In this document: positions 1 through 46,286 of the stretch, piece after piece
Layout of the letters: every line of letters begins with the position of its first letter
Numbering within the stretch: the first letter of the stretch is position 1
NCBI GenBank assembly: GCA_007376535.1
Contig: VMGK01000009.1
Coordinates: 1 to 46,286, forward strand
Direction: 5' to 3'
Length of the DNA stretch: 46,286 bases
Source of the DNA: Candidatus Berkelbacteria bacterium Licking1014_7
GTDB lineage: Bacteria; Patescibacteriota; UBA1384; GWA2-35-9; CG2-30-39-44
The notes under the pieces: model-generated
Told to the model about the DNA's origin: nothing
The model's input: the letters and a program-made list of their open reading frames with translations, nothing else
Databases searched by the model: none
Translations under genes and position numbers: made by a program

Positions 1-300
1 GGCAACGTCGGCATCGGGACGACGGCGCCGGGGGCTGATTTGCATATCCACTCTACAGTTGCGGATTTACTTGTGAGAAGTTCTAATAGCTATAGCGGAG
101 TGAATATTTCTGCTGGTAGTGGGAATAGTTCCTATATTTCTCTATCGAGCCATAATGCTCCTGATGGTAATGGGTTGCGTTTGGCGACTCCTGGAACAAA
201 TGGAGGGAGAGCAAGCTTTGATATCAATAGTGGTTCAGGATATTCTACGATAGTGACCCTACAAGACGGCGGCAACGTCGGCATCGGGACGACGGGGCCG
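1..300 (+). repeat. 30-bp direct repeat inside the surface-protein gene
   Basis: Bases 1-30 and 271-300 are identical except at one position (c at 27, g at 297). They encode the GNVGIGTT(A/G)P motif, and the 270-bp spacing suggests a 90-residue module. Near-identity at DNA level points to recent duplication or gene conversion. Confidence 0.8.
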
Positions 301-912
301 GATCGCAAGCTGGACGCCCTAGACGCTTCCAATCCCCAAATTCGGCTAACCACTACCGATGGCACGGTCTATGCGGATTTACAAAACAGCGCTACCTCTT
401 TGCTTGCTCTTTCCGGCTCAACCCTTTCCGCTTCATCAGGCACTGCCTACGGTCTTAACTTTACCCCCAATTTTTCCTCTCTTTCCGGCACCGCTGGCTA
501 CACCGCTCTCTTTGTCAATGCCACCGATGGCGCTGGCAGCGGAACAGAAAATCTCCTTGACTTGCAGGTGGGAAGCGCCAGTAAGTTTGTAATCAATAAT
601 CAGGGCGCGCACGGTTCTCCCAATCAGACCTTAACTCTTGGCGCCAGCGCCACTACTTTCGCTGTTTCGTCCAATGTAATGACCGTTACCGGCGACGCGG
701 GCGGCAATACAATCGCCACTATTACGGCTGGGGTCAACGGGCAAACCCTGACCATAATTTTTGTTGACGCGCTGGTGACTATCAGCGATGATAATACTCA
801 CGCCGCCAATTCCGTTGATCTGTCTAGCGCTTTTACCAGCGCTGACGATACGGTTTTGCGGTTGATTTTTGATGGCACCAGTTGGTACGAAGCGTCTCGC
901 TCGGCGAATTAA
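1..912 (+). CDS. C-terminal part of a tail-fibre-like repetitive surface protein (5' end outside window)
   Basis: The frame is open from base 1 to a TAA at 910-912, so the gene begins upstream of the window. The visible 303 residues are rich in Ser, Thr, Gly and Asn and contain two copies of a GNVGIGTT.P motif (codons at 1-30 and 271-300), the sort of repeat found in phage tail-fibre and bacterial adhesin-like proteins. The last 70 residues (TVTGDAGGNTIATI to FDGTSWYEASRSAN) form a small beta-rich C-terminal domain seen at the end of many such proteins. No membrane segment is visible at the C-terminus. I infer an extracellular or surface structural role. The gene is followed by an AT-rich spacer without a clear terminator. 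Confidence is high that it codes, moderate for the family. Confidence 0.75.
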   Translation, partial: GNVGIGTTAPGADLHIHSTVADLLVRSSNSYSGVNISAGSGNSSYISLSSHNAPDGNGLRLATPGTNGGRASFDINSGSGYSTIVTLQDGGNVGIGTTGPDRKLDALDASNPQIRLTTTDGTVYADLQNSATSLLALSGSTLSASSGTAYGLNFTPNFSSLSGTAGYTALFVNATDGAGSGTENLLDLQVGSASKFVINNQGAHGSPNQTLTLGASATTFAVSSNVMTVTGDAGGNTIATITAGVNGQTLTIIFVDALVTISDDNTHAANSVDLSSAFTSADDTVLRLIFDGTSWYEASRSAN

Positions 913-1117
913 ATTTGCCCAAAAAACATTATTTTTTATGTCCCTAATTTTTTTAGAAAGTTCAAAATGCCTAAAATACGGGACATTTAGAAACAAAAAT
1001 GTGGGACCTAAAAAAGAATAATGTAAGCTCTGGCGCTGGCGCGTCTGACTTCTTTGCGGCTGTTTCACTTTAAGTGCGCGTGGTTTGACCCCGCACTTTT
1101 TGCTATTATCTAAAGAT
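913..1117. other. Intergenic spacer with an imperfect inverted repeat
   Basis: AT-rich spacer. TGTCCC near 939 and GGGACA near 981 form a distant inverted pair around an A/T-rich core. Nothing recognisable as a promoter or RNA gene is seen. Confidence 0.4.
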
Positions 1118-1385
1118 ATGCACTATGTTTATGTATTGAAAAGTCAAACAAGTAAATGGCTATATATTGGTTATAGTAGCAATCTAAAACAACGGATTTT
1201 AAATCATAACAAAGGTACAACCCGAACAACTTCTCGTCTGGGTCTGGGACCGATGAAATTGATCTACTACGAAGCGTATACTTCTGCTAAAGACGCAAAA
1301 GAACGAGAAAGAAAATTAAAACACTACGGTGCCTCATTGGGACATCTTAAAAAAAGATTCAAGGAAAGTCTAGAAAGTGCGGGGT
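1088..1385. repeat. 12-bp inverted repeats flanking the GIY-YIG gene
   Basis: ACCCCGCACTTT at 1088-1099 is repeated in inverted form (AAAGTGCGGGGT) at 1374-1385. The left copy lies 18 bp before the ATG and the right copy runs through the last codons and stop of the GIY-YIG gene. The pair exactly brackets the gene, as expected for a very small mobile unit or a gene-trapping inverted repeat. Confidence 0.6.
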
Positions 1386-1387
1386 GA
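1118..1387 (+). CDS. GIY-YIG domain endonuclease (UPF0213/YhbQ-like)
   Basis: An 89-residue protein made of a single GIY-YIG nuclease domain: the N-terminal YVYVLKS strand, the LYIGYSSNL core (YIG), then R of QRILNH and a basic helix ending in ERERKLKHYG. This matches the stand-alone YhbQ-type family in size and motif order. I chose ATG 1118 because the family starts with M.(F/Y)VY(V/I)L; the TTG at 1085 would add residues from the inverted repeat. The gene is bracketed by 12-bp inverted repeats. Role is DNA cleavage or repair, or homing-like mobility; the substrate cannot be told from the sequence. Confidence 0.85.
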   Translation: MHYVYVLKSQTSKWLYIGYSSNLKQRILNHNKGTTRTTSRLGLGPMKLIYYEAYTSAKDAKERERKLKHYGASLGHLKKRFKESLESAG

Positions 1388-1427
1388 ATTTTATCCCTTG
1401 CATGTGGTGTATAAGAAACGCAAGTAA

Positions 1428-1468
1428 AACCCAAATTTGCAAGCCCGTCGGGCTTGCAAATTTGGGTT
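1428..1468. repeat. REP-like palindrome, family 1, copy upstream of RAYT-1
   Basis: Perfect palindrome with 20-bp arms (AACCCAAATTTGCAAGCCCG at 1428-1447 and its complement at 1449-1468) around a single T. It ends 21 bp before the transposase ATG. The same core recurs at 2184-2232 and 24741-24783. Confidence 0.9.
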
Positions 1469-1489
1469 AAAACATACATAATGGTGAAC

Positions 1490-2176
1490 ATGGCAACCAT
1501 CAGAAAAAATCCACTAGTAACCGACGAAGTGTATCATATTTTTAGTCGAAGCATTGCTGATTTTAAGATTTTTAATAATCGAGCGCAATACTTTAGATTA
1601 CAAAACGCATTACAATTTTATCAATTTGCAAATTTACCAATTTGTTTTTCCAGATTTGTTGAAGCAGTTAAAACACTCAGACACGGATACAGGGAACGGC
1701 TATTGGATTTGGTAAGCAATAAAGAAAAATTAGTTGAAATCATTGCATATTGTTTAATGCCAACGCATATTCATTTGATTTTAAAACAATTACAAGACAA
1801 CGGAATTACAAGATTTATGGGTAATTCACTAAATAGTTATAGCCATTATTTTAATTTAAAACATAGACGTAGGGGTCCACTTTGGGAAAGTGAATTTAAA
1901 AATGTATTAGTAAGTAGCGACGAACAACTTTTGCATTTGACTAGATATATTCATCTCAACCCAGTGACAGCTTATTTAGTCGAAAACCCAAAGGATTGGG
2001 AATTTTCATCGTATAAAGAATATATAGGGGAAGTTAAAAATGAAAATAAGATATGTCGATTCGATAATATTCTAGAAATAGAGCCAATAAAGTATATGGA
2101 ATTTACGCTCATCCAAAAAGATTATCAGCGCGAGTTGGCAGAAATAAAACAGCTATTGATAGATAACACTTTTTAG
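1490..2176 (+). CDS. REP-associated tyrosine transposase (RAYT-1, Y1/IS200-like)
   Basis: A 228-residue single-domain Y1 (HUH) transposase. The N-terminal RKNPLVTDEVYHIFSRSI strand is typical of RAYTs; the HUH motif is visible in CLMPTHIHLIL, and the catalytic tyrosine lies in NSYSHYFN. The following RRGPLWESEFKNVLV and LTRYIHLNPVTAYLVENP segments are family hallmarks. Start ATG 1490 is preferred; ATG 1481 would add three residues. The gene sits between two copies of the family-1 palindrome, the usual RAYT/REP arrangement, so these palindromes are the likely substrate. RAYTs act as domesticated or non-autonomous-element transposases that nick single-stranded REP hairpins. No second ORF (TnpB) is present. 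Confidence 0.93.
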   Translation: MATIRKNPLVTDEVYHIFSRSIADFKIFNNRAQYFRLQNALQFYQFANLPICFSRFVEAVKTLRHGYRERLLDLVSNKEKLVEIIAYCLMPTHIHLILKQLQDNGITRFMGNSLNSYSHYFNLKHRRRGPLWESEFKNVLVSSDEQLLHLTRYIHLNPVTAYLVENPKDWEFSSYKEYIGEVKNENKICRFDNILEIEPIKYMEFTLIQKDYQRELAEIKQLLIDNTF

Positions 2177-2183
2177 CTTAACC

Positions 2184-2232
2184 GCTTAACCCAAATTTGC
2201 AAGCCCGTCGGGCTTGCAAATTTGGGTTAAGC
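2184..2232. repeat. REP-like palindrome, family 1, copy downstream of RAYT-1
   Basis: Perfect 24-bp arms (2184-2207 and 2209-2232) around a single T, sharing the CCAAATTTGCAAGCCCG core with 1428-1468. It begins 8 bp after the transposase stop and could also act as a terminator, although no T-run follows. Confidence 0.9.
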
Positions 2233-2323
2233 AAAAGGGGACGCGCAAAAGGGGACGCGACGCGCAATAGCAATACTGGACGGTTCACTTTTACTCCCAC
2301 ACCTGTAAAGGTGTGTAAAAGTG
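2231..2323. repeat. Overlapping 15-bp direct repeat and hairpin beside RAYT-1
   Basis: GCAAAAGGGGACGCG occurs at 2231-2245 and again at 2245-2259. A strong hairpin follows: CACTTTTAC (2286-2294) pairs with GTAAAAGTG (2315-2323), and ACACCT with AGGTGT around a GTAA loop. G-rich AAAAGGGGAC tracts next to Y1 transposases are, from memory, common; the role is unknown. Confidence 0.55.
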
Positions 2324-2419
2324 GTGGGGGTTTACTCCCGTTAATTCCTAAATTTTAAGTTTTTAGTGCGAAAAAGTAGCGCGAAAAAGAAAAGGAAAAG
2401 GGGAATTTGAGAAATTCAA

Positions 2420-4354
2420 TTATCTGAGAAGTTTGAGAAAAACATCGCTTGACAATTGGATTTTTCCAAACTGACGTAAGCGCTTTTTACCTTTTTTCTG
2501 CTTCTCCCACAACTTTTTTTTGCGCGTGATATCTCCGCCATACAAATGCCCGGTAACATCTTTTTTCAACGCTGATATTCTTTCTGATGCCAAAATTTTT
2601 CCGCCCTCTGCCACTTGAATTCTAATTTCAAAAACCTCGCGGGGAATAATTTCTTTCAGTTTGAGCGCCAAATTTTTGGCAGCCGACATCTTTTTTTCGT
2701 CGGGCGCCAAAAAAGCAAAAGGCGCGATCGTCTCGCCATTTAGCATCACTTCTAATTTTGCCAAATTTGACTGGTAAAATCCGGCTGGCTCGTACGACAA
2801 ACTGGCAAACCCGCTGGAAATCGATTTTAACTGGTCATAAAACCCAGCCAGAATTTCAGTAATCGGCGTCAAATAACTAAGTTCAACTCGCCCAGAATCC
2901 AAGTATTTATTTTCCTCAAGTTTAGCGCGCCGCGTTTGACAGAGTTTGAAAATTTTTCCCAGATAATCCGGCGGAGAAATAATTTTAATTCTTAAATACG
3001 GCTCAAAAATTTCACTAATTTCTGATTGATCTGGTAGTTGCCAAACACCTTTTACTTCCTTTTCCAAACCATTTTTTAATTTTATCCGCAAGCGGGGAGA
3101 GGGGGTAGTCATTACTATGTTCAGATCAAATTCGCGATGCAATCGTTCTAAAACAATTTCAAGATGGAGAAGTCCCAAAACCCCAATCTCAAAACCAGCG
3201 CCTAAAACAGGGGAGTGATCAGGATTGATTTCAAAACTTGAATCATTGAGCGATAATTTTTCAATTGATTTTTTGAGTAGGGGATAGTCAGCGGAAGAAA
3301 ACGGAAAAATGCTGGCAAAAACCATCGGCTGCGGTTTTTTATAGCCGTCTAACGGCGCAGAATTTTCACTGCAAGCCAAAACAATCGTATCGCCAACCCT
3401 CGCCCACTCTACCCTTTTCAAATTTGTGACTAAATAGCCGATCTCGCCTGCCTGCAGTTTTTCTTGACAAGAAAAATCAGGACTAAAAAATCCCACTTCC
3501 AGCGCCTTGTCAATTTGGTTACTAGCCAAAAATTTTATCTGGTCGCCTGTTTTGACCTCACCCTCAAAAATTCTCACATAGACCACCACTCCGCGGTGTT
3601 TATCGTAATATGAATCAAATACAAGCGCCCTTAAACCAGCGGCGCCTCGAGTGCTCGGTTTAACTTGAGGAGACGGAATTTGGACAATGATTGCCTGAAT
3701 CAATTCTAATACGCCCTGTCCGGTTTTGGCTGAAATATGATAAATTTTTTTACTAAATTTGTCCGGCAAAATTTGGCGGATTTCCTGTTCGCACTTTTCA
3801 ATTTGAGCAGATGCCAAATCAATTTTGTTAATCGCCGGTATTATGGCTAAATTTTGCGCTAACGCTTTTTCCAAGACCGAAAGTGTCTGCGCCTGCGTGC
3901 CGCGCGTAGCGTCAATCAGCAAAACCGCGCCTTCAACCACTGCCAAAGTCCGCGACACTTCGTAAGCAAAATCAACATGCCCGGGAGTATCAACCAAATT
4001 CAGGATGTATCCTGAATTTGGAATTTTCAATTTCCCCGCCTGCATCGCTATACGAAGCATTGCGGGCAGGCAATTTTCAATTTTCAAATCATTTTGAGAT
4101 TTCCCCGCCTGCTTCGGGGCAGGGAGATTTGTGTCTTGAGATTTATTAAACATCAGCCGAACAGGTTGCAGTTTGATTGTAATTCCTCTTTCTTGCTCTA
4201 AATCCATTTGATCTAAAAATTGGGCTGTATGCTTGCCTTTTTCTATCGCGCCAGTGATTTCTAAAAGTCGATCAGCTAAAGTGCTCTTCCCAGCGTCAAT
4301 ATGGGCGATGATACAGAAATTCCTAATTAAATCCTGTTTGTTCTCGTTAGCCAT
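2420..4354 (-). CDS. lepA: Elongation factor 4 / LepA, ribosome-back-translocating GTPase, with an internal insertion
   Basis: 644-residue translational GTPase; the usual family length is about 600. Visible motifs: G1 AHIDAGKS (17-24), G3 DTPGH (122-126), G4 NKID (176-179), G5 ISAKTGQG, and the LepA-specific C-terminal domain with YGGDITRKKKLWEKQKKGKKR. It remodels stalled ribosomes in the cytoplasm. The excess length lies between G2 and G3: residues about 71-114 match the dispersed intergenic repeats of this genome, not LepA (see insertion feature). Start: ATG 4354. A second, slightly diverged copy of the NFCIIAHIDA coding segment lies upstream at 4434-4476 in another frame. The C-terminus ends ...DVFLKLLR, a few residues shorter than in E. 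coli. No SD of note. Confidence 0.96.
   Translation of the reverse strand: MANENKQDLIRNFCIIAHIDAGKSTLADRLLEITGAIEKGKHTAQFLDQMDLEQERGITIKLQPVRLMFNKSQDTNLPAPKQAGKSQNDLKIENCLPAMLRIAMQAGKLKIPNSGYILNLVDTPGHVDFAYEVSRTLAVVEGAVLLIDATRGTQAQTLSVLEKALAQNLAIIPAINKIDLASAQIEKCEQEIRQILPDKFSKKIYHISAKTGQGVLELIQAIIVQIPSPQVKPSTRGAAGLRALVFDSYYDKHRGVVVYVRIFEGEVKTGDQIKFLASNQIDKALEVGFFSPDFSCQEKLQAGEIGYLVTNLKRVEWARVGDTIVLACSENSAPLDGYKKPQPMVFASIFPFSSADYPLLKKSIEKLSLNDSSFEINPDHSPVLGAGFEIGVLGLLHLEIVLERLHREFDLNIVMTTPSPRLRIKLKNGLEKEVKGVWQLPDQSEISEIFEPYLRIKIISPPDYLGKIFKLCQTRRAKLEENKYLDSGRVELSYLTPITEILAGFYDQLKSISSGFASLSYEPAGFYQSNLAKLEVMLNGETIAPFAFLAPDEKKMSAAKNLALKLKEIIPREVFEIRIQVAEGGKILASERISALKKDVTGHLYGGDITRKKKLWEKQKKGKKRLRQFGKIQLSSDVFLKLLR
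4013..4144 (-). repeat. Repeat-derived insertion inside lepA (about 44 codons)
   Basis: Codons 71-114 of lepA replace the short loop joining the RLMF strand to the strand before DTPGH. The DNA holds two hairpin modules of the CCCCGCCTGC...GGCAGG type (about 4032-4069 and 4104-4125) and AATTTTCAATTTTC and TTTGAGATTT tracts. The same words fill intergenic spacers at 7.7, 17.4, 23.3, 38.7 and 39.0 kb. The frame is kept. Confidence 0.75.
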
Positions 4355-4481
4355 TTGTTTCTCCGGGTCTCGCCCCGTAGATTGCGCTCCTGAAAGTAGA
4401 GGACGAAGTCCCTTTTTCAGGAAGCAATTCTATGGCGTCAATATGAGCAATAATACAGAAATTTCTGATTTTATTTGACAT
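4347..4481 (-). pseudogene. Duplicated lepA start: 44-codon upstream ORF
   Basis: On the minus strand an ATG at 4481 opens a 44-residue frame beginning MSNKIRNFCIIAHIDA, repeating LepA residues 11-20, then running into unrelated sequence with a hairpin (about 4389-4421) and stopping at 4347, 8 bp inside lepA. The two copies of the segment (4292-4335 and 4434-4476) differ mostly at third codon positions, so they are not a fresh exact duplication. It could be the original lepA start separated by an insertion, or a coupled leader peptide. Confidence 0.5.
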
Positions 4482-4502
4482 ATTTCCAAAATATACTATA
4501 AT
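4475..4502 (+). promoter_or_regulatory. Consensus sigma70-type promoter for the small membrane operon
   Basis: TTGACA (4475-4480), 16-bp spacer, TATAAT (4497-4502): both hexamers are perfect consensus. It lies 45 bp upstream of the first ATG and overlaps the start of the duplicated lepA segment on the other strand. Confidence 0.85.
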
Positions 4503-4547
4503 CAATTTAGTTTCAAGTTTTTGCACCTGAACAAGGAGGATAAAAGA

Positions 4548-4760
4548 ATGGAGCACCTTGCCAAAGTTCTGGACAAATGGATGCCGACAATCCTGACCAG
4601 CGCAGTATTCTGCGTGCTTGTTAGTGCTACTCTTGTAGCCAATTCATACAAATCAGACGTCCTGGTGGTGTTCTTCTGTTGTTTTGATGTCGTTTGTGGT
4701 TTTTCCATCTTGTTTTATATTGATTCGCATAACTCACAGCCAGATAATGACAATGAATGA
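4548..4760 (+). CDS. Small membrane protein of unknown function
   Basis: 70 residues starting at ATG 4548, chosen because AAGGAGG lies 8 bp upstream. Two hydrophobic stretches are visible (about 14-30, TILTSAVFCVLVSATLV, and 36-56, DVLVVFFCCFDVVCGFSILFY), then a short acidic tail. I do not recognise a family. It is first in a two-gene unit with its own consensus promoter, strong ribosome-binding sites and a terminator, so it is probably well expressed. Base and codon use (Cys- and TG-rich) differ from neighbouring lepA, suggesting an accessory origin. Confidence 0.7.
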   Translation: MEHLAKVLDKWMPTILTSAVFCVLVSATLVANSYKSDVLVVFFCCFDVVCGFSILFYIDSHNSQPDNDNE

Positions 4761-4776
4761 TGCTAGGAGGTTGACA

Positions 4777-5139
4777 ATGAGAACAGGCACTAAGAAGTGG
4801 GTTAGTTTTGTTGACAGATGCAACGATCCTGATCGCCCTTGGTTTTTTCTCTTGTGGGGAGTATTCATCGTTTCGCTCACAGTAATCTGTCACACGTATC
4901 CTCAGCTTACGAATAGGATTATTATGCCAATCCTTGTAATTTCTATTTTGACCCTCTCGTTTATCATGTTTTTGCTTACGATTCGGGTTCTATTAACCCC
5001 TCTGGAACAACACTATGGGAATGCCAAGATATTCACTGCCGAGTTGTGCATTATCTTTGCCATTTCGTTAGCATTGGCGATTTGGCTATATGATGAGCCA
5101 AACTTTTGGAAAATGTGCGAAAATATACCCGCACCTTAA
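4777..5139 (+). CDS. Small three-helix membrane protein of unknown function
   Basis: 120 residues from ATG 4777, preceded by AGGAGG six bases upstream, which decides the start against in-frame upstream ATGs. Three hydrophobic segments are apparent (about 23-39 WFFLLWGVFIVSLTVI, 50-72 IMPILVISILTLSFIMFLLTI, 88-106 ELCIIFAISLALAIWL). It starts 16 bp after its partner gene stops and shares its promoter. No family recognised; the pairing of a two-helix and a three-helix protein suggests a small membrane complex. Confidence 0.72.
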   Translation: MRTGTKKWVSFVDRCNDPDRPWFFLLWGVFIVSLTVICHTYPQLTNRIIMPILVISILTLSFIMFLLTIRVLLTPLEQHYGNAKIFTAELCIIFAISLALAIWLYDEPNFWKMCENIPAP

Positions 5140-5154
5140 CCTATTACCCCTCTG

Positions 5155-5188
5155 CCTTGACGCAATGCTGAATCGTCAAGGCTTTTTT
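5155..5188 (+). terminator. Rho-independent terminator of the small membrane operon
   Basis: CCTTGACG (5155-5162) pairs with CGTCAAGG (5174-5181) and is followed by CTTTTTT. It lies 15 bp after the second gene. Confidence 0.9.
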
Positions 5189-5206
5189 AGTACAAAATTC
5201 GCTTTA

Positions 5207-5377
5207 TCACTGAACCAATTTCCCGGTAATCGCCAGCTGTTTATTTTGGAGTTCAATTTTAGACAAGGTCGTGATTGTGCCTTTTTTAGCCTGCTGATTG
5301 ATTAAATTTTCAATGATTTTGTTGATTTCGTGAACGATAAATTCCGGACTTTTAATTTTTGACTTTTGACTTAGCAT
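5207..5377 (-). CDS. 56-residue duplicate of the C-terminus of the upstream membrane protein
   Basis: An ORF not flagged by a 60-residue cutoff: ATG 5377-5375 to TGA 5209-5207. Its start overlaps the TGA of the preceding gene by one base (TGATG), favouring translational coupling. After a short MLSQKSKIKSP lead it reads EFIVHEINKIIENLINQQ and AKKGTITTLSKIELQNKQ, aligning along its length with the last 50 residues of the neighbour (SFVAGELNKIIEAQIDEI, VKKGSITYIEEINLLQGE). The lead codons lie in a GACTTTTGACTT simple-repeat tract like that found elsewhere. It is either a remnant of a tandem paralogue whose front was lost or a free C-terminal domain. Confidence 0.6.
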   Translation of the reverse strand: MLSQKSKIKSPEFIVHEINKIIENLINQQAKKGTITTLSKIELQNKQLAITGKLVQ

Positions 5378-6069
5378 CACCTCATCCGTCCCATAATTTC
5401 AATCTCGCCCTGAAGCAAATTTATTTCTTCAATATAAGTAATACTGCCCTTTTTAACTATCTCGTCGATCTGCGCTTCAATAATCTTATTTAACTCGCCT
5501 GCCACAAAAGAAGGCAATTTTATCCGGCCGGCTTCAACCCATTTCACTGCTACATCTAAACTGCCGTTTTTCGCGCTTGGCAAAACCCCGATTTTTATTT
5601 TGCTATTAATCGGTTTTACCATTTCTCCAAAAACCTCCATTTCCGCCGGCTTAATTATGATTGATAAATTTTTTATTGATACCCGATCTTTGCTCAACTC
5701 CTCGCCTTGTTGCGCTAAAATCGAAGTCAACTCTTCTTCGGTAATAATCAATCTGACATTTTCCTTTACGCCCGCCTCTTTATTTAAGAATGCTTGGGCA
5801 ATAATTTCGCTTAATTTCGTCTGGTAACTTTCCAGCGCTTCGGTTGAGGGCGCAATCCGCCGTTCGGGCGCTAAATTTGATTTTGAAAGCGCATTGAACA
5901 ACCAAAAAATTCCCAGCGCGCCCAAAACAAATAGCGCTACAAAAACCATCATTAGACTGCTGCAAGTGCAATAGCGCTTTTTCTTTGAACGCGCGTCAAT
6001 ATCTTGATAAAAATCTTCGCCTTGGCGCTTACCCTTTTTCTGCTGATTATTTTGTCGGAAAATTTTCAT
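5377..6069 (-). CDS. Membrane-anchored protein of unknown function
   Basis: 230 residues: a basic cytoplasmic N-terminus (KKKRYC), one transmembrane helix about 40-63 (MMVFVALFVLGALGIFWLF), then an extracytoplasmic domain of about 165 residues rich in alternating hydrophobic residues (VRLIITEEELTSILAQ, VSIKNLSIIIKPAEMEVFG). The fold resembles lipid-binding-like YpmS/LmeA proteins in pattern only; I cannot assign it. It overlaps the 3' end of murJ by 23 bp and is followed by a coupled 56-residue copy of its own C-terminus, so the three genes form one unit, suggesting an envelope role. Confidence 0.75.
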   Translation of the reverse strand: MKIFRQNNQQKKGKRQGEDFYQDIDARSKKKRYCTCSSLMMVFVALFVLGALGIFWLFNALSKSNLAPERRIAPSTEALESYQTKLSEIIAQAFLNKEAGVKENVRLIITEEELTSILAQQGEELSKDRVSIKNLSIIIKPAEMEVFGEMVKPINSKIKIGVLPSAKNGSLDVAVKWVEAGRIKLPSFVAGELNKIIEAQIDEIVKKGSITYIEEINLLQGEIEIMGRMR

Positions 6070-7624
6070 AGTTTTGAAAAATATTTAACTGAAATTTATC
6101 AATTTTCAAAAGTTTAGAAAATGCCCAATAACTTATTAGCCAGATACCTATGGCAATCGCAAATTGTCCAAACACTTCCACAAATCTATCCAAATCAATC
6201 ACGCTGCCATAAAAAACTTTCGCGATTTGCAAAAAAATCGCTGACAAAACGCTCGCCAGCAAAATTTTTGAAAAGTTTTTTAAGAGGCGTAAGACAGATA
6301 TTTGCACTTTTTGATAAATTAAAATGATAAATAATGTTATAGCGTTAAAAAATGAACCGATGCTAATCGCCCCTGCCAAACCTAACACCCCGTAAAATCG
6401 CGCCAAAACCCAACCCAAAACCAAAACAATCAAAACAGTTGCCAAACCGACAATAGTGGGAATTTTAGTGTTTTCCCGGGCATAAAAAGCGCGCGCCAAA
6501 AGCGGCACTAAGCCGGAAAATAATAAAGACAGAGAAAATATCGCCAGAGTGTCAGCGGTTAAAATTGTCTGCTCCCAACCAAAATGTCCTGACCCCAATA
6601 TAATCCTGACAATTTGCGCCCGAAGCAAAATAAAAACCGCGGTAAGCGGTATCAAAAAATACATCACCATCAGTATCGCGTTCTCTAAAAGACAGGCAAA
6701 ACTCTTATTTTTTTTAACTGAAAAACACTCTGACAAATAGGGAAAAGCGGCTTGAGCGATTGATATTCCAAAAATTACCATTGGCATGGTCTGGATATTG
6801 TCTGACAGATTATAAATCGCCACTGATCCACCGCCCAATCCGGAAGCGATCGCGGTAAAACCAATCAGCATTATTTGCGTCGCGCCCAGCCCGACTGAGC
6901 GAGGCAACATCAATTTTAATATTTTTCTAACTGTCTGGTCTTTAATATCAATAATGATGCGATAACGCCAGCCCCTTTTAACCACTGACGGCAATTGCAC
7001 GCCCAGATGAAGCAAAGCCCCGAATACCACGCCATAAGCCGGCGCGAAGACCCCCACTCTATCCGCCAAAAACAAAGTAAAAATAATGATTGACAAATTG
7101 TAAAAAAGCGGCGCCAGCGCTGTCACCACAAAATGCTTAAAAGAATTTAATATGCCGCTAAACAGATATGAAATGGAAAAAAGCAGCGGAGAAAGTAAAA
7201 ACCAGCGGGCTAATTTTATGGTAATCTCTTGTTTTTCTAAAACGAAATCAGGCACATAAATTTTTACCAAAATCGGCATTAACAAAAAAAGCGCCGCGAT
7301 TGAAATTAAAACAAAAATTAATCCTAAATTGAAAACTTTATTCGCCACTTCAAACGCCCGTTGTTTTTTTCCAGCGGACACCAAACCAGTAAAAATCGGA
7401 ATAAAAGCGGCTGAAATCGCGCCCAAAATCAAAACATTGAAAATTAAATCCGGCAAGCGAAAACCAGCGTAATAAGTGTCAAGCAAAGTTGTCGGTATTT
7501 TCTGCGCTAAAAAATGATCGCGAATTACACCCAAAACATTGGATAAAAAAAGAGTTGCCACTAAAAATTTTGTGGCCCCGGACACTGAATTTTCACCCCG
7601 AAATTTGTTCAAAAATTTAAACAT
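6047..7624 (-). CDS. murJ: MurJ / MviN lipid II flippase
   Basis: 525 residues, a polytopic MOP-superfamily membrane protein with about 14 hydrophobic helices. The N-terminal segment (KFLVATLFLSNVLGVIRDHFLAQ, FRLPDLIFN) and the internal FSISYLFSGILNSFKHF and LMLPRSVGLGATQ stretches are typical of MurJ, which moves lipid-linked peptidoglycan precursor across the membrane. ATG 7624 is preferred to the TTG at 7636. The gene is translationally linked to the next membrane protein by a 23-bp overlap. Together with the L,D-transpeptidase, FtsB-like protein and WecA/MraY homologue it shows this organism makes a peptidoglycan wall. Confidence 0.95.
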   Translation of the reverse strand: MFKFLNKFRGENSVSGATKFLVATLFLSNVLGVIRDHFLAQKIPTTLLDTYYAGFRLPDLIFNVLILGAISAAFIPIFTGLVSAGKKQRAFEVANKVFNLGLIFVLISIAALFLLMPILVKIYVPDFVLEKQEITIKLARWFLLSPLLFSISYLFSGILNSFKHFVVTALAPLFYNLSIIIFTLFLADRVGVFAPAYGVVFGALLHLGVQLPSVVKRGWRYRIIIDIKDQTVRKILKLMLPRSVGLGATQIMLIGFTAIASGLGGGSVAIYNLSDNIQTMPMVIFGISIAQAAFPYLSECFSVKKNKSFACLLENAILMVMYFLIPLTAVFILLRAQIVRIILGSGHFGWEQTILTADTLAIFSLSLLFSGLVPLLARAFYARENTKIPTIVGLATVLIVLVLGWVLARFYGVLGLAGAISIGSFFNAITLFIILIYQKVQISVLRLLKNFSKILLASVLSAIFLQIAKVFYGSVIDLDRFVEVFGQFAIAIGIWLISYWAFSKLLKIDKFQLNIFQNYENFPTK

Positions 7625-7707
7625 CGTTAAGTTCAATTAAATCAAAAAGCCCCGAAGATAAATTCCAAAGTCCAAAGCTCAAATGTCAAATTATTTGTCA
7701 TTAAGAT

Positions 7708-7791
7708 TTTGGATTTTGACATTCATTTGACATTTGCCTGCCCCGTTGCGATAGCTTTCGGGGGAACAATTTGGATTTTGACATTCATTTG
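7708..7791. repeat. 22-bp direct repeat bracketing a REP-like hairpin at the ftsH 3' end
   Basis: TTTGGATTTTGACATTCATTTG occurs at 7708-7729 and again at 7770-7791 without mismatch. Between them lies a 40-bp TGCCTGCCCCG...CTTTCGGGGG element. The element and one repeat copy supply the last codons of ftsH. The arrangement resembles an insertion with a long target duplication, or a slippage product. Confidence 0.75.
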
Positions 7792-10700
7792 CCTTGCCCC
7801 GAAAAGCGCTTTAAATTCCTCTCCCTCAATCGTTTCTTTAATCAAAAGTATTTTAGCGATTTTATTTAATTTATGACGATGCTTTTGCAAAATGATTTTG
7901 GTTTTTTTCTCTGCCTCGCAAATAATTTTTGAAATTTCGTCGTCAATTTTCGCCGCGATTTTTTCACTATATGTTTTATGCTCAGCCAATTCCTTGCCTA
8001 AAAATATCAGTTCTTCGCGCTCGCCGAGTGTCATTGGACCAAGTTTATCGCTCATCCCGTAACGGGTTACCATATCGCGCGCAATTTTGGTCGCCTGTTT
8101 CAAATCATTTGACGCGCCCGTGGTAACGGACTTAAAAATCAATTCTTCCGCCACCCGTCCGCCTAACATTTGGCTGATTTGATCTTCAAATTTTTCTTTT
8201 GAATATAAATGTATATCCTCGCCCGGCAAACTCCAAGTATAACCCAGCGTCAGACCGCGTGAAATAATTGAAATTTTATGCACTGGATCAGTGCCCGGTA
8301 AAATATGTCCGACAATCGCATGCCCGGCTTCATGATAGGCAATAATTTCTTTTTCGTGTTTTGACAATACCCGCGATTTTCGCTCAGGTCCGAGCAAAAC
8401 CTTTTCCACTGCCCAATGCAAATCGCTTTGCGAAATTTCTTTTTTATTATTGCGGGCAGCGAAAATCGCCGCTTCGTTCACCATATTCTTGAGATCTGCG
8501 CCACTCATTCCAGCAGTTCCCGCGGCAATTTTTCCGGTATCAATTTTTTTTGCCATCGGTTTTTTCTGATAATGAATTTTCAAAATCTCCTCGCGCTCTT
8601 TTTTGTCTGGTAAATCCAAAATTACCCGGCGATCAAATCTTCCCGGTCGAAGCAGCGCCGGATCAAGCACATCGGGACGGTTGGTATTCGAAGCGAGAAT
8701 AGGTTTTTCTCCTGCAAAAAAAGCCTCATTTTCACATCCGCACAAGTCGTAAACAAATCCATTAAATGGCAGTTTGGTTACCTTTTTTACAAGGGCTAAT
8801 GGATGTAAACTCCATTGTCTATCTAAGTTATTAAAAGGATTAGTTGTTTTCCAGAATTCTAAACGATAAGCTTTTGATTTTTTAAGCGGCTTTCCATTTT
8901 TAATTCTTCTTCCCTCCCGCGCTTCAAATTCACTAAAAGAAGGCTCGAAACCATGCATTCTCGAAAGCCAGTTCAACTCAAGAAGCAACTGTTTGCTCAC
9001 AGAGATTAAAACTAAATTTCCCTTATTCTTGCCTTTCTTTACAAAACAGCCATCTCCATTAGCATAACCCTTCAAGAAATCAACAAAATATTCTTTCGGC
9101 GCTTCAAAAAGAAAAGCTGGTAAATGTTTATTGTGTGCTCCTTGCCCACAATGATAAGCAAAAAATTCAGCCAAAGGTTTAGAATAATAAATAATATTTA
9201 TGGCGGTTTCCCGATGGTAAATTTTATCCGGCTCTAATCCAAAGATTTCTTTCATTAAAATTTTTATATCTTTAATAATTTCTATTTCATGACTTCCGAG
9301 ACAAAAATCCAATTCCTTACGAGAATACCCTTCGGCTACATAATAGCCAAAAAGACGCATTAGATTTGGGGTTACTTTTACCCTTTCTGGTAATACATCT
9401 TTATGCTGATAATAATTACGGCTTAAAACTCTTGGCTCGCAAATTCCCTGTTGCCATTTGCCAATTGTTCGTTGAGAAAACCCAACTTCTTCCCCAAGTT
9501 TAGTTTGAGAAATCGTGTTAGTCTGAGCTAAAACATATTGATAAATATTTTTTATTGGTTCGGACTTCACAAAGAGTGGCTGCCAGAGTGGGAGCTCAAG
9601 ATTAAATTCAGAATTAAATTCACATGATTTAATTCTCCGAAAACCCTTTCTTTTTTTACCCTCTTTATTAGGAAAACCTACCAAAACATCCCTCGGATTC
9701 ATTTTACAAACATATTTTTTCTTTATAATACCATCCGATGTTTTCACAAAAAGCGAGTGATTGCCGGTAGTTCTGATTTTCCCGCCCAGATACTCAATTT
9801 CATAGATTTCGTTGACCTTGTGGCGAAAAACGCTCTTTACCGGCATAAAAGCGCTCTTACCAAAGTACAGATTATTTTTAAGCAATCTATTGCGGCTGGT
9901 TTTTTTCTCAAATCCCAGAACCTCTATTCCTGAAATGGATTTTTCTATCCCTTCTTCGCCCGTCCGATAATAATCATCAACAAATTCTCCAATGGAAATC
10001 AACTTTACTCCCTGACGAGGATCCCTGATTAAAATTGCCGTATCGCCGGTTACGCTGGCCGCTACAACTACCACTTTGCTATCTACTTCAAATCCATCCA
10101 TTTCAACCAAAATTTGATTTAAGGTCTGCTCCCGTTCATCGTGCGACCCGCCCAGCCCTGACCCCCGTTGGCGACCGATAGCATCTAATTCGTCAATAAA
10201 TAAAATTGCCGGTGCGTTCTTTTTGGCTTTTTGAAAAATGTCGCGCGTGCGCGCCGCGCCCACGCCCACAAACATTTCAACAAATTCAGACGCAGAAACC
10301 GAGAAAAACGGCACCCCGGCTTCGCCTGCCACAGCGCGGGCAATCAAGGTCTTTCCTGTTCCAGGCGGACCAACCAATAAAACCCCTTTGGGAATCTCCG
10401 CCCCCAGACGCAAAAATTTTTGCGGATAACGCAAAAATTCCACCACTTCTTGCAGTTCCTGCTTTGATTCCTGCGCCCCTGCCACATCTGAAAAAGTAAT
10501 TCTATTTTTTCCCTCGTAGAGTTGAGCGCGCGACTTGCCAAAATTCATCGCGCGCATATTGGCGCCTTGCGCGCCTTTAAGCATAAAATATAAAAATCCC
10601 GCTACCAATAAAAATGGTAAAATAACTGTCAGGAAGGTTGGTAAAAAACTGCCTTTTTCTGGATCAATAACTTCAATTTTAACCTTGTCCGCAGTAATTT

Positions 10701-10947
10701 CATAATCAGATAATTTTGCGCCGCTCTCTAAAAAAGCCGAGAATTTTTTGTCCTGATTGTCAGTTGCCACCACTTTACTTTTATCTACTGATAATTCTTT
10801 TATCTCGCCAGACGCCACCATATTTTTAATCTGACTGATAGAAACATTTTCAATATTGGGCGCGCCCGGATAGCCGTACTGATAAAGCGCGATTATTCCC
10901 CCAACAATCAGAATTGTAATAATTATTTGTTTAATTTTTGGGTTCAT
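7723..10947 (-). CDS. ftsH: ATP-dependent zinc metalloprotease FtsH with an in-frame intein
   Basis: 1074 residues: host FtsH plus a 457-residue intein. Host parts: two transmembrane helices (about 7-25 and 102-123) around a periplasmic domain, AAA+ ATPase with Walker A GPPGTGKT (193-200), Walker [10 protein letters not shown] (248-256), second region of homology [10 protein letters not shown] after the intein, and zinc protease HEAGH (872-876) with third ligand D948 in NDLK. The normal sequence VVVVAATNRPDV is split after the second Ala. The membrane-bound hexamer degrades misassembled membrane and regulatory proteins. The last 20 residues ([20 protein letters not shown]) come from repeat DNA rather than the family. 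A long repeat-rich spacer lies upstream. Confidence 0.97.
8686..10056 (-). mobile_element. Intein with LAGLIDADG homing endonuclease in FtsH
   Basis: Residues 298-754 of the FtsH precursor. Block A begins SVTGDTAIL (Ser at position 1); block B is TTGNHSLF (H397); block F is FVYDLCGCE; block G is [12 protein letters not shown] followed by Thr755. Two dodecapeptides mark the endonuclease: [10 protein letters not shown] (532-541) and [10 protein letters not shown] (624-633), with acidic residues in place. Before them [20 protein letters not shown] reads as a helix-turn-helix. Insertion is in the sensor region just before TNRP, a highly conserved nucleotide-binding site. The penultimate residue is Ser rather than the usual His. 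Confidence 0.93.
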
Positions 10948-11392
10948 ATTTTTTAAATAATAATTAAGAATGCCTGCCCTGCCAGAATGAAATCTATTTG
11001 CAAAAGAGGAATAATCACCTATTTTTGCAAAAGATTGAACGACGGCGGGGTAGAATTAAGAAATTAAATTACAATCTAACGAATAGCGAATAGCGAATAA
11101 CTAATAACCACAACTAATAACTATATTATCTGTCTGCGGCAGACAGGTCTGCTTAACTTTTTCTTTTGTTTTTCATAGTTAGAAAGTTTTGAGCTATGGT
11201 TATTAGCTATTAGTTTTGCGATATTAGTTATTGACCCCGTATAATCGTGAAGGGATTTGTTCGCCGTTGGAATTTTAGTCATTGGGATTTGATTAAAAAT
11301 TAGGAATTAAAAATTAGAAATTAATTTTATGAAGAAATTGTAAAACCAAATAATGAATGGTGAATTTTACTTATCCCGTTTAAAATGCGCTT
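10948..11392. other. Repeat-rich spacer upstream of ftsH
   Basis: 445 bp with no ORF. It holds a TGCCTGCCCTGCCAGAATG repeat (about 10971-10989, repeated near 23346), a GAATAGCGAATAGCGAATAACTAATAA tract (11087 on), a near-perfect palindrome CTGTCTGC/GCAGACAG (11131-11147), and TTGCGA-18-TATAAT near 11214-11243 on the plus strand with nothing downstream on that strand. The ftsH promoter is not obvious. Confidence 0.45.
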
Positions 11393-11464
11393 TGCCAGTA
11401 GGAGGAATTGAACCTCCGACCTAGGGTTTATGAGTCCCTCGCTCTGCCACTGAGCTATACTGGC
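11393..11464 (-). tRNA. tRNA-Met(CAU), elongator
   Basis: Cloverleaf with acceptor GCCAGTA/TACTGGC, D-stem GCTC/GAGC, anticodon loop CTCATAA (CAU), T-arm GGAGG TTCAATT CCTCC, discriminator A. CCA is not encoded. A separate tRNA with initiator features and a tRNA-Ile(UAU) are also in the window, so this CAU tRNA is most likely elongator Met rather than lysidine-type Ile. The base pair at 31-39 is an A-A mismatch. Confidence 0.92.
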
Positions 11465-11529
11465 TCGCCACGGCGAGTCCCGAAGGAAATTTGAGAGTCT
11501 ACGCTCGACAAATTTCCAAGGGGCATATC

Positions 11530-11994
11530 TCAATATGAATATATAACAGAAAACCTCAGATTTTTTCGTTCCTTATATTTTATCCAATCCAGCCATTGAT
11601 TTTGATGCCTTGCCCAAATCCCTAATTGTTCACCGGCTATTTTTTGTCTAGTTAAAAACATTCTCCACTCATTCAGTCCCGCATAAATGACTAAATTATC
11701 TACTCTGTCCAAAATGATATATTTTTTTCCTTTGTAGTGTTGCCATATTGTTCCCTTATAGAAAATTAATTTTTCCTTGTTGGCTCGGCTGAACTTCTTG
11801 GTTTTTTTCTCTTGTGCCATAGCTTCTCCTCGAGTAGGATACTGTTTTATCCAAACTGGCTGACACGGTCGCCTTTGAGCGGTGAAATCAGCGGCATCTT
11901 TTTGATTATGTCTTTTGATTCTGTTTTTTAGATTATCTGTTGAGCCAACATAATAAGAATTATCTGAACAATTAAGAATGTAAGTATAATACAT
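11530..11994 (-). CDS. GIY-YIG nuclease fused to a DUF1653-like domain
   Basis: 154 residues. Residues 1-80 are a GIY-YIG domain: YYTYILNCSDNSYYVGSTDN, R at NRIKRHN, then EAMAQEKKTKKFSRANKEKL. Residues about 84-125 (IWQHYKGKKYIILDRVDNL, VIYAGLNEWRMFLTRQKI) match the small DUF1653-type beta fold (HYKGxxY ... vvY). From memory DUF1653 usually stands alone, so the fusion is notable. It lies between two tRNA-Met genes, on the same strand. Function unknown; DNA or RNA cleavage steered by the second domain is an inference. Confidence 0.75.
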   Translation of the reverse strand: MYYTYILNCSDNSYYVGSTDNLKNRIKRHNQKDAADFTAQRRPCQPVWIKQYPTRGEAMAQEKKTKKFSRANKEKLIFYKGTIWQHYKGKKYIILDRVDNLVIYAGLNEWRMFLTRQKIAGEQLGIWARHQNQWLDWIKYKERKNLRFSVIYSY

Positions 11995-12093
11995 TTGTTT
12001 TTGTCCTTCACAAGATTTTTGATCTTGACCCCTCGCAGAGTGTTCGATCTATAAATCTCCACTCTGCTTCGGGATACATTTCCGATAGAAATG

Positions 12094-12167
12094 TAGCGGG
12101 GGCAGGATTCGAACCTGCGACCTCAAGGTTATGAGCCTTGCGAGCTACCGGACTGCTCCACCCCGCG
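12094..12167 (-). tRNA. Initiator tRNA-fMet(CAU)
   Basis: 74 nt with acceptor starting CGCGGGG, anticodon loop CTCATAA (CAU) and T-arm GCAGG TTCGAAT CCTGC. The first pair is a C1-U72 mismatch, the non-Watson-Crick end characteristic of bacterial initiators. Discriminator A; CCA not encoded. Confidence 0.94.
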
Positions 12168-12231
12168 AAATATTGTCCCCCTCATATCAACTCTCTCAAC
12201 TTTTTAAGTATAACCCTAAACCAATCCTTTT

Positions 12232-12672
12232 TCAACCCTTTTCAAAAAATCTAATCTCTGGCAGTCGCTCGCGGTGAAAAATTAGATTATACCATAATTG
12301 ATAGTTGGGCGCTGGCTGACTCATCTCTGTTTGTTGCTGCTGCTGAATATCAGTTTGCCCATTTTTATTTTCCGGACTAACCAAAATCGTCTCGCCCTCT
12401 TTTTTCATCCCCAACCGCTTGCGCGCTTCAATCTCCTTAAAGGTCTTTGTCTGATAATAAATCAGCAGATTGCTTAAATTGTAATTTTCAATCTTTAATT
12501 GCCTAATCTCGTCTTGATACTTTTGAATTTCTTGATTGGTCTTGTAATTTTCATTAATTTTTTTGACCACCACAAAACCAGAATAAATCACTAATGCCAA
12601 AATCAATAATTGATATAAAAAAATCGCGATTTTTTTTGCGACGGCTGAAAAATCAAATTTTAACTTTTTCAT
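12232..12672 (-). CDS. FtsB/DivIC-like septum formation protein
   Basis: 146 residues: short cytoplasmic N-terminus, one transmembrane helix (about 16-37, FLYQLLILALVIYSGFVVV), a coiled coil (about 38-75, NQEIQKYQDEIRQLKIEN) and the family-defining EIEARKRLGMKKEGETIL segment, then a Gln-rich linker (DIQQQQQTE) and a variable tail. FtsB/DivIC joins FtsL and FtsQ/DivIB at the division site outside the membrane to activate septal peptidoglycan synthesis. The start at 12672 is supported by a -10 box six bases upstream, implying a leaderless mRNA. Confidence 0.88.
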   Translation of the reverse strand: MKKLKFDFSAVAKKIAIFLYQLLILALVIYSGFVVVKKINENYKTNQEIQKYQDEIRQLKIENYNLSNLLIYYQTKTFKEIEARKRLGMKKEGETILVSPENKNGQTDIQQQQQTEMSQPAPNYQLWYNLIFHRERLPEIRFFEKG

Positions 12673-12678
12673 ATTTTC

Positions 12679-12707
12679 ATTATAAAGGGGATTAAACCGC
12701 CGGGCAA
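12679..12707 (-). promoter_or_regulatory. Leaderless promoter of the FtsB-like gene
   Basis: On the minus strand TTGCCC (12707-12702), 17-bp spacer, TATAAT (12684-12679), then six bases and ATG. Transcription would start at or next to the A of ATG. Confidence 0.75.
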
Positions 12708-12735
12708 GCCTGTGTCTATAAGAAACGGGCTGCGC

Positions 12736-12781
12736 CCTCTTGTAAAAACAAATTAGCGGGCAGATGTTCTGCCCGCTAATT
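12736..12781 (-). terminator. Terminator after the lamin-tail protein gene
   Basis: Perfect 14-bp stem AATTAGCGGGCAGA / TCTGCCCGCTAATT (12751-12764 and 12768-12781) with a 3-nt loop. On the minus strand a TTTTT tract follows within a few bases. It lies 48 bp beyond the stop. Confidence 0.8.
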
Positions 12782-12828
12782 TTAAATCCTTTTTAAATCC
12801 GTCTGAGTCCTCCCGCAATTCTACCATT

Positions 12829-15411
12829 CTACCACCGACCGTTATTTTTTCCGCCTTTCTTTTTGGTTTTCTTTACACTTGTCTCAGCCCCTTCTGGTTT
12901 TGACACCCACCATTCATACAGATAATACCCGCCGATTCCCGCTGCAATCGCTATCACTAAAATTACCAATGCCACTATCAGCCGCTTTCTGTCTGTGTCT
13001 GTCGCGCTCGCGCCATTTTCATCCTCCGCGCTTTTCACCTGCTTAACGGGCTCTTCTGTTTTGACTAACTCTTCTGTTTTTTTGTCATTAACCACCTCGG
13101 CTACTTTAGCGGAAACTTCAGTGGACGCTAATACCACCGTTGCCGTTGGTAAAGTAGTGGGCGCGCTTGGGTTGGTCGCGGCTGCAACAATCGCAAAAGC
13201 GCTAATATTGCCTGCTTTATCTTTGGCGCTAACGGCAAATTCATATTCTGTGCCATCATTTAATCCTGAAATCGTGGTTTCTGTTTTATCTTTTGAAACT
13301 TCAGCTTGGCTATAACTGCTGATAGACGACTTGACGCGATATCTAATAATGTATGACACCGCATCGCTCACCGTATTCCATGACAATTTAACTTGCTGGT
13401 CGCCTGACTCTGCTTTGAAATTAGCCGGCGCTTCTGGAGCGGTGATATCAGCCGCAATCACGATGGGGGTTAGACGGCTCACTATCACTTCTACATAACC
13501 CTCATATCCATTAAAATTCGTGGTATTTACCACTGCGCCAGCATACGACAGCCATTTTTGCAAATCCGAATCATAATAATACATACCAACAATTTGCGAT
13601 TCATTAGTAATTCCCGCTTTCATCAAAGACGGCTGAGTATAATAAATTCTGATAGTTGACGGAAATGCGGTATCATTATCCAATGAAAAATCATAATAAT
13701 TTCCACCAACCACAACTATTCCCTGATTTTCAAGCAGTGTCCCGGGATTTGATTTATAAGTGGCGATTGAGGCAAAAACCGTTCCTTGCGTTTGACTTGA
13801 AACCGTCATTTCCGCGCCGTATTCCGCTGTAGCGTTAAGTTGCCCGCCCGCAGAAAGTATAGCAGTAGTCGGGATATTTATCTCGTCATTAACCAATCCG
13901 GCGATATAAGTAATGCTGTCAAAAATTTCATCCGCCGATACATTGCCGGCTCTGTCTTTCAACTGCACATACACCTGTTTGCTTCCGCTGGCAGATGACA
14001 AAGTGAAATTTTTGGAGGTGCTGAAATTCTCCCAAGCCGGCGCGCCGGCGGAAAAAGTTTTATCCTCTGAAATCCGCATCTCGTTTATCCCGGCTGTCGC
14101 GTCATAGCCAGTGATAGTCAAAACTACCTCGCGGCTGTGAGTCGCCGGCTTGCCGGAATTGACCACAATCGTGCCGGTAGGCGCGGTTGTGTCATAAGTG
14201 AAAGTCGCGGTTGAAGTCGCCTCGGTATTGCCGGCTTTATCCGTGGCTTTGGCTTTAATTTCATAGGTAACGCCGTCTGTCAAATTGGCTTTATCCAAAG
14301 CGTACGACCAGCTTTCAGCGCCGGCGGCAGTCAATTCACTGCTGGCGACTCCCCAGCCAGTTCTGTTCCAGTATTGTAAATCTGACATTCTTTGAAGGGT
14401 AATTTTAACCTGATTTATGCCAGATCCAGCATCGCTGGCAGTGCCGCTAATCCCTATCCAAGTATTGGGACCATAAAAACCGTCAGTGGCAACGGTGGAT
14501 GTAGGCGCGGCTGTTTCATTGATAATGGAAATTTGAGTCAGCAATGATTTCGTCTGAATGCCATTTTCAACAGTTAAACTAAAATTATTGGTTTGATTGG
14601 CGGTTAAATTAACTATAAAGGAAAAGGTGCCGGTAGCGGCATCGCTTGTCTGGCTTGACAATTCGGTTCCGTTTTGGTCATAAATTCTGATCGTCCGATT
14701 TTTAGTCGCCTCGCCAGAAATCGTATAGGTATTTTCCTTAGTATATGCTGGGGATGTCGGCAACACGAAAACGAACGACGGCACATTACTTTCGCCGGGC
14801 GTGGGGTAGCCGCCATTCGCAGTTCCTCCCGCACCCAAAGCTGAAAACATCACCCAATCACTGGCGCTATCAGTGTCCTTGCCGTCCGGCACCCGCCCCC
14901 AAGAGACATAATTTGCAGGATTTGCCAACACACCGGTAGTCCCCCAGTTAATTTGATCAATAATGTCGGTATTTGCTGAAATGCTGGTTGAAATATACGC
15001 ACTTCCATTATTAACCAGCATATTTCCAGAGGAGGCAGAATAAGTTGCATCAAGATTCACTGTACCGTTGTATCCGCTTGAAGGACCAATCAGAAAAAAA
15101 CCGTTCGCAGAAATGGTCGTATTTATAAAAGTAAGTGTTCTATTCTCATCATTGCCAGTGCTACTTACTATATGAATTTTTAATGGCAGAGCAGACAAAT
15201 CTATGGGTGAAGCAGTCGGGTTGTACAATTCAATAAACTCGTCATCGGCACTACTTCCTGCTATACGAATTTCATTGATAACTATTGTATTTGCTGCTTG
15301 TGCTGTCTGCGCCGCCAGGCCCAGATTCGCCAATCCGCTCATTTGCAAAACCAAACCCAGCATAGACAGATGTATAAAAAATCGTTTTATCTTTTTCATA
15401 ATTTTTCTCAT
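12829..15411 (-). CDS. Secreted lamin-tail domain surface protein with Ig-like and FN3 domains and C-terminal anchor
   Basis: 860 residues. Signal peptide about 1-40 ending AAQTAQAA; lamin-tail domain about 41-165 (VINEIRIAGSSADDEFIELYN, ISANGFFLIG, ADWVMF-type end); several Ig-like/bacterial Ig modules (about 215-510, with DTTAPTGTI and DRAGNVSADEI motifs); a fibronectin type III domain about 665-760 (APANFKAESGDQQVKLSWN, YEFAVSAKDKAGN); one transmembrane helix about 811-836; and a basic tail rich in KKTKKKGG. Start ATG 15411 is supported by AGGAG six bases upstream. Such proteins display lamin-tail domains on the CPR cell surface; attachment or host contact is an inference. A family-3 REP palindrome lies just upstream. 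Confidence 0.9.
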   Translation of the reverse strand: MRKIMKKIKRFFIHLSMLGLVLQMSGLANLGLAAQTAQAANTIVINEIRIAGSSADDEFIELYNPTASPIDLSALPLKIHIVSSTGNDENRTLTFINTTISANGFFLIGPSSGYNGTVNLDATYSASSGNMLVNNGSAYISTSISANTDIIDQINWGTTGVLANPANYVSWGRVPDGKDTDSASDWVMFSALGAGGTANGGYPTPGESNVPSFVFVLPTSPAYTKENTYTISGEATKNRTIRIYDQNGTELSSQTSDAATGTFSFIVNLTANQTNNFSLTVENGIQTKSLLTQISIINETAAPTSTVATDGFYGPNTWIGISGTASDAGSGINQVKITLQRMSDLQYWNRTGWGVASSELTAAGAESWSYALDKANLTDGVTYEIKAKATDKAGNTEATSTATFTYDTTAPTGTIVVNSGKPATHSREVVLTITGYDATAGINEMRISEDKTFSAGAPAWENFSTSKNFTLSSASGSKQVYVQLKDRAGNVSADEIFDSITYIAGLVNDEINIPTTAILSAGGQLNATAEYGAEMTVSSQTQGTVFASIATYKSNPGTLLENQGIVVVGGNYYDFSLDNDTAFPSTIRIYYTQPSLMKAGITNESQIVGMYYYDSDLQKWLSYAGAVVNTTNFNGYEGYVEVIVSRLTPIVIAADITAPEAPANFKAESGDQQVKLSWNTVSDAVSYIIRYRVKSSISSYSQAEVSKDKTETTISGLNDGTEYEFAVSAKDKAGNISAFAIVAAATNPSAPTTLPTATVVLASTEVSAKVAEVVNDKKTEELVKTEEPVKQVKSAEDENGASATDTDRKRLIVALVILVIAIAAGIGGYYLYEWWVSKPEGAETSVKKTKKKGGKNNGRW

Positions 15412-15427
15412 TTTCTACTCCTGAAAC

Positions 15428-15484
15428 TTGACATACTCCAACCTGCAAACAGGTCAGACCTGTTTGCAGGTATAGATATGTCAA
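15428..15484. repeat. REP-like palindrome, family 3, copy A
   Basis: ACCTGCAAACAGGTC (15441-15455) pairs with GACCTGTTTGCAGGT (15457-15471) around one A; outer TTGACATA/TATGTCAA arms also pair, separated by a 5-bp mismatch. Same core as 31462-31524. It lies in the leader of the lamin-tail gene. Confidence 0.85.
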
Positions 15485-15577
15485 ATCCATAATTTGATTT
15501 ATTAAAACTACAAGACACTTTTGTCTTGAAATCTCCCCTTAGCAATCCCTCCTAATAACCTCCCAATAAAGTAAAGA

Positions 15578-15690
15578 TATCCCGCACCCTTACGGCTGTG
15601 ACTATGAATTCGAGCGAAGGACTAAGTATCCCATAGCTTTGGTTTGTGCTTTCGGATTTTTTCCCTAAGAACTTATTCAAGCCCTAAGAA
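15578..15690 (-). ncRNA. Possible structured RNA leader (riboswitch-like) upstream of the lamin-tail gene
   Basis: Read on the minus strand, the segment has ordered conserved-looking pieces: CCGAAAGCACAAACCAAAGC, ATGGG, then a 5-bp helix CATAG/CTATG (15632-15636 with 15602-15606), then ACAGCCGTAAGGGTGCGGG. GCAC (15649-15646) can pair with GTGC (15587-15584). The CAAAGC ... AGCC ... GGGTGC order is reminiscent of GEMM-type cyclic-dinucleotide riboswitches, but the first helix of that family is missing. No expression platform is clear. Assignment is tentative. Confidence 0.25.
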
Positions 15691-15772
15691 ATGTTGCCAT
15701 AGGTAAAATCTACACTAAATCGTATATTGAAAATTGTCAACCCCCTACTTTTTTTGCGATCGCAAGATGTAT

Positions 15773-15807
15773 AAAAAAATGCCCCGATATAATCGGGGCA
15801 TTTTTTT
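15773..15807. terminator. Bidirectional terminator after the L,D-transpeptidase gene
   Basis: AAAAAAATGCCCCGAT (15773-15788) pairs with ATCGGGGCATTTTTTT (15792-15807) around a 3-nt loop, giving a T-run on both strands. It serves the minus-strand gene ending at 15912. Confidence 0.9.
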
Positions 15808-15911
15808 ATAAAACATCACATTCCTACCTCCTTTCGTTTTAAAAACTTGATTAGTTTTTAGTTTTATATTGTGGTTTTGAATTTTGAGATTTTAATTTTG
15901 GATTTTGAGAT

Positions 15912-17297
15912 TTATCTATGTATATAAACCGGTATCCCAATTTCTGCCCAATTATACACTTGCCCCGCATCGCCCACGCCCATGCGAACGCAACCATGCG
16001 ACACCGGCGTACCCAAGTGATTCTGCCCCTCTTTATACCCGTTTGCCCATTCTGGCAATTCATGCATACCATAGCGCGAACCAATAAACGCCATCCAATA
16101 AGGCATATATAAATTGTATTTCGCGCTATACGCCCGATCGGTTTTTGATAATATTTTATAAGTGCCAACCGGCGTGCTCATTCCTGATTTACCCGATGAA
16201 ATTAAATGCGCTCCCACTATTTGTTGACCGTCCATTTGATAAAGCGTTTGGCTCGACAAATCAATTTCAATATATTTCCCTTCATATAATCCGGGTGTAA
16301 AAGGTCGTTCCACCCGCGCGATTTTTCTTGGTTCAACTTGGGTATTTAACCCAATACTCATATTCTCGCCAAATTTCTGCTTTATTTCTGCGATCGCCGC
16401 ATCACGATCAATCACCAAGCCATCTCTTCCTTGTTTGGCAATTTCGCCATTTTCATAAATTTCTTTTGTCTGGGCTTTTATTTCAATTCCTTTTCCAATT
16501 TGATCAAGATATTCATTTATCCCTGCGTCATTAAACGAAATCGTTTTACCCTCAAATTTAATCCAAGACAACTTTTGCGCGATTGTTGAAACAAATGTCT
16601 TATCATTGTATTTGAAAACTACTTGCCCGTTCACCAACTCCATCGCTCTGTTTTTTACCGGCTCTAAATCAAATGTTGTAATCTTCGGATTGACGTTCAC
16701 GGTTTTTATTGCGATCGCTTCGGACTTGCCAAATATCAAAGGTTTCAAATCATTTTGCAACCAGTCCATATCAACCGCCTGACCGTTTTTATCAGAAATA
16801 ATTTTCAATTCTTCGCCGCTAACTTCAATCTTGCCGTCTTGCGCCTCTTGATAAATTTTTTCATCAAGAGAAGATATTGCCTGTTTGAATTTATTCTCAT
16901 CAATAGCAAATCCTAAGGTTATTCCCTTAGAACTGTTAAAATAATTACCGTTCCTGCCAACTTTATACGCGTCAGAGACCGCTTGCGCCACTAACGGTTT
17001 TATCCCTAATTCGTCAAGTGAAAACTCAGCCAACTTGCCGTTAAAAGACAAAACTATCTTTTCATCAGCACTAATTATCTGGCCGGAAAGTTTTTCAACC
17101 GCTTGATCTAAATTTTTCCCAACCAGACCGACCCCTTCCACTTTCACTAACGGATAAATTTTGTCCTCAAAGTATTTTTCAAATCCCAAAGCGCTGGCGC
17201 TAATACCCGCGCCCGCCAAAGACAAAATTAAACCCACTTCAAACGTCTTGATAACTGCCGGACTGGTTTTTTCTAAATGTAATTTGGTTATTTTCAT
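15912..17297 (-). CDS. L,D-transpeptidase (YkuD) with N-terminal peptidoglycan-binding-like domains
   Basis: 461 residues. One N-terminal membrane anchor or signal (about 20-40, GLILSLAGAGISASALGF); two repeated regions of about 130 residues that resemble the PG-binding_4/VanW-associated type (DELGIKPLVAQAVSDAYKVG, AKQGRDGLVIDRDAAIAEI); YkuD catalytic domain about 345-461. The signature is complete: H of MHELPEW, then TPVSHGCVRMG with catalytic Cys, close to the C-terminus YIHR. The enzyme makes 3-3 peptide crosslinks in peptidoglycan outside the membrane and resists penicillin-type inhibition of D,D-transpeptidases. Its terminator lies 100 bp downstream. Confidence 0.94.
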   Translation of the reverse strand: MKITKLHLEKTSPAVIKTFEVGLILSLAGAGISASALGFEKYFEDKIYPLVKVEGVGLVGKNLDQAVEKLSGQIISADEKIVLSFNGKLAEFSLDELGIKPLVAQAVSDAYKVGRNGNYFNSSKGITLGFAIDENKFKQAISSLDEKIYQEAQDGKIEVSGEELKIISDKNGQAVDMDWLQNDLKPLIFGKSEAIAIKTVNVNPKITTFDLEPVKNRAMELVNGQVVFKYNDKTFVSTIAQKLSWIKFEGKTISFNDAGINEYLDQIGKGIEIKAQTKEIYENGEIAKQGRDGLVIDRDAAIAEIKQKFGENMSIGLNTQVEPRKIARVERPFTPGLYEGKYIEIDLSSQTLYQMDGQQIVGAHLISSGKSGMSTPVGTYKILSKTDRAYSAKYNLYMPYWMAFIGSRYGMHELPEWANGYKEGQNHLGTPVSHGCVRMGVGDAGQVYNWAEIGIPVYIHR

Positions 17298-17616
17298 TTT
17301 TTTAGTAATGCTATGACTGAGGCACTTTTAACAATTTTAATATATTTTCTTGGATAATCGCTTAAAGTAATCTCAAAATGCAAATCTCGAATCTCCCGCC
17401 CGCCATCGCTACGCTCAGGCGTTAGCGGGCAGGCATTGAATTTACAATGTTTCACTATAACAAACAGAAATGTTTGAAAATTGTGTTATTGAAAATTGAT
17501 TGAAAATTGAAAATTGAAAATTGAAAATTTCTATATAGATAGTTTTTAGTTTTACGTTATGGCTTTAACATTTTACATTTTAATTTTGAGTTTCTAATAT
17601 GTCTCGCTACGAAAAA
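17298..17616. repeat. Repeat-filled spacer
   Basis: About 320 bp without a gene. It contains TATATTTTCTTGGATAATCG (17341-17360, same as 20390-20409), a CCCGCCCGCC...GCGGGCAGGC hairpin element (17392-17435; other copies at 23298-23343 inverted and 39024-39069), and a GAAAATTGAAAATT simple tract (about 17487-17527). Confidence 0.7.
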
Positions 17617-18201
17617 TTATTCCGGAAGAAGTCTGATATTCAATAAATTCCTTATCATCTCTGTAACAGATAAATCAAATATATTATAAGAACTTGCCAT
17701 TTCTTTGCCCAGCATTAAAACCGTCACTGCACTGTCTGAACCATTGACCTTGCCAGTCGCAATTCCCACACCAATATTTTCATATTTTGGATTGAGAATA
17801 TTTTTTCTGTGCGACTCAGATACCATCCAAGCAGTAACAACTTCCGCGCTGTCAGTATAGTTTATGGCTAAATTTTCAGCAGCATAGCGATAATCATAAC
17901 CGCTTGACAAGATAAAATCCCAAGGAGAAACGCCATCAGGCGAATAGTGATCAAAATAATTATGTTCAATAATGTGGTGCGCCTTTGAGAGAGCGGCATT
18001 TTCCAAATGAACGTCAACCACCAGCTCAGAGAGATCAAAATTTTTTCTTTGATTATTAATTTTTTCAATAATATTTTCCGGCAAGTATTCCGTCTTGGCA
18101 GAAAAAGCGCGCGAAACAGTAAAAATTCCAGAAATCGCCACCAAAGAAGTCATCGCCAGCAGACTGAGACCAATTTTTGATTTTTTAAAAAAGTTAAGCA
18201 T
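17617..18201 (-). CDS. Secreted CAP/SCP-domain protein (YkwD-like)
   Basis: 194 residues. Signal peptide about 1-34 (LSLLAMTSLVAISGIFTVSRAFSA), then a CAP domain: IIEKINNQRKN, ALSKAHHIIEHNYFDHYSPDG (HNYFDH histidine), GYDYRYAAENLAIN (AEN) and AWMVSESHRKNILNPKYENIGVG (SxxHRxNIL). The His/Glu residues that line the CAP cavity are present. A hydrophobic tail of 20-30 residues follows. Bacterial CAP proteins are extracellular; their activity is poorly defined. It has a textbook promoter 36 bp upstream and neighbours the L,D-transpeptidase, suggesting an envelope role. Confidence 0.9.
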   Translation of the reverse strand: MLNFFKKSKIGLSLLAMTSLVAISGIFTVSRAFSAKTEYLPENIIEKINNQRKNFDLSELVVDVHLENAALSKAHHIIEHNYFDHYSPDGVSPWDFILSSGYDYRYAAENLAINYTDSAEVVTAWMVSESHRKNILNPKYENIGVGIATGKVNGSDSAVTVLMLGKEMASSYNIFDLSVTEMIRNLLNIRLLPE

Positions 18202-18236
18202 TTTTTTGCCTAACCCTTTGTGCCAAGTATATATCT

Positions 18237-18265
18237 ATTATAACATATACTTTGGAAATTGTCAA
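18237..18265 (-). promoter_or_regulatory. Consensus promoter of the CAP-domain gene
   Basis: Minus strand TTGACA (18265-18260), 17-bp spacer, TATAAT (18242-18237): perfect consensus. The predicted leader is about 30 nt. Confidence 0.88.
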
Positions 18266-18306
18266 CCAAATACCCCGATACTTTTAACCTCCAAAAAATT
18301 CTATTC

Positions 18307-18332
18307 AAAAAAACGGAGATTGGCTATCTCCG
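18307..18332 (-). terminator. Terminator of the 88-residue orphan gene
   Basis: Minus strand CGGAGAT / ATCTCCG stem (18332-18314) with a 5-nt loop, followed by seven Ts (18313-18307). A second hairpin, CTCCC/GGGAG, lies at 18345-18359. Confidence 0.85.
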
Positions 18333-18365
18333 CATATATGATCACTCCCCATAGGGAGATTGTTG

Positions 18366-18632
18366 TTAGCAAGTTGAAGAAAATGGAAGAATGCTGACTT
18401 TGATGCGTTTTTCTGTTGTGTTGAGTTCCAGTACTTGGATTTGATCAGCACTGTAATGACGAAACCAAACACTTAACATTCGCGCTGCGAAAATGATATG
18501 GTTACCAACATTTACAGCTTTATGACTTACAAATGGGGCGTATCCCTCAATCTCAACTATCACTGGTCCATCGAGCCAAATGCCCAACACATTATCATCG
18601 GCAATCTGTCGCCAGATCGATGTTGCTACCAT
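18366..18632 (-). CDS. Small protein of unknown function
   Basis: 88 residues, starting at ATG 18632 with AGGA and GGAGAGGAG upstream. The sequence (MVATSIWRQIADDN, GIWLDGPVIVEIEGYAPFV, VGNHIIFAARMLSVWFRHYS) has alternating hydrophobic strands and no membrane helix; a small beta-rich cytoplasmic fold is likely. I do not recognise it. It is a monocistronic unit with near-consensus promoter and strong terminator, the same design as other orphan genes of this window. Confidence 0.7.
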   Translation of the reverse strand: MVATSIWRQIADDNVLGIWLDGPVIVEIEGYAPFVSHKAVNVGNHIIFAARMLSVWFRHYSADQIQVLELNTTEKRIKVSILPFSSTC

Positions 18633-18680
18633 TTTCCTGTCTCCTCTCCCTGTGTATTATCTCAAGGTAAAAACAATTTC

Positions 18681-18709
18681 ATTTTAACATAAATAATATA
18701 CTTTGTCAA
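18681..18709 (-). promoter_or_regulatory. Promoter of the 88-residue orphan gene
   Basis: Minus strand TTGACA (18709-18704), 17-bp spacer, TAAAAT (18686-18681). Leader of about 45 nt to the ATG. Confidence 0.82.
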
Positions 18710-18750
18710 TATAAAAAGCCCTAATGGATTTTTGTATTATTTGCTCTAAA

Positions 18751-18824
18751 TGGGGCAGGATGGATTTGAACCATCGAACCTACCGCTTATAAGACGGTTG
18801 CTCTGACCGCTGAGCTACTGCCCC
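18751..18824 (-). tRNA. tRNA-Ile(UAU)
   Basis: Acceptor GGGGCAG/CTGCCCC, D-arm GCTC AGCGGTCA GAGC, anticodon loop CTTATAA (UAU), T-arm GATGG TTCAAAT CCATC, discriminator A, no CCA. A UAU tRNA reads AUA directly, so decoding of AUA need not depend on a lysidine-modified CAU tRNA. Confidence 0.92.
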
Positions 18825-18873
18825 GTTAACTTCGCATCTAAATTCTATCAAAAATCAAATTAATTTTCAAATT

Positions 18874-19329
18874 TTAGAACAAACCCACCCTCAAAAACTC
18901 CAAAACCTCTTTAGCGTGACCAACCGGCTTAACGTTTTCGTAAATTTTGCGAATAATGCCTTTTTTATCAATTACAAAAGTGATGCGCAAAGCAGAATTA
19001 CCACCCCTTTTCAAAACCCCCATCATCTGACAAATTCTTTTATCAGAATCGGCAATTAGCGGAAAATTCAACTGATATTTGTCGCAAAAAACGGTATGCG
19101 ATGTCTTGGTGTCAGTGCTTACTCCGACAACCTGCGCGCCAACTTTTTCAAATTCATTGACTAGCAGATTAAACTCTTGCGCTTCCTGTGAAAAACCCGG
19201 CGTGTTGTAAGCCGGATAAAAATATAATATTATATTGCGATCGCTTAGAAACTGGCTCAGATCAAGTTTTGAATGATGCTGGGTTTCTCCGATTATCACT
19301 GGCAATTTATCACCCTCTTTGTATTTCAT
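18874..19329 (-). CDS. BCP/PrxQ-type peroxiredoxin lacking the peroxidatic cysteine
   Basis: 151 residues with the thioredoxin-like AhpC/TSA fold: DLSQFLSDRNIILYFYPA, VVGVSTDTKTSHTVFCDKY, NFPLIADSDKRICQMMGV, RITFVIDKKGIIRKIYENV. In active members the motif is YP..(D/N)TPGC; here residues 43-46 are TPGF, so the peroxidatic Cys is Phe46 (codon TTT, one base from TGT). Cys remains at the CDKY and ICQ positions. Thr43 is kept. Expected role in the family is thiol-dependent peroxide reduction; this copy should lack that chemistry unless another Cys substitutes. Confidence 0.9.
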   Translation of the reverse strand: MKYKEGDKLPVIIGETQHHSKLDLSQFLSDRNIILYFYPAYNTPGFSQEAQEFNLLVNEFEKVGAQVVGVSTDTKTSHTVFCDKYQLNFPLIADSDKRICQMMGVLKRGGNSALRITFVIDKKGIIRKIYENVKPVGHAKEVLEFLRVGLF

Positions 19330-19423
19330 ATAAAGTAATGTTAAAACTCCCAGTTGCGATAACTTTCGGGGATGTTTTACCCTTAAGATTTTCTACGTTT
19401 AGTCGCGAAAATTTAATCAAAAA

Positions 19424-19639
19424 TTATCTCGGATAAACTTTTTTGCCATTGCCGTCATATAGTGCTATCGCGTCCACTGGACAACTTTTTGCCGCTTGCA
19501 AAATATCTGCCTCAGAATTCCCCTGATTATCTATCACAACCGCTTTCCCTACATCGTCTAATTTGAAGGTCTTACTCGCAAAAATCAAGCAACTGGCGGC
19601 ACTGATACATTTTTCTCGATCAATCTTGATTTTATACAT
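19424..19639 (-). CDS. Single-cluster ferredoxin
   Basis: 71 residues. Cysteines at 11, 17 and 53 (CISAASC ... SCPVDAI) fit the archaeal-bacterial one-cluster ferredoxins in which the second ligand position holds Asp or another residue. Here that position (14) is Ala, so a [3Fe-4S] cluster or an exchangeable site is expected. The start lies 8 bp inside the preceding sdpI-like gene, so the two are coupled. It lies divergent from the hydrogenase genes and could pass electrons to or from them; that link is inferred from position. Confidence 0.9.
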   Translation of the reverse strand: MYKIKIDREKCISAASCLIFASKTFKLDDVGKAVVIDNQGNSEADILQAAKSCPVDAIALYDGNGKKVYPR

Positions 19640-20294
19640 TGTTTTTATCTTTTTTATAAACGAAATAAGAATATATTACAATTCCGATAATGCCCAGAGA
19701 TAAAATTGAAAAAAATAACCAGATTGAATAAAACGAATCAATAAAAATACCCAACAGGTTTATGAGTCCAACTGCCACAAAAACTCTACCCGCCCAAAAG
19801 TGCGACTTGTCCCACGACTCGTCAGAACTCAAGGTCCAGGGTGTGCGAATTCCGATAAAATAATTTCGCCGCAGACGGGGCAAATAATATCCCATAATAA
19901 TAAATAAAACAGAAAATGCCGGAATAAAAAATATATTGCCGGGAATATTGTCGCCATAAAAACTGGCATAAATCACCACGGCATATAGATAGATAAAAAA
20001 CAAAGTGATAATGGCTTTGAATGTCATAAAAGCGCCGGCAAATTTTTCATAATTTTTGGAAAACGGATCAATGCGCGGAATCCAACTCATTCCCAAAAGT
20101 GTCAATAGAGAAAAAATCGGCAAGGCAAAAAGATTGATAAATTTTGAGCCGTAACGATCTGGTTCGCCGGCAAAATTCCAATGCACCGGCAGTTGATCAG
20201 GCAATTCTTGCCATAACATTCCAGACAATATAAAAACACATCCAATCAGCGCCAGTATCAGCCAGTCCCATTTTCCCCAAAATAATTTTTTCAT
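19632..20294 (-). CDS. DUF1648/SdpI-family membrane protein
   Basis: 220 residues from ATG 20294, preferred because a -10 box ends seven bases upstream. About six hydrophobic helices. The DUF1648 signature LPDQLPVHWNFAGEPDRYGSK (about 34-54) and the SdpI signature NYFIGIRTPWTLSSDESWDK (about 150-169) are both clear. SdpI is the immunity/signalling protein against the SdpC toxin in Bacillus; most homologues have no known ligand. It overlaps the ferredoxin start by 8 bp. Confidence 0.88.
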   Translation of the reverse strand: MKKLFWGKWDWLILALIGCVFILSGMLWQELPDQLPVHWNFAGEPDRYGSKFINLFALPIFSLLTLLGMSWIPRIDPFSKNYEKFAGAFMTFKAIITLFFIYLYAVVIYASFYGDNIPGNIFFIPAFSVLFIIMGYYLPRLRRNYFIGIRTPWTLSSDESWDKSHFWAGRVFVAVGLINLLGIFIDSFYSIWLFFSILSLGIIGIVIYSYFVYKKDKNNV

Positions 20295-20301
20295 TAATTT
20301 C

Positions 20302-20329
20302 ATTTTATCATATAATTTTTTTAATGCAA
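20302..20329 (-). promoter_or_regulatory. Leaderless promoter of the SdpI-like/ferredoxin unit
   Basis: Minus strand TTGCAT (20329-20324), 16-bp spacer, TAAAAT (20307-20302), then seven bases and ATG 20294. Confidence 0.7.
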
Positions 20330-20360
20330 ACTTTTGCAATTTGAAACGGTTTTTGCTATT

Positions 20361-20460
20361 AACGCGACTTACGCAAAATTACCTTATGTTATATTTTCTT
20401 GGATAATCGCTTCTCTGCACGCTCGTCGCCCCAGCGTGGCTCCTCGCTCGTCCTCGCCTT
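20361..20460. repeat. Dispersed repeat at the 5' end of hydB
   Basis: CGACTTACGCA (20365-20375) and TATATTTTCTTGGATAATCG (20390-20409) recur at 26719-26765 (diverged) and at 17341-17360. A GC-rich GCACGCTCGTCGCCCCAGCG-type hairpin stretch follows (about 20417-20450). It occupies the place where the hydB start codon and first codons should be. Confidence 0.65.
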
Positions 20461-20688
20461 CCCGATAAATTCCTTTCTGTAATCAAGATATTTCAAAAAA
20501 AATACGAGGTTTGGGCGCCGGTCCAAACTGGCAAACTGGTAAATTTTGAAAAAAATTTTGAAATTAAAAACATTACCCTTAAATATCCTTGTTCTCAAAT
20601 CGGCATTAAAAAAATATTTTTTCCTGCCAAAGAAATTCTTTTTGAAGTAAAAAAGGGCAAAGGGCAAGCGCCAAAAATCAAAAAACCG
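20461..20688 (+). pseudogene. Start-less 5' coding region of hydB
   Basis: In frame with hydB, 76 codons upstream of ATG 20689 read FLSVIKIFQKKYEVWAPVQT ... PCSQIGIKKIFFPAKEILFE, which matches the family N-terminus (APV, ...KKFFFP.E.LF). No ATG, GTG or TTG occurs in this frame between the stop at 20404-20406 and 20689. The natural start appears to have been replaced by repeat DNA. Confidence 0.75.
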
Positions 20689-21432
20689 ATGGCTGTCATC
20701 GCAGCGCATCCGGTTGATCTGATTGCGCTTTCGCGCATTGAAGAAAGTTTTTCCGCCCCGCCGGCTGATTATTATTTCAACCGTCGCAAAGAAAATTGTT
20801 TTTTAACCGGCATAACCCCTTCCCCAAACAACAAATATTTTAACCACCTTCTGCTTTCCTATCCGGTTGAATTTGATCTCTTTTTTCATTTTCACACTGA
20901 AAAAATATATTTAGTGGAAATCGGCTCAAAATTAGGAGAAAATTTTGTCTTAAAGCATAAAAATATATTTTTCCCCACTCAAATCACTATTAAAATTCCC
21001 CCGATTAAAACAGAAAAAAATATTTTTAGCGATCCGGTAAAATTAGCAAAAATTATAGAAAAATCGCAAGGCAAAAAAATCTGGAAAGAATTGGAAAAAA
21101 TTTGTCTGAACTGCGGGATTTGCGCTTGGGTCTGCCCGCTTTGTTATTGCTTTTCTATCAATGATGAAATTTCTAGCAGCGGCGATGCATGTAAGCGCTG
21201 CCGACAATGGGACAGTTGCGTTTTGCCCAAATTCAGCCAAATTTCCGGCGGCTATAATTTCCGACCAACTCCCGGAGACCGACTTGACAACTGGTATTAT
21301 CATAAATTTGTCCGCGCGGTGCGCGAGCGGGGAAAAATTGACTGCGTGGGGTGCAATCGTTGCATTGAAAACTGTCCCGCCAAAATCAACTTTCGCAAAA
21401 TAATCAAAAAATTAGCGACAAAGAAAGAATAA
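20689..21432 (+). CDS. hydB: [NiFe] sulfhydrogenase beta subunit (HydB), Fe-S electron-transfer subunit
   Basis: From the first ATG the protein has 247 residues; family members are about 330, and the missing front is encoded upstream without a start codon. Two ferredoxin-type [4Fe-4S] motifs are intact: CLNCGICAWVCP (about 139-150) and CVGCNRCIENCP (219-230), plus CKRCRQWDSC between them. The beta subunit of group 3b hydrogenases and of anaerobic sulfite reductase carries electrons between the NAD(P)H-binding gamma subunit and the delta/alpha pair in the cytoplasm. An internal start could still yield both cluster domains without the N-terminal domain. First gene of the hydB-hydG-hydD-hydA series. 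Confidence 0.85.
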   Translation: MAVIAAHPVDLIALSRIEESFSAPPADYYFNRRKENCFLTGITPSPNNKYFNHLLLSYPVEFDLFFHFHTEKIYLVEIGSKLGENFVLKHKNIFFPTQITIKIPPIKTEKNIFSDPVKLAKIIEKSQGKKIWKELEKICLNCGICAWVCPLCYCFSINDEISSSGDACKRCRQWDSCVLPKFSQISGGYNFRPTPGDRLDNWYYHKFVRAVRERGKIDCVGCNRCIENCPAKINFRKIIKKLATKKE

Positions 21433-21498
21433 ATTTTCAATTTTGATTATTAGACATTTGAAATTTATTTGAAATTTGTTATTTGGATTTTGCCATTT

Positions 21499-22326
21499 AT
21501 GTTAAACCCTTATCTTCCCCAAACCGTAAAAATCATTGATACTTTTCAAGAAACTCCGACCATCAAACGGATAGATTTTAGGGTAAATTTTTCACCAGCG
21601 TTACTTACAAAAAAAATGACTTTTGTCCCCGGACAATTTATTTTAGCCGGTGTCTGGGGCGCGGGCGAAGCGCCATTTGGCTTGACCAATTCTCCTTATA
21701 ATCGAAAAAGGTGGCAAATTATGGTAAGAAATACTGGCGGGCGGGTAACCTCATCGCTTCACCGCCTGAAACCCGGGGATACAATGACTATGCGCGGACC
21801 GTACGGCAACGGCTTTCCGCTTCAAAAAATGACTAACATGGACATCGTCGCCATGGCCGGAGGTTGCGGCATTCCGCCGATTGCCTCGCTAATAGAATTT
21901 ATCACCGTCAATAGAAATAATTTCTCAAAAGTATATTTGGTTTACGGCGCCGGTTCTCCCGAAGAATTTGCCGGAAAATCGCGTTTTACCCACTGGCGCA
22001 ACAAAAAAATCGAAGTTATCCTTACTATAGATAAACCGCAAAAGGGCTGGGCTGGACGAGTGGGATTTGTGTCAGAGCATATCAATAATTTGTCTTTTGA
22101 CGCGCAAAAAACTTATGTCGCAATGTGCGGACCCGGACCAATGTTCGCAGGAACTGCCGCCGCATTTTTGCAACTTGGCGTAGCGGACCAAAGAATTTAT
22201 CTATCAGCCGAAAGAAAAATGAGTTGCGGTATCGGCAAATGCCAGCACTGCACCTGCGGAAAACATTATGTCTGTTTAGACGGTCCGGTCTTTAGTTGGA
22301 ATCAAATTAAAGATATGCATGATTAA
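21499..22326 (+). CDS. hydG: [NiFe] sulfhydrogenase gamma subunit (HydG), NAD(P)H/FAD reductase
   Basis: 275 residues of the ferredoxin-NADP reductase/PyrK family. FAD-binding part about 1-100 (VPGQFILAG, PFGLTNSP, LHRLKPGDTMTMRGPYGNGF), NAD(P)-binding part about 105-230 (DIVAMAGGCGIPPIASLIEF, VYGAGSPEEF, YVAMCGPGPM), and a C-terminal [2Fe-2S] site MSCGIGKCQHCTCGKHYVC. ATG 21499 begins the family-like MLNPYLPQTVKI; the upstream alternative at 21469 is TTG in repeat-like DNA. It exchanges electrons between NAD(P)H and the beta subunit. 66 bp separate it from hydB; 177 bp of inverted repeat separate it from hydD. Confidence 0.93.
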   Translation: MLNPYLPQTVKIIDTFQETPTIKRIDFRVNFSPALLTKKMTFVPGQFILAGVWGAGEAPFGLTNSPYNRKRWQIMVRNTGGRVTSSLHRLKPGDTMTMRGPYGNGFPLQKMTNMDIVAMAGGCGIPPIASLIEFITVNRNNFSKVYLVYGAGSPEEFAGKSRFTHWRNKKIEVILTIDKPQKGWAGRVGFVSEHINNLSFDAQKTYVAMCGPGPMFAGTAAAFLQLGVADQRIYLSAERKMSCGIGKCQHCTCGKHYVCLDGPVFSWNQIKDMHD

Positions 22327-22503
22327 AAAATACAAGGATACAAGAAACAAGATACAAACAAATTTCAATATTCAATTTTCAATTTTAGTTTAGAATTTGG
22401 AAATTGATATTTGTTTGCGTCCTTGTATCTTGGTTATTGTATCTTATTGCATGCACAAATCCCGCACCCTAAAACATTATCGAATCTTAATTCTAATTTA
22501 ATT
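22327..22503. repeat. Long imperfect inverted repeat between hydG and hydD
   Basis: ATACAAGGATACAAGAAACA... (from 22329) through ACAAACAAATTTCAATATTC pairs with GAAATTGATATTTGTTTGCG ... CTTGTATCTTGGTTATTGTA (22400-22441), giving arms of about 40 bp with scattered mismatches. In mRNA this would form a long hairpin inside the operon. No ORF. Confidence 0.65.
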
Positions 22504-23256
22504 ATGAAGCCAACTATTGCCATTTATGATTTTACCGATTGCGAAGGATGCGAAGTCCAACTCATATCTTTACTTGAAGATTTTTTAGAAATTGAAAAAA
22601 GAGTTGAAATTGTCAACTGGCGCTTGGGACAGGAAGATAATCACCAGATACAATTTGATATCTGCATTATTGAAGGAACGCCCATCACGCGCGAAGAACA
22701 AAAATTGTTGCGATCGCTTAGAAAACGATCAAAAATTTTGGTGGCGCTCGGGGCTTGCGCGGCGCTCGGTGGCGTGCCGGCAAGTGTTGACCAAACGCAA
22801 AGAAAAAAATGGCTGAAAAAAATTTATGGCGCAAAGTATAAATCGCGCGGCGACTCTGCCAAACCTTTGTCAAATTTTGTCAAAGTTGATGCGATTATTC
22901 CGGGTTGTCCGGCGACTAAAAAAGACATTTTACGAGCGATTACAGATTTATTAGACGGAAAAATTCCGGCAACACAAAACTTTCCCGTTTGCAAGGAATG
23001 CAAAGCCAACAACAATCCCTGCCGACTCTTAAATAACCAACCCTGTCTTGGACCGGTCTCAATCGGAGGTTGCGATGCAATTTGCGTGTCAGGCGGCGCG
23101 GGATGCTGGGGTTGCCGGGGATTATTGGAAAACGGCAATCTGCCCGCATTTCGCAAAACCCTAGAAAAGTTTATGACAAAACAGGAAATTGAGCAATTTA
23201 TGAGTGTGTTTTTGTCAAACGACCTCATCATTAATAAACCAAACACTAAAACTTAA
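22504..23256 (+). CDS. hydD: [NiFe] sulfhydrogenase delta (small) subunit (HydD)
   Basis: 250 residues, the small subunit of a group 3b-type cytoplasmic [NiFe] hydrogenase. No Tat signal. Cluster ligands: DCEGCEVQ near the N-terminus (proximal cluster), LGACAALGG, IIPGCPA, CKECKANNNPC, QPCLGP and GGCDAICVSGGAGCWGCRG, enough for the usual three clusters. It hands electrons from the alpha-subunit NiFe site to the beta subunit. ATG 22504 is preferred because the family starts just before the (I)YDFTDCEGC segment; an upstream TTG at 22411 falls in repeat DNA. Confidence 0.94.
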   Translation: MKPTIAIYDFTDCEGCEVQLISLLEDFLEIEKRVEIVNWRLGQEDNHQIQFDICIIEGTPITREEQKLLRSLRKRSKILVALGACAALGGVPASVDQTQRKKWLKKIYGAKYKSRGDSAKPLSNFVKVDAIIPGCPATKKDILRAITDLLDGKIPATQNFPVCKECKANNNPCRLLNNQPCLGPVSIGGCDAICVSGGAGCWGCRGLLENGNLPAFRKTLEKFMTKQEIEQFMSVFLSNDLIINKPNTKT

Positions 23257-23485
23257 AGTTTAAAACTAATGTAATTTTGAATTTTAAATTGTGATTTTGC
23301 CTGCCCGCTAATCGCCTGAGCGATAGCGATGGCGGGCGGGAGATTTGCCTGCCCTGCCAGAATGTCATGCCAAAGGCAGATCCGCCTCTGGCGGAAAATC
23401 TACTTGTAAATTCCTGCAATCAGGATATTGCAAGAGATTGAATGCAGGTGGGAGATTTGAGATTTGAATTTTGGGACTATAGATT
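23257..23485. repeat. REP-like elements between hydD and hydA
   Basis: 229 bp holding an inverted copy of the GCCTGCCCGCTAATCGCC...GGCGGGCGGG element (23298-23343), TGCCTGCCCTGCCAGAATG (23346-23364; also near 10971), a TCCGCCTCTGGCGGA hairpin (about 23380-23394), CTGCAATC/GATTGCAG-like inverted words and GAGATTTGAGATTTGA tracts. No ORF and no SD before hydA. Confidence 0.7.
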
Positions 23486-24730
23486 ATGAACATCATCGCA
23501 AAAATTGAAGGGCATGGCGCGCTGGACATTGACTTCTCAGCCAAAAAAGCCAAACTTAGAATTTTGGAAGGCGAACGGCTGTTTGAAGGAATTTTGGTTG
23601 GACGACCTTTTGACCAAACCTACTGGATTACTCCCAGAATTTGCGGCGTTTGCCCGATAGTCCACGCGCTGGCTTCAGTCAAAGCGGTTGAACGGGCATT
23701 TCGCGCGCAAGTAAGTTCTCAAACCATTCATTTGCGATCGCTTTTATTTTGCTCACAAATGATCCAATCGCACATTTTACATCTAGTATTTTTAAGTTTG
23801 CCTGATTATCTTGGACTTGATCGCGGCACAGAAATTAAAGACCAACACCCGCGTTATTTTTCATTCGCGCTGAATATTAAAAAGGCGGCTGATTTTATCG
23901 CAGAAACAATCGGCGGCAGAGCAGTGCATCCCACCACTATCACTGCTGGCGGTTTTTTCCGTCTGCCTAAAATTTCCCAAATTAAAGCCATTAAATCGCA
24001 ACTGATGCAGATATTAAATGACGCGGAAGGGGTCTTAAATTTAGCCCTGTCGCTTGATTATCCGCAGCTTAAAAATCCCTGCGAATATCTGTCCGCTTGC
24101 CCGTATGACGAAAATGAATACCCCATTTATAATTATCAAAAAATATTGTCTAATCGCGGTTTTGGTCTTAAAATAGAAAATTATCAAACCGAAATCAAAG
24201 AAAAAGTTGTTAGCAATTCCACGGCAAAATTCGCGCGCCGAAAAGGTAGTGGCTTTATGGTCGGCGCGCTGGCGCGCATGGCGCTTTTTAGCGATCGCTT
24301 TTCGCCGCTGATCAAGAAATATTTGGAAAAAATTGATATTGAAGAAATGAAATTTAATCCATTTTACAATAATTTAGCGCAGCCGTTTGAAATCTTGCAT
24401 TACACTGAGCAGGGAATTTTGCTCTGCGATAAAATCTTGCGCGACGGTTTAGACGAACGACCAACGGTCGGTTTCAAAATCAAAAGCGGTCGCGGCGTCG
24501 GCGTGATGGAAGCGCCGCGCGGCACGCTTTATCATGACTATACTTTTGACGCTAAAGGCAATGTTCTTAAAGCCAATATCATCACGCCGACGGTGCAAAA
24601 TTTAACCCATATTGAAGAAGACGGCAACGCGCTTTTACTCACTTGCGATCGCTCAAAAAATGAATGTATTGATCTGATTAAAATGCTCATTCGGGCTTAT
24701 GATCCCTGTATCACTTGCAGTGTGCACTAA
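23486..24730 (+). CDS. hydA: [NiFe] sulfhydrogenase alpha (large, catalytic) subunit (HydA)
   Basis: 414 residues. The NiFe site ligands are complete: L1 motif RICGVCPIVH (51-60; Cys53 and Cys56) and L2 motif DPCITCSVH (406-414; Cys408 and Cys411). Glu8 in IEGHG is also conserved. The enzyme interconverts H2 and protons and in group 3b may also reduce sulfur, coupled to NADP(H), in the cytoplasm. The protein ends exactly at the His of the L2 motif, the point at which large subunits are normally cut by a maturation protease, so no C-terminal peptide is present. A family-1 REP palindrome begins 10 bp after the stop. Confidence 0.96.
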   Translation: MNIIAKIEGHGALDIDFSAKKAKLRILEGERLFEGILVGRPFDQTYWITPRICGVCPIVHALASVKAVERAFRAQVSSQTIHLRSLLFCSQMIQSHILHLVFLSLPDYLGLDRGTEIKDQHPRYFSFALNIKKAADFIAETIGGRAVHPTTITAGGFFRLPKISQIKAIKSQLMQILNDAEGVLNLALSLDYPQLKNPCEYLSACPYDENEYPIYNYQKILSNRGFGLKIENYQTEIKEKVVSNSTAKFARRKGSGFMVGALARMALFSDRFSPLIKKYLEKIDIEEMKFNPFYNNLAQPFEILHYTEQGILLCDKILRDGLDERPTVGFKIKSGRGVGVMEAPRGTLYHDYTFDAKGNVLKANIITPTVQNLTHIEEDGNALLLTCDRSKNECIDLIKMLIRAYDPCITCSVH

Positions 24731-24740
24731 TTAACTTAAC

Positions 24741-24783
24741 TAACCCAAATTTGCAAGCCCGACGGGCTTGCAAATTTGGGTTA
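24741..24783. repeat. REP-like palindrome, family 1, orphan copy after hydA
   Basis: Perfect 21-bp arms (24741-24761, 24763-24783) around one A, with the same core as the RAYT-1 flanks 22 kb away. The central base differs (A instead of T), which equals the inverted orientation. It could end hydrogenase transcription. Confidence 0.9.
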
Positions 24784-24898
24784 ATCCAATGTATTAAAAA
24801 ACAAAAATTATTGCTCTATATTTTTTTTCTGCTAATATAGATATTAGACTTGCAAAAACTCTTTTGCTGGCGCATCATTGAAAACAGGAGGAAACCCA

Positions 24899-25693
24899 AT
24901 GAACGCAAACCAAAACGCCAAATTGGAAATGCAAAACATTTGGATAGGCAAGCCAGCAGCGCTAAAACTATTACTGCGCGTCGGCTTATCCTGCCTTGCC
25001 CAACCGCGCACCCTATCAAATCAATTTCAATTATTGTTTACGCTTGATACTCCGACACTTTATGACTTATTTATTATTATTCCAACGATTGCTATTGACT
25101 TACTGAAATACTGTCACAAAAAAGAACAAACTACCATTGAAAAAAATGACATTTTAGAACTTTTAGCCAGTCGCGATCATCTTACTCCCTCAATAGAATA
25201 TCTTAAAAACCCGGAACGTTCTATGACACCAGAAAACCAAATGTATTCAGGACGGCTTGCAGAATTGGGTATTGACCTTTCCACTCCTTGCAACCAATCT
25301 GTTTTCTTGTACAGCGATCTGCTTACTTTTGGACGGATCAGGCAGATACAACAAAACGAACATACATTAGCCGAAGTTATGTCAGAGACCAAACCGGGCA
25401 CAATTCTGCAAAATGTTGGTGTTCCGGAAGATTTACAAAAGGATGCCGTGCCCAGCGCGCGAGTTTGCACGCATTTTGGAATTGTGGTATTTGTCGGACA
25501 ACCTCACCATAATTCTTTACTCAACCGCTTACTGGCCGGACAAAAACATTGCCAAAACAAAAATATTTTTAATGATTTACTGCCAAACATTGACTATCGG
25601 CATTTTTGCCCAGCGGAAAATCCAGATCAAAAAGACCCCAAAAACGGAGCCAATCTAATTGAATGGTCCAGACCGCTGCTAACTAATAAATAG
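24899..25693 (+). CDS. Protein of unknown function beside hypC
   Basis: 264 residues from ATG 24899, chosen because AGGAGG lies 7 bp upstream. No transmembrane helix is convincing; a hydrophobic stretch at about 48-70 (TLYDLFIIIPTIAIDLL) is probably buried. Segments such as MTPENQMYSGRLAELGIDLS, RVCTHFGIVVFVGQPHHN and HCQNKNIFNDLLPNIDYRHF hold several His and Cys residues, but no known motif is apparent. I do not recognise the family. It lies between hydA and the convergent hypC, overlapping hypC's 3' end by 11 bp, so a hydrogenase-related job is possible but unproven. Confidence 0.7.
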   Translation: MNANQNAKLEMQNIWIGKPAALKLLLRVGLSCLAQPRTLSNQFQLLFTLDTPTLYDLFIIIPTIAIDLLKYCHKKEQTTIEKNDILELLASRDHLTPSIEYLKNPERSMTPENQMYSGRLAELGIDLSTPCNQSVFLYSDLLTFGRIRQIQQNEHTLAEVMSETKPGTILQNVGVPEDLQKDAVPSARVCTHFGIVVFVGQPHHNSLLNRLLAGQKHCQNKNIFNDLLPNIDYRHFCPAENPDQKDPKNGANLIEWSRPLLTNK

Positions 25694-25901
25694 GACTTAA
25701 CTCGCGAGACAATTTTAACATCTCATCTGCGCTTTTTTTGTCAAGAATTTGTATGGCAATATCCCCGTGGGCGATCAGCCAATCGCCCTTTTTTAATTTG
25801 GGCAAAAGCGACACATCAACCAAATGCGAATGATTTTCGCCTTGAACTTGGGCTTTTTCGCCCCTAAACCCGATTATTTTCATTGGAGTGGCGAGACACA
25901 T
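25683..25901 (-). CDS. hypC: HypC/HybG-type hydrogenase maturation chaperone
   Basis: 72 residues starting MCLATPMKII, the invariant MC(L/I)xxP start in which Cys2 binds the Fe(CN)2CO intermediate with HypD and presents it to the large subunit. The beta-barrel core (VDVSLLPKLKKGDWLIAHGDIAIQIL) is intact. GGGAGGACT precedes the ATG. It is the only maturation gene in the window; HypA, B, D, E, F are not seen. Its 3' end overlaps the convergent unknown gene by 11 bp. Confidence 0.95.
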   Translation of the reverse strand: MCLATPMKIIGFRGEKAQVQGENHSHLVDVSLLPKLKKGDWLIAHGDIAIQILDKKSADEMLKLSRELSPIY

Positions 25902-25990
25902 AGTCCTCCCTTCAGTCGGGAATTTCTAATTTTTAATTTCTAATTTCTAAACAAATCCGAAATTCCAATGATTAAATTTTTAAAACTATT

Positions 25991-26692
25991 TTATTCGGTG
26001 AATTTTAAGGTAGAGAGGATTTGGTCGAAGATTATAATATCACCATTATATTTACTGCAAATATCAAATGTTATTTTATTTGCATTACCCAATTTAATTA
26101 TTGCTGAATTGTAGTTATCTCCTATTTTGCTTCCACTAGATGTATTAGCATTGAAAATTCCGCTTAATCGAATAGTCTCATGCGAATCAACTTTTATTAT
26201 TTTTGTCTGGAAATTATCAATAGTTGGATAGCTAGATTGATTAGCTAAATTATTAAATAAACCTGTAAATCCCTCTACCATAACAAAATATTTGGTAGGG
26301 CAATCTTCATTACCCAAGCTTTTTTTATTCTTATCATCAGTAATTCCGATATAATACTGATTACGATTAGTCGACTCATCCACCATATGATATTCGATAA
26401 TAAAATGGTTCTCCGGATACTTAAAACTAAATCCATATTTCTCGTTGGTATAAGTTTTCCAGTCGGCCGTCGGATCGGCTGGTATAGTTTCACTAGTCGG
26501 AATTTCCCCGCTGATGGCATCCGTCTCGTCTGTCTGCTCTTCAATTACTGGCGCCTCAGGCGGAGTATTATTATCCTGCTGGATTTTTACCAAATAAAAC
26601 ACGCCAATACTTATGCCAGTTAAAATTATCACTGACAAAATTATTACAAGAATCGGCATTACTATGCCTTGCCCAAAATGATTGTTTTTCAT
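25991..26692 (-). CDS. Membrane-anchored extracytoplasmic protein of unknown function
   Basis: 233 residues: N-terminal transmembrane helix about 10-34 (IVMPILVIILSVIILTGISIGVFYLV), an acidic Pro/Thr/Glu-rich linker (NNTPPEAPVIEEQTDETDA), then a globular domain that begins WKTYTNEKYGFSFKYPENH, the opening typical of the PsbP-like/DUF domain seen in many CPR lipoprotein-like proteins. GGGAGAAT lies upstream of the ATG. A role in the envelope is inferred; no catalytic residues are evident. Confidence 0.78.
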   Translation of the reverse strand: MKNNHFGQGIVMPILVIILSVIILTGISIGVFYLVKIQQDNNTPPEAPVIEEQTDETDAISGEIPTSETIPADPTADWKTYTNEKYGFSFKYPENHFIIEYHMVDESTNRNQYYIGITDDKNKKSLGNEDCPTKYFVMVEGFTGLFNNLANQSSYPTIDNFQTKIIKVDSHETIRLSGIFNANTSSGSKIGDNYNSAIIKLGNANKITFDICSKYNGDIIIFDQILSTLKFTE

Positions 26693-26713
26693 ATTAATTA
26701 TTCTCCCTGTTAT

Positions 26714-26845
26714 TTACACGACTTACGCACTTTTATTTTTAATATATTTTCGCAGGATAATTGACTTCGACGCCATCCGCAGCCGAGCGGGCCGGTCTTT
26801 GATCTTGCGAAGCAAGCATCAAAGGAGCGAGGCAGATTTTGGAGA
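26714..26845. repeat. Dispersed repeat that truncates the HEPN gene
   Basis: Begins CACGACTTACGCA and TATATTTTCGCAGGATAAT (compare 20365-20409), then a GC-rich CGCCATCCGCAGCCGAGCGG segment and a GATCTTGCGAAGCAAGCATC hairpin (about 26802-26823: CTTGC/GCAAG). It runs into the 3' end of the HEPN gene and supplies its last codons and stop. Confidence 0.65.
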
Positions 26846-27031
26846 AAAACATTTTACCCCAAAGTTATCATCCAAAAAAATTTTGGTTGTTTTCCAGGAT
26901 AAATCATAACACAATTCAAATCTTAATATTGCGCTATCGCGATTCATTTTCGTTTTTCTGGCAGACAGCGCTTCCCCCAATCTCTCTACCGCTTTTTCGA
27001 ATTTATTGAAACTGACGCTAAACTTTGTCAT
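26819..27031 (-). pseudogene. Truncated HEPN-type nucleotidyltransferase-substrate-binding protein (HI0074/HepT-like)
   Basis: 70 residues: FNKFEKAVERLGEAL and RDSAILRFELCYDLSWKTTKIFL match the first half of the HI0074 four-helix bundle (family about 130 residues). After GVKCFSPK the sequence turns into SASLL and stops inside a dispersed repeat, so the C-terminal half, where HEPN toxins carry the R-x4-6-H ribonuclease motif, is missing. It overlaps the MNT partner by 14 bp. Likely an inactive remnant. Confidence 0.78.
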
Positions 27032-27338
27032 ATGTTATCTCCTCAATATATTCTTGGGCAATCTGCTGAAAATCTTTATCGCTTCGGCTAAAATCAACCA
27101 CATCAATTTTATATAAAATCGGCAATTCTTCAATTTCATCTTTGATTTTGCCTAAAACGGCAAGATCAATCGGGCGCGTGCCCTTTATACCGACATCAAT
27201 ATCTGATCGCTCGCTATTCTCCCCTGAAACGCGCGAGCCAAAAAAGAAAATTTTATACTTTTTTAAATCTAAGTGCTTGACAAAAATTTTCAACAATTGC
27301 TTTTCTAACTTCTTTTGCGAAATATGTTCTAACTTCAT
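27018..27338 (-). CDS. MNT-type minimal nucleotidyltransferase (MntA/HI0073-like)
   Basis: 106 residues with the pol-beta fold signature FFGSRVSGENSERSDIDVGI: Gly34-Ser35 and catalytic Asp46/Asp48, plus the third acidic residue region IDVVDFS. In HEPN/MNT modules the MNT protein neutralises the HEPN RNase, in some cases by AMPylating it. Here its HEPN partner is truncated, so the antitoxin appears to have outlived the toxin. The genes overlap by 14 bp, showing former co-translation. The protein has the full length for the family. Confidence 0.9.
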   Translation of the reverse strand: MKLEHISQKKLEKQLLKIFVKHLDLKKYKIFFFGSRVSGENSERSDIDVGIKGTRPIDLAVLGKIKDEIEELPILYKIDVVDFSRSDKDFQQIAQEYIEEITYDKV

Positions 27339-27372
27339 AATCCAATTCTACCATTTTCTGCCACAAAATCAA

Positions 27373-30300
27373 TCAAATTAGGACTTTCAGGTCCTGGACA
27401 AATCCTTTGAAAATATTCAAAAAATCCGCGCCTAAAACCGAATCCCGCACCCTTAACATTCCGGTCTTTGGCAGTTCAGCAGAAGCAGTCGCTGTACCGG
27501 TTGCCGTGGCTGAGACCTGGGCAGTATTAGTTGAAATATTCCCTGTTGTGTCAAACGAGCGAACCACGAAATAATAAGTCGTTCCCGCGCTAAGCCCGGT
27601 ATTTTCATAAGAAATGGCGGTTTTAGAATTTAGGGTTGTCACCAAGCCGCCAATTGTTCCAGACACAGTCGAGCGATAAATCTTGATGCCAGAAAAATCC
27701 GCGTCAGTCGGATTGGTCCAGGCGAGGGTCGCCTTATTGTCGCCGGCAGTAGCGGAAATTCCGCTGGGCGCGCTCGGCGCAGTCGTGTCAGCCACATCAG
27801 TGGTAATGGCAAACACCGTGAAGTGATCCACTGAAATGGTAATCGTATTATTGTCTTTATCCACGATCACATTGGATACCTGCTCCCATTCTCCAGTAGT
27901 TTCATTGTAGTATTTAAGCGTCAAATCGTCTTCAGTCAACCCCTCGGCGCTCAATACCCCTTCGGTAAAAGGAAAAGTAATCGTGATAGAAGCATTGAAG
28001 GTAGAAACCGCAGTGCCGTCTGGTTCGGTAATGGAAAAGTCATAGCCGTACCACAGCGGCTTATCGCCTTTCTGCGCCGGCAGAGTGGCTTTGGGCGTGG
28101 CAGTAAAGGTAACCGAAGCCGGCGGATTATTTAGATCCGACACCGCGGCATTGGCAGGAATGTTGATTTTCGTGTCGTCAGACAAAGAAATGGTTTTGAG
28201 CTTGGTCGGATCAAAAGTTACGGAAGTCGCATCCGGTAAGGTCCAGTTTTTCTCTTTCAAAACAATGTTTTGAGTGAAAGTATCTCCGCTGCCAGTCTCC
28301 ACCAGATATTCGTCAGACATATAGACTTTTTGGCTGTCTTCTTTGGACGCGCCCATGTGCCAGACATCGTTTTTAGTCGCGTTGGCAGAATAACTGCCGT
28401 TGGTGTCAGCATTCACCTGACTGCCGCCGCCTTTCTCTGCCCATGCCCAGACATAAGCCGCAGTTTTGGCGCCGCTCAAAGTAACCGTACCGTTAATATG
28501 GGCGTCAACCTGACGGAAAGTCAAATTCACGGTTGCCGGATTAGAGCTATCCACTGTCACCTGCTGTTCTTCGGGGGTAATATAGCCTTGAGCAGTCTGC
28601 TGCCAATAAGGCACGCCGGCATTGACATAATAAGTCCCAGCTGGAACATTCATGGTGAAATTGCCGTCAGCGTCAGTCCAGGCAGTGTTGGCATAATACC
28701 ACATTCCTTTGCCGCTTCCGGACTCTTTTTTACCGCTGCGGGTGTCAAAACTCACGGCGATATTCTCCATTGCCGCGCCGTCGTATTTTTTCACCGTACC
28801 GGAAATCCGCGAATCAATCTTGCGCAAGGTGATATCTTTGACAATCGTCTGTCCGGAACTAATGGTGATTTTATTGTCATCCATCAACTGTGAGGCGTAA
28901 CCGGAATTGTAATCCACCCAGTAGCTCATATACCAAGTGCCGGCTGATACTGCCATGGTGTATTGCCCGGTAGCAGTATCCACCGAGCCGCCGGCCCAAG
29001 CATATTTATTATTGGTGGCGCTCACCCATGCCCATTTGCCGGTTATTGCGTTGCCGTCGGTATCTTTGAGATAACCAGTAATAGTCGCATCTTTTTTAAG
29101 CATTACGATTTGGGCAGTGGCAGTTGCTCCAGCCGCCACCGTCACTTGGGTCGGATCCCCGGGGCTGTAATCATTGCCGCCCCAGCCCACAGTGATTTTA
29201 TGGGTGCCAGCCGGAACTTTCATCGTAAATTGACCATTGGTGACTGACGCGCCGACATTGGAATACCAATACTCTTTGCCTAAATCCGAAGTATCAATAT
29301 AAGCCCACGAGTTGAGAGTTGTAAGGACCGCGCCGCTGGAATCCACCACTGTTCCGCTGATGGTGGCATTGAGCGTCATAAAGGAAAAATTATTGCCTGA
29401 CGAAGCCGTACCGCTCACAACAGTAATTGCCTTGGGTTTGCCCAGATAAGTGTAGCTTGAATTCCAACTGGGATAGGCGTTCACCTGCCAGTCGCCCGGA
29501 GAAACAAGTAAAGAATAGTTGCCTGAAGAATCAGTGGTGGCGTTTGCCCAGTCATAATTGCCGCCGCTCTTCCACGCATAGACATTGGCGCCTGACACGC
29601 CGCTGCTGTTTTCATCTGTTACCGCGCCGGTGATATAATCGGTTTTCGCGCCGTAGACAATTTTCAGGACGATCCCCGTGTCACTCTCGCCCACTGTCAG
29701 ACTGCCGCTATTTAATTTATCCCAGCCGCCGGACGAATTTTGCTGATACACTCCGTCCAGATAATAAGTATTGCTGGACGACCACGGATAAACTTTGAAT
29801 TTACCGGTGATCAGCCGTCCGGTAAACGAATTAGTATTATACAAACTGGCGTAAAAACCAGACCAAGGGGAGGCGGTCTGATAGATTGACACTCCGCCAT
29901 TGGTAATGGCTGTTTCAGTGCCATTGGCATCACGATACACCATCGTGCCAGCCACCACGCACTTGGGTATGGTTGCGGTAAAATTTAGGGTTGTGGTTTC
30001 AGTGGTCTGGTTATTGGCAAAAGAAATATCCTGGGCCGTGCCAGTATAGACCCAGTTGCCGCTCCAACTGTTGGAAAGGTTGACTGACCAGTTGCCGCCG
30101 CCCAGTTTCATCGTGTAATAACCCTGACTGTCAGTCTGGGCATAGCCATAATCCCAAGTGCTTTGCTGGTTGGCGTAAATATAAGCGTCAGTAATCGCCG
30201 AGCCATTATCAGCCAGCACCCGCCCGCTAATCGTCTTGGTTTTGAGCTCCATGGTAATGTCTTTCAACTGAATGGAGCCGCTGTGAGTGATAGTGGCGGT

Positions 30301-31050
30301 ATAACGTTTGATATCCTGTCTGTCCCAAGGCGGAGACACAGTCAGGGTGTAGGAACCATTGGGCAAAGTATCCCCCAACTCATAGTAGCCAGTATTGCTG
30401 GTCTGGGCATAAGCATAACCGGTGTAGTTGGAATTATACATTGACAAATAGGCGCCGCTTAAAGCTGAACCGCCCGCAGTCACTGTGCCGTACACTGCCA
30501 CCGAACCAATGGTAAAAGTGTCTGACAGATATTCGCGCTTGCTGTAGCTGCCGTCCACATCCGTGCCCCAGCGGTTGGTGTAAATATGGAGCTGATAGCC
30601 GCCGGCGTAAGAGGGGTTACGGATGCTGTCAATTTTAATCTGGACTGTTTTACCGCCGGTTAAAGTCTGGCTGGACTTGACCACGAATGCCATAGTATTG
30701 CCGCTGAAATAGGCTTTTTCCAGAACCGTGGTGTCAGTCGCGCCGTCAATTTTAATGTAGTCCACAGTCGCGCTGTAGGTGTCAAAATAGCCGGAATCAT
30801 TGCCGCGGAAAATCATATAAATATAGCCGTACGCCTTCAAATCGCTGGTCGGAGTGAACCCGACCGTGTAATTTGACAATTGTCCGGTGCTGGTATTGGA
30901 CGGCGAAACAGTAATGCTAGAAATCGTGCCAGCTTTGGCTTTAGGCGTTTCTGATTTTTGAGATAATTTTCCCGCGCTTAACCAGACCGCTAAAATAGCG
31001 ATTGCCATAAAAATCGCCCCCCGCTTAAAAAATTTCATAAACAAGTTCAT
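27373..31050 (-). CDS. Giant secreted protein with carboxypeptidase-regulatory-like repeats
   Basis: 1225 residues. Signal peptide about 1-40 (RGAIFMAIAILAVWLSAG); N-terminal beta domain with SITVSPSNTSTGQLSNYTVGF; then six or more carboxypeptidase-regulatory-like (Cna-B-type) modules between about 185 and 900, each with ISGTV...G....Y and a GSYTLTV or GTWYMSY-type strand; a ZU5-like region about 930-1070; and an FN3 domain about 1087-1184. LPKTG (1193-1197) occurs near the end but is not followed by a hydrophobic helix. Aromatic-rich repeats suggest a stalk-like surface structure or glycan binding. AAGGAGG lies seven bases before the ATG. Position and strand suggest a single-gene unit. Confidence 0.9.
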   Translation of the reverse strand: MNLFMKFFKRGAIFMAIAILAVWLSAGKLSQKSETPKAKAGTISSITVSPSNTSTGQLSNYTVGFTPTSDLKAYGYIYMIFRGNDSGYFDTYSATVDYIKIDGATDTTVLEKAYFSGNTMAFVVKSSQTLTGGKTVQIKIDSIRNPSYAGGYQLHIYTNRWGTDVDGSYSKREYLSDTFTIGSVAVYGTVTAGGSALSGAYLSMYNSNYTGYAYAQTSNTGYYELGDTLPNGSYTLTVSPPWDRQDIKRYTATITHSGSIQLKDITMELKTKTISGRVLADNGSAITDAYIYANQQSTWDYGYAQTDSQGYYTMKLGGGNWSVNLSNSWSGNWVYTGTAQDISFANNQTTETTTLNFTATIPKCVVAGTMVYRDANGTETAITNGGVSIYQTASPWSGFYASLYNTNSFTGRLITGKFKVYPWSSSNTYYLDGVYQQNSSGGWDKLNSGSLTVGESDTGIVLKIVYGAKTDYITGAVTDENSSGVSGANVYAWKSGGNYDWANATTDSSGNYSLLVSPGDWQVNAYPSWNSSYTYLGKPKAITVVSGTASSGNNFSFMTLNATISGTVVDSSGAVLTTLNSWAYIDTSDLGKEYWYSNVGASVTNGQFTMKVPAGTHKITVGWGGNDYSPGDPTQVTVAAGATATAQIVMLKKDATITGYLKDTDGNAITGKWAWVSATNNKYAWAGGSVDTATGQYTMAVSAGTWYMSYWVDYNSGYASQLMDDNKITISSGQTIVKDITLRKIDSRISGTVKKYDGAAMENIAVSFDTRSGKKESGSGKGMWYYANTAWTDADGNFTMNVPAGTYYVNAGVPYWQQTAQGYITPEEQQVTVDSSNPATVNLTFRQVDAHINGTVTLSGAKTAAYVWAWAEKGGGSQVNADTNGSYSANATKNDVWHMGASKEDSQKVYMSDEYLVETGSGDTFTQNIVLKEKNWTLPDATSVTFDPTKLKTISLSDDTKINIPANAAVSDLNNPPASVTFTATPKATLPAQKGDKPLWYGYDFSITEPDGTAVSTFNASITITFPFTEGVLSAEGLTEDDLTLKYYNETTGEWEQVSNVIVDKDNNTITISVDHFTVFAITTDVADTTAPSAPSGISATAGDNKATLAWTNPTDADFSGIKIYRSTVSGTIGGLVTTLNSKTAISYENTGLSAGTTYYFVVRSFDTTGNISTNTAQVSATATGTATASAELPKTGMLRVRDSVLGADFLNIFKGFVQDLKVLI

Positions 31051-31351
31051 TTTCCCTCCTTGTTATTTTACTTTGTTATTTTACTTTGATTATCAATTAA
31101 TCAATTATATGATACCACTTTTCTAAGAGCCTGTTAAATAACTACTCTAAGTTTACAGCAAAAGACGATATTTTAATTATACCATAATGACCAAGTCGTG
31201 CAAAAAAATGCCCAATGGGGTTTAATGAAATTATATTCGCACCTTGAAAAGAAGAGGCAACATGCGACAACGGAAAAACGCTGTAGTTGACTTTTAATCC
31301 CGCCTTGGCGGGATTACGCTCGGCGAGGCGGGAAACGCAAACTTTACTAAT
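31051..31351. other. Spacer with direct repeat and hairpin
   Basis: Contains AAAGTAAAATAAC twice on the minus strand (about 31059-31090) just upstream of the giant surface-protein gene, and an AATCCCGCCTTGGCGGGATT hairpin (about 31296-31315) beside the tRNA-Gln. No ORF is supported. Confidence 0.5.
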
Positions 31352-31425
31352 TGGCTGCGGGGCTTGGACTCGAACCAAGATACCATTCTCCAGAGGAATG
31401 TGTCCTGCCATTAGACGACCCCGCA
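31352..31425 (-). tRNA. tRNA-Gln(CUG) with encoded CCA
   Basis: Acceptor TGCGGGG/CCCCGCA, anticodon stem CATTC/GAATG with loop CTCTGGA (CUG), T-arm CTTGG TTCGAGT CCAAG, discriminator G followed by genomic CCA. Unlike the other three tRNAs in the window the CCA is encoded. gltX but no glutaminyl-tRNA synthetase is nearby. Confidence 0.93.
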
Positions 31426-31461
31426 ATGTCTGTGGCAAAAAAAGTGTCAATATAATTTGTC

Positions 31462-31524
31462 AATTCGACATATCCATACCTGCAAACAGGTCAGACCTGT
31501 TTGCAGGTATGGATATGTCGAATT
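31462..31524. repeat. REP-like palindrome, family 3, copy B, overlapping the glycosyltransferase 3' end
   Basis: Perfect 31-bp arms (31462-31492 and 31494-31524) around a single A. The core ACCTGCAAACAGGTC is shared with 15428-15484. The right arm provides the last 11 codons and stop region of the glycosyltransferase. Confidence 0.92.
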
Positions 31525-32663
31525 ATGTTAAATTTCAGGTATAGGGATAGCAATTTTTCGGCGGATTTCTGCCAGGAAAAGTCCGCGGCGCGGACTTTTC
31601 CGGCTAAAATATACTTTTCCCGCAAAGCGCTGTCTTTCAACAATGAATAAATCGCGTCGGCTATTTCTTCTATACTTTCAGAATTGAATTTCAAAGCCGC
31701 ATCCTGCGCAACTTCACCGGTGGCAGAGGCGCGCGAACAAGTCACGGCTGTACCCGAGGCAAACGCTTCCAAAACCGGGATATTAAATCCTTCTGCCATA
31801 GTCGGCGAGACGAAAATACTGGCGCCCTGATAAAGTGCCGGCAAGTGTTGACTCTCAACCGAACCAATCATCTTAACTCGTTTTTCCAGCCCAATTTTTT
31901 TAATCAGCGCTGGCATTTTGTAATAATCGTCGTATATTTTTCTCTGAGGTGAAAAAACCCCACCGGCTAAAATCAAATCTTGTTTAAGGCCGGGCGCAAT
32001 TTTTTTGTAAGCCAACACCAACTTTCTGACATTCTTACGAATATCAAATCCACCCAGATAAAAAATATACTGTCTCTGAATTTTATATTTCTGCAAGACC
32101 TTTTTTATGAGCGGCGCGCTTAATTTTTTATCAAATTGTTTCTGATAACCATTATATATCACGCAAATTTTTTCTTCTGGCAAATTAAATGTCTTGGCAA
32201 TATCTTGCTTAGAGGTCTCTGAAACCGTGACAATCCAATCGGCAAAATGCGCGCTCCAACGAGTAAAGGCGCGCAAAAACTTAGCCAAAAAAGAATAATT
32301 GTAGCCGGGAAAATTCCACGGAATGACATCGTGAATACTATTTATCTGGGGAATTGAGCGAATTAAAACAGAAGTTACCGGATAAAAATGGTGAACTAAA
32401 TCGCATTTTTCTTTTTTTGCCCCCCACATAATCTGAAATTGCTCCCACCAAAGTTTGCCAAGCGCCACACCAAAAAAATTGCAAGGTATAATTACTTTTA
32501 TCTTAAAATTGCTGGGCAATTTCAAATCCACCTTAGCGGATGTAAAAATTATATACTGATTTTTTTGGTCTATTTTTGCCAAACCCTTCAAAAGCCCTAT
32601 AGTATAATCCCCAAACCCAGTATACGGACGGGACAAAAAATAGCCGTTAATGACGATTTTCAT
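31491..32663 (-). CDS. Family 4-type glycosyltransferase (GT-B)
   Basis: 390 residues. N-terminal acceptor domain with GYFLSRPYTGFGDYTIGLLK; C-terminal donor-binding domain with YIFYLGGFDIRKNVRKLVLA, the RVKMIGSVESQHLPALYQGA segment and the EGFNIPVLEAFASG E-x7-E nucleotide-sugar motif. It transfers a sugar from an activated donor onto an envelope glycan, lipid or protein. AAGAAGGAAAT precedes the ATG. It follows gltX by 16 bp, so the two are co-transcribed. The C-terminal residues RHIHTCKQV are encoded by a REP palindrome and are not family sequence. Confidence 0.92.
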   Translation of the reverse strand: MKIVINGYFLSRPYTGFGDYTIGLLKGLAKIDQKNQYIIFTSAKVDLKLPSNFKIKVIIPCNFFGVALGKLWWEQFQIMWGAKKEKCDLVHHFYPVTSVLIRSIPQINSIHDVIPWNFPGYNYSFLAKFLRAFTRWSAHFADWIVTVSETSKQDIAKTFNLPEEKICVIYNGYQKQFDKKLSAPLIKKVLQKYKIQRQYIFYLGGFDIRKNVRKLVLAYKKIAPGLKQDLILAGGVFSPQRKIYDDYYKMPALIKKIGLEKRVKMIGSVESQHLPALYQGASIFVSPTMAEGFNIPVLEAFASGTAVTCSRASATGEVAQDAALKFNSESIEEIADAIYSLLKDSALREKYILAGKVRAADFSWQKSAEKLLSLYLKFNIIRHIHTCKQV

Positions 32664-32679
32664 ATTTCCTTCTTCGTTT

Positions 32680-33987
32680 TTATATTTTAATTATTTTTCC
32701 AATTGCCCTTTTAATCCTCTCCAAACTTTCCTCTCTCCCCAATGCCCAAGCGATTTCTGAGGGTTGAGGAGAAGCAGACAAGCCAGACAAAGCCACGCGC
32801 GCGCTCCAAAACACATCGCCGTTTGACAAATTATTTTCTGCCACAACTTGCTCCAATTCTTTTTTAATCAAGTCCTCACGTTTCCACGCCCCTGCTTGTG
32901 CCTTCCTCAACCTAATATATACTAGGTTCAAGGCATATTTTGTGTCTTTGAGGGTTGATTTTTTGAAAATTAAAAGTTCACTGGAATAATCGGGCAATTT
33001 TTCCAAAAATTTAACCCTGTCCTGAAAGTCAGTCAATCGTTCCATTCGATCGCGCGTAATGGCAAAATATTTTTTAAATTTTTGCTTGCTAATTTTAACT
33101 TTGACAAATTCTTTCAGATAATCCAAAACCTTGTCTTTTGGCAAATTTCGGATATACCAAGAATTTATACTTAAAAGTTTTGTTTCGTCAAAAATCGCCC
33201 CAGCTTTTTGAACTCGTTTCAAATCAAACTCTTGTGCCATTTCTGATAAAGTCAAAAATTCTTTATCATTTTTGGGATGAAAACCCAAAAGAAATAAAAA
33301 ATTTACTAACGTTTCGGGTAAAATTCCATTTTTACGATATTCCAAAAGCGAAACCGCTCCGGCGCGTTTTGACATTTTACTTCTGTCCGGCGCCAATATC
33401 AAAGGTATATGCGCGTATTTTGGCAAATCCATTCCCAATGTCTTAAACAATAAAATCTGACGCGGAGTGTTGGAAATATGATCTTCGCCGCGAATGATGT
33501 GAGTAACGCCCATCAAATAATCATCGATGACATTGGTAAGCAAAAACAAAGGCGAACCATTAGACGCGACAATCACAAAATCCTTGATTTTATGTCCCGG
33601 AAAAGAAATTTTTCCGCGGATTAAATCATCAAATTCAATGATAGACAGTTTTTTCCCAGTAAGCGCTGCCTCAACATTTAACCAAATCGCGCCGTCCGCT
33701 TTATAGGCAAACCCATATTCCATCAATCTGTCAATATAGCGCCGGTACTCTTTTCTTCGTTCAAATTGCCGGATAACATCGCCTTCCCACTTGATACCCA
33801 ACCATTTTAAGCCAGTAATAATATCTTTTTCGTATATTTTCTGGCTCCGTTTTCTATCCGTATCCTCAATTCGCAAATACATTTTGCCCGCCATTTTTTT
33901 GGCAAACAAAAAATTAAACAACGCCGTGCGAGCGGTGCCAAGATGCAAAAACCCAGTTGGCGAGGGAGCAATGCGGGTTATAATCAT
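32680..33987 (-). CDS. gltX: Glutamyl-tRNA synthetase
   Basis: 435 residues, class I synthetase. HIGH-type motif PTGFLHLGTART (about 9-20), DYLMGVTHIIRGEDHISNTP, and KMSKR of the KMSKS loop (SKMSKRAGAVSL). A C-terminal helical anticodon-binding region follows, somewhat short compared with about 470 residues in E. coli. It charges tRNA-Glu in the cytoplasm; because tRNA-Gln is present and no GlnRS is seen here, the enzyme may be non-discriminating with an amidotransferase elsewhere, which is inference. First gene of a gltX-glycosyltransferase pair. Confidence 0.97.
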   Translation of the reverse strand: MIITRIAPSPTGFLHLGTARTALFNFLFAKKMAGKMYLRIEDTDRKRSQKIYEKDIITGLKWLGIKWEGDVIRQFERRKEYRRYIDRLMEYGFAYKADGAIWLNVEAALTGKKLSIIEFDDLIRGKISFPGHKIKDFVIVASNGSPLFLLTNVIDDYLMGVTHIIRGEDHISNTPRQILLFKTLGMDLPKYAHIPLILAPDRSKMSKRAGAVSLLEYRKNGILPETLVNFLFLLGFHPKNDKEFLTLSEMAQEFDLKRVQKAGAIFDETKLLSINSWYIRNLPKDKVLDYLKEFVKVKISKQKFKKYFAITRDRMERLTDFQDRVKFLEKLPDYSSELLIFKKSTLKDTKYALNLVYIRLRKAQAGAWKREDLIKKELEQVVAENNLSNGDVFWSARVALSGLSASPQPSEIAWALGREESLERIKRAIGKIIKI

Positions 33988-34018
33988 AGAAATTTAAATT
34001 AGAATTAAAAATTTCAGA

Positions 34019-34048
34019 AATAAAGAATCCGCAGAGCGGCATTCTTTG
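34019..34048. repeat. Repeated hairpin element, copy 1
   Basis: AAAGAATCCGC ... GCGGCATTCTTT stem; near-identical to 36153-36182. It can act as a terminator for the minus-strand gene fragment ending at 34137. Confidence 0.65.
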
Positions 34049-34136
34049 TTCCGCTATTTGATTTCTTATTTAATTTCTTCATTCTTACTTTTTATTTCGA
34101 ACCCATTGCAAAACTCTTAATCGTAGCGAAATATGA

Positions 34137-34358
34137 TCACATTTGAGCGAAAAATACGAAACGTGAGGAAGCATCCGCCAAGGCGGACGATGACGAATTC
34201 ACTTCAATAATACAAATATTCTTTTTTCTATCGCGCGCCAAAATATCAATTTCGCCAAAAGAAAAATGCCAATTGCGTTTCAAAATTTTATATTTGTTTT
34301 GACGCAAAAATTGACAAGCCCGATCCTCGGCTTGATTACCAATAGCGCGATTATTCAT
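34137..34358 (-). pseudogene. Truncated YraN/UPF0102 nuclease-like gene
   Basis: 73 residues. MNNRAIGNQAEDRACQFLRQ, YKILKRNWHFSFGEIDILAR and NICIIEV match the first half of YraN (family about 115-125 residues), including the E of AED and the FGEIDI and EV residues of the PD-(D/E)xK-like core. After IIEV the frame reads NSSSSALADASSRF and stops: the DNA becomes a CATCCGCCAAGGCGGACGATG hairpin repeat. The conserved KTR and following residues are lost, so it is probably inactive. Confidence 0.75.
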
Positions 34359-34385
34359 TTTCTTTTTTTAATTTATACATACACT

Positions 34386-34640
34386 TTATTGTAAACTAAT
34401 CATTTTTACAATATCTTGGGTTAAGATGTACCCATTGCAATGTTTAAGCAAGCCCAAATACGAGGACAGGTTTTTTTTATTGACTCTTTTTAGCATCCGA
34501 TTCTTGGTTTTTGTGCGCAGTATTCGATGATGTGGCAACATAACATAGCCCAAGAAATCGATTCCTTGACCCAATTTTCGAACAATTGTTTTTCTTTCGT
34601 GCAATTTCCACTTCAGGTTATCTTTAAGAAAAATTCTACA
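34386..34640 (-). pseudogene. C-terminal fragment of a DGR-type reverse transcriptase
   Basis: About 85 residues of homologous sequence (the frame can be read from ATG 34688): CRIFLKDNLKWKLHERKTIV, QGIDFLGYVMLPHHRILRTK, and SSYLGLLKHCNGYIL. GIDFLGY and SYLG..KH.N.Y are hallmarks of the thumb end of reverse transcriptases of diversity-generating retroelements and relatives. The palm with the YxDD motif (over 200 residues) is missing. It abuts a variable-protein C-terminus, indicating that a deletion removed everything in between. Confidence 0.75.
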
Positions 34641-34861
34641 AAGATTCCCGCCTAGATGGGTTTCTTTTGAAGTCGCTCTTGGCGACATTGTTTTTAAGCA
34701 AGCGGTCTTGCCTGAAAGCCAGCCAGGAGTGTCTATATTTCCTTTTGCCCTATGGGCCAGCCGTAGCCGACCCTATTTTGGGCATAAAGGATATAGAGAT
34801 TTCGGCGGTTTTGATCCGTAGACCAAAACTCACTACCTACTCTCAGGATGGATATTATCAT
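34636..34861 (-). pseudogene. C-terminal remnant of a DGR variable protein (or its template repeat)
   Basis: From ATG 34861 the frame reads LRVGSEFWSTDQNRRNLYIL, YAQNRVGYGWPIGQKEI and stops at 34733; after a one-frame shift near 34745 it continues YRHSWLAFRQDRLLKNN to a stop at 34636. The FWS...N...Y.L.AQN and HSWLAFR layout is that of DUF1566/C-lectin-type variable regions. Many codons at the expected variable positions (CTC, TAT, ATC, GCC, GTC, GGC, TAC) end in C or T, as when AAC/AAT codons are diversified. It lies directly upstream of the reverse transcriptase fragment. Confidence 0.5.
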
Positions 34862-34877
34862 AAAATTTAATTGTTGT

Positions 34878-34920
34878 AAAAAAAGGGCGGAACGCATCCA
34901 CGAATGAATGTATTCCGCCC
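34878..34920 (-). terminator. Terminator of the GC-rich orphan gene
   Basis: Minus strand GGGCGGAA (34920-34913) pairs with TTCCGCCC (34892-34885), followed by seven Ts (34884-34878). Confidence 0.82.
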
Positions 34921-34973
34921 CAAGAAGCGGTGAAGTTTGGCCAAAGGCCGATGGACCAAAAGGCCCAAAGATC

Positions 34974-35933
34974 CTAAAGGCCAATCTCCACAGGAACTCC
35001 CTCGACGGACGCACCGACATGGCCGAAGGCAACCCCGGGACACCAGCGCCGATAGACGCCGAGACCGTAGCCGAGACCCCAGTGGACACGGAGCGGGCCA
35101 CCGCCGTAAATTGTCGCAGTACGCGACCAGACAGAGAATCGGAACTTCCTGCCGGCGGTGATGGCAACTAGATTGCACATCAGGGCATCACGACCGGCGG
35201 TCGCGATCGGCATTCTGCGCTTGCGAGCGACTCTTTGCTGGTTGTTCCAGCTCAAGCCGGTCATCCAGCGAGGGAGCTCGTAGCCGATCACCCAGGTGGG
35301 CTCGGTGACTGCCGGCTCTTCTGCCCAAGCATAGTCCTTGCCCGAAAACCATCCGGACCACAGGATGTCCGAACGGATGGTACCGGCCACGAACTCGTCG
35401 TGCTTGACGCCCCACCAGTTGCGCTGGTTGGTGAGCGAGGTCGGCACTCCGCCAACTTCTGGCAGAGCCAACCAAAGAACTGGGATCGTTGCCCACTCTG
35501 TGGTCTGGCAAAACTTCACCAGCTCCTCCATTTGCCCTACCGTGTAGGGAACGGGAATCTGCGGGCACCAGCCCGCCTTGAGCTTCAGCGGGTTGCGGTT
35601 GCACCGATTTTGCCCCTGCATCGCCTTCTCCCACTCCTTGGGACCGATAACGATCAGTCCCTTGATGCAACGGAAGGGGCGGAGCGTGTCATCGACGGCG
35701 GTGTCCTGCTGGGCAACCACCGGATTGCCTTGGAAGGGGCGGAGCGTGTCATCGACGGCGGTGTCCTGCTGGGCAACCACCGGATTGCCTTCGATGAGCA
35801 ACTGCATTTCTCCCATCACGATGTCAAAGTCGACACCGCCGATACCGAACCTTAGACGATCGTACAGCTCTTTCTCTCTTTTGCTGTACAATCCCAACTG
35901 CTCGTCAGTAACAACCTGTCGTCCGGTCGTCAT
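34974..35933 (-). CDS. GC-rich orphan protein with a recent 20-residue tandem duplication
   Basis: 319 residues, strongly different in base composition from its neighbours. AGGAGGGAGGG lies before ATG 35933. N-terminal TDEQLGLYSKREKELYDRL, then two exact copies of QGNPVVAQQDTAVDDTLRPF-type repeat (60 bp period), a Trp-rich middle (NQRNWWGVKHDEFVAG, WSGWFSGKDYAWAEEP, WVIGYELPRWMTGLSW) and a Gly/Trp-rich end (RFSVWSRTATIYGGG). No membrane segment. From memory its opening (TDEQ..LYSKREKELY ... IIEGN..VAQQD) recalls a paralogous family restricted to Parcubacteria; function unknown. It has its own promoter, leader hairpin and terminator. Confidence 0.78.
   Translation of the reverse strand: MTTGRQVVTDEQLGLYSKREKELYDRLRFGIGGVDFDIVMGEMQLLIEGNPVVAQQDTAVDDTLRPFQGNPVVAQQDTAVDDTLRPFRCIKGLIVIGPKEWEKAMQGQNRCNRNPLKLKAGWCPQIPVPYTVGQMEELVKFCQTTEWATIPVLWLALPEVGGVPTSLTNQRNWWGVKHDEFVAGTIRSDILWSGWFSGKDYAWAEEPAVTEPTWVIGYELPRWMTGLSWNNQQRVARKRRMPIATAGRDALMCNLVAITAGRKFRFSVWSRTATIYGGGPLRVHWGLGYGLGVYRRWCPGVAFGHVGASVEGVPVEIGL
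35672..35791. repeat. Perfect 60-bp tandem duplication in coding sequence
   Basis: 35672-35731 and 35732-35791 are identical at all 60 positions. The duplication is in frame and gives two copies of a 20-residue segment ending AVDDTLRPF. Lack of any substitution implies it is very recent or unstable. Confidence 0.92.
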
Positions 35934-35996
35934 AACAAGCCCTCCCTCCTTGCGTGGTTTAACGAGTTTATCACGCTACCTCTATTAGCTCCTTAG

Positions 35997-36059
35997 AGCC
36001 CAGCTGGCTACCCTTCGACTTGCGCTCAGGGCAAACCCTATGATAGCCAATTGGGCTCC
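35997..36059 (-). promoter_or_regulatory. 5' leader stem-loop of the GC-rich orphan gene
   Basis: GAGCCCA (35997-36003) with TGGGCTC (36053-36059) and TGGCTA with TAGCCA inside form a long stem; the loop contains a second CCCT...AGGG hairpin. It lies between the promoter and the SD, 64 bp from the ATG. Confidence 0.7.
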
Positions 36060-36095
36060 AAGGAAATAATTTTAAGGTTCGCATAATTCAGTCCA

Positions 36096-36124
36096 AACAT
36101 ACTTCAAAAAAACCATTTTGTCAA
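36096..36124 (-). promoter_or_regulatory. Promoter of the GC-rich orphan gene
   Basis: Minus strand TTGACA (36124-36119), 17-bp spacer, TATGTT (36101-36096). The leader would be about 155 nt, unusually long for this window. Confidence 0.82.
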
Positions 36125-36152
36125 TGGTATGAGCTTCTTAGTATATGCTAAG

Positions 36153-36182
36153 AATAAAGAATCCGCAGGAGCGGCATTCTTT
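36153..36182 (-). repeat. Repeated hairpin element, copy 2, after rplS
   Basis: AAAGAATCCGCAGGAGCGGC ... ATTCTTT stem. On the minus strand it follows the rplS stop and probably terminates it. Same element as 34019-34048. Confidence 0.7.
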
Positions 36183-36183
36183 T

Positions 36184-36702
36184 TTACGCTATCCGCCAGC
36201 TGGCGGAGTAATGGGATTTTACTGCGCCTCGCTCTTTCTTCTGAAAGGGCGGTTTTTTCTTTTCCTCTTTGGCTTGGGCGGCTGCCTCTTTCTGCTTTTT
36301 GATTTTCTCAAGTTCTTCTTCTAACGTTGGCTCTTCCCAAATTTTCAGGGCTTTTTTCTCTTTATTTAAAGTGATTTTTGAGGACTTAATTGTTTTCAAA
36401 TAATTAAGTTTGGCGCGGGCAACTTTCGAGGTCTTAACTCGCTCAATTTTAATAATGCTGGGTGAATGAAGCGGGAAAGAATACTGAACGGCAATCCCGC
36501 CTGAGGCAATTTTATAAACCGTAAATTGCGCGTCAATCCCTTGGCCGTGTTTAATCGCAATCACCACGCCTTCAAAAATCTGGACGCGCGTTTTCTTGCC
36601 GTCTTGATAACAATGGTGAACTTTAACCCAATCCCCGGGACGGATTTGCGCCGGGTTTTTTTTCAAATGTTTTTTTGAGTATTCCAATATCTTTTGATTC
36701 AT
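36184..36702 (-). CDS. rplS: Ribosomal protein bL19 with extended C-terminus
   Basis: 172 residues; typical bL19 is about 115. The core is clear: NPAQIRPGDWVKVHHCYQDG, RVQIFEGVVIAIKHGQG, ASGGIAVQYSFPLHSPSI and KIERVKTSKVARAKLNYL. bL19 lies at the 30S-50S interface. After residue about 115 comes a charged coiled tail (EEELEKIKKQKEAAAQAKEE) common in CPR bL19, and the final SHYSASWRIA is encoded by a TCCGCCAGCTGGCGGA palindrome. ATG 36702 is chosen because a -10 box ends seven bases upstream, predicting a leaderless mRNA. Confidence 0.96.
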   Translation of the reverse strand: MNQKILEYSKKHLKKNPAQIRPGDWVKVHHCYQDGKKTRVQIFEGVVIAIKHGQGIDAQFTVYKIASGGIAVQYSFPLHSPSIIKIERVKTSKVARAKLNYLKTIKSSKITLNKEKKALKIWEEPTLEEELEKIKKQKEAAAQAKEEKKKPPFQKKERGAVKSHYSASWRIA

Positions 36703-36709
36703 AAAAATT

Positions 36710-36738
36710 ATTATAACAAATCTTTTACTGCAAATCAA
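36710..36738 (-). promoter_or_regulatory. Leaderless promoter of rplS
   Basis: Minus strand TTGATT (36738-36733), 17-bp spacer, TATAAT (36715-36710), seven bases, then ATG. Confidence 0.8.
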
Positions 36739-36740
36739 CC

Positions 36741-36771
36741 CCATATACAAACCTCGTAGGTTTGTATATGG
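36741..36771. repeat. REP-like palindrome, family 2, copy downstream of RAYT-2
   Basis: 14-bp arms CCATATACAAACCT (36741-36754) and AGGTTTGTATATGG (36758-36771) around CGT. It lies 13 bp beyond the RAYT-2 stop. Confidence 0.88.
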
Positions 36772-36784
36772 TAACAGGTATGGG

Positions 36785-37462
36785 CTACCCTAAATAGTTC
36801 TCTAAAATGACTTTTTTAATTTTGGCTAATTCGCGCTGACGATTGATTCTTTCTATGCAAAATTTGTAATAACCTTTTTTATCCCTATCTATTAAATGCT
36901 TAAATTTACAAATTTGTATCTTTGAATCAATACGAGTGTATTCCTTAAAAGACGAATATTCCCAATCCTGCGGATTTTTTATCAACCTGGCTGTAACCGG
37001 ATTAAGATGAATATATCTTGTTAAATGCAAAAGTTGCTCGTCGGTTTCAACCAATACAGATTTGAACCTTGATTCCCATAAGGGTCCTTTGCGTTTGTGC
37101 CTGATATTAAAATACCGCGTGTAGCTGTTTAGGGTATCGCTGATAATTTTAGATGTGCCGCCATCAACCAATTGCTGAAGTATAAAATGAATATGAGTTG
37201 GCATTAAACAATAACAAATAATCTCTACTCTTCTTGTTGCTTTTTGAGGGTCGTTATAGTTGTATATGATTTGTTTTCTAGTTCTGCTTCCACTGCGTTG
37301 CAATTCTGAAAAACTCACTTTTTTTTCTTGGCTGTTATAATACAAAAAAGAATATAGGAATCTTTCAAAATCCGCGTCACTATTAAAAATTTTATATCCG
37401 GAAATGCTTCGGCTAATAATATGAAAAATCCCTTCCGTATATAATGGTTTTTTCCTCATCAT
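36785..37462 (-). CDS. REP-associated tyrosine transposase (RAYT-2, Y1/IS200-like)
   Basis: 225 residues if begun at ATG 37462 (MMRKKPLYTE); ATG 37459 or 37474 are alternatives. Same architecture as RAYT-1: RKKPLYTEGIFHIISRSISG, HUH motif CLMPTHIHFIL, catalytic Tyr in NSYTRYFN, then KRKGPLWESRFKSVLV and LTRYIHLNPVTARLIKNP. Protein sequences of the two RAYTs are clearly homologous but differ throughout, and each is flanked by a different palindrome, so they are separate RAYT/REP pairs rather than copies of one element. Family-2 palindromes lie at both ends. Confidence 0.93.
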   Translation of the reverse strand: MMRKKPLYTEGIFHIISRSISGYKIFNSDADFERFLYSFLYYNSQEKKVSFSELQRSGSRTRKQIIYNYNDPQKATRRVEIICYCLMPTHIHFILQQLVDGGTSKIISDTLNSYTRYFNIRHKRKGPLWESRFKSVLVETDEQLLHLTRYIHLNPVTARLIKNPQDWEYSSFKEYTRIDSKIQICKFKHLIDRDKKGYYKFCIERINRQRELAKIKKVILENYLG

Positions 37463-37475
37463 ATTAATAACCATT

Positions 37476-37502
37476 ATATACAAACCTCGTAGGTTTGTAT
37501 AT
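37476..37502. repeat. REP-like palindrome, family 2, copy upstream of RAYT-2
   Basis: 12-bp arms ATATACAAACCT (37476-37487) and AGGTTTGTATAT (37491-37502) around CGT, the same core as 36741-36771. It ends next to the transposase start. Confidence 0.88.
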
Positions 37503-37620
37503 GGTTCAGGTTAGAATCTTTAAAAAAGTGGTGGAAAATGGAAAAATGCAGATAGAACAATCAAAAAAAAATGGCGTAATGTCAAAAAAATATTATAGAT
37601 TGTGTCTTAAAAATGAAGGA

Positions 37621-37864
37621 GGTCGCCGTCCCCCGGGTGAGGGGAACGGCGACCAGAGAACCCGCGCCTGTTGGTGCGAAACGCTTGAGCATGAGCTCGT
37701 GCACCAAGCGGGGTATGACGGGGCGCGGGCGGGGACACCTGAAAGCCCGAAGATCCAGACGGAGTAGTGATTATGATTTCCGTACTCACGTGATCTTTTC
37801 GGGACTTTCAGGTTGCGAGCCCCCGCGCGGGCGGGCTCACTTGTCCCAAAGGGGTGGGGCTCGC
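37621..37864. ncRNA. Tiled four-hairpin GC-rich RNA element
   Basis: Four helices fill the segment with little left over: GGTCGCCGT/ACGGCGACC (37621-37629, 37646-37654); CCCGCGCC/GGCGCGGG (37661-37668, 37722-37729) enclosing TTGGTGC/GCACCAA (37671-37677, 37701-37707); ACCTGAAAG/CTTTCAGGT (37737-37745, 37805-37813) with further pairs CCGAAGATC/GATCTTTTCGG inside; and GCGAGCCCC/GGGGCTCGC (37815-37823, 37856-37864). ORFs here are low-complexity shadows. On the minus strand it is the 3' region of the 88-residue gene; it could instead be a stand-alone RNA on either strand. Confidence 0.5.
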
Positions 37865-38130
37865 TAGGACGGCAAAGTGGCGATCACCTTACCGTCGTGC
37901 TGAATCCCCCACAACCTTAATGACCTGCCGTTTCCCTTGAATATCGGTCTCATCAAGGGTGGATTAGCGTGGTCACTGAGGTGGGGGGCGGCGATGTCAA
38001 CCAAGGTATCCAGATCACTTTTCTGGAACTTTGCCCCATTGGCAACAGCTGCCTGTCGCAATTGAGCTAGTGTTCCGTCTTTTGATCCGTTGACAGTGAT
38101 CTCGGCGCCGATAACCTCTTCCATTTCCAT
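37864..38130 (-). CDS. Small protein of unknown function next to structured RNA
   Basis: 88 residues from ATG 38130, with AGGAGGTGAGAAGAG directly upstream. Sequence: acidic start (MEMEEVIGAEITVNG), helical middle (GTLAQLRQAAVANGAKFQK, SDLDTLVDIAAPH) and beta-like end (RSLRLWGIQHDGKVIATL). No membrane helix; no family recognised. Its stop codon touches a 244-bp array of four hairpins, and a second hairpin block lies upstream, so its mRNA would be structured at both ends. Confidence 0.65.
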   Translation of the reverse strand: MEMEEVIGAEITVNGSKDGTLAQLRQAAVANGAKFQKSDLDTLVDIAAPHLSDHANPPLMRPIFKGNGRSLRLWGIQHDGKVIATLPS

Positions 38131-38186
38131 CTCTTCTCACCTCCTCTCTCTTCTCAAGTCCCCGGACGACCCTTGCGCCCGATCCC

Positions 38187-38217
38187 GTTTTCCGCCGAGA
38201 GGCGAATTACGGAAAAC
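38187..38217. other. Hairpin with GAGA tetraloop
   Basis: GTTTTCCG (38187-38194) pairs with CGGAAAAC (38210-38217); CGCC-GAGA-GGCG (38193-38204) is an alternative inner hairpin with a GNRA-type loop on the plus strand. Confidence 0.5.
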
Positions 38218-38283
38218 CCGAGAGAGGGATGATTAGTTGGACTTACCTCCATTCCTTATCCTTTCGTGTTTCTTTCTGCCATT

Positions 38284-38379
38284 CCCCTTTCGGGGGGGTC
38301 GGGGCAACGGGCAAAGCCCGTATGGGAGCATCACTCCCATCTTCTCGAGTTCCTCCATATCCTCTCGAGAAATCCCGAC
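38284..38379. ncRNA. Cloverleaf-like four-way junction RNA
   Basis: A closing stem GTCGGG/CCCGAC (38298-38303, 38374-38379) encloses three hairpins: ACGGGC-AAA-GCCCGT (38307-38321), ATGGGAG-CATCA-CTCCCAT (38322-38340) and TTCTCGAG/CTCGAGAA (38342-38349, 38364-38371). A CCCC-TTTC-GGGG hairpin (38284-38295) precedes it. Short ORFs read through it on the minus strand, one (ATG about 38353, 41 codons, MEELEKMGVMLPYG start) with a GAGAGGAT just upstream, so coding cannot be excluded. Confidence 0.5.
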
Positions 38380-38413
38380 TTTTGACATCTGACATCATCC
38401 TCTCAAAGTACTC

Positions 38414-38474
38414 CCTTTTCTGCTTTTTGGATTTGCCCGAGCCCAAAAAACTAAGCTCAAGCAAGCAGAAAAGG
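38414..38474. other. Long hairpin
   Basis: CCTTTTCTGCTT (38414-38425) pairs with AAGCAGAAAAGG (38463-38474); TTTTTGG/CCAAAAA pairs inside. It continues the hairpin-rich block. Confidence 0.55.
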
Positions 38475-38620
38475 TTGCCGCGATCTTTTGCGACACAATT
38501 GATTACAAGATTTAAGAATTTAGATTTAAGATTTTAGAATATACTAAATTCAGATTAACCTTTATAAACAATCGTCTCGCAAAAAAACTTTTTTATTCTT
38601 CTGCCTAATAGTTTTTCACT

Positions 38621-38977
38621 TTAAAGTTTAACTTTGAGATTTGAGATTTGAGATTTGCCTGCCCCGTATTGCTCCGCCATCTGGCGGAAGCTTTCGGGGA
38701 GATTTGGAATGATATTCACCACGGTCTTTTTTTTCAAATTGCCGTCAAATCGTCTAATTTTTTTATAAATATACTTAACTACCCCGGGCGCAGTGGCAAA
38801 CAAAGTATCATCGCCTCCGCGTCCGACATTCTTGCCAGCATAATATTTACTGCCACGTTGTCTCACTAAAATCATTCCCGCCAAGACATTCTGCCCGCCT
38901 AACTTTTTGACTCCGAGCCGCTTCGCTTGGCTATCTCTGCCTAATTTTGTACTGCCTTTGGCTTTTGTATGAGCCAT
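38621..38977 (-). CDS. rpmA: Ribosomal protein bL27 with repeat-encoded C-terminus
   Basis: 118 residues; usual bL27 is about 85-95. [40 protein letters not shown] and [20 protein letters not shown] are diagnostic; the N-terminal arm reaches the peptidyl-transferase centre. ATG 38977 is set by AGGAGG six bases upstream. After VVNIIPN the residues [20 protein letters not shown] come from a TGCCTGCCCCG...GGCGGAAGCTTTCGGGGA repeat and AGATTTGAGATTTG tract, not from the family. No bL21 gene is adjacent. Confidence 0.95.
38655..38705. repeat. REP-like element within the rpmA 3' end
   Basis: TGCCTGCCCCGTATTGCTCC ... GGAGCTTTCGGGGA-type element with an inner TCCGCCATCTGGCGGA hairpin. Related copies: 7735-7764 (ftsH end) and 43900-43936. 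Confidence 0.7.
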
Positions 38978-39404
38978 GTTCCTCCTTTGGCTAATGCCAA
39001 AGTCGTCAAATGCAAATCTCAAATCTCCCGCCCGCCATCGCTATCGCTCAGGCGATTAGCGGGCAGGCAAAATGACAATTCAAAATGCAAAATGACATTA
39101 TTTTAGTGGCAAATGTCTAAACTCTAAATAAATGCAAAATGCAAATCTCAAATCTCAAAATGCAAAATGCAAAACTCAAAATGACAATTTAAAAATTAAA
39201 AATTATCAGAAACTTTTTAAACTTGGTTATATTGCATATTATACCCACCGATTTTACATTTGTCAAGCAATACGTTAAATTAAAGAAAGATTCTAAAATC
39301 CAACATCCGAAAACTAAAGCAAAAATCACAGAAAAAACAATTTTGGGATTTGGTATTTTAGTAATTGATTAGAAATTAGTCATTAGAAATTAGAAATTTT
39401 TATC
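38978..39404. repeat. Repeat-filled spacer upstream of dnaE
   Basis: 427 bp with the rpmA SD at its left edge, a CCCGCCCGCC...GCGGGCAGGC element (39024-39069), then AATGCAAAATGCAAATCTCA-type tracts to about 39200 and ATTAGAAATTAGTCATTAGA tracts just before dnaE. No ORF and no convincing promoter. Confidence 0.65.
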
Positions 39405-42400
39405 ATGTTCGTTCATCTTCACACCCATTCGCATTATTCTTTATTAGACGGATTGTCAAAAATCCCGGACATTGTCAACCGCGCCAAAGAATTAAATCAA
39501 AATGCCATCGCCCTGACTGATCATGGCGTAATGTACGGCGCGATTGAATTTTATAAAAAATGCCGCTCTGCCGGAATAAAACCGATTATCGGGTGCGAAA
39601 TATATGTTGCGCCTCGTCGTATGAAGGACAAACAACCCAAAATTGACAATCATTACACTCACCTTACTTTACTCGCCCAAAATCTAACGGGCTATAAAAA
39701 TTTAATCAGAATCGTGTCTGCCGGACATCTGCAAGGATTTTATTACAAACCGCGCGTAAGCAAAAAATTCATCCGCAATCACAGCCAAGGAATAATCGCT
39801 TTGTCTGGCTGCCCGGGCGGCGAAGTGCCGCAAATGGCAATTCACCAAACCCAGCGCGAAGCGCAACAAGTTGCCTTAGATTATCAAAGTATTTTTGGCA
39901 AAGATAATTTTTATCTTGAAATCCAGCCGCATGAACATCTGCCAGAAATCAAAAAAATGAACGAGGTCTTAAGAAAAATTTCGCAAGAGACCCAAATTCC
40001 ATTAGTTGCCACCAATGACTCGCATTATCTGAAAAAAGAAGACAAACCAGCCCATGAGGTACTTTTACAAATCAACACCAACAACAAAGGCAAGGAAGAG
40101 AGCGGAATGTCGCTAAAAGAATTTGACCTCTATCTTTTTTCTGAAAAAGAAATGAAAAAACGACTGCCTAATGATAAAGAGGCGATTGAAAATAGCCAAA
40201 AAATCGCCGACCGAATTGACTTGAAATTTAAATTTGGCCAGTCAATTTTACCGGAATTTTCTCTGCCCCAAGACAAAACCGATGTCTTTGAGTATATGCG
40301 CGAATTGGCGCAAAATGGCTTTAATCAAAAATACCAAAAAGACGATAAAACCGCGCAAAAACAACTTGAATACGAACTCTCTATTATCAAAACAACTGGC
40401 TTTGCCGATTATTTTTTGATCGTCTCAGATATTGTCAACTGGGCAAAAAATCACGGTATTTACACCAATACTCGCGGCTCTGCCGCTGGCTCAATCGTTT
40501 CATATTGCTTAAATATATCCAACCTTGATCCACTGAAATTCAATCTGATTTTTGAAAGATTCTTAAATCCGGAAAGAATTTCAATGCCAGATATTGATGT
40601 GGATGTGGCTGACGACCGACGGCAGGAAATGATCGAATATATTATTGACAAATACGGCAAAGATTATGTCTGTCAGATTATTACTTTCGGGATTATGAAG
40701 GCAAGAATGGTAATCCGCGACACTACGCGGGCGCTCAAATTTCCCTATGAAATCGGCGATCAAATCGCTAAAAGCATTCCGATGGGACTTGATCTTAAAA
40801 CCGCTTTAGAAATTTCCTCAGATCTTAAAAAACTATACCATTCCCATGAAGACGGAAAAAAAATTATTGATATGGGATTAAAATTAGAAAATGTTGCCCG
40901 TCATGCTTCAACCCACGCCGCCGGAATAGTAATTTCAAAAGAACCATTAGTCAACTACATTCCGCTTCAACGCGCCACTGGCAACGAAGAAAACATTGCC
41001 ACTCAATATCCAATGTATGATATCGAACTTATCGGACTGCTAAAACTTGATGTTCTGGGACTGAAAAATTTAACGATTATGAAAAACTGCTGCCGCATCA
41101 TTAAAAAAATATACCATCAGGAAATTGATATTTATCACCTCAACCTTAATGACAACCAGACCTTCAAACTCCTGCAAGAAGGCAAAACCATCGGCGTATT
41201 TCAATTGGAATCGAGCGGAATGCAAAGATATGTTAAAGAATTAAAACCAACGTATATTAACGACATTATGGCAATGGTGGCGCTTTATCGCCCCGGTCCG
41301 ATACAATTTATTCCTGACTTCATCGCTGGCAAACACGGTCAAAAACAAGTAGAATATTTACATCCCAAATTAGAAAATATTTTAAGCGACACCTACGGTA
41401 TCGCGGTTTATCAAGAACAAATTTTGCAAATCGCGCGCGAAATTGCCGGCTTTAGTTATGGAGAAGCGGATATTTTAAGAAAAGCCATCGGCAAAAAAAT
41501 CAAAAAACTTTTGCAAAAGCAAAGAATAAAATTTATCCAAGGCGCGGTCAAAAACCAAGTTGATAAAAAATTAGCGGGAAAACTTTTTGACTTTGCCGAG
41601 CCGTTTGCCCGCTATGGATTTAACCGCGCGCACGCTGCCAGTTACGCCATGGTCGCCTACCAAACCGCCTACTTAAAAGCCAATTTTCCCGAATGTTTTA
41701 TGGCGGCGCTTTTAACTTCAGAACAAAATAATCTTGACAAAGTGGCAGTGGCAATCACTGAAAGCGAAAGAATGGGAATTAAAGTTCTGGCGCCAGATAT
41801 TAATGAATCGTTTGTGGATTTTGGCGTGGTAGTGTCTGAGAGCAACAAGACCAACCAAAAAATTATCCGCTACGGACTAAAAGCCATCAAAAATGTCGGT
41901 GAAAAGGTCTCAGAAAACATTGTTGAAGAAAGACAAAAAAATGGACCGTACAAAGATCTGGAGGACTTTTTAATCCGTCAGGGCGGACAAACTGTCAACA
42001 AAAAAGTGATTGAAGCGCTGGCAAAAAGCGGAGCGCTGGATTCGCTTTGCGAACGAAACCAAGCGCTGGCTGGCATTATTGAAATCTTAAAATTTGTCCA
42101 AAATCGAAGGGCTCAGTCAAACAGCCAAGCCGACCTTTTCGGCTCGCACATTAAAATTGAACATAAAAAATTAGTCCTGCCAGAAACCGAGCCAGCCGCT
42201 AATAAACAACGGTTGGCTTGGGAAAAAGAATTTCTGGGCATCTATATTTCGTCGCACCCGTTGGAAAATTATCAAAAAATTATTGAAAAACAAAAATACA
42301 AATTGTCTGATTTATCAGAAAAATTAGCCGGCAAACAAATCAAAGTAATTGGCATTATCACCGCCTGCAAAAAAATCACTACTCGCAATCACCAGCAAAT

Positions 42401-42848
42401 GGCGTTCTGCCGATTGGAAGATTTTAACAGCAATACCGAAGTCATTGTCTTTCCTAAAATATTTGAAGCCGGCGGGCTGATTTGGCGCAAAGATAGTATT
42501 GTGGCGATCGCGGGAAAAATCAACACTAAAGACGGCGCGATAAAAATTATTGCCAACTCGGCGATAGAAGCGATTGACAGCGCCAAACTGAAAGAATTCT
42601 TGTCTGATGCGCAAAAACCAGACACAAATATCCTTGAAATTATCATCAATCACGGGGTGGCAAAAGAAAAATTACAACAAATAAAGACCATTTTAGAAAC
42701 ATATCCGGGCGATAAATTTGTCAAAATAAAAATCAGCCAAAACAGCGGATTTATAGAAAAACAAGCGCGGATAAAAGTGAAAATTAGTCCTAAACTAATA
42801 GAAAAGTTGGAGAAAATTCTGGGAGCGGGAAAAGTGAAAATCAGATGA
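39405..42848 (+). CDS. dnaE: DNA polymerase III alpha subunit (DnaE)
   Basis: 1147 residues, replicative C-family polymerase. N-terminal PHP domain with FVHLHTHSHYSLLDGLSKI and ALTDHGVMYG; palm with RGSAAGSIVSYCLNI and the catalytic aspartates in MPDIDVDVADDRR (Asp398 and Asp400 by my count); fingers with YRPGPIQFIPDFIAGKHG; tandem helix-hairpin-helix region (GLKAIKNVGEKVSENIVEER); OB fold near 980-1060 (IKVIGIITACKKITTRNHQQ). The usual PD(F/I)D(I/V)DF reads PDIDVDV here. No proofreading exonuclease motif is embedded. It stands alone on the plus strand. Confidence 0.97.
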   Translation: MFVHLHTHSHYSLLDGLSKIPDIVNRAKELNQNAIALTDHGVMYGAIEFYKKCRSAGIKPIIGCEIYVAPRRMKDKQPKIDNHYTHLTLLAQNLTGYKNLIRIVSAGHLQGFYYKPRVSKKFIRNHSQGIIALSGCPGGEVPQMAIHQTQREAQQVALDYQSIFGKDNFYLEIQPHEHLPEIKKMNEVLRKISQETQIPLVATNDSHYLKKEDKPAHEVLLQINTNNKGKEESGMSLKEFDLYLFSEKEMKKRLPNDKEAIENSQKIADRIDLKFKFGQSILPEFSLPQDKTDVFEYMRELAQNGFNQKYQKDDKTAQKQLEYELSIIKTTGFADYFLIVSDIVNWAKNHGIYTNTRGSAAGSIVSYCLNISNLDPLKFNLIFERFLNPERISMPDIDVDVADDRRQEMIEYIIDKYGKDYVCQIITFGIMKARMVIRDTTRALKFPYEIGDQIAKSIPMGLDLKTALEISSDLKKLYHSHEDGKKIIDMGLKLENVARHASTHAAGIVISKEPLVNYIPLQRATGNEENIATQYPMYDIELIGLLKLDVLGLKNLTIMKNCCRIIKKIYHQEIDIYHLNLNDNQTFKLLQEGKTIGVFQLESSGMQRYVKELKPTYINDIMAMVALYRPGPIQFIPDFIAGKHGQKQVEYLHPKLENILSDTYGIAVYQEQILQIAREIAGFSYGEADILRKAIGKKIKKLLQKQRIKFIQGAVKNQVDKKLAGKLFDFAEPFARYGFNRAHAASYAMVAYQTAYLKANFPECFMAALLTSEQNNLDKVAVAITESERMGIKVLAPDINESFVDFGVVVSESNKTNQKIIRYGLKAIKNVGEKVSENIVEERQKNGPYKDLEDFLIRQGGQTVNKKVIEALAKSGALDSLCERNQALAGIIEILKFVQNRRAQSNSQADLFGSHIKIEHKKLVLPETEPAANKQRLAWEKEFLGIYISSHPLENYQKIIEKQKYKLSDLSEKLAGKQIKVIGIITACKKITTRNHQQMAFCRLEDFNSNTEVIVFPKIFEAGGLIWRKDSIVAIAGKINTKDGAIKIIANSAIEAIDSAKLKEFLSDAQKPDTNILEIIINHGVAKEKLQQIKTILETYPGDKFVKIKISQNSGFIEKQARIKVKISPKLIEKLEKILGAGKVKIR

Positions 42849-42882
42849 TAGAAATTGAAAATGAGGGTTGCGAACGACCATA

Positions 42883-43788
42883 CTACTCCAGATTCAAATA
42901 TTCAACCATCGAAAGCAGCGCCGAGACGCCCTGACCTGAAGCGACACTAATCTGGCGATAGGGAAAAGCCACGCAATCGCCGGCGGCCCAGATTTTGGGA
43001 TTGGAGGTCTTGCCAAATTTGTCCACCATAATTTCTCCGCGCTCATTTTTATCCACTGGCGCAAAATCAGAATTTGGCTCAACGCCAATATGAATAAATA
43101 CTCCCTGAACTGGAATTTGGCGCAGAGCGCCAGTTTTTTTATTTTTTATTTTCACTGCTTCCACTCGGTCTTTGCCCAAAATTTCAATTGTCTCGGTCTC
43201 AGAAAAAACCTCAACATTTTTTTTGTTTTGCAAATTATCCGCCAAAGTTTTTTCGCCAGAAAATTCACCGTTAATATTTATCACAGAGACATTTTTGGCA
43301 ATTTGAGCCATCATCAGCCCGGCTTCAAGCGCGCGATTGCCTCCGCCGATAATCGCTACTTCCTTGCCGTGAAACAGCGGACCATCGCAGGTCGCGCAAT
43401 AAGTGATGCCCTTGCCGGCTAATTCTTTTTCGCCGGGTATATCTAGTTTTTTGGGGTGCGCACCGGCGGCAACTAAAACCGTTTTGGTCTGATATATACT
43501 AAATGCGGTCTTGACTTCTAGTCCTTGGGGGATGTCAATGATGGTTTCCACTTTTTCGCCCTCTTTTATCTCTACCCTATTTTCCTCCAAATGCCGGCGA
43601 AATTTTTGCGCCAACTCAATACCGGTGATTTTGGGAAAACCGGGATAATTCCATACTTCGCCGCTGCGTGAAACCTCGCCGCCAAAAAAATCGGTGAGGA
43701 TAACAAACTTCAAGCCGCGCCGCGCGGCGTACACGGCTGCCGCTGTTCCGGCCGCCCCCCCGCCGATAATAATTAAATCATAAAGCAT
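42883..43788 (-). CDS. trxB: Thioredoxin reductase
   Basis: 301 residues. FAD-binding GGGAAGTAAAVYAARRG at the N-terminus, redox pair CATC (Cys131 and Cys134), NAD(P)-binding IGGGNRALEAGLMMAQIA, and the C-terminal AAGDCVAFPYRQISVASGQG. Low-molecular-weight TrxB passes electrons from NADPH to thioredoxin in the cytoplasm. In place of the usual HRR the NADP region is less basic, so NADH or ferredoxin-type donors are possible. ATG 43788 is supported by a -10 box six bases upstream (leaderless). Convergent with dnaE, 34 bp apart. Confidence 0.95.
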   Translation of the reverse strand: MLYDLIIIGGGAAGTAAAVYAARRGLKFVILTDFFGGEVSRSGEVWNYPGFPKITGIELAQKFRRHLEENRVEIKEGEKVETIIDIPQGLEVKTAFSIYQTKTVLVAAGAHPKKLDIPGEKELAGKGITYCATCDGPLFHGKEVAIIGGGNRALEAGLMMAQIAKNVSVININGEFSGEKTLADNLQNKKNVEVFSETETIEILGKDRVEAVKIKNKKTGALRQIPVQGVFIHIGVEPNSDFAPVDKNERGEIMVDKFGKTSNPKIWAAGDCVAFPYRQISVASGQGVSALLSMVEYLNLE

Positions 43789-43794
43789 AATTTC

Positions 43795-43822
43795 AATATA
43801 GCACAATAATTCCCAAGCGCAA
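43795..43822 (-). promoter_or_regulatory. Leaderless promoter of trxB
   Basis: Minus strand TTGCGC (43822-43817), 16-bp spacer, TATATT (43800-43795), six bases, then ATG. Confidence 0.7.
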
Positions 43823-43844
43823 ATTTGAGATTGCAGATTAGCCC

Positions 43845-43877
43845 AAAAAAGTCCCATTTCGTAAATGGGACTTTTTT
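43845..43877. terminator. Bidirectional terminator between trxB and the PH-domain gene
   Basis: AAAAAAGTCCCATTT (43845-43859) pairs with AAATGGGACTTTTTT (43863-43877) around CGT, giving T-runs on both strands. Confidence 0.9.
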
Positions 43878-44120
43878 GCTAAGTTTTTACATTTGAGTTG
43901 CCTGCCCCGTTAGACGCGAAGCTGTCTAATCGGGGACTGCCCCGTAATCCCGTCACTGCAGGGCCCTTCTGCAGGGCCTGGCCCTAATTTCTGATTTCTG
44001 AGCCCTAAAGTTAGAAGTTAGAATGCAGGGGGTTTTATTCTTGCTTCTATCTTCCTTATTCATTCTAAAATCATAAATCTATATTCTTAAATCTTTTTAA
44101 TGTTTTGCGACTTGATTTAT
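43878..44120. repeat. REP-like composite hairpins
   Basis: TGCCTGCCCCGTTAGACGCG ... TGTCTAATCGGGGA (43900-43936) forms a CCCCGTTAGAC/GTCTAATCGGGG-type stem; GCAGGGCCC TTCTGC AGGGCCTGGCCCT (about 43960-43984) forms overlapping stems. No ORF. Confidence 0.65.
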
Positions 44121-44639
44121 TTAATCCACCTCTATTTGCCCGCCGCTAAACTCTGACGCGGCTGAGACGATTTTTTGCTGAAAAACATCTGGCTCAGGAA
44201 TATCGTATAGTTTAATCACGCTCCCTTCCAATCCGCTTCCCTGGGTCTGAATAATCACATTGCCAAAATTCAGCAAGGTCTTAATTGCTCCTTTGATTTC
44301 ATGACTGACATTCACAATTTTGTCTAATCCCGACTCGCTCATCCGTCGAGCAAAAAAACCGGTTTGATCAAGCGAAATAATCCTTTTATCAGTCAAAATA
44401 TATATTGAATGGGTGTAGATAAACATTTGACGCGCTATCACAATTCCGCCAATAAACAGCAGAAGCAAAAACGAAATACTGGGAATGGTTGACATTCCAA
44501 ATTTGACAAAAAGCGCTACCACCAAAAGCGCCAGCGCCAAAAAAACCAAGCCGATTTTACTCAAAACAAACGGATGCTTTTTCCCGTGCATCAATATATT
44601 TTCGTCCGGCTTTTGCCCTTCAAAAGTTATTTGTTCCAT
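44121..44639 (-). CDS. Bacterial PH-domain membrane protein (bPH2/YdbT-like)
   Basis: 172 residues. Two transmembrane helices (about 26-46 SKIGLVFLALALLVVALFV and 50-70 STIPSISFLLLLFIGGIVIA), then a bacterial PH-like domain: SIYILTDKRIISLDQTGFFA, SGLDKIVNVSHEIKGAIKTL, FGNVIIQTQGSG. The YxLTxxRI..(..)G motif is typical of this family, whose members sit in the membrane and have no settled function. The upstream ATG 44639 has no SD; spacer DNA upstream is a simple AATTAAAAGTC tract. Confidence 0.85.
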   Translation of the reverse strand: MEQITFEGQKPDENILMHGKKHPFVLSKIGLVFLALALLVVALFVKFGMSTIPSISFLLLLFIGGIVIARQMFIYTHSIYILTDKRIISLDQTGFFARRMSESGLDKIVNVSHEIKGAIKTLLNFGNVIIQTQGSGLEGSVIKLYDIPEPDVFQQKIVSAASEFSGGQIEVD

Positions 44640-44685
44640 AAATCAAAAATTAAAAGTCAAAAATTAAAAATTCCAGTTAGAAATT

Positions 44686-45060
44686 TTAATTCCTTTTCAT
44701 TGTTCGAATACTGGTAGCAAGAATGTTTGATATTTCTGTAATCTCGCTTAACAAATTATTTATCTTATTTACATTGCCCCTGCCAGTATCTCTGGTAATA
44801 GCTAACCAAAATTTTGTCTCATTGCAAGATTTTAAACTGTACCGAAGAAAATTTGCAAACTCGCGTTTTGAGCTCGCGGCTATCGCTTCAACATAATTAG
44901 CGCCGACACTTGTTCCGCTTCGCAACATCTGATCAATAACTACCCGACAAAGCGGATCATTTTTCGGCAAAACATCAATAAATTTTATTAAATTCAAAAT
45001 GAAACGATAAATTCTTTTTTTTAATTCTACGCTAAACTCTTTATTAGATTTCGCTTGCAT
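44686..45060 (-). CDS. Four-helix-bundle protein of the S23 / 23S rRNA intervening-sequence family
   Basis: 124 residues with four predicted helices; diagnostic stretches are FSVELKKRIYRFILNLIKFI, VVIDQMLRSGTSVGANYVEA and SKREFANFLRYSLKSCNETK. The family was first found encoded within intervening sequences of 23S rRNA but is common as a stand-alone gene, and its role is unclear (RNA or nucleic-acid binding is suggested by basic faces). Here it is not in rRNA. It lies between the PH-domain gene and the WecA-like gene on the same strand. Confidence 0.88.
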   Translation of the reverse strand: MQAKSNKEFSVELKKRIYRFILNLIKFIDVLPKNDPLCRVVIDQMLRSGTSVGANYVEAIAASSKREFANFLRYSLKSCNETKFWLAITRDTGRGNVNKINNLLSEITEISNILATSIRTMKRN

Positions 45061-45075
45061 ATAATTTTAAAACTC

Positions 45076-46146
45076 TTAATTGAAACTTTTGACTTTTGAC
45101 TTTTGACTTTTGACTAATACGAGCCCGGCGCCCAATGCCACCATCAGCGCCACAAGCCACAGCGCCGCTTGAACTTTTCCGCCGGTGCGGGTTGATAATG
45201 CTATCATACCAAAAATCGCCGCAATCGCATACATTACAAGGACCGTCTGCCGTTGGGAAAAACCGATTGCCAGAAAGCGATGATGAAGATGCAGTTTATC
45301 CGCTTGCCAAGGCGCTTTCTTACTCATAAGCCGACGGCTAATCACCCAAAAAGCGTCTAAAATCGGCAGTCCCAGAACCAAGGCGGCCGTCGCTAATTTT
45401 CCGCCGGAAATTATGGCAAAAATCGCCAGCATAAAACCCAAAAACATACTGCCGCTGTCGCCCAGAAAAATTTTGGCGGGATTGAAATTAAGGACTAAAA
45501 ATCCCACACAGACACCGGCTAAGATAAACGCCAGATTAGCGGTGGAAAATTGATTGACAAACGGCGCCAGCGATAAAAAACCAAGGATAACGCTCGCGAT
45601 CCCGGAAATCCCGACTGCCAGCCCGTCAATCCCGTCTAACCAGTTGACCACATTGATAATCAGCACAATCCACAGCGGCACAAACAAATATGTCCAGTTT
45701 CCCAATTCAATGTTTAAGCCGCCCAAGGGGTTGGCAAACCAATGGATTTTTATGCCAAAAGCCACGATAATTATTCCTGCCAAAAAATGGAAAATTAGTT
45801 TAGTCCCTGGCTTTAACCCTTTAATATCATCCCAAATTCCCGCTCCCAGCAAAAGAAGCGAACCCAAAAATACGCCCAATAAATTCTTATCAATCCCTAA
45901 ATATTTTTCAGCGACAAAAGTGATTGACGAACGATCAAGAAAATAAATTGTCCCAACTATTAGCCAAAATGCCAGCCAGACCGCCACCCCGCCCAACCGC
46001 ACCACGGGTTTGGTGTGAATTTTTCGCTGGCTGGGCTTGTCTAACCACCCAAAAACCAAACTAACTTTTTTTATCTTCCAAGTTAAAAACGCTGACACAA
46101 CCGCTCCAAAACTAAACAAAATCAAGTAATAAATCCATTGGTTCAT
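45076..46146 (-). CDS. WecA/MraY-family polyprenyl-phosphate phospho-sugar transferase
   Basis: 356 residues with about ten hydrophobic helices. Hallmarks: GGVAVWLAFW, the LLLGAGIWDDIKGLKPGTKL Asp-rich cytoplasmic loop, VVNWLDGIDGLAVGISGIAS, FNPAKIFLGDSGSMFLGFML and the HHRFL(A) His motif (DKLHLHHRFLAIGFS). This pattern fits WecA/TagO (UDP-GlcNAc or related to undecaprenyl phosphate) better than MraY. It starts lipid-linked glycan synthesis at the membrane. ATG 46146 is preferred; a -10 box lies six bases upstream. The end SQKSKVKSFN is encoded by a TTTTGACTTTTGAC simple repeat. Confidence 0.92.
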   Translation of the reverse strand: MNQWIYYLILFSFGAVVSAFLTWKIKKVSLVFGWLDKPSQRKIHTKPVVRLGGVAVWLAFWLIVGTIYFLDRSSITFVAEKYLGIDKNLLGVFLGSLLLLGAGIWDDIKGLKPGTKLIFHFLAGIIIVAFGIKIHWFANPLGGLNIELGNWTYLFVPLWIVLIINVVNWLDGIDGLAVGISGIASVILGFLSLAPFVNQFSTANLAFILAGVCVGFLVLNFNPAKIFLGDSGSMFLGFMLAIFAIISGGKLATAALVLGLPILDAFWVISRRLMSKKAPWQADKLHLHHRFLAIGFSQRQTVLVMYAIAAIFGMIALSTRTGGKVQAALWLVALMVALGAGLVLVKSQKSKVKSFN

Positions 46147-46152
46147 GTTTTC

Positions 46153-46182
46153 AGTATAACAGAATATACACAACTTACGCAA
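46153..46182 (-). promoter_or_regulatory. Leaderless promoter of the WecA-like gene
   Basis: Minus strand TTGCGT (46182-46177), 18-bp spacer, TATACT (46158-46153), six bases, then ATG 46146. Confidence 0.65.
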
Positions 46183-46286
46183 AGGCGTTGTCAGCGCAAT
46201 ATAGTAATGTCACATTAATTGCAAAATAGAAATGTCACATTCTTTCCACTAAGATAAAGAAAAAATAACTTAGTTGGGAGGATAAA
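46183..46286 (+). other. Upstream region of a gene beginning just beyond the window
   Basis: The 11-mer AATGTCACATT, itself nearly palindromic, occurs at 46206-46216 and 46231-46241 with a 25-bp period. The last bases, GGGAGGATAAA, are a strong SD, so a plus-strand ATG is expected within a few bases of the window end. The paired 11-mers could be an operator or part of an IS end; neither can be shown here. Confidence 0.45.

What the first reader, a model, noticed from the sequence alone, without database searches (positions are those of the whole stretch)
37617..38480. Hairpin-tiled GC-rich island: candidate structured RNAs around a small gene
37621-37864 is filled by four consecutive or nested helices, and 38298-38379 folds as a closing stem around three hairpins (cloverleaf-like). 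Two more hairpins lie at 38187-38217 and 38414-38474. An 88-residue gene with a strong SD lies between the blocks on the minus strand. The island sits beside RAYT-2 and differs in GC content. I know of no RNA family with this layout; it may be a new ncRNA, a regulatory UTR pair, or a mobile element with structured ends.
Basis: partly seen in the sequence, partly recalled or inferred. Interest (0 to 1): 0.72.

Follow-up and report, generated by a model that had tools for sequence, protein, structure and literature searches.

The report
Hairpin-wrapped orphan gene beside ribosomal genes
A GC-rich stretch of a tiny Berkelbacteria genome really is packed with RNA-type hairpins, but it looks like one gene unit with folded ends, one of many unrelated orphan-gene inserts found between the same two ribosomal genes in this bacterial class.

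Summary
Block 37621-37864 folds far better than shuffles (z -7.5, 0 of 100, both strands), still about -5.5 without the terminal hairpin. 38298-38379 and 38414-38474 are also significant; 38187-38217 is weak. Strand cues favour minus: the 37621-37654 stem is complete there (one G-U) but has a C-A mismatch on plus, and the leader hairpin is stronger there. The 88-aa ORF has a GGAGG site, but neither it nor the fold has a relative in anything searched, so compensatory changes could not be tested. New here: the island lies in the junction between rpmA (L27) and rplS (L19). Of 53 Berkelbacteria-class genomes with rpmA, the junction is empty (at most 158 bp) in 26, filled (633-2382 bp) in 15, undecided in 12. 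Filled gaps carry mostly unrelated, sense-biased orphan ORFs (20 sense, 3 antisense, 3.4 expected), are GC-richer than their flanks in 13 of 15, and are most structured at the downstream end. Best reading: a minus-strand orphan-protein unit whose hairpins are its 5' leader and 3' trailer/terminator, not a RAYT product. A stand-alone noncoding RNA is not excluded.

The parts
38621..39022 (-). rpmA (ribosomal protein L27) ORF, upstream border of the island; the conserved core ends near 38700
   Evidence: Pfam Ribosomal_L27 2e-30; found in 53 of 55 class genomes
38486..38584 (.). AT-rich 30-nt inverted repeat and degenerate AT-rich repeats between rpmA and island; boundary, no confident promoter
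38414..38474 (-). leader hairpin (12-bp outer stem, nested inner stem)
   Evidence: z -5.3 on minus, -3.3 on plus
38233..38388 (-). possible 51-aa ORF (MSKVGISREDMEELEKMG...), overlapped by a second small frame
   Evidence: 51-aa frame without hit in PHROGs and NCBIfam; the overlapping 73-aa frame without a hit above cut-off in Pfam
38298..38379 (-). closing stem around three hairpins (inside the 51-aa frame)
38187..38217 (-). weak hairpin upstream of the 88-aa ORF
   Evidence: z -2.3
37864..38130 (-). 88-aa orphan ORF, ATG with GGAGG; its stop codon overlaps the first arm of the trailer by 1 nt
   Evidence: no relative
37657..37864 (-). structured trailer: three hairpin domains
   Evidence: z -5.6 minus / -5.4 plus, 0 of 100
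37621..37654 (-). terminator-like hairpin, 14 pairs, then TCCTTCATTTTT
   Evidence: listed as terminator-like on minus; z -6.5 with its flanks
36785..37483 (-). RAYT (Y1 transposase), neighbour, bracketed by its own palindromes at 36741-36771 and 37476-37502
36184..36750 (-). rplS (ribosomal protein L19), downstream border of the rpmA-rplS junction
   Evidence: Pfam Ribosomal_L19 4.3e-28

Best explanation
The island is one minus-strand, GC-rich transcription unit lodged between rpmA and rplS in a Berkelbacteria genome. It encodes one orphan protein of 88 aa and perhaps a second of 51 aa. The hairpins are mainly its untranslated ends: a 5' leader hairpin, and a 3' trailer of three domains closed by an intrinsic-terminator-like stem. 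Most likely the folded ends protect the mRNA and stop or insulate transcription towards the neighbouring genes. It is one case of a class-wide habit: the same junction holds a different orphan insert in many relatives. Shown: the folds exceed shuffles; strand cues; the junction census; the sense bias of SD-led ORFs. Inferred: transcription, mRNA protection, insulation, and that the 88-aa protein is made.
For: Folding z-scores. Minus-strand cues: the 37621-37654 stem is complete with one G-U on minus, with a C-A mismatch on plus, and minus has a T-rich tail; leader hairpin -31.4 on minus against -20.6 kcal/mol on plus. Census of 53 genomes with rpmA: 26 empty, 15 filled, none between 158 and 633 bp, 12 undecided. 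Filled gaps carry 20 SD-led ORFs of 30 aa or more in sense, 3 antisense, shuffles 3.4 +/- 1.8, maximum 9 in 100. Gap GC exceeds flank GC in 13 of 15. In the 14 relatives, 51% of 39 windows in the last fifth of the gap have z below -3, against 7% of 42 rpmA and 0% of 49 rplS windows.
Against: No consensus promoter on the minus strand just upstream of 38480. The T run starts about seven bases after the terminator stem. The other trailer domains fold as well or better on the plus strand. The 88-aa ORF alone is only moderately unlikely by chance (90 of 2000) and has no homologue; its AF2 model has low confidence (pLDDT 61.5). The gap of this genome as a whole (0.42) is not GC-richer than its flank (0.43), because it includes the RAYT and AT-rich spacers. 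In relatives the strongest structure is mostly in the last one to three windows of the gap; a trailer of about 200 nt beyond the terminator is at the high end. Three of the 15 filled gaps have no strictly SD-led sense ORF (G005, G034, G049).
Confidence: 0.5

Rival explanations
1. Block 37621-37864 is (part of) a stand-alone structured noncoding RNA; the small ORFs are incidental or separate.
For: Four tightly packed domains, z -7.5 on either strand. The same genome has another GC-rich unit, G000:C21 (L056:14320-15060), 741 nt, z -7.25 (0 of 30), with TTGACA-17-TATAAT in front and a terminator-like end, and no convincing ORF.
Against: It directly follows the stop codon of an SD-led ORF (1-nt overlap) with no promoter of its own seen; no Rfam match; no relative in 55 class genomes and only chance-level hits in 379 phylum genomes.
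Confidence: 0.2
2. The hairpins are a by-product of foreign or drifted GC-rich DNA rich in short palindromes; no function at RNA level, the ORFs decaying.
For: Palindromes also lie inside a GC-rich coding region of the same genome (M48 peptidase gene, L037:7501-7800, z -4.4 to -4.7). Orphans without homologues and a low-confidence model. Inserts differ even within a genus (G048/G049).
Against: Controls keep dinucleotides, so GC alone does not explain the z-scores. Sense bias of SD-led ORFs. Structure strongest at the gap's downstream end.
Confidence: 0.18
3. The island is a mobile element with structured DNA ends, perhaps moved by the neighbouring RAYT.
For: Adjacent RAYT; empty and filled states of the junction within one genus (G004 7 bp, G005 1028 bp).
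Against: Single copy in the own genome; the RAYT palindromes are different and occur only at its own two borders in the 335 kb examined; inserts in 15 genomes share no ends or DNA beyond 20-31 bp scraps.
Confidence: 0.07

Closest known systems
Structured RNAs found in GC-rich long intergenic regions (Candidatus Pelagibacter ubique screen, PMC2704228; 26-genome screen, PMC8632094; passages of both read)
   Same: GC-rich, highly folded stretch in a small AT-rich genome; PMC8632094 also describes a motif ending in an apparent terminator that may be a structured element in a 3' UTR.
   Different: Those classes rest on homologues and covariation; none was found here, and an SD-led ORF lies inside the island.
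Intrinsic (rho-independent) terminator with an extended structured 3' UTR
   Same: 14-bp GC-rich stem at the end of a minus-strand ORF, followed by a T-rich tail.
   Different: The T run begins about seven bases after the stem; three further domains precede it.
Hypervariable accessory loci between core genes (integration or turnover hotspots; from general knowledge)
   Same: Empty in 26 and filled in 15 of the 41 decidable genomes, mostly unrelated cargo, one within-genus switch.
   Different: Tiny (0.6-2.4 kb), between ribosomal protein genes, no integrase or shared ends seen; contents are orphan small proteins.
RAYT/REP elements
   Same: A RAYT is the direct neighbour and hairpins are present.
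   Different: The island's hairpins differ from the RAYT's palindromes and are not repeated.

Membership tests
Any Rfam family (release 15) | score at or above the family's gathering threshold | tested here: not met
   only four tRNAs in the window
Conserved structured ncRNA class | homologues that keep the fold | tested here: not met
   single-sequence model R1 (196 positions, 65 pairs; one sequence entered twice): only itself in 55 class genomes; in 379 phylum genomes itself plus two hits at per-genome E 0.018 and 0.061, expected by chance in so many genomes
Conserved structured ncRNA class | compensatory base changes | not testable with these tools
   no homologous sequence found
Intrinsic terminator | GC-rich stem followed at once by a U run | tested here: inconclusive
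   stem region z -6.5; listed as terminator-like on minus, but the tail is TCCTTCATTTTT
RAYT-mobilised REP element | same palindrome at RAYT borders and in dispersed copies | tested here: not met
   two copies only, at the RAYT's own borders, none in the island, 335 kb examined
Protein-coding gene (88 aa) | homologue or known domain | tested here: not met
Protein-coding gene (88 aa) | start codon with SD at proper spacing, coding-like base composition | tested here: met
   GGAGG before ATG; GC by codon position 0.55, 0.42, 0.61
rpmA-rplS orphan insert of Berkelbacteria | extra DNA of 0.6 kb or more between rpmA and rplS, sense-oriented orphan ORF, structured downstream end | tested here: met
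Integron gene cassette | attC site and integrase | not tested
   no search made

The most novel reading that the evidence does not exclude
The rpmA-rplS junction of Berkelbacteria is a standing hypervariable expression slot: a ribosomal-gene neighbourhood in which each lineage keeps a different, fast-changing, hairpin-wrapped unit of orphan small proteins (some zinc-ribbon-like) or structured noncoding RNA. In this genome the trailer 37657-37864 would be a functional structured RNA, with a second unit of the same kind, noncoding, at the ftsA-ftsZ junction.
Probability: 0.2. Interest if true: 0.72.

Novelty: new variant of a known kind. Interest (0 to 1): 0.48.

Why it matters
These cells have very small genomes, yet 15 of the 41 decidable ones keep 0.6-2.4 kb of mostly GC-rich, folded, orphan sequence between two ribosomal protein genes where others have a few bases. 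If the units are expressed, they are a position-defined set for asking what fast-evolving small proteins and structured RNAs do in such reduced bacteria, and how such units arise and turn over.

Tried and rejected
Rejected: tRNA or any Rfam RNA; second copy in the own genome; RAYT-derived hairpins; homologues of the island DNA (in one search, 379 phylum genomes, the non-self hits listed were about 16-40 bp and chance-like).

Led nowhere: the 88-aa protein against Pfam, PHROGs, NCBIfam, PDB sequences, plasmids, phages, viral contigs, genome contigs (exact peptide words, then tblastn), 55 class and 379 phylum genomes. AF2 of the 88 aa without alignment: pLDDT 61.5, pTM 0.47, order strand-helix-helix-three strands; too weak for a fold search, none run. 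A regression-based scan of fold energy was confounded at high GC and replaced by shuffles for the 401 windows of GC 0.5 or more, 28 of them below z -4. A self-alignment with wrong locus coordinates was discarded. A first pass of structure in inserts used 13 relatives, seven of them not reaching rplS; one search used the 14 relatives with both borders.

Against my reading: G048 and G049 (one genus) share no insert DNA except 31 bp, so common descent of inserts is not shown; only G042/G043 (E 1e-5) and weakly G002/G005 (E 0.01 to 6e-4, 15-protein set) have related proteins. Zinc-ribbon-like frames by a strict pattern occur in 4 of 15 gaps in sense, 1 antisense, shuffles 0.46 on average, maximum 3 in 200; the frame in G048 has no good start.

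Papers: search listings only for PMC11109978, PMC8723152, PMC6429828 and the others (one search listed none); passages read of PMC8632094 and PMC2704228. Those seven searches showed no paper on these inserts; they cover open-licence PMC text only.

Full report
What was checked. The window is contig C8 of an 806 kb genome in 41 contigs. The finding covers a GC-rich island (about 0.61 at its richest; window 0.413). The block 37621-37864 has z -7.5 on both strands against dinucleotide shuffles (0 of 100), and about -5.5 without its terminal hairpin. The cloverleaf-like 38298-38379 and the hairpin 38414-38474 are also clear; 38187-38217 is weak. The minus-strand island as one 866-nt RNA has z -9.0, 0 of 30.

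Orientation. Two features tell the strands apart. The last stem (37621-37654) is complete on the minus strand with one G-U pair, while the plus strand has a C-A mismatch, and the minus strand gives a terminator-like tail. The leader hairpin is much more stable on minus (-31.4 against -20.6 kcal/mol). The domains between are neutral or favour plus. The SD-led 88-aa ORF is on minus and its stop codon overlaps the trailer by one base. I could not identify a convincing promoter.

Relatives. Neither the protein nor the DNA nor the fold has a detectable relative: class genomes (55), phylum genomes (379), named species genomes, viral contigs, plasmids and phages, Pfam, PHROGs, NCBIfam, PDB. The genome is the only one of its family held.

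The place. The island lies between rpmA and rplS. I used rpmA as an anchor: it is found in 53 of 55 class genomes. Named records show that the class is Berkelbacteria; one member contig of 915,059 bp equals in length and position CP011213.1, Berkelbacteria bacterium GW2011_GWE1_39_12. In the 53 genomes rplS follows rpmA within 158 bp in 26; a gap of 633-2382 bp separates them in 15, this genome included; in 8 no rplS is found in the 2.1 to 4.2 kb read downstream; in 4 the contig ends within 1.4 kb. Empty and filled states occur in one genus: G004 7 bp, G005 1028 bp.

What fills the gap. Gap GC is above flank GC in 13 of 15. SD-led ORFs of 30 aa or more number 20 in sense, 3 antisense, 3.4 expected (maximum 9 in 100 shuffles). 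None of the nine insert proteins from relatives that I scanned reaches a Pfam cut-off; one is weakly zinc-ribbon-like. The contents are unrelated between genomes, except G042/G043 (same family) and weakly G002/G005 (same family). G048 and G049, one genus, hold different inserts. By fifths of the gap the mean fold z in 14 relatives is -1.56, -1.51, -1.36, -1.15, -2.90; rpmA windows give -0.75, rplS windows -0.31. So inserts are moderately structured throughout and strongly at the downstream end; the long trailer of this genome is at the high end.

Other units of this kind in the same genome. In 335 kb examined (window plus the 20 stretches) there are further GC-rich islands, among them L056:14301-15100, between what I recognise from memory as ftsA and ftsZ: TTGACA-17-TATAAT, 741 nt, z -7.25, no convincing ORF, no relative in 55 class genomes. 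It keeps the noncoding-RNA rival alive. An M48 peptidase gene in another island carries palindromes inside its coding region, which keeps the composition rival alive.

Interpretation. I commit to a minus-strand orphan-gene unit with structured ends (0.5). A stand-alone RNA has 0.2, a GC-rich by-product 0.18, a mobile element 0.07. That the ends stabilise or insulate the mRNA is inference from their position and the established behaviour of terminators and 3' hairpins; nothing here measures it.

Known kinds. GC-rich intergenic stretches as a guide to structured RNAs are an established approach (PMC2704228 and PMC8632094, passages read). What is unusual is the repeated use of one ribosomal-gene junction by mostly unrelated orphan units. 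Seven literature searches showed no report of it.

Noticed in passing
L056:14301-15100 (G000:C21), minus strand: 741-nt GC-rich, hairpin-tiled unit with a perfect sigma-70-like promoter and terminator-like end, no convincing ORF, between genes I recognise as ftsA and ftsZ; z -7.25, no relative in the class. A stronger noncoding-RNA candidate than the given one.
   Followed up: partly
34974-35933 (minus): Second GC-rich island: 319-aa ORF with an in-frame tandem duplication near 35678-35797; relatives only in G027 (46%) and G048 (27%) of 55 class genomes. From memory its C-terminus resembles diversity-generating-retroelement variable proteins and 34386-34688 a DGR reverse transcriptase end; Pfam gave no hit for the latter.
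   Followed up: partly
7723-10947 (minus): FtsH with an intein next to its AAA domain (Pfam Intein_splicing 2.4e-9, LAGLIDADG_3 2.4e-7).
   Followed up: no
1454-2176 (plus) and 36785-37483 (minus): Two Y1/RAYT-type transposases; the second is bracketed by a palindrome found nowhere else in 335 kb.
   Followed up: partly
20689-25693 (plus): Genes of a NiFe hydrogenase cluster (Fer4_22 and NiFeSe_Hases in Pfam).
   Followed up: no
rpmA-rplS gaps of G048, G050, G052, G054: Zinc-ribbon-like small frames (two CxxC motifs) recur in otherwise unrelated inserts.
   Followed up: partly
L056:4727-4853 (minus): Cobalamin riboswitch, 38.2 bits.
   Followed up: no
38507-38540 and many places in the own genome: Degenerate AT-rich interspersed repeat (GATTTAAGAATTTAG-like) at the island's rpmA-side border, with many partial copies.
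   Followed up: no
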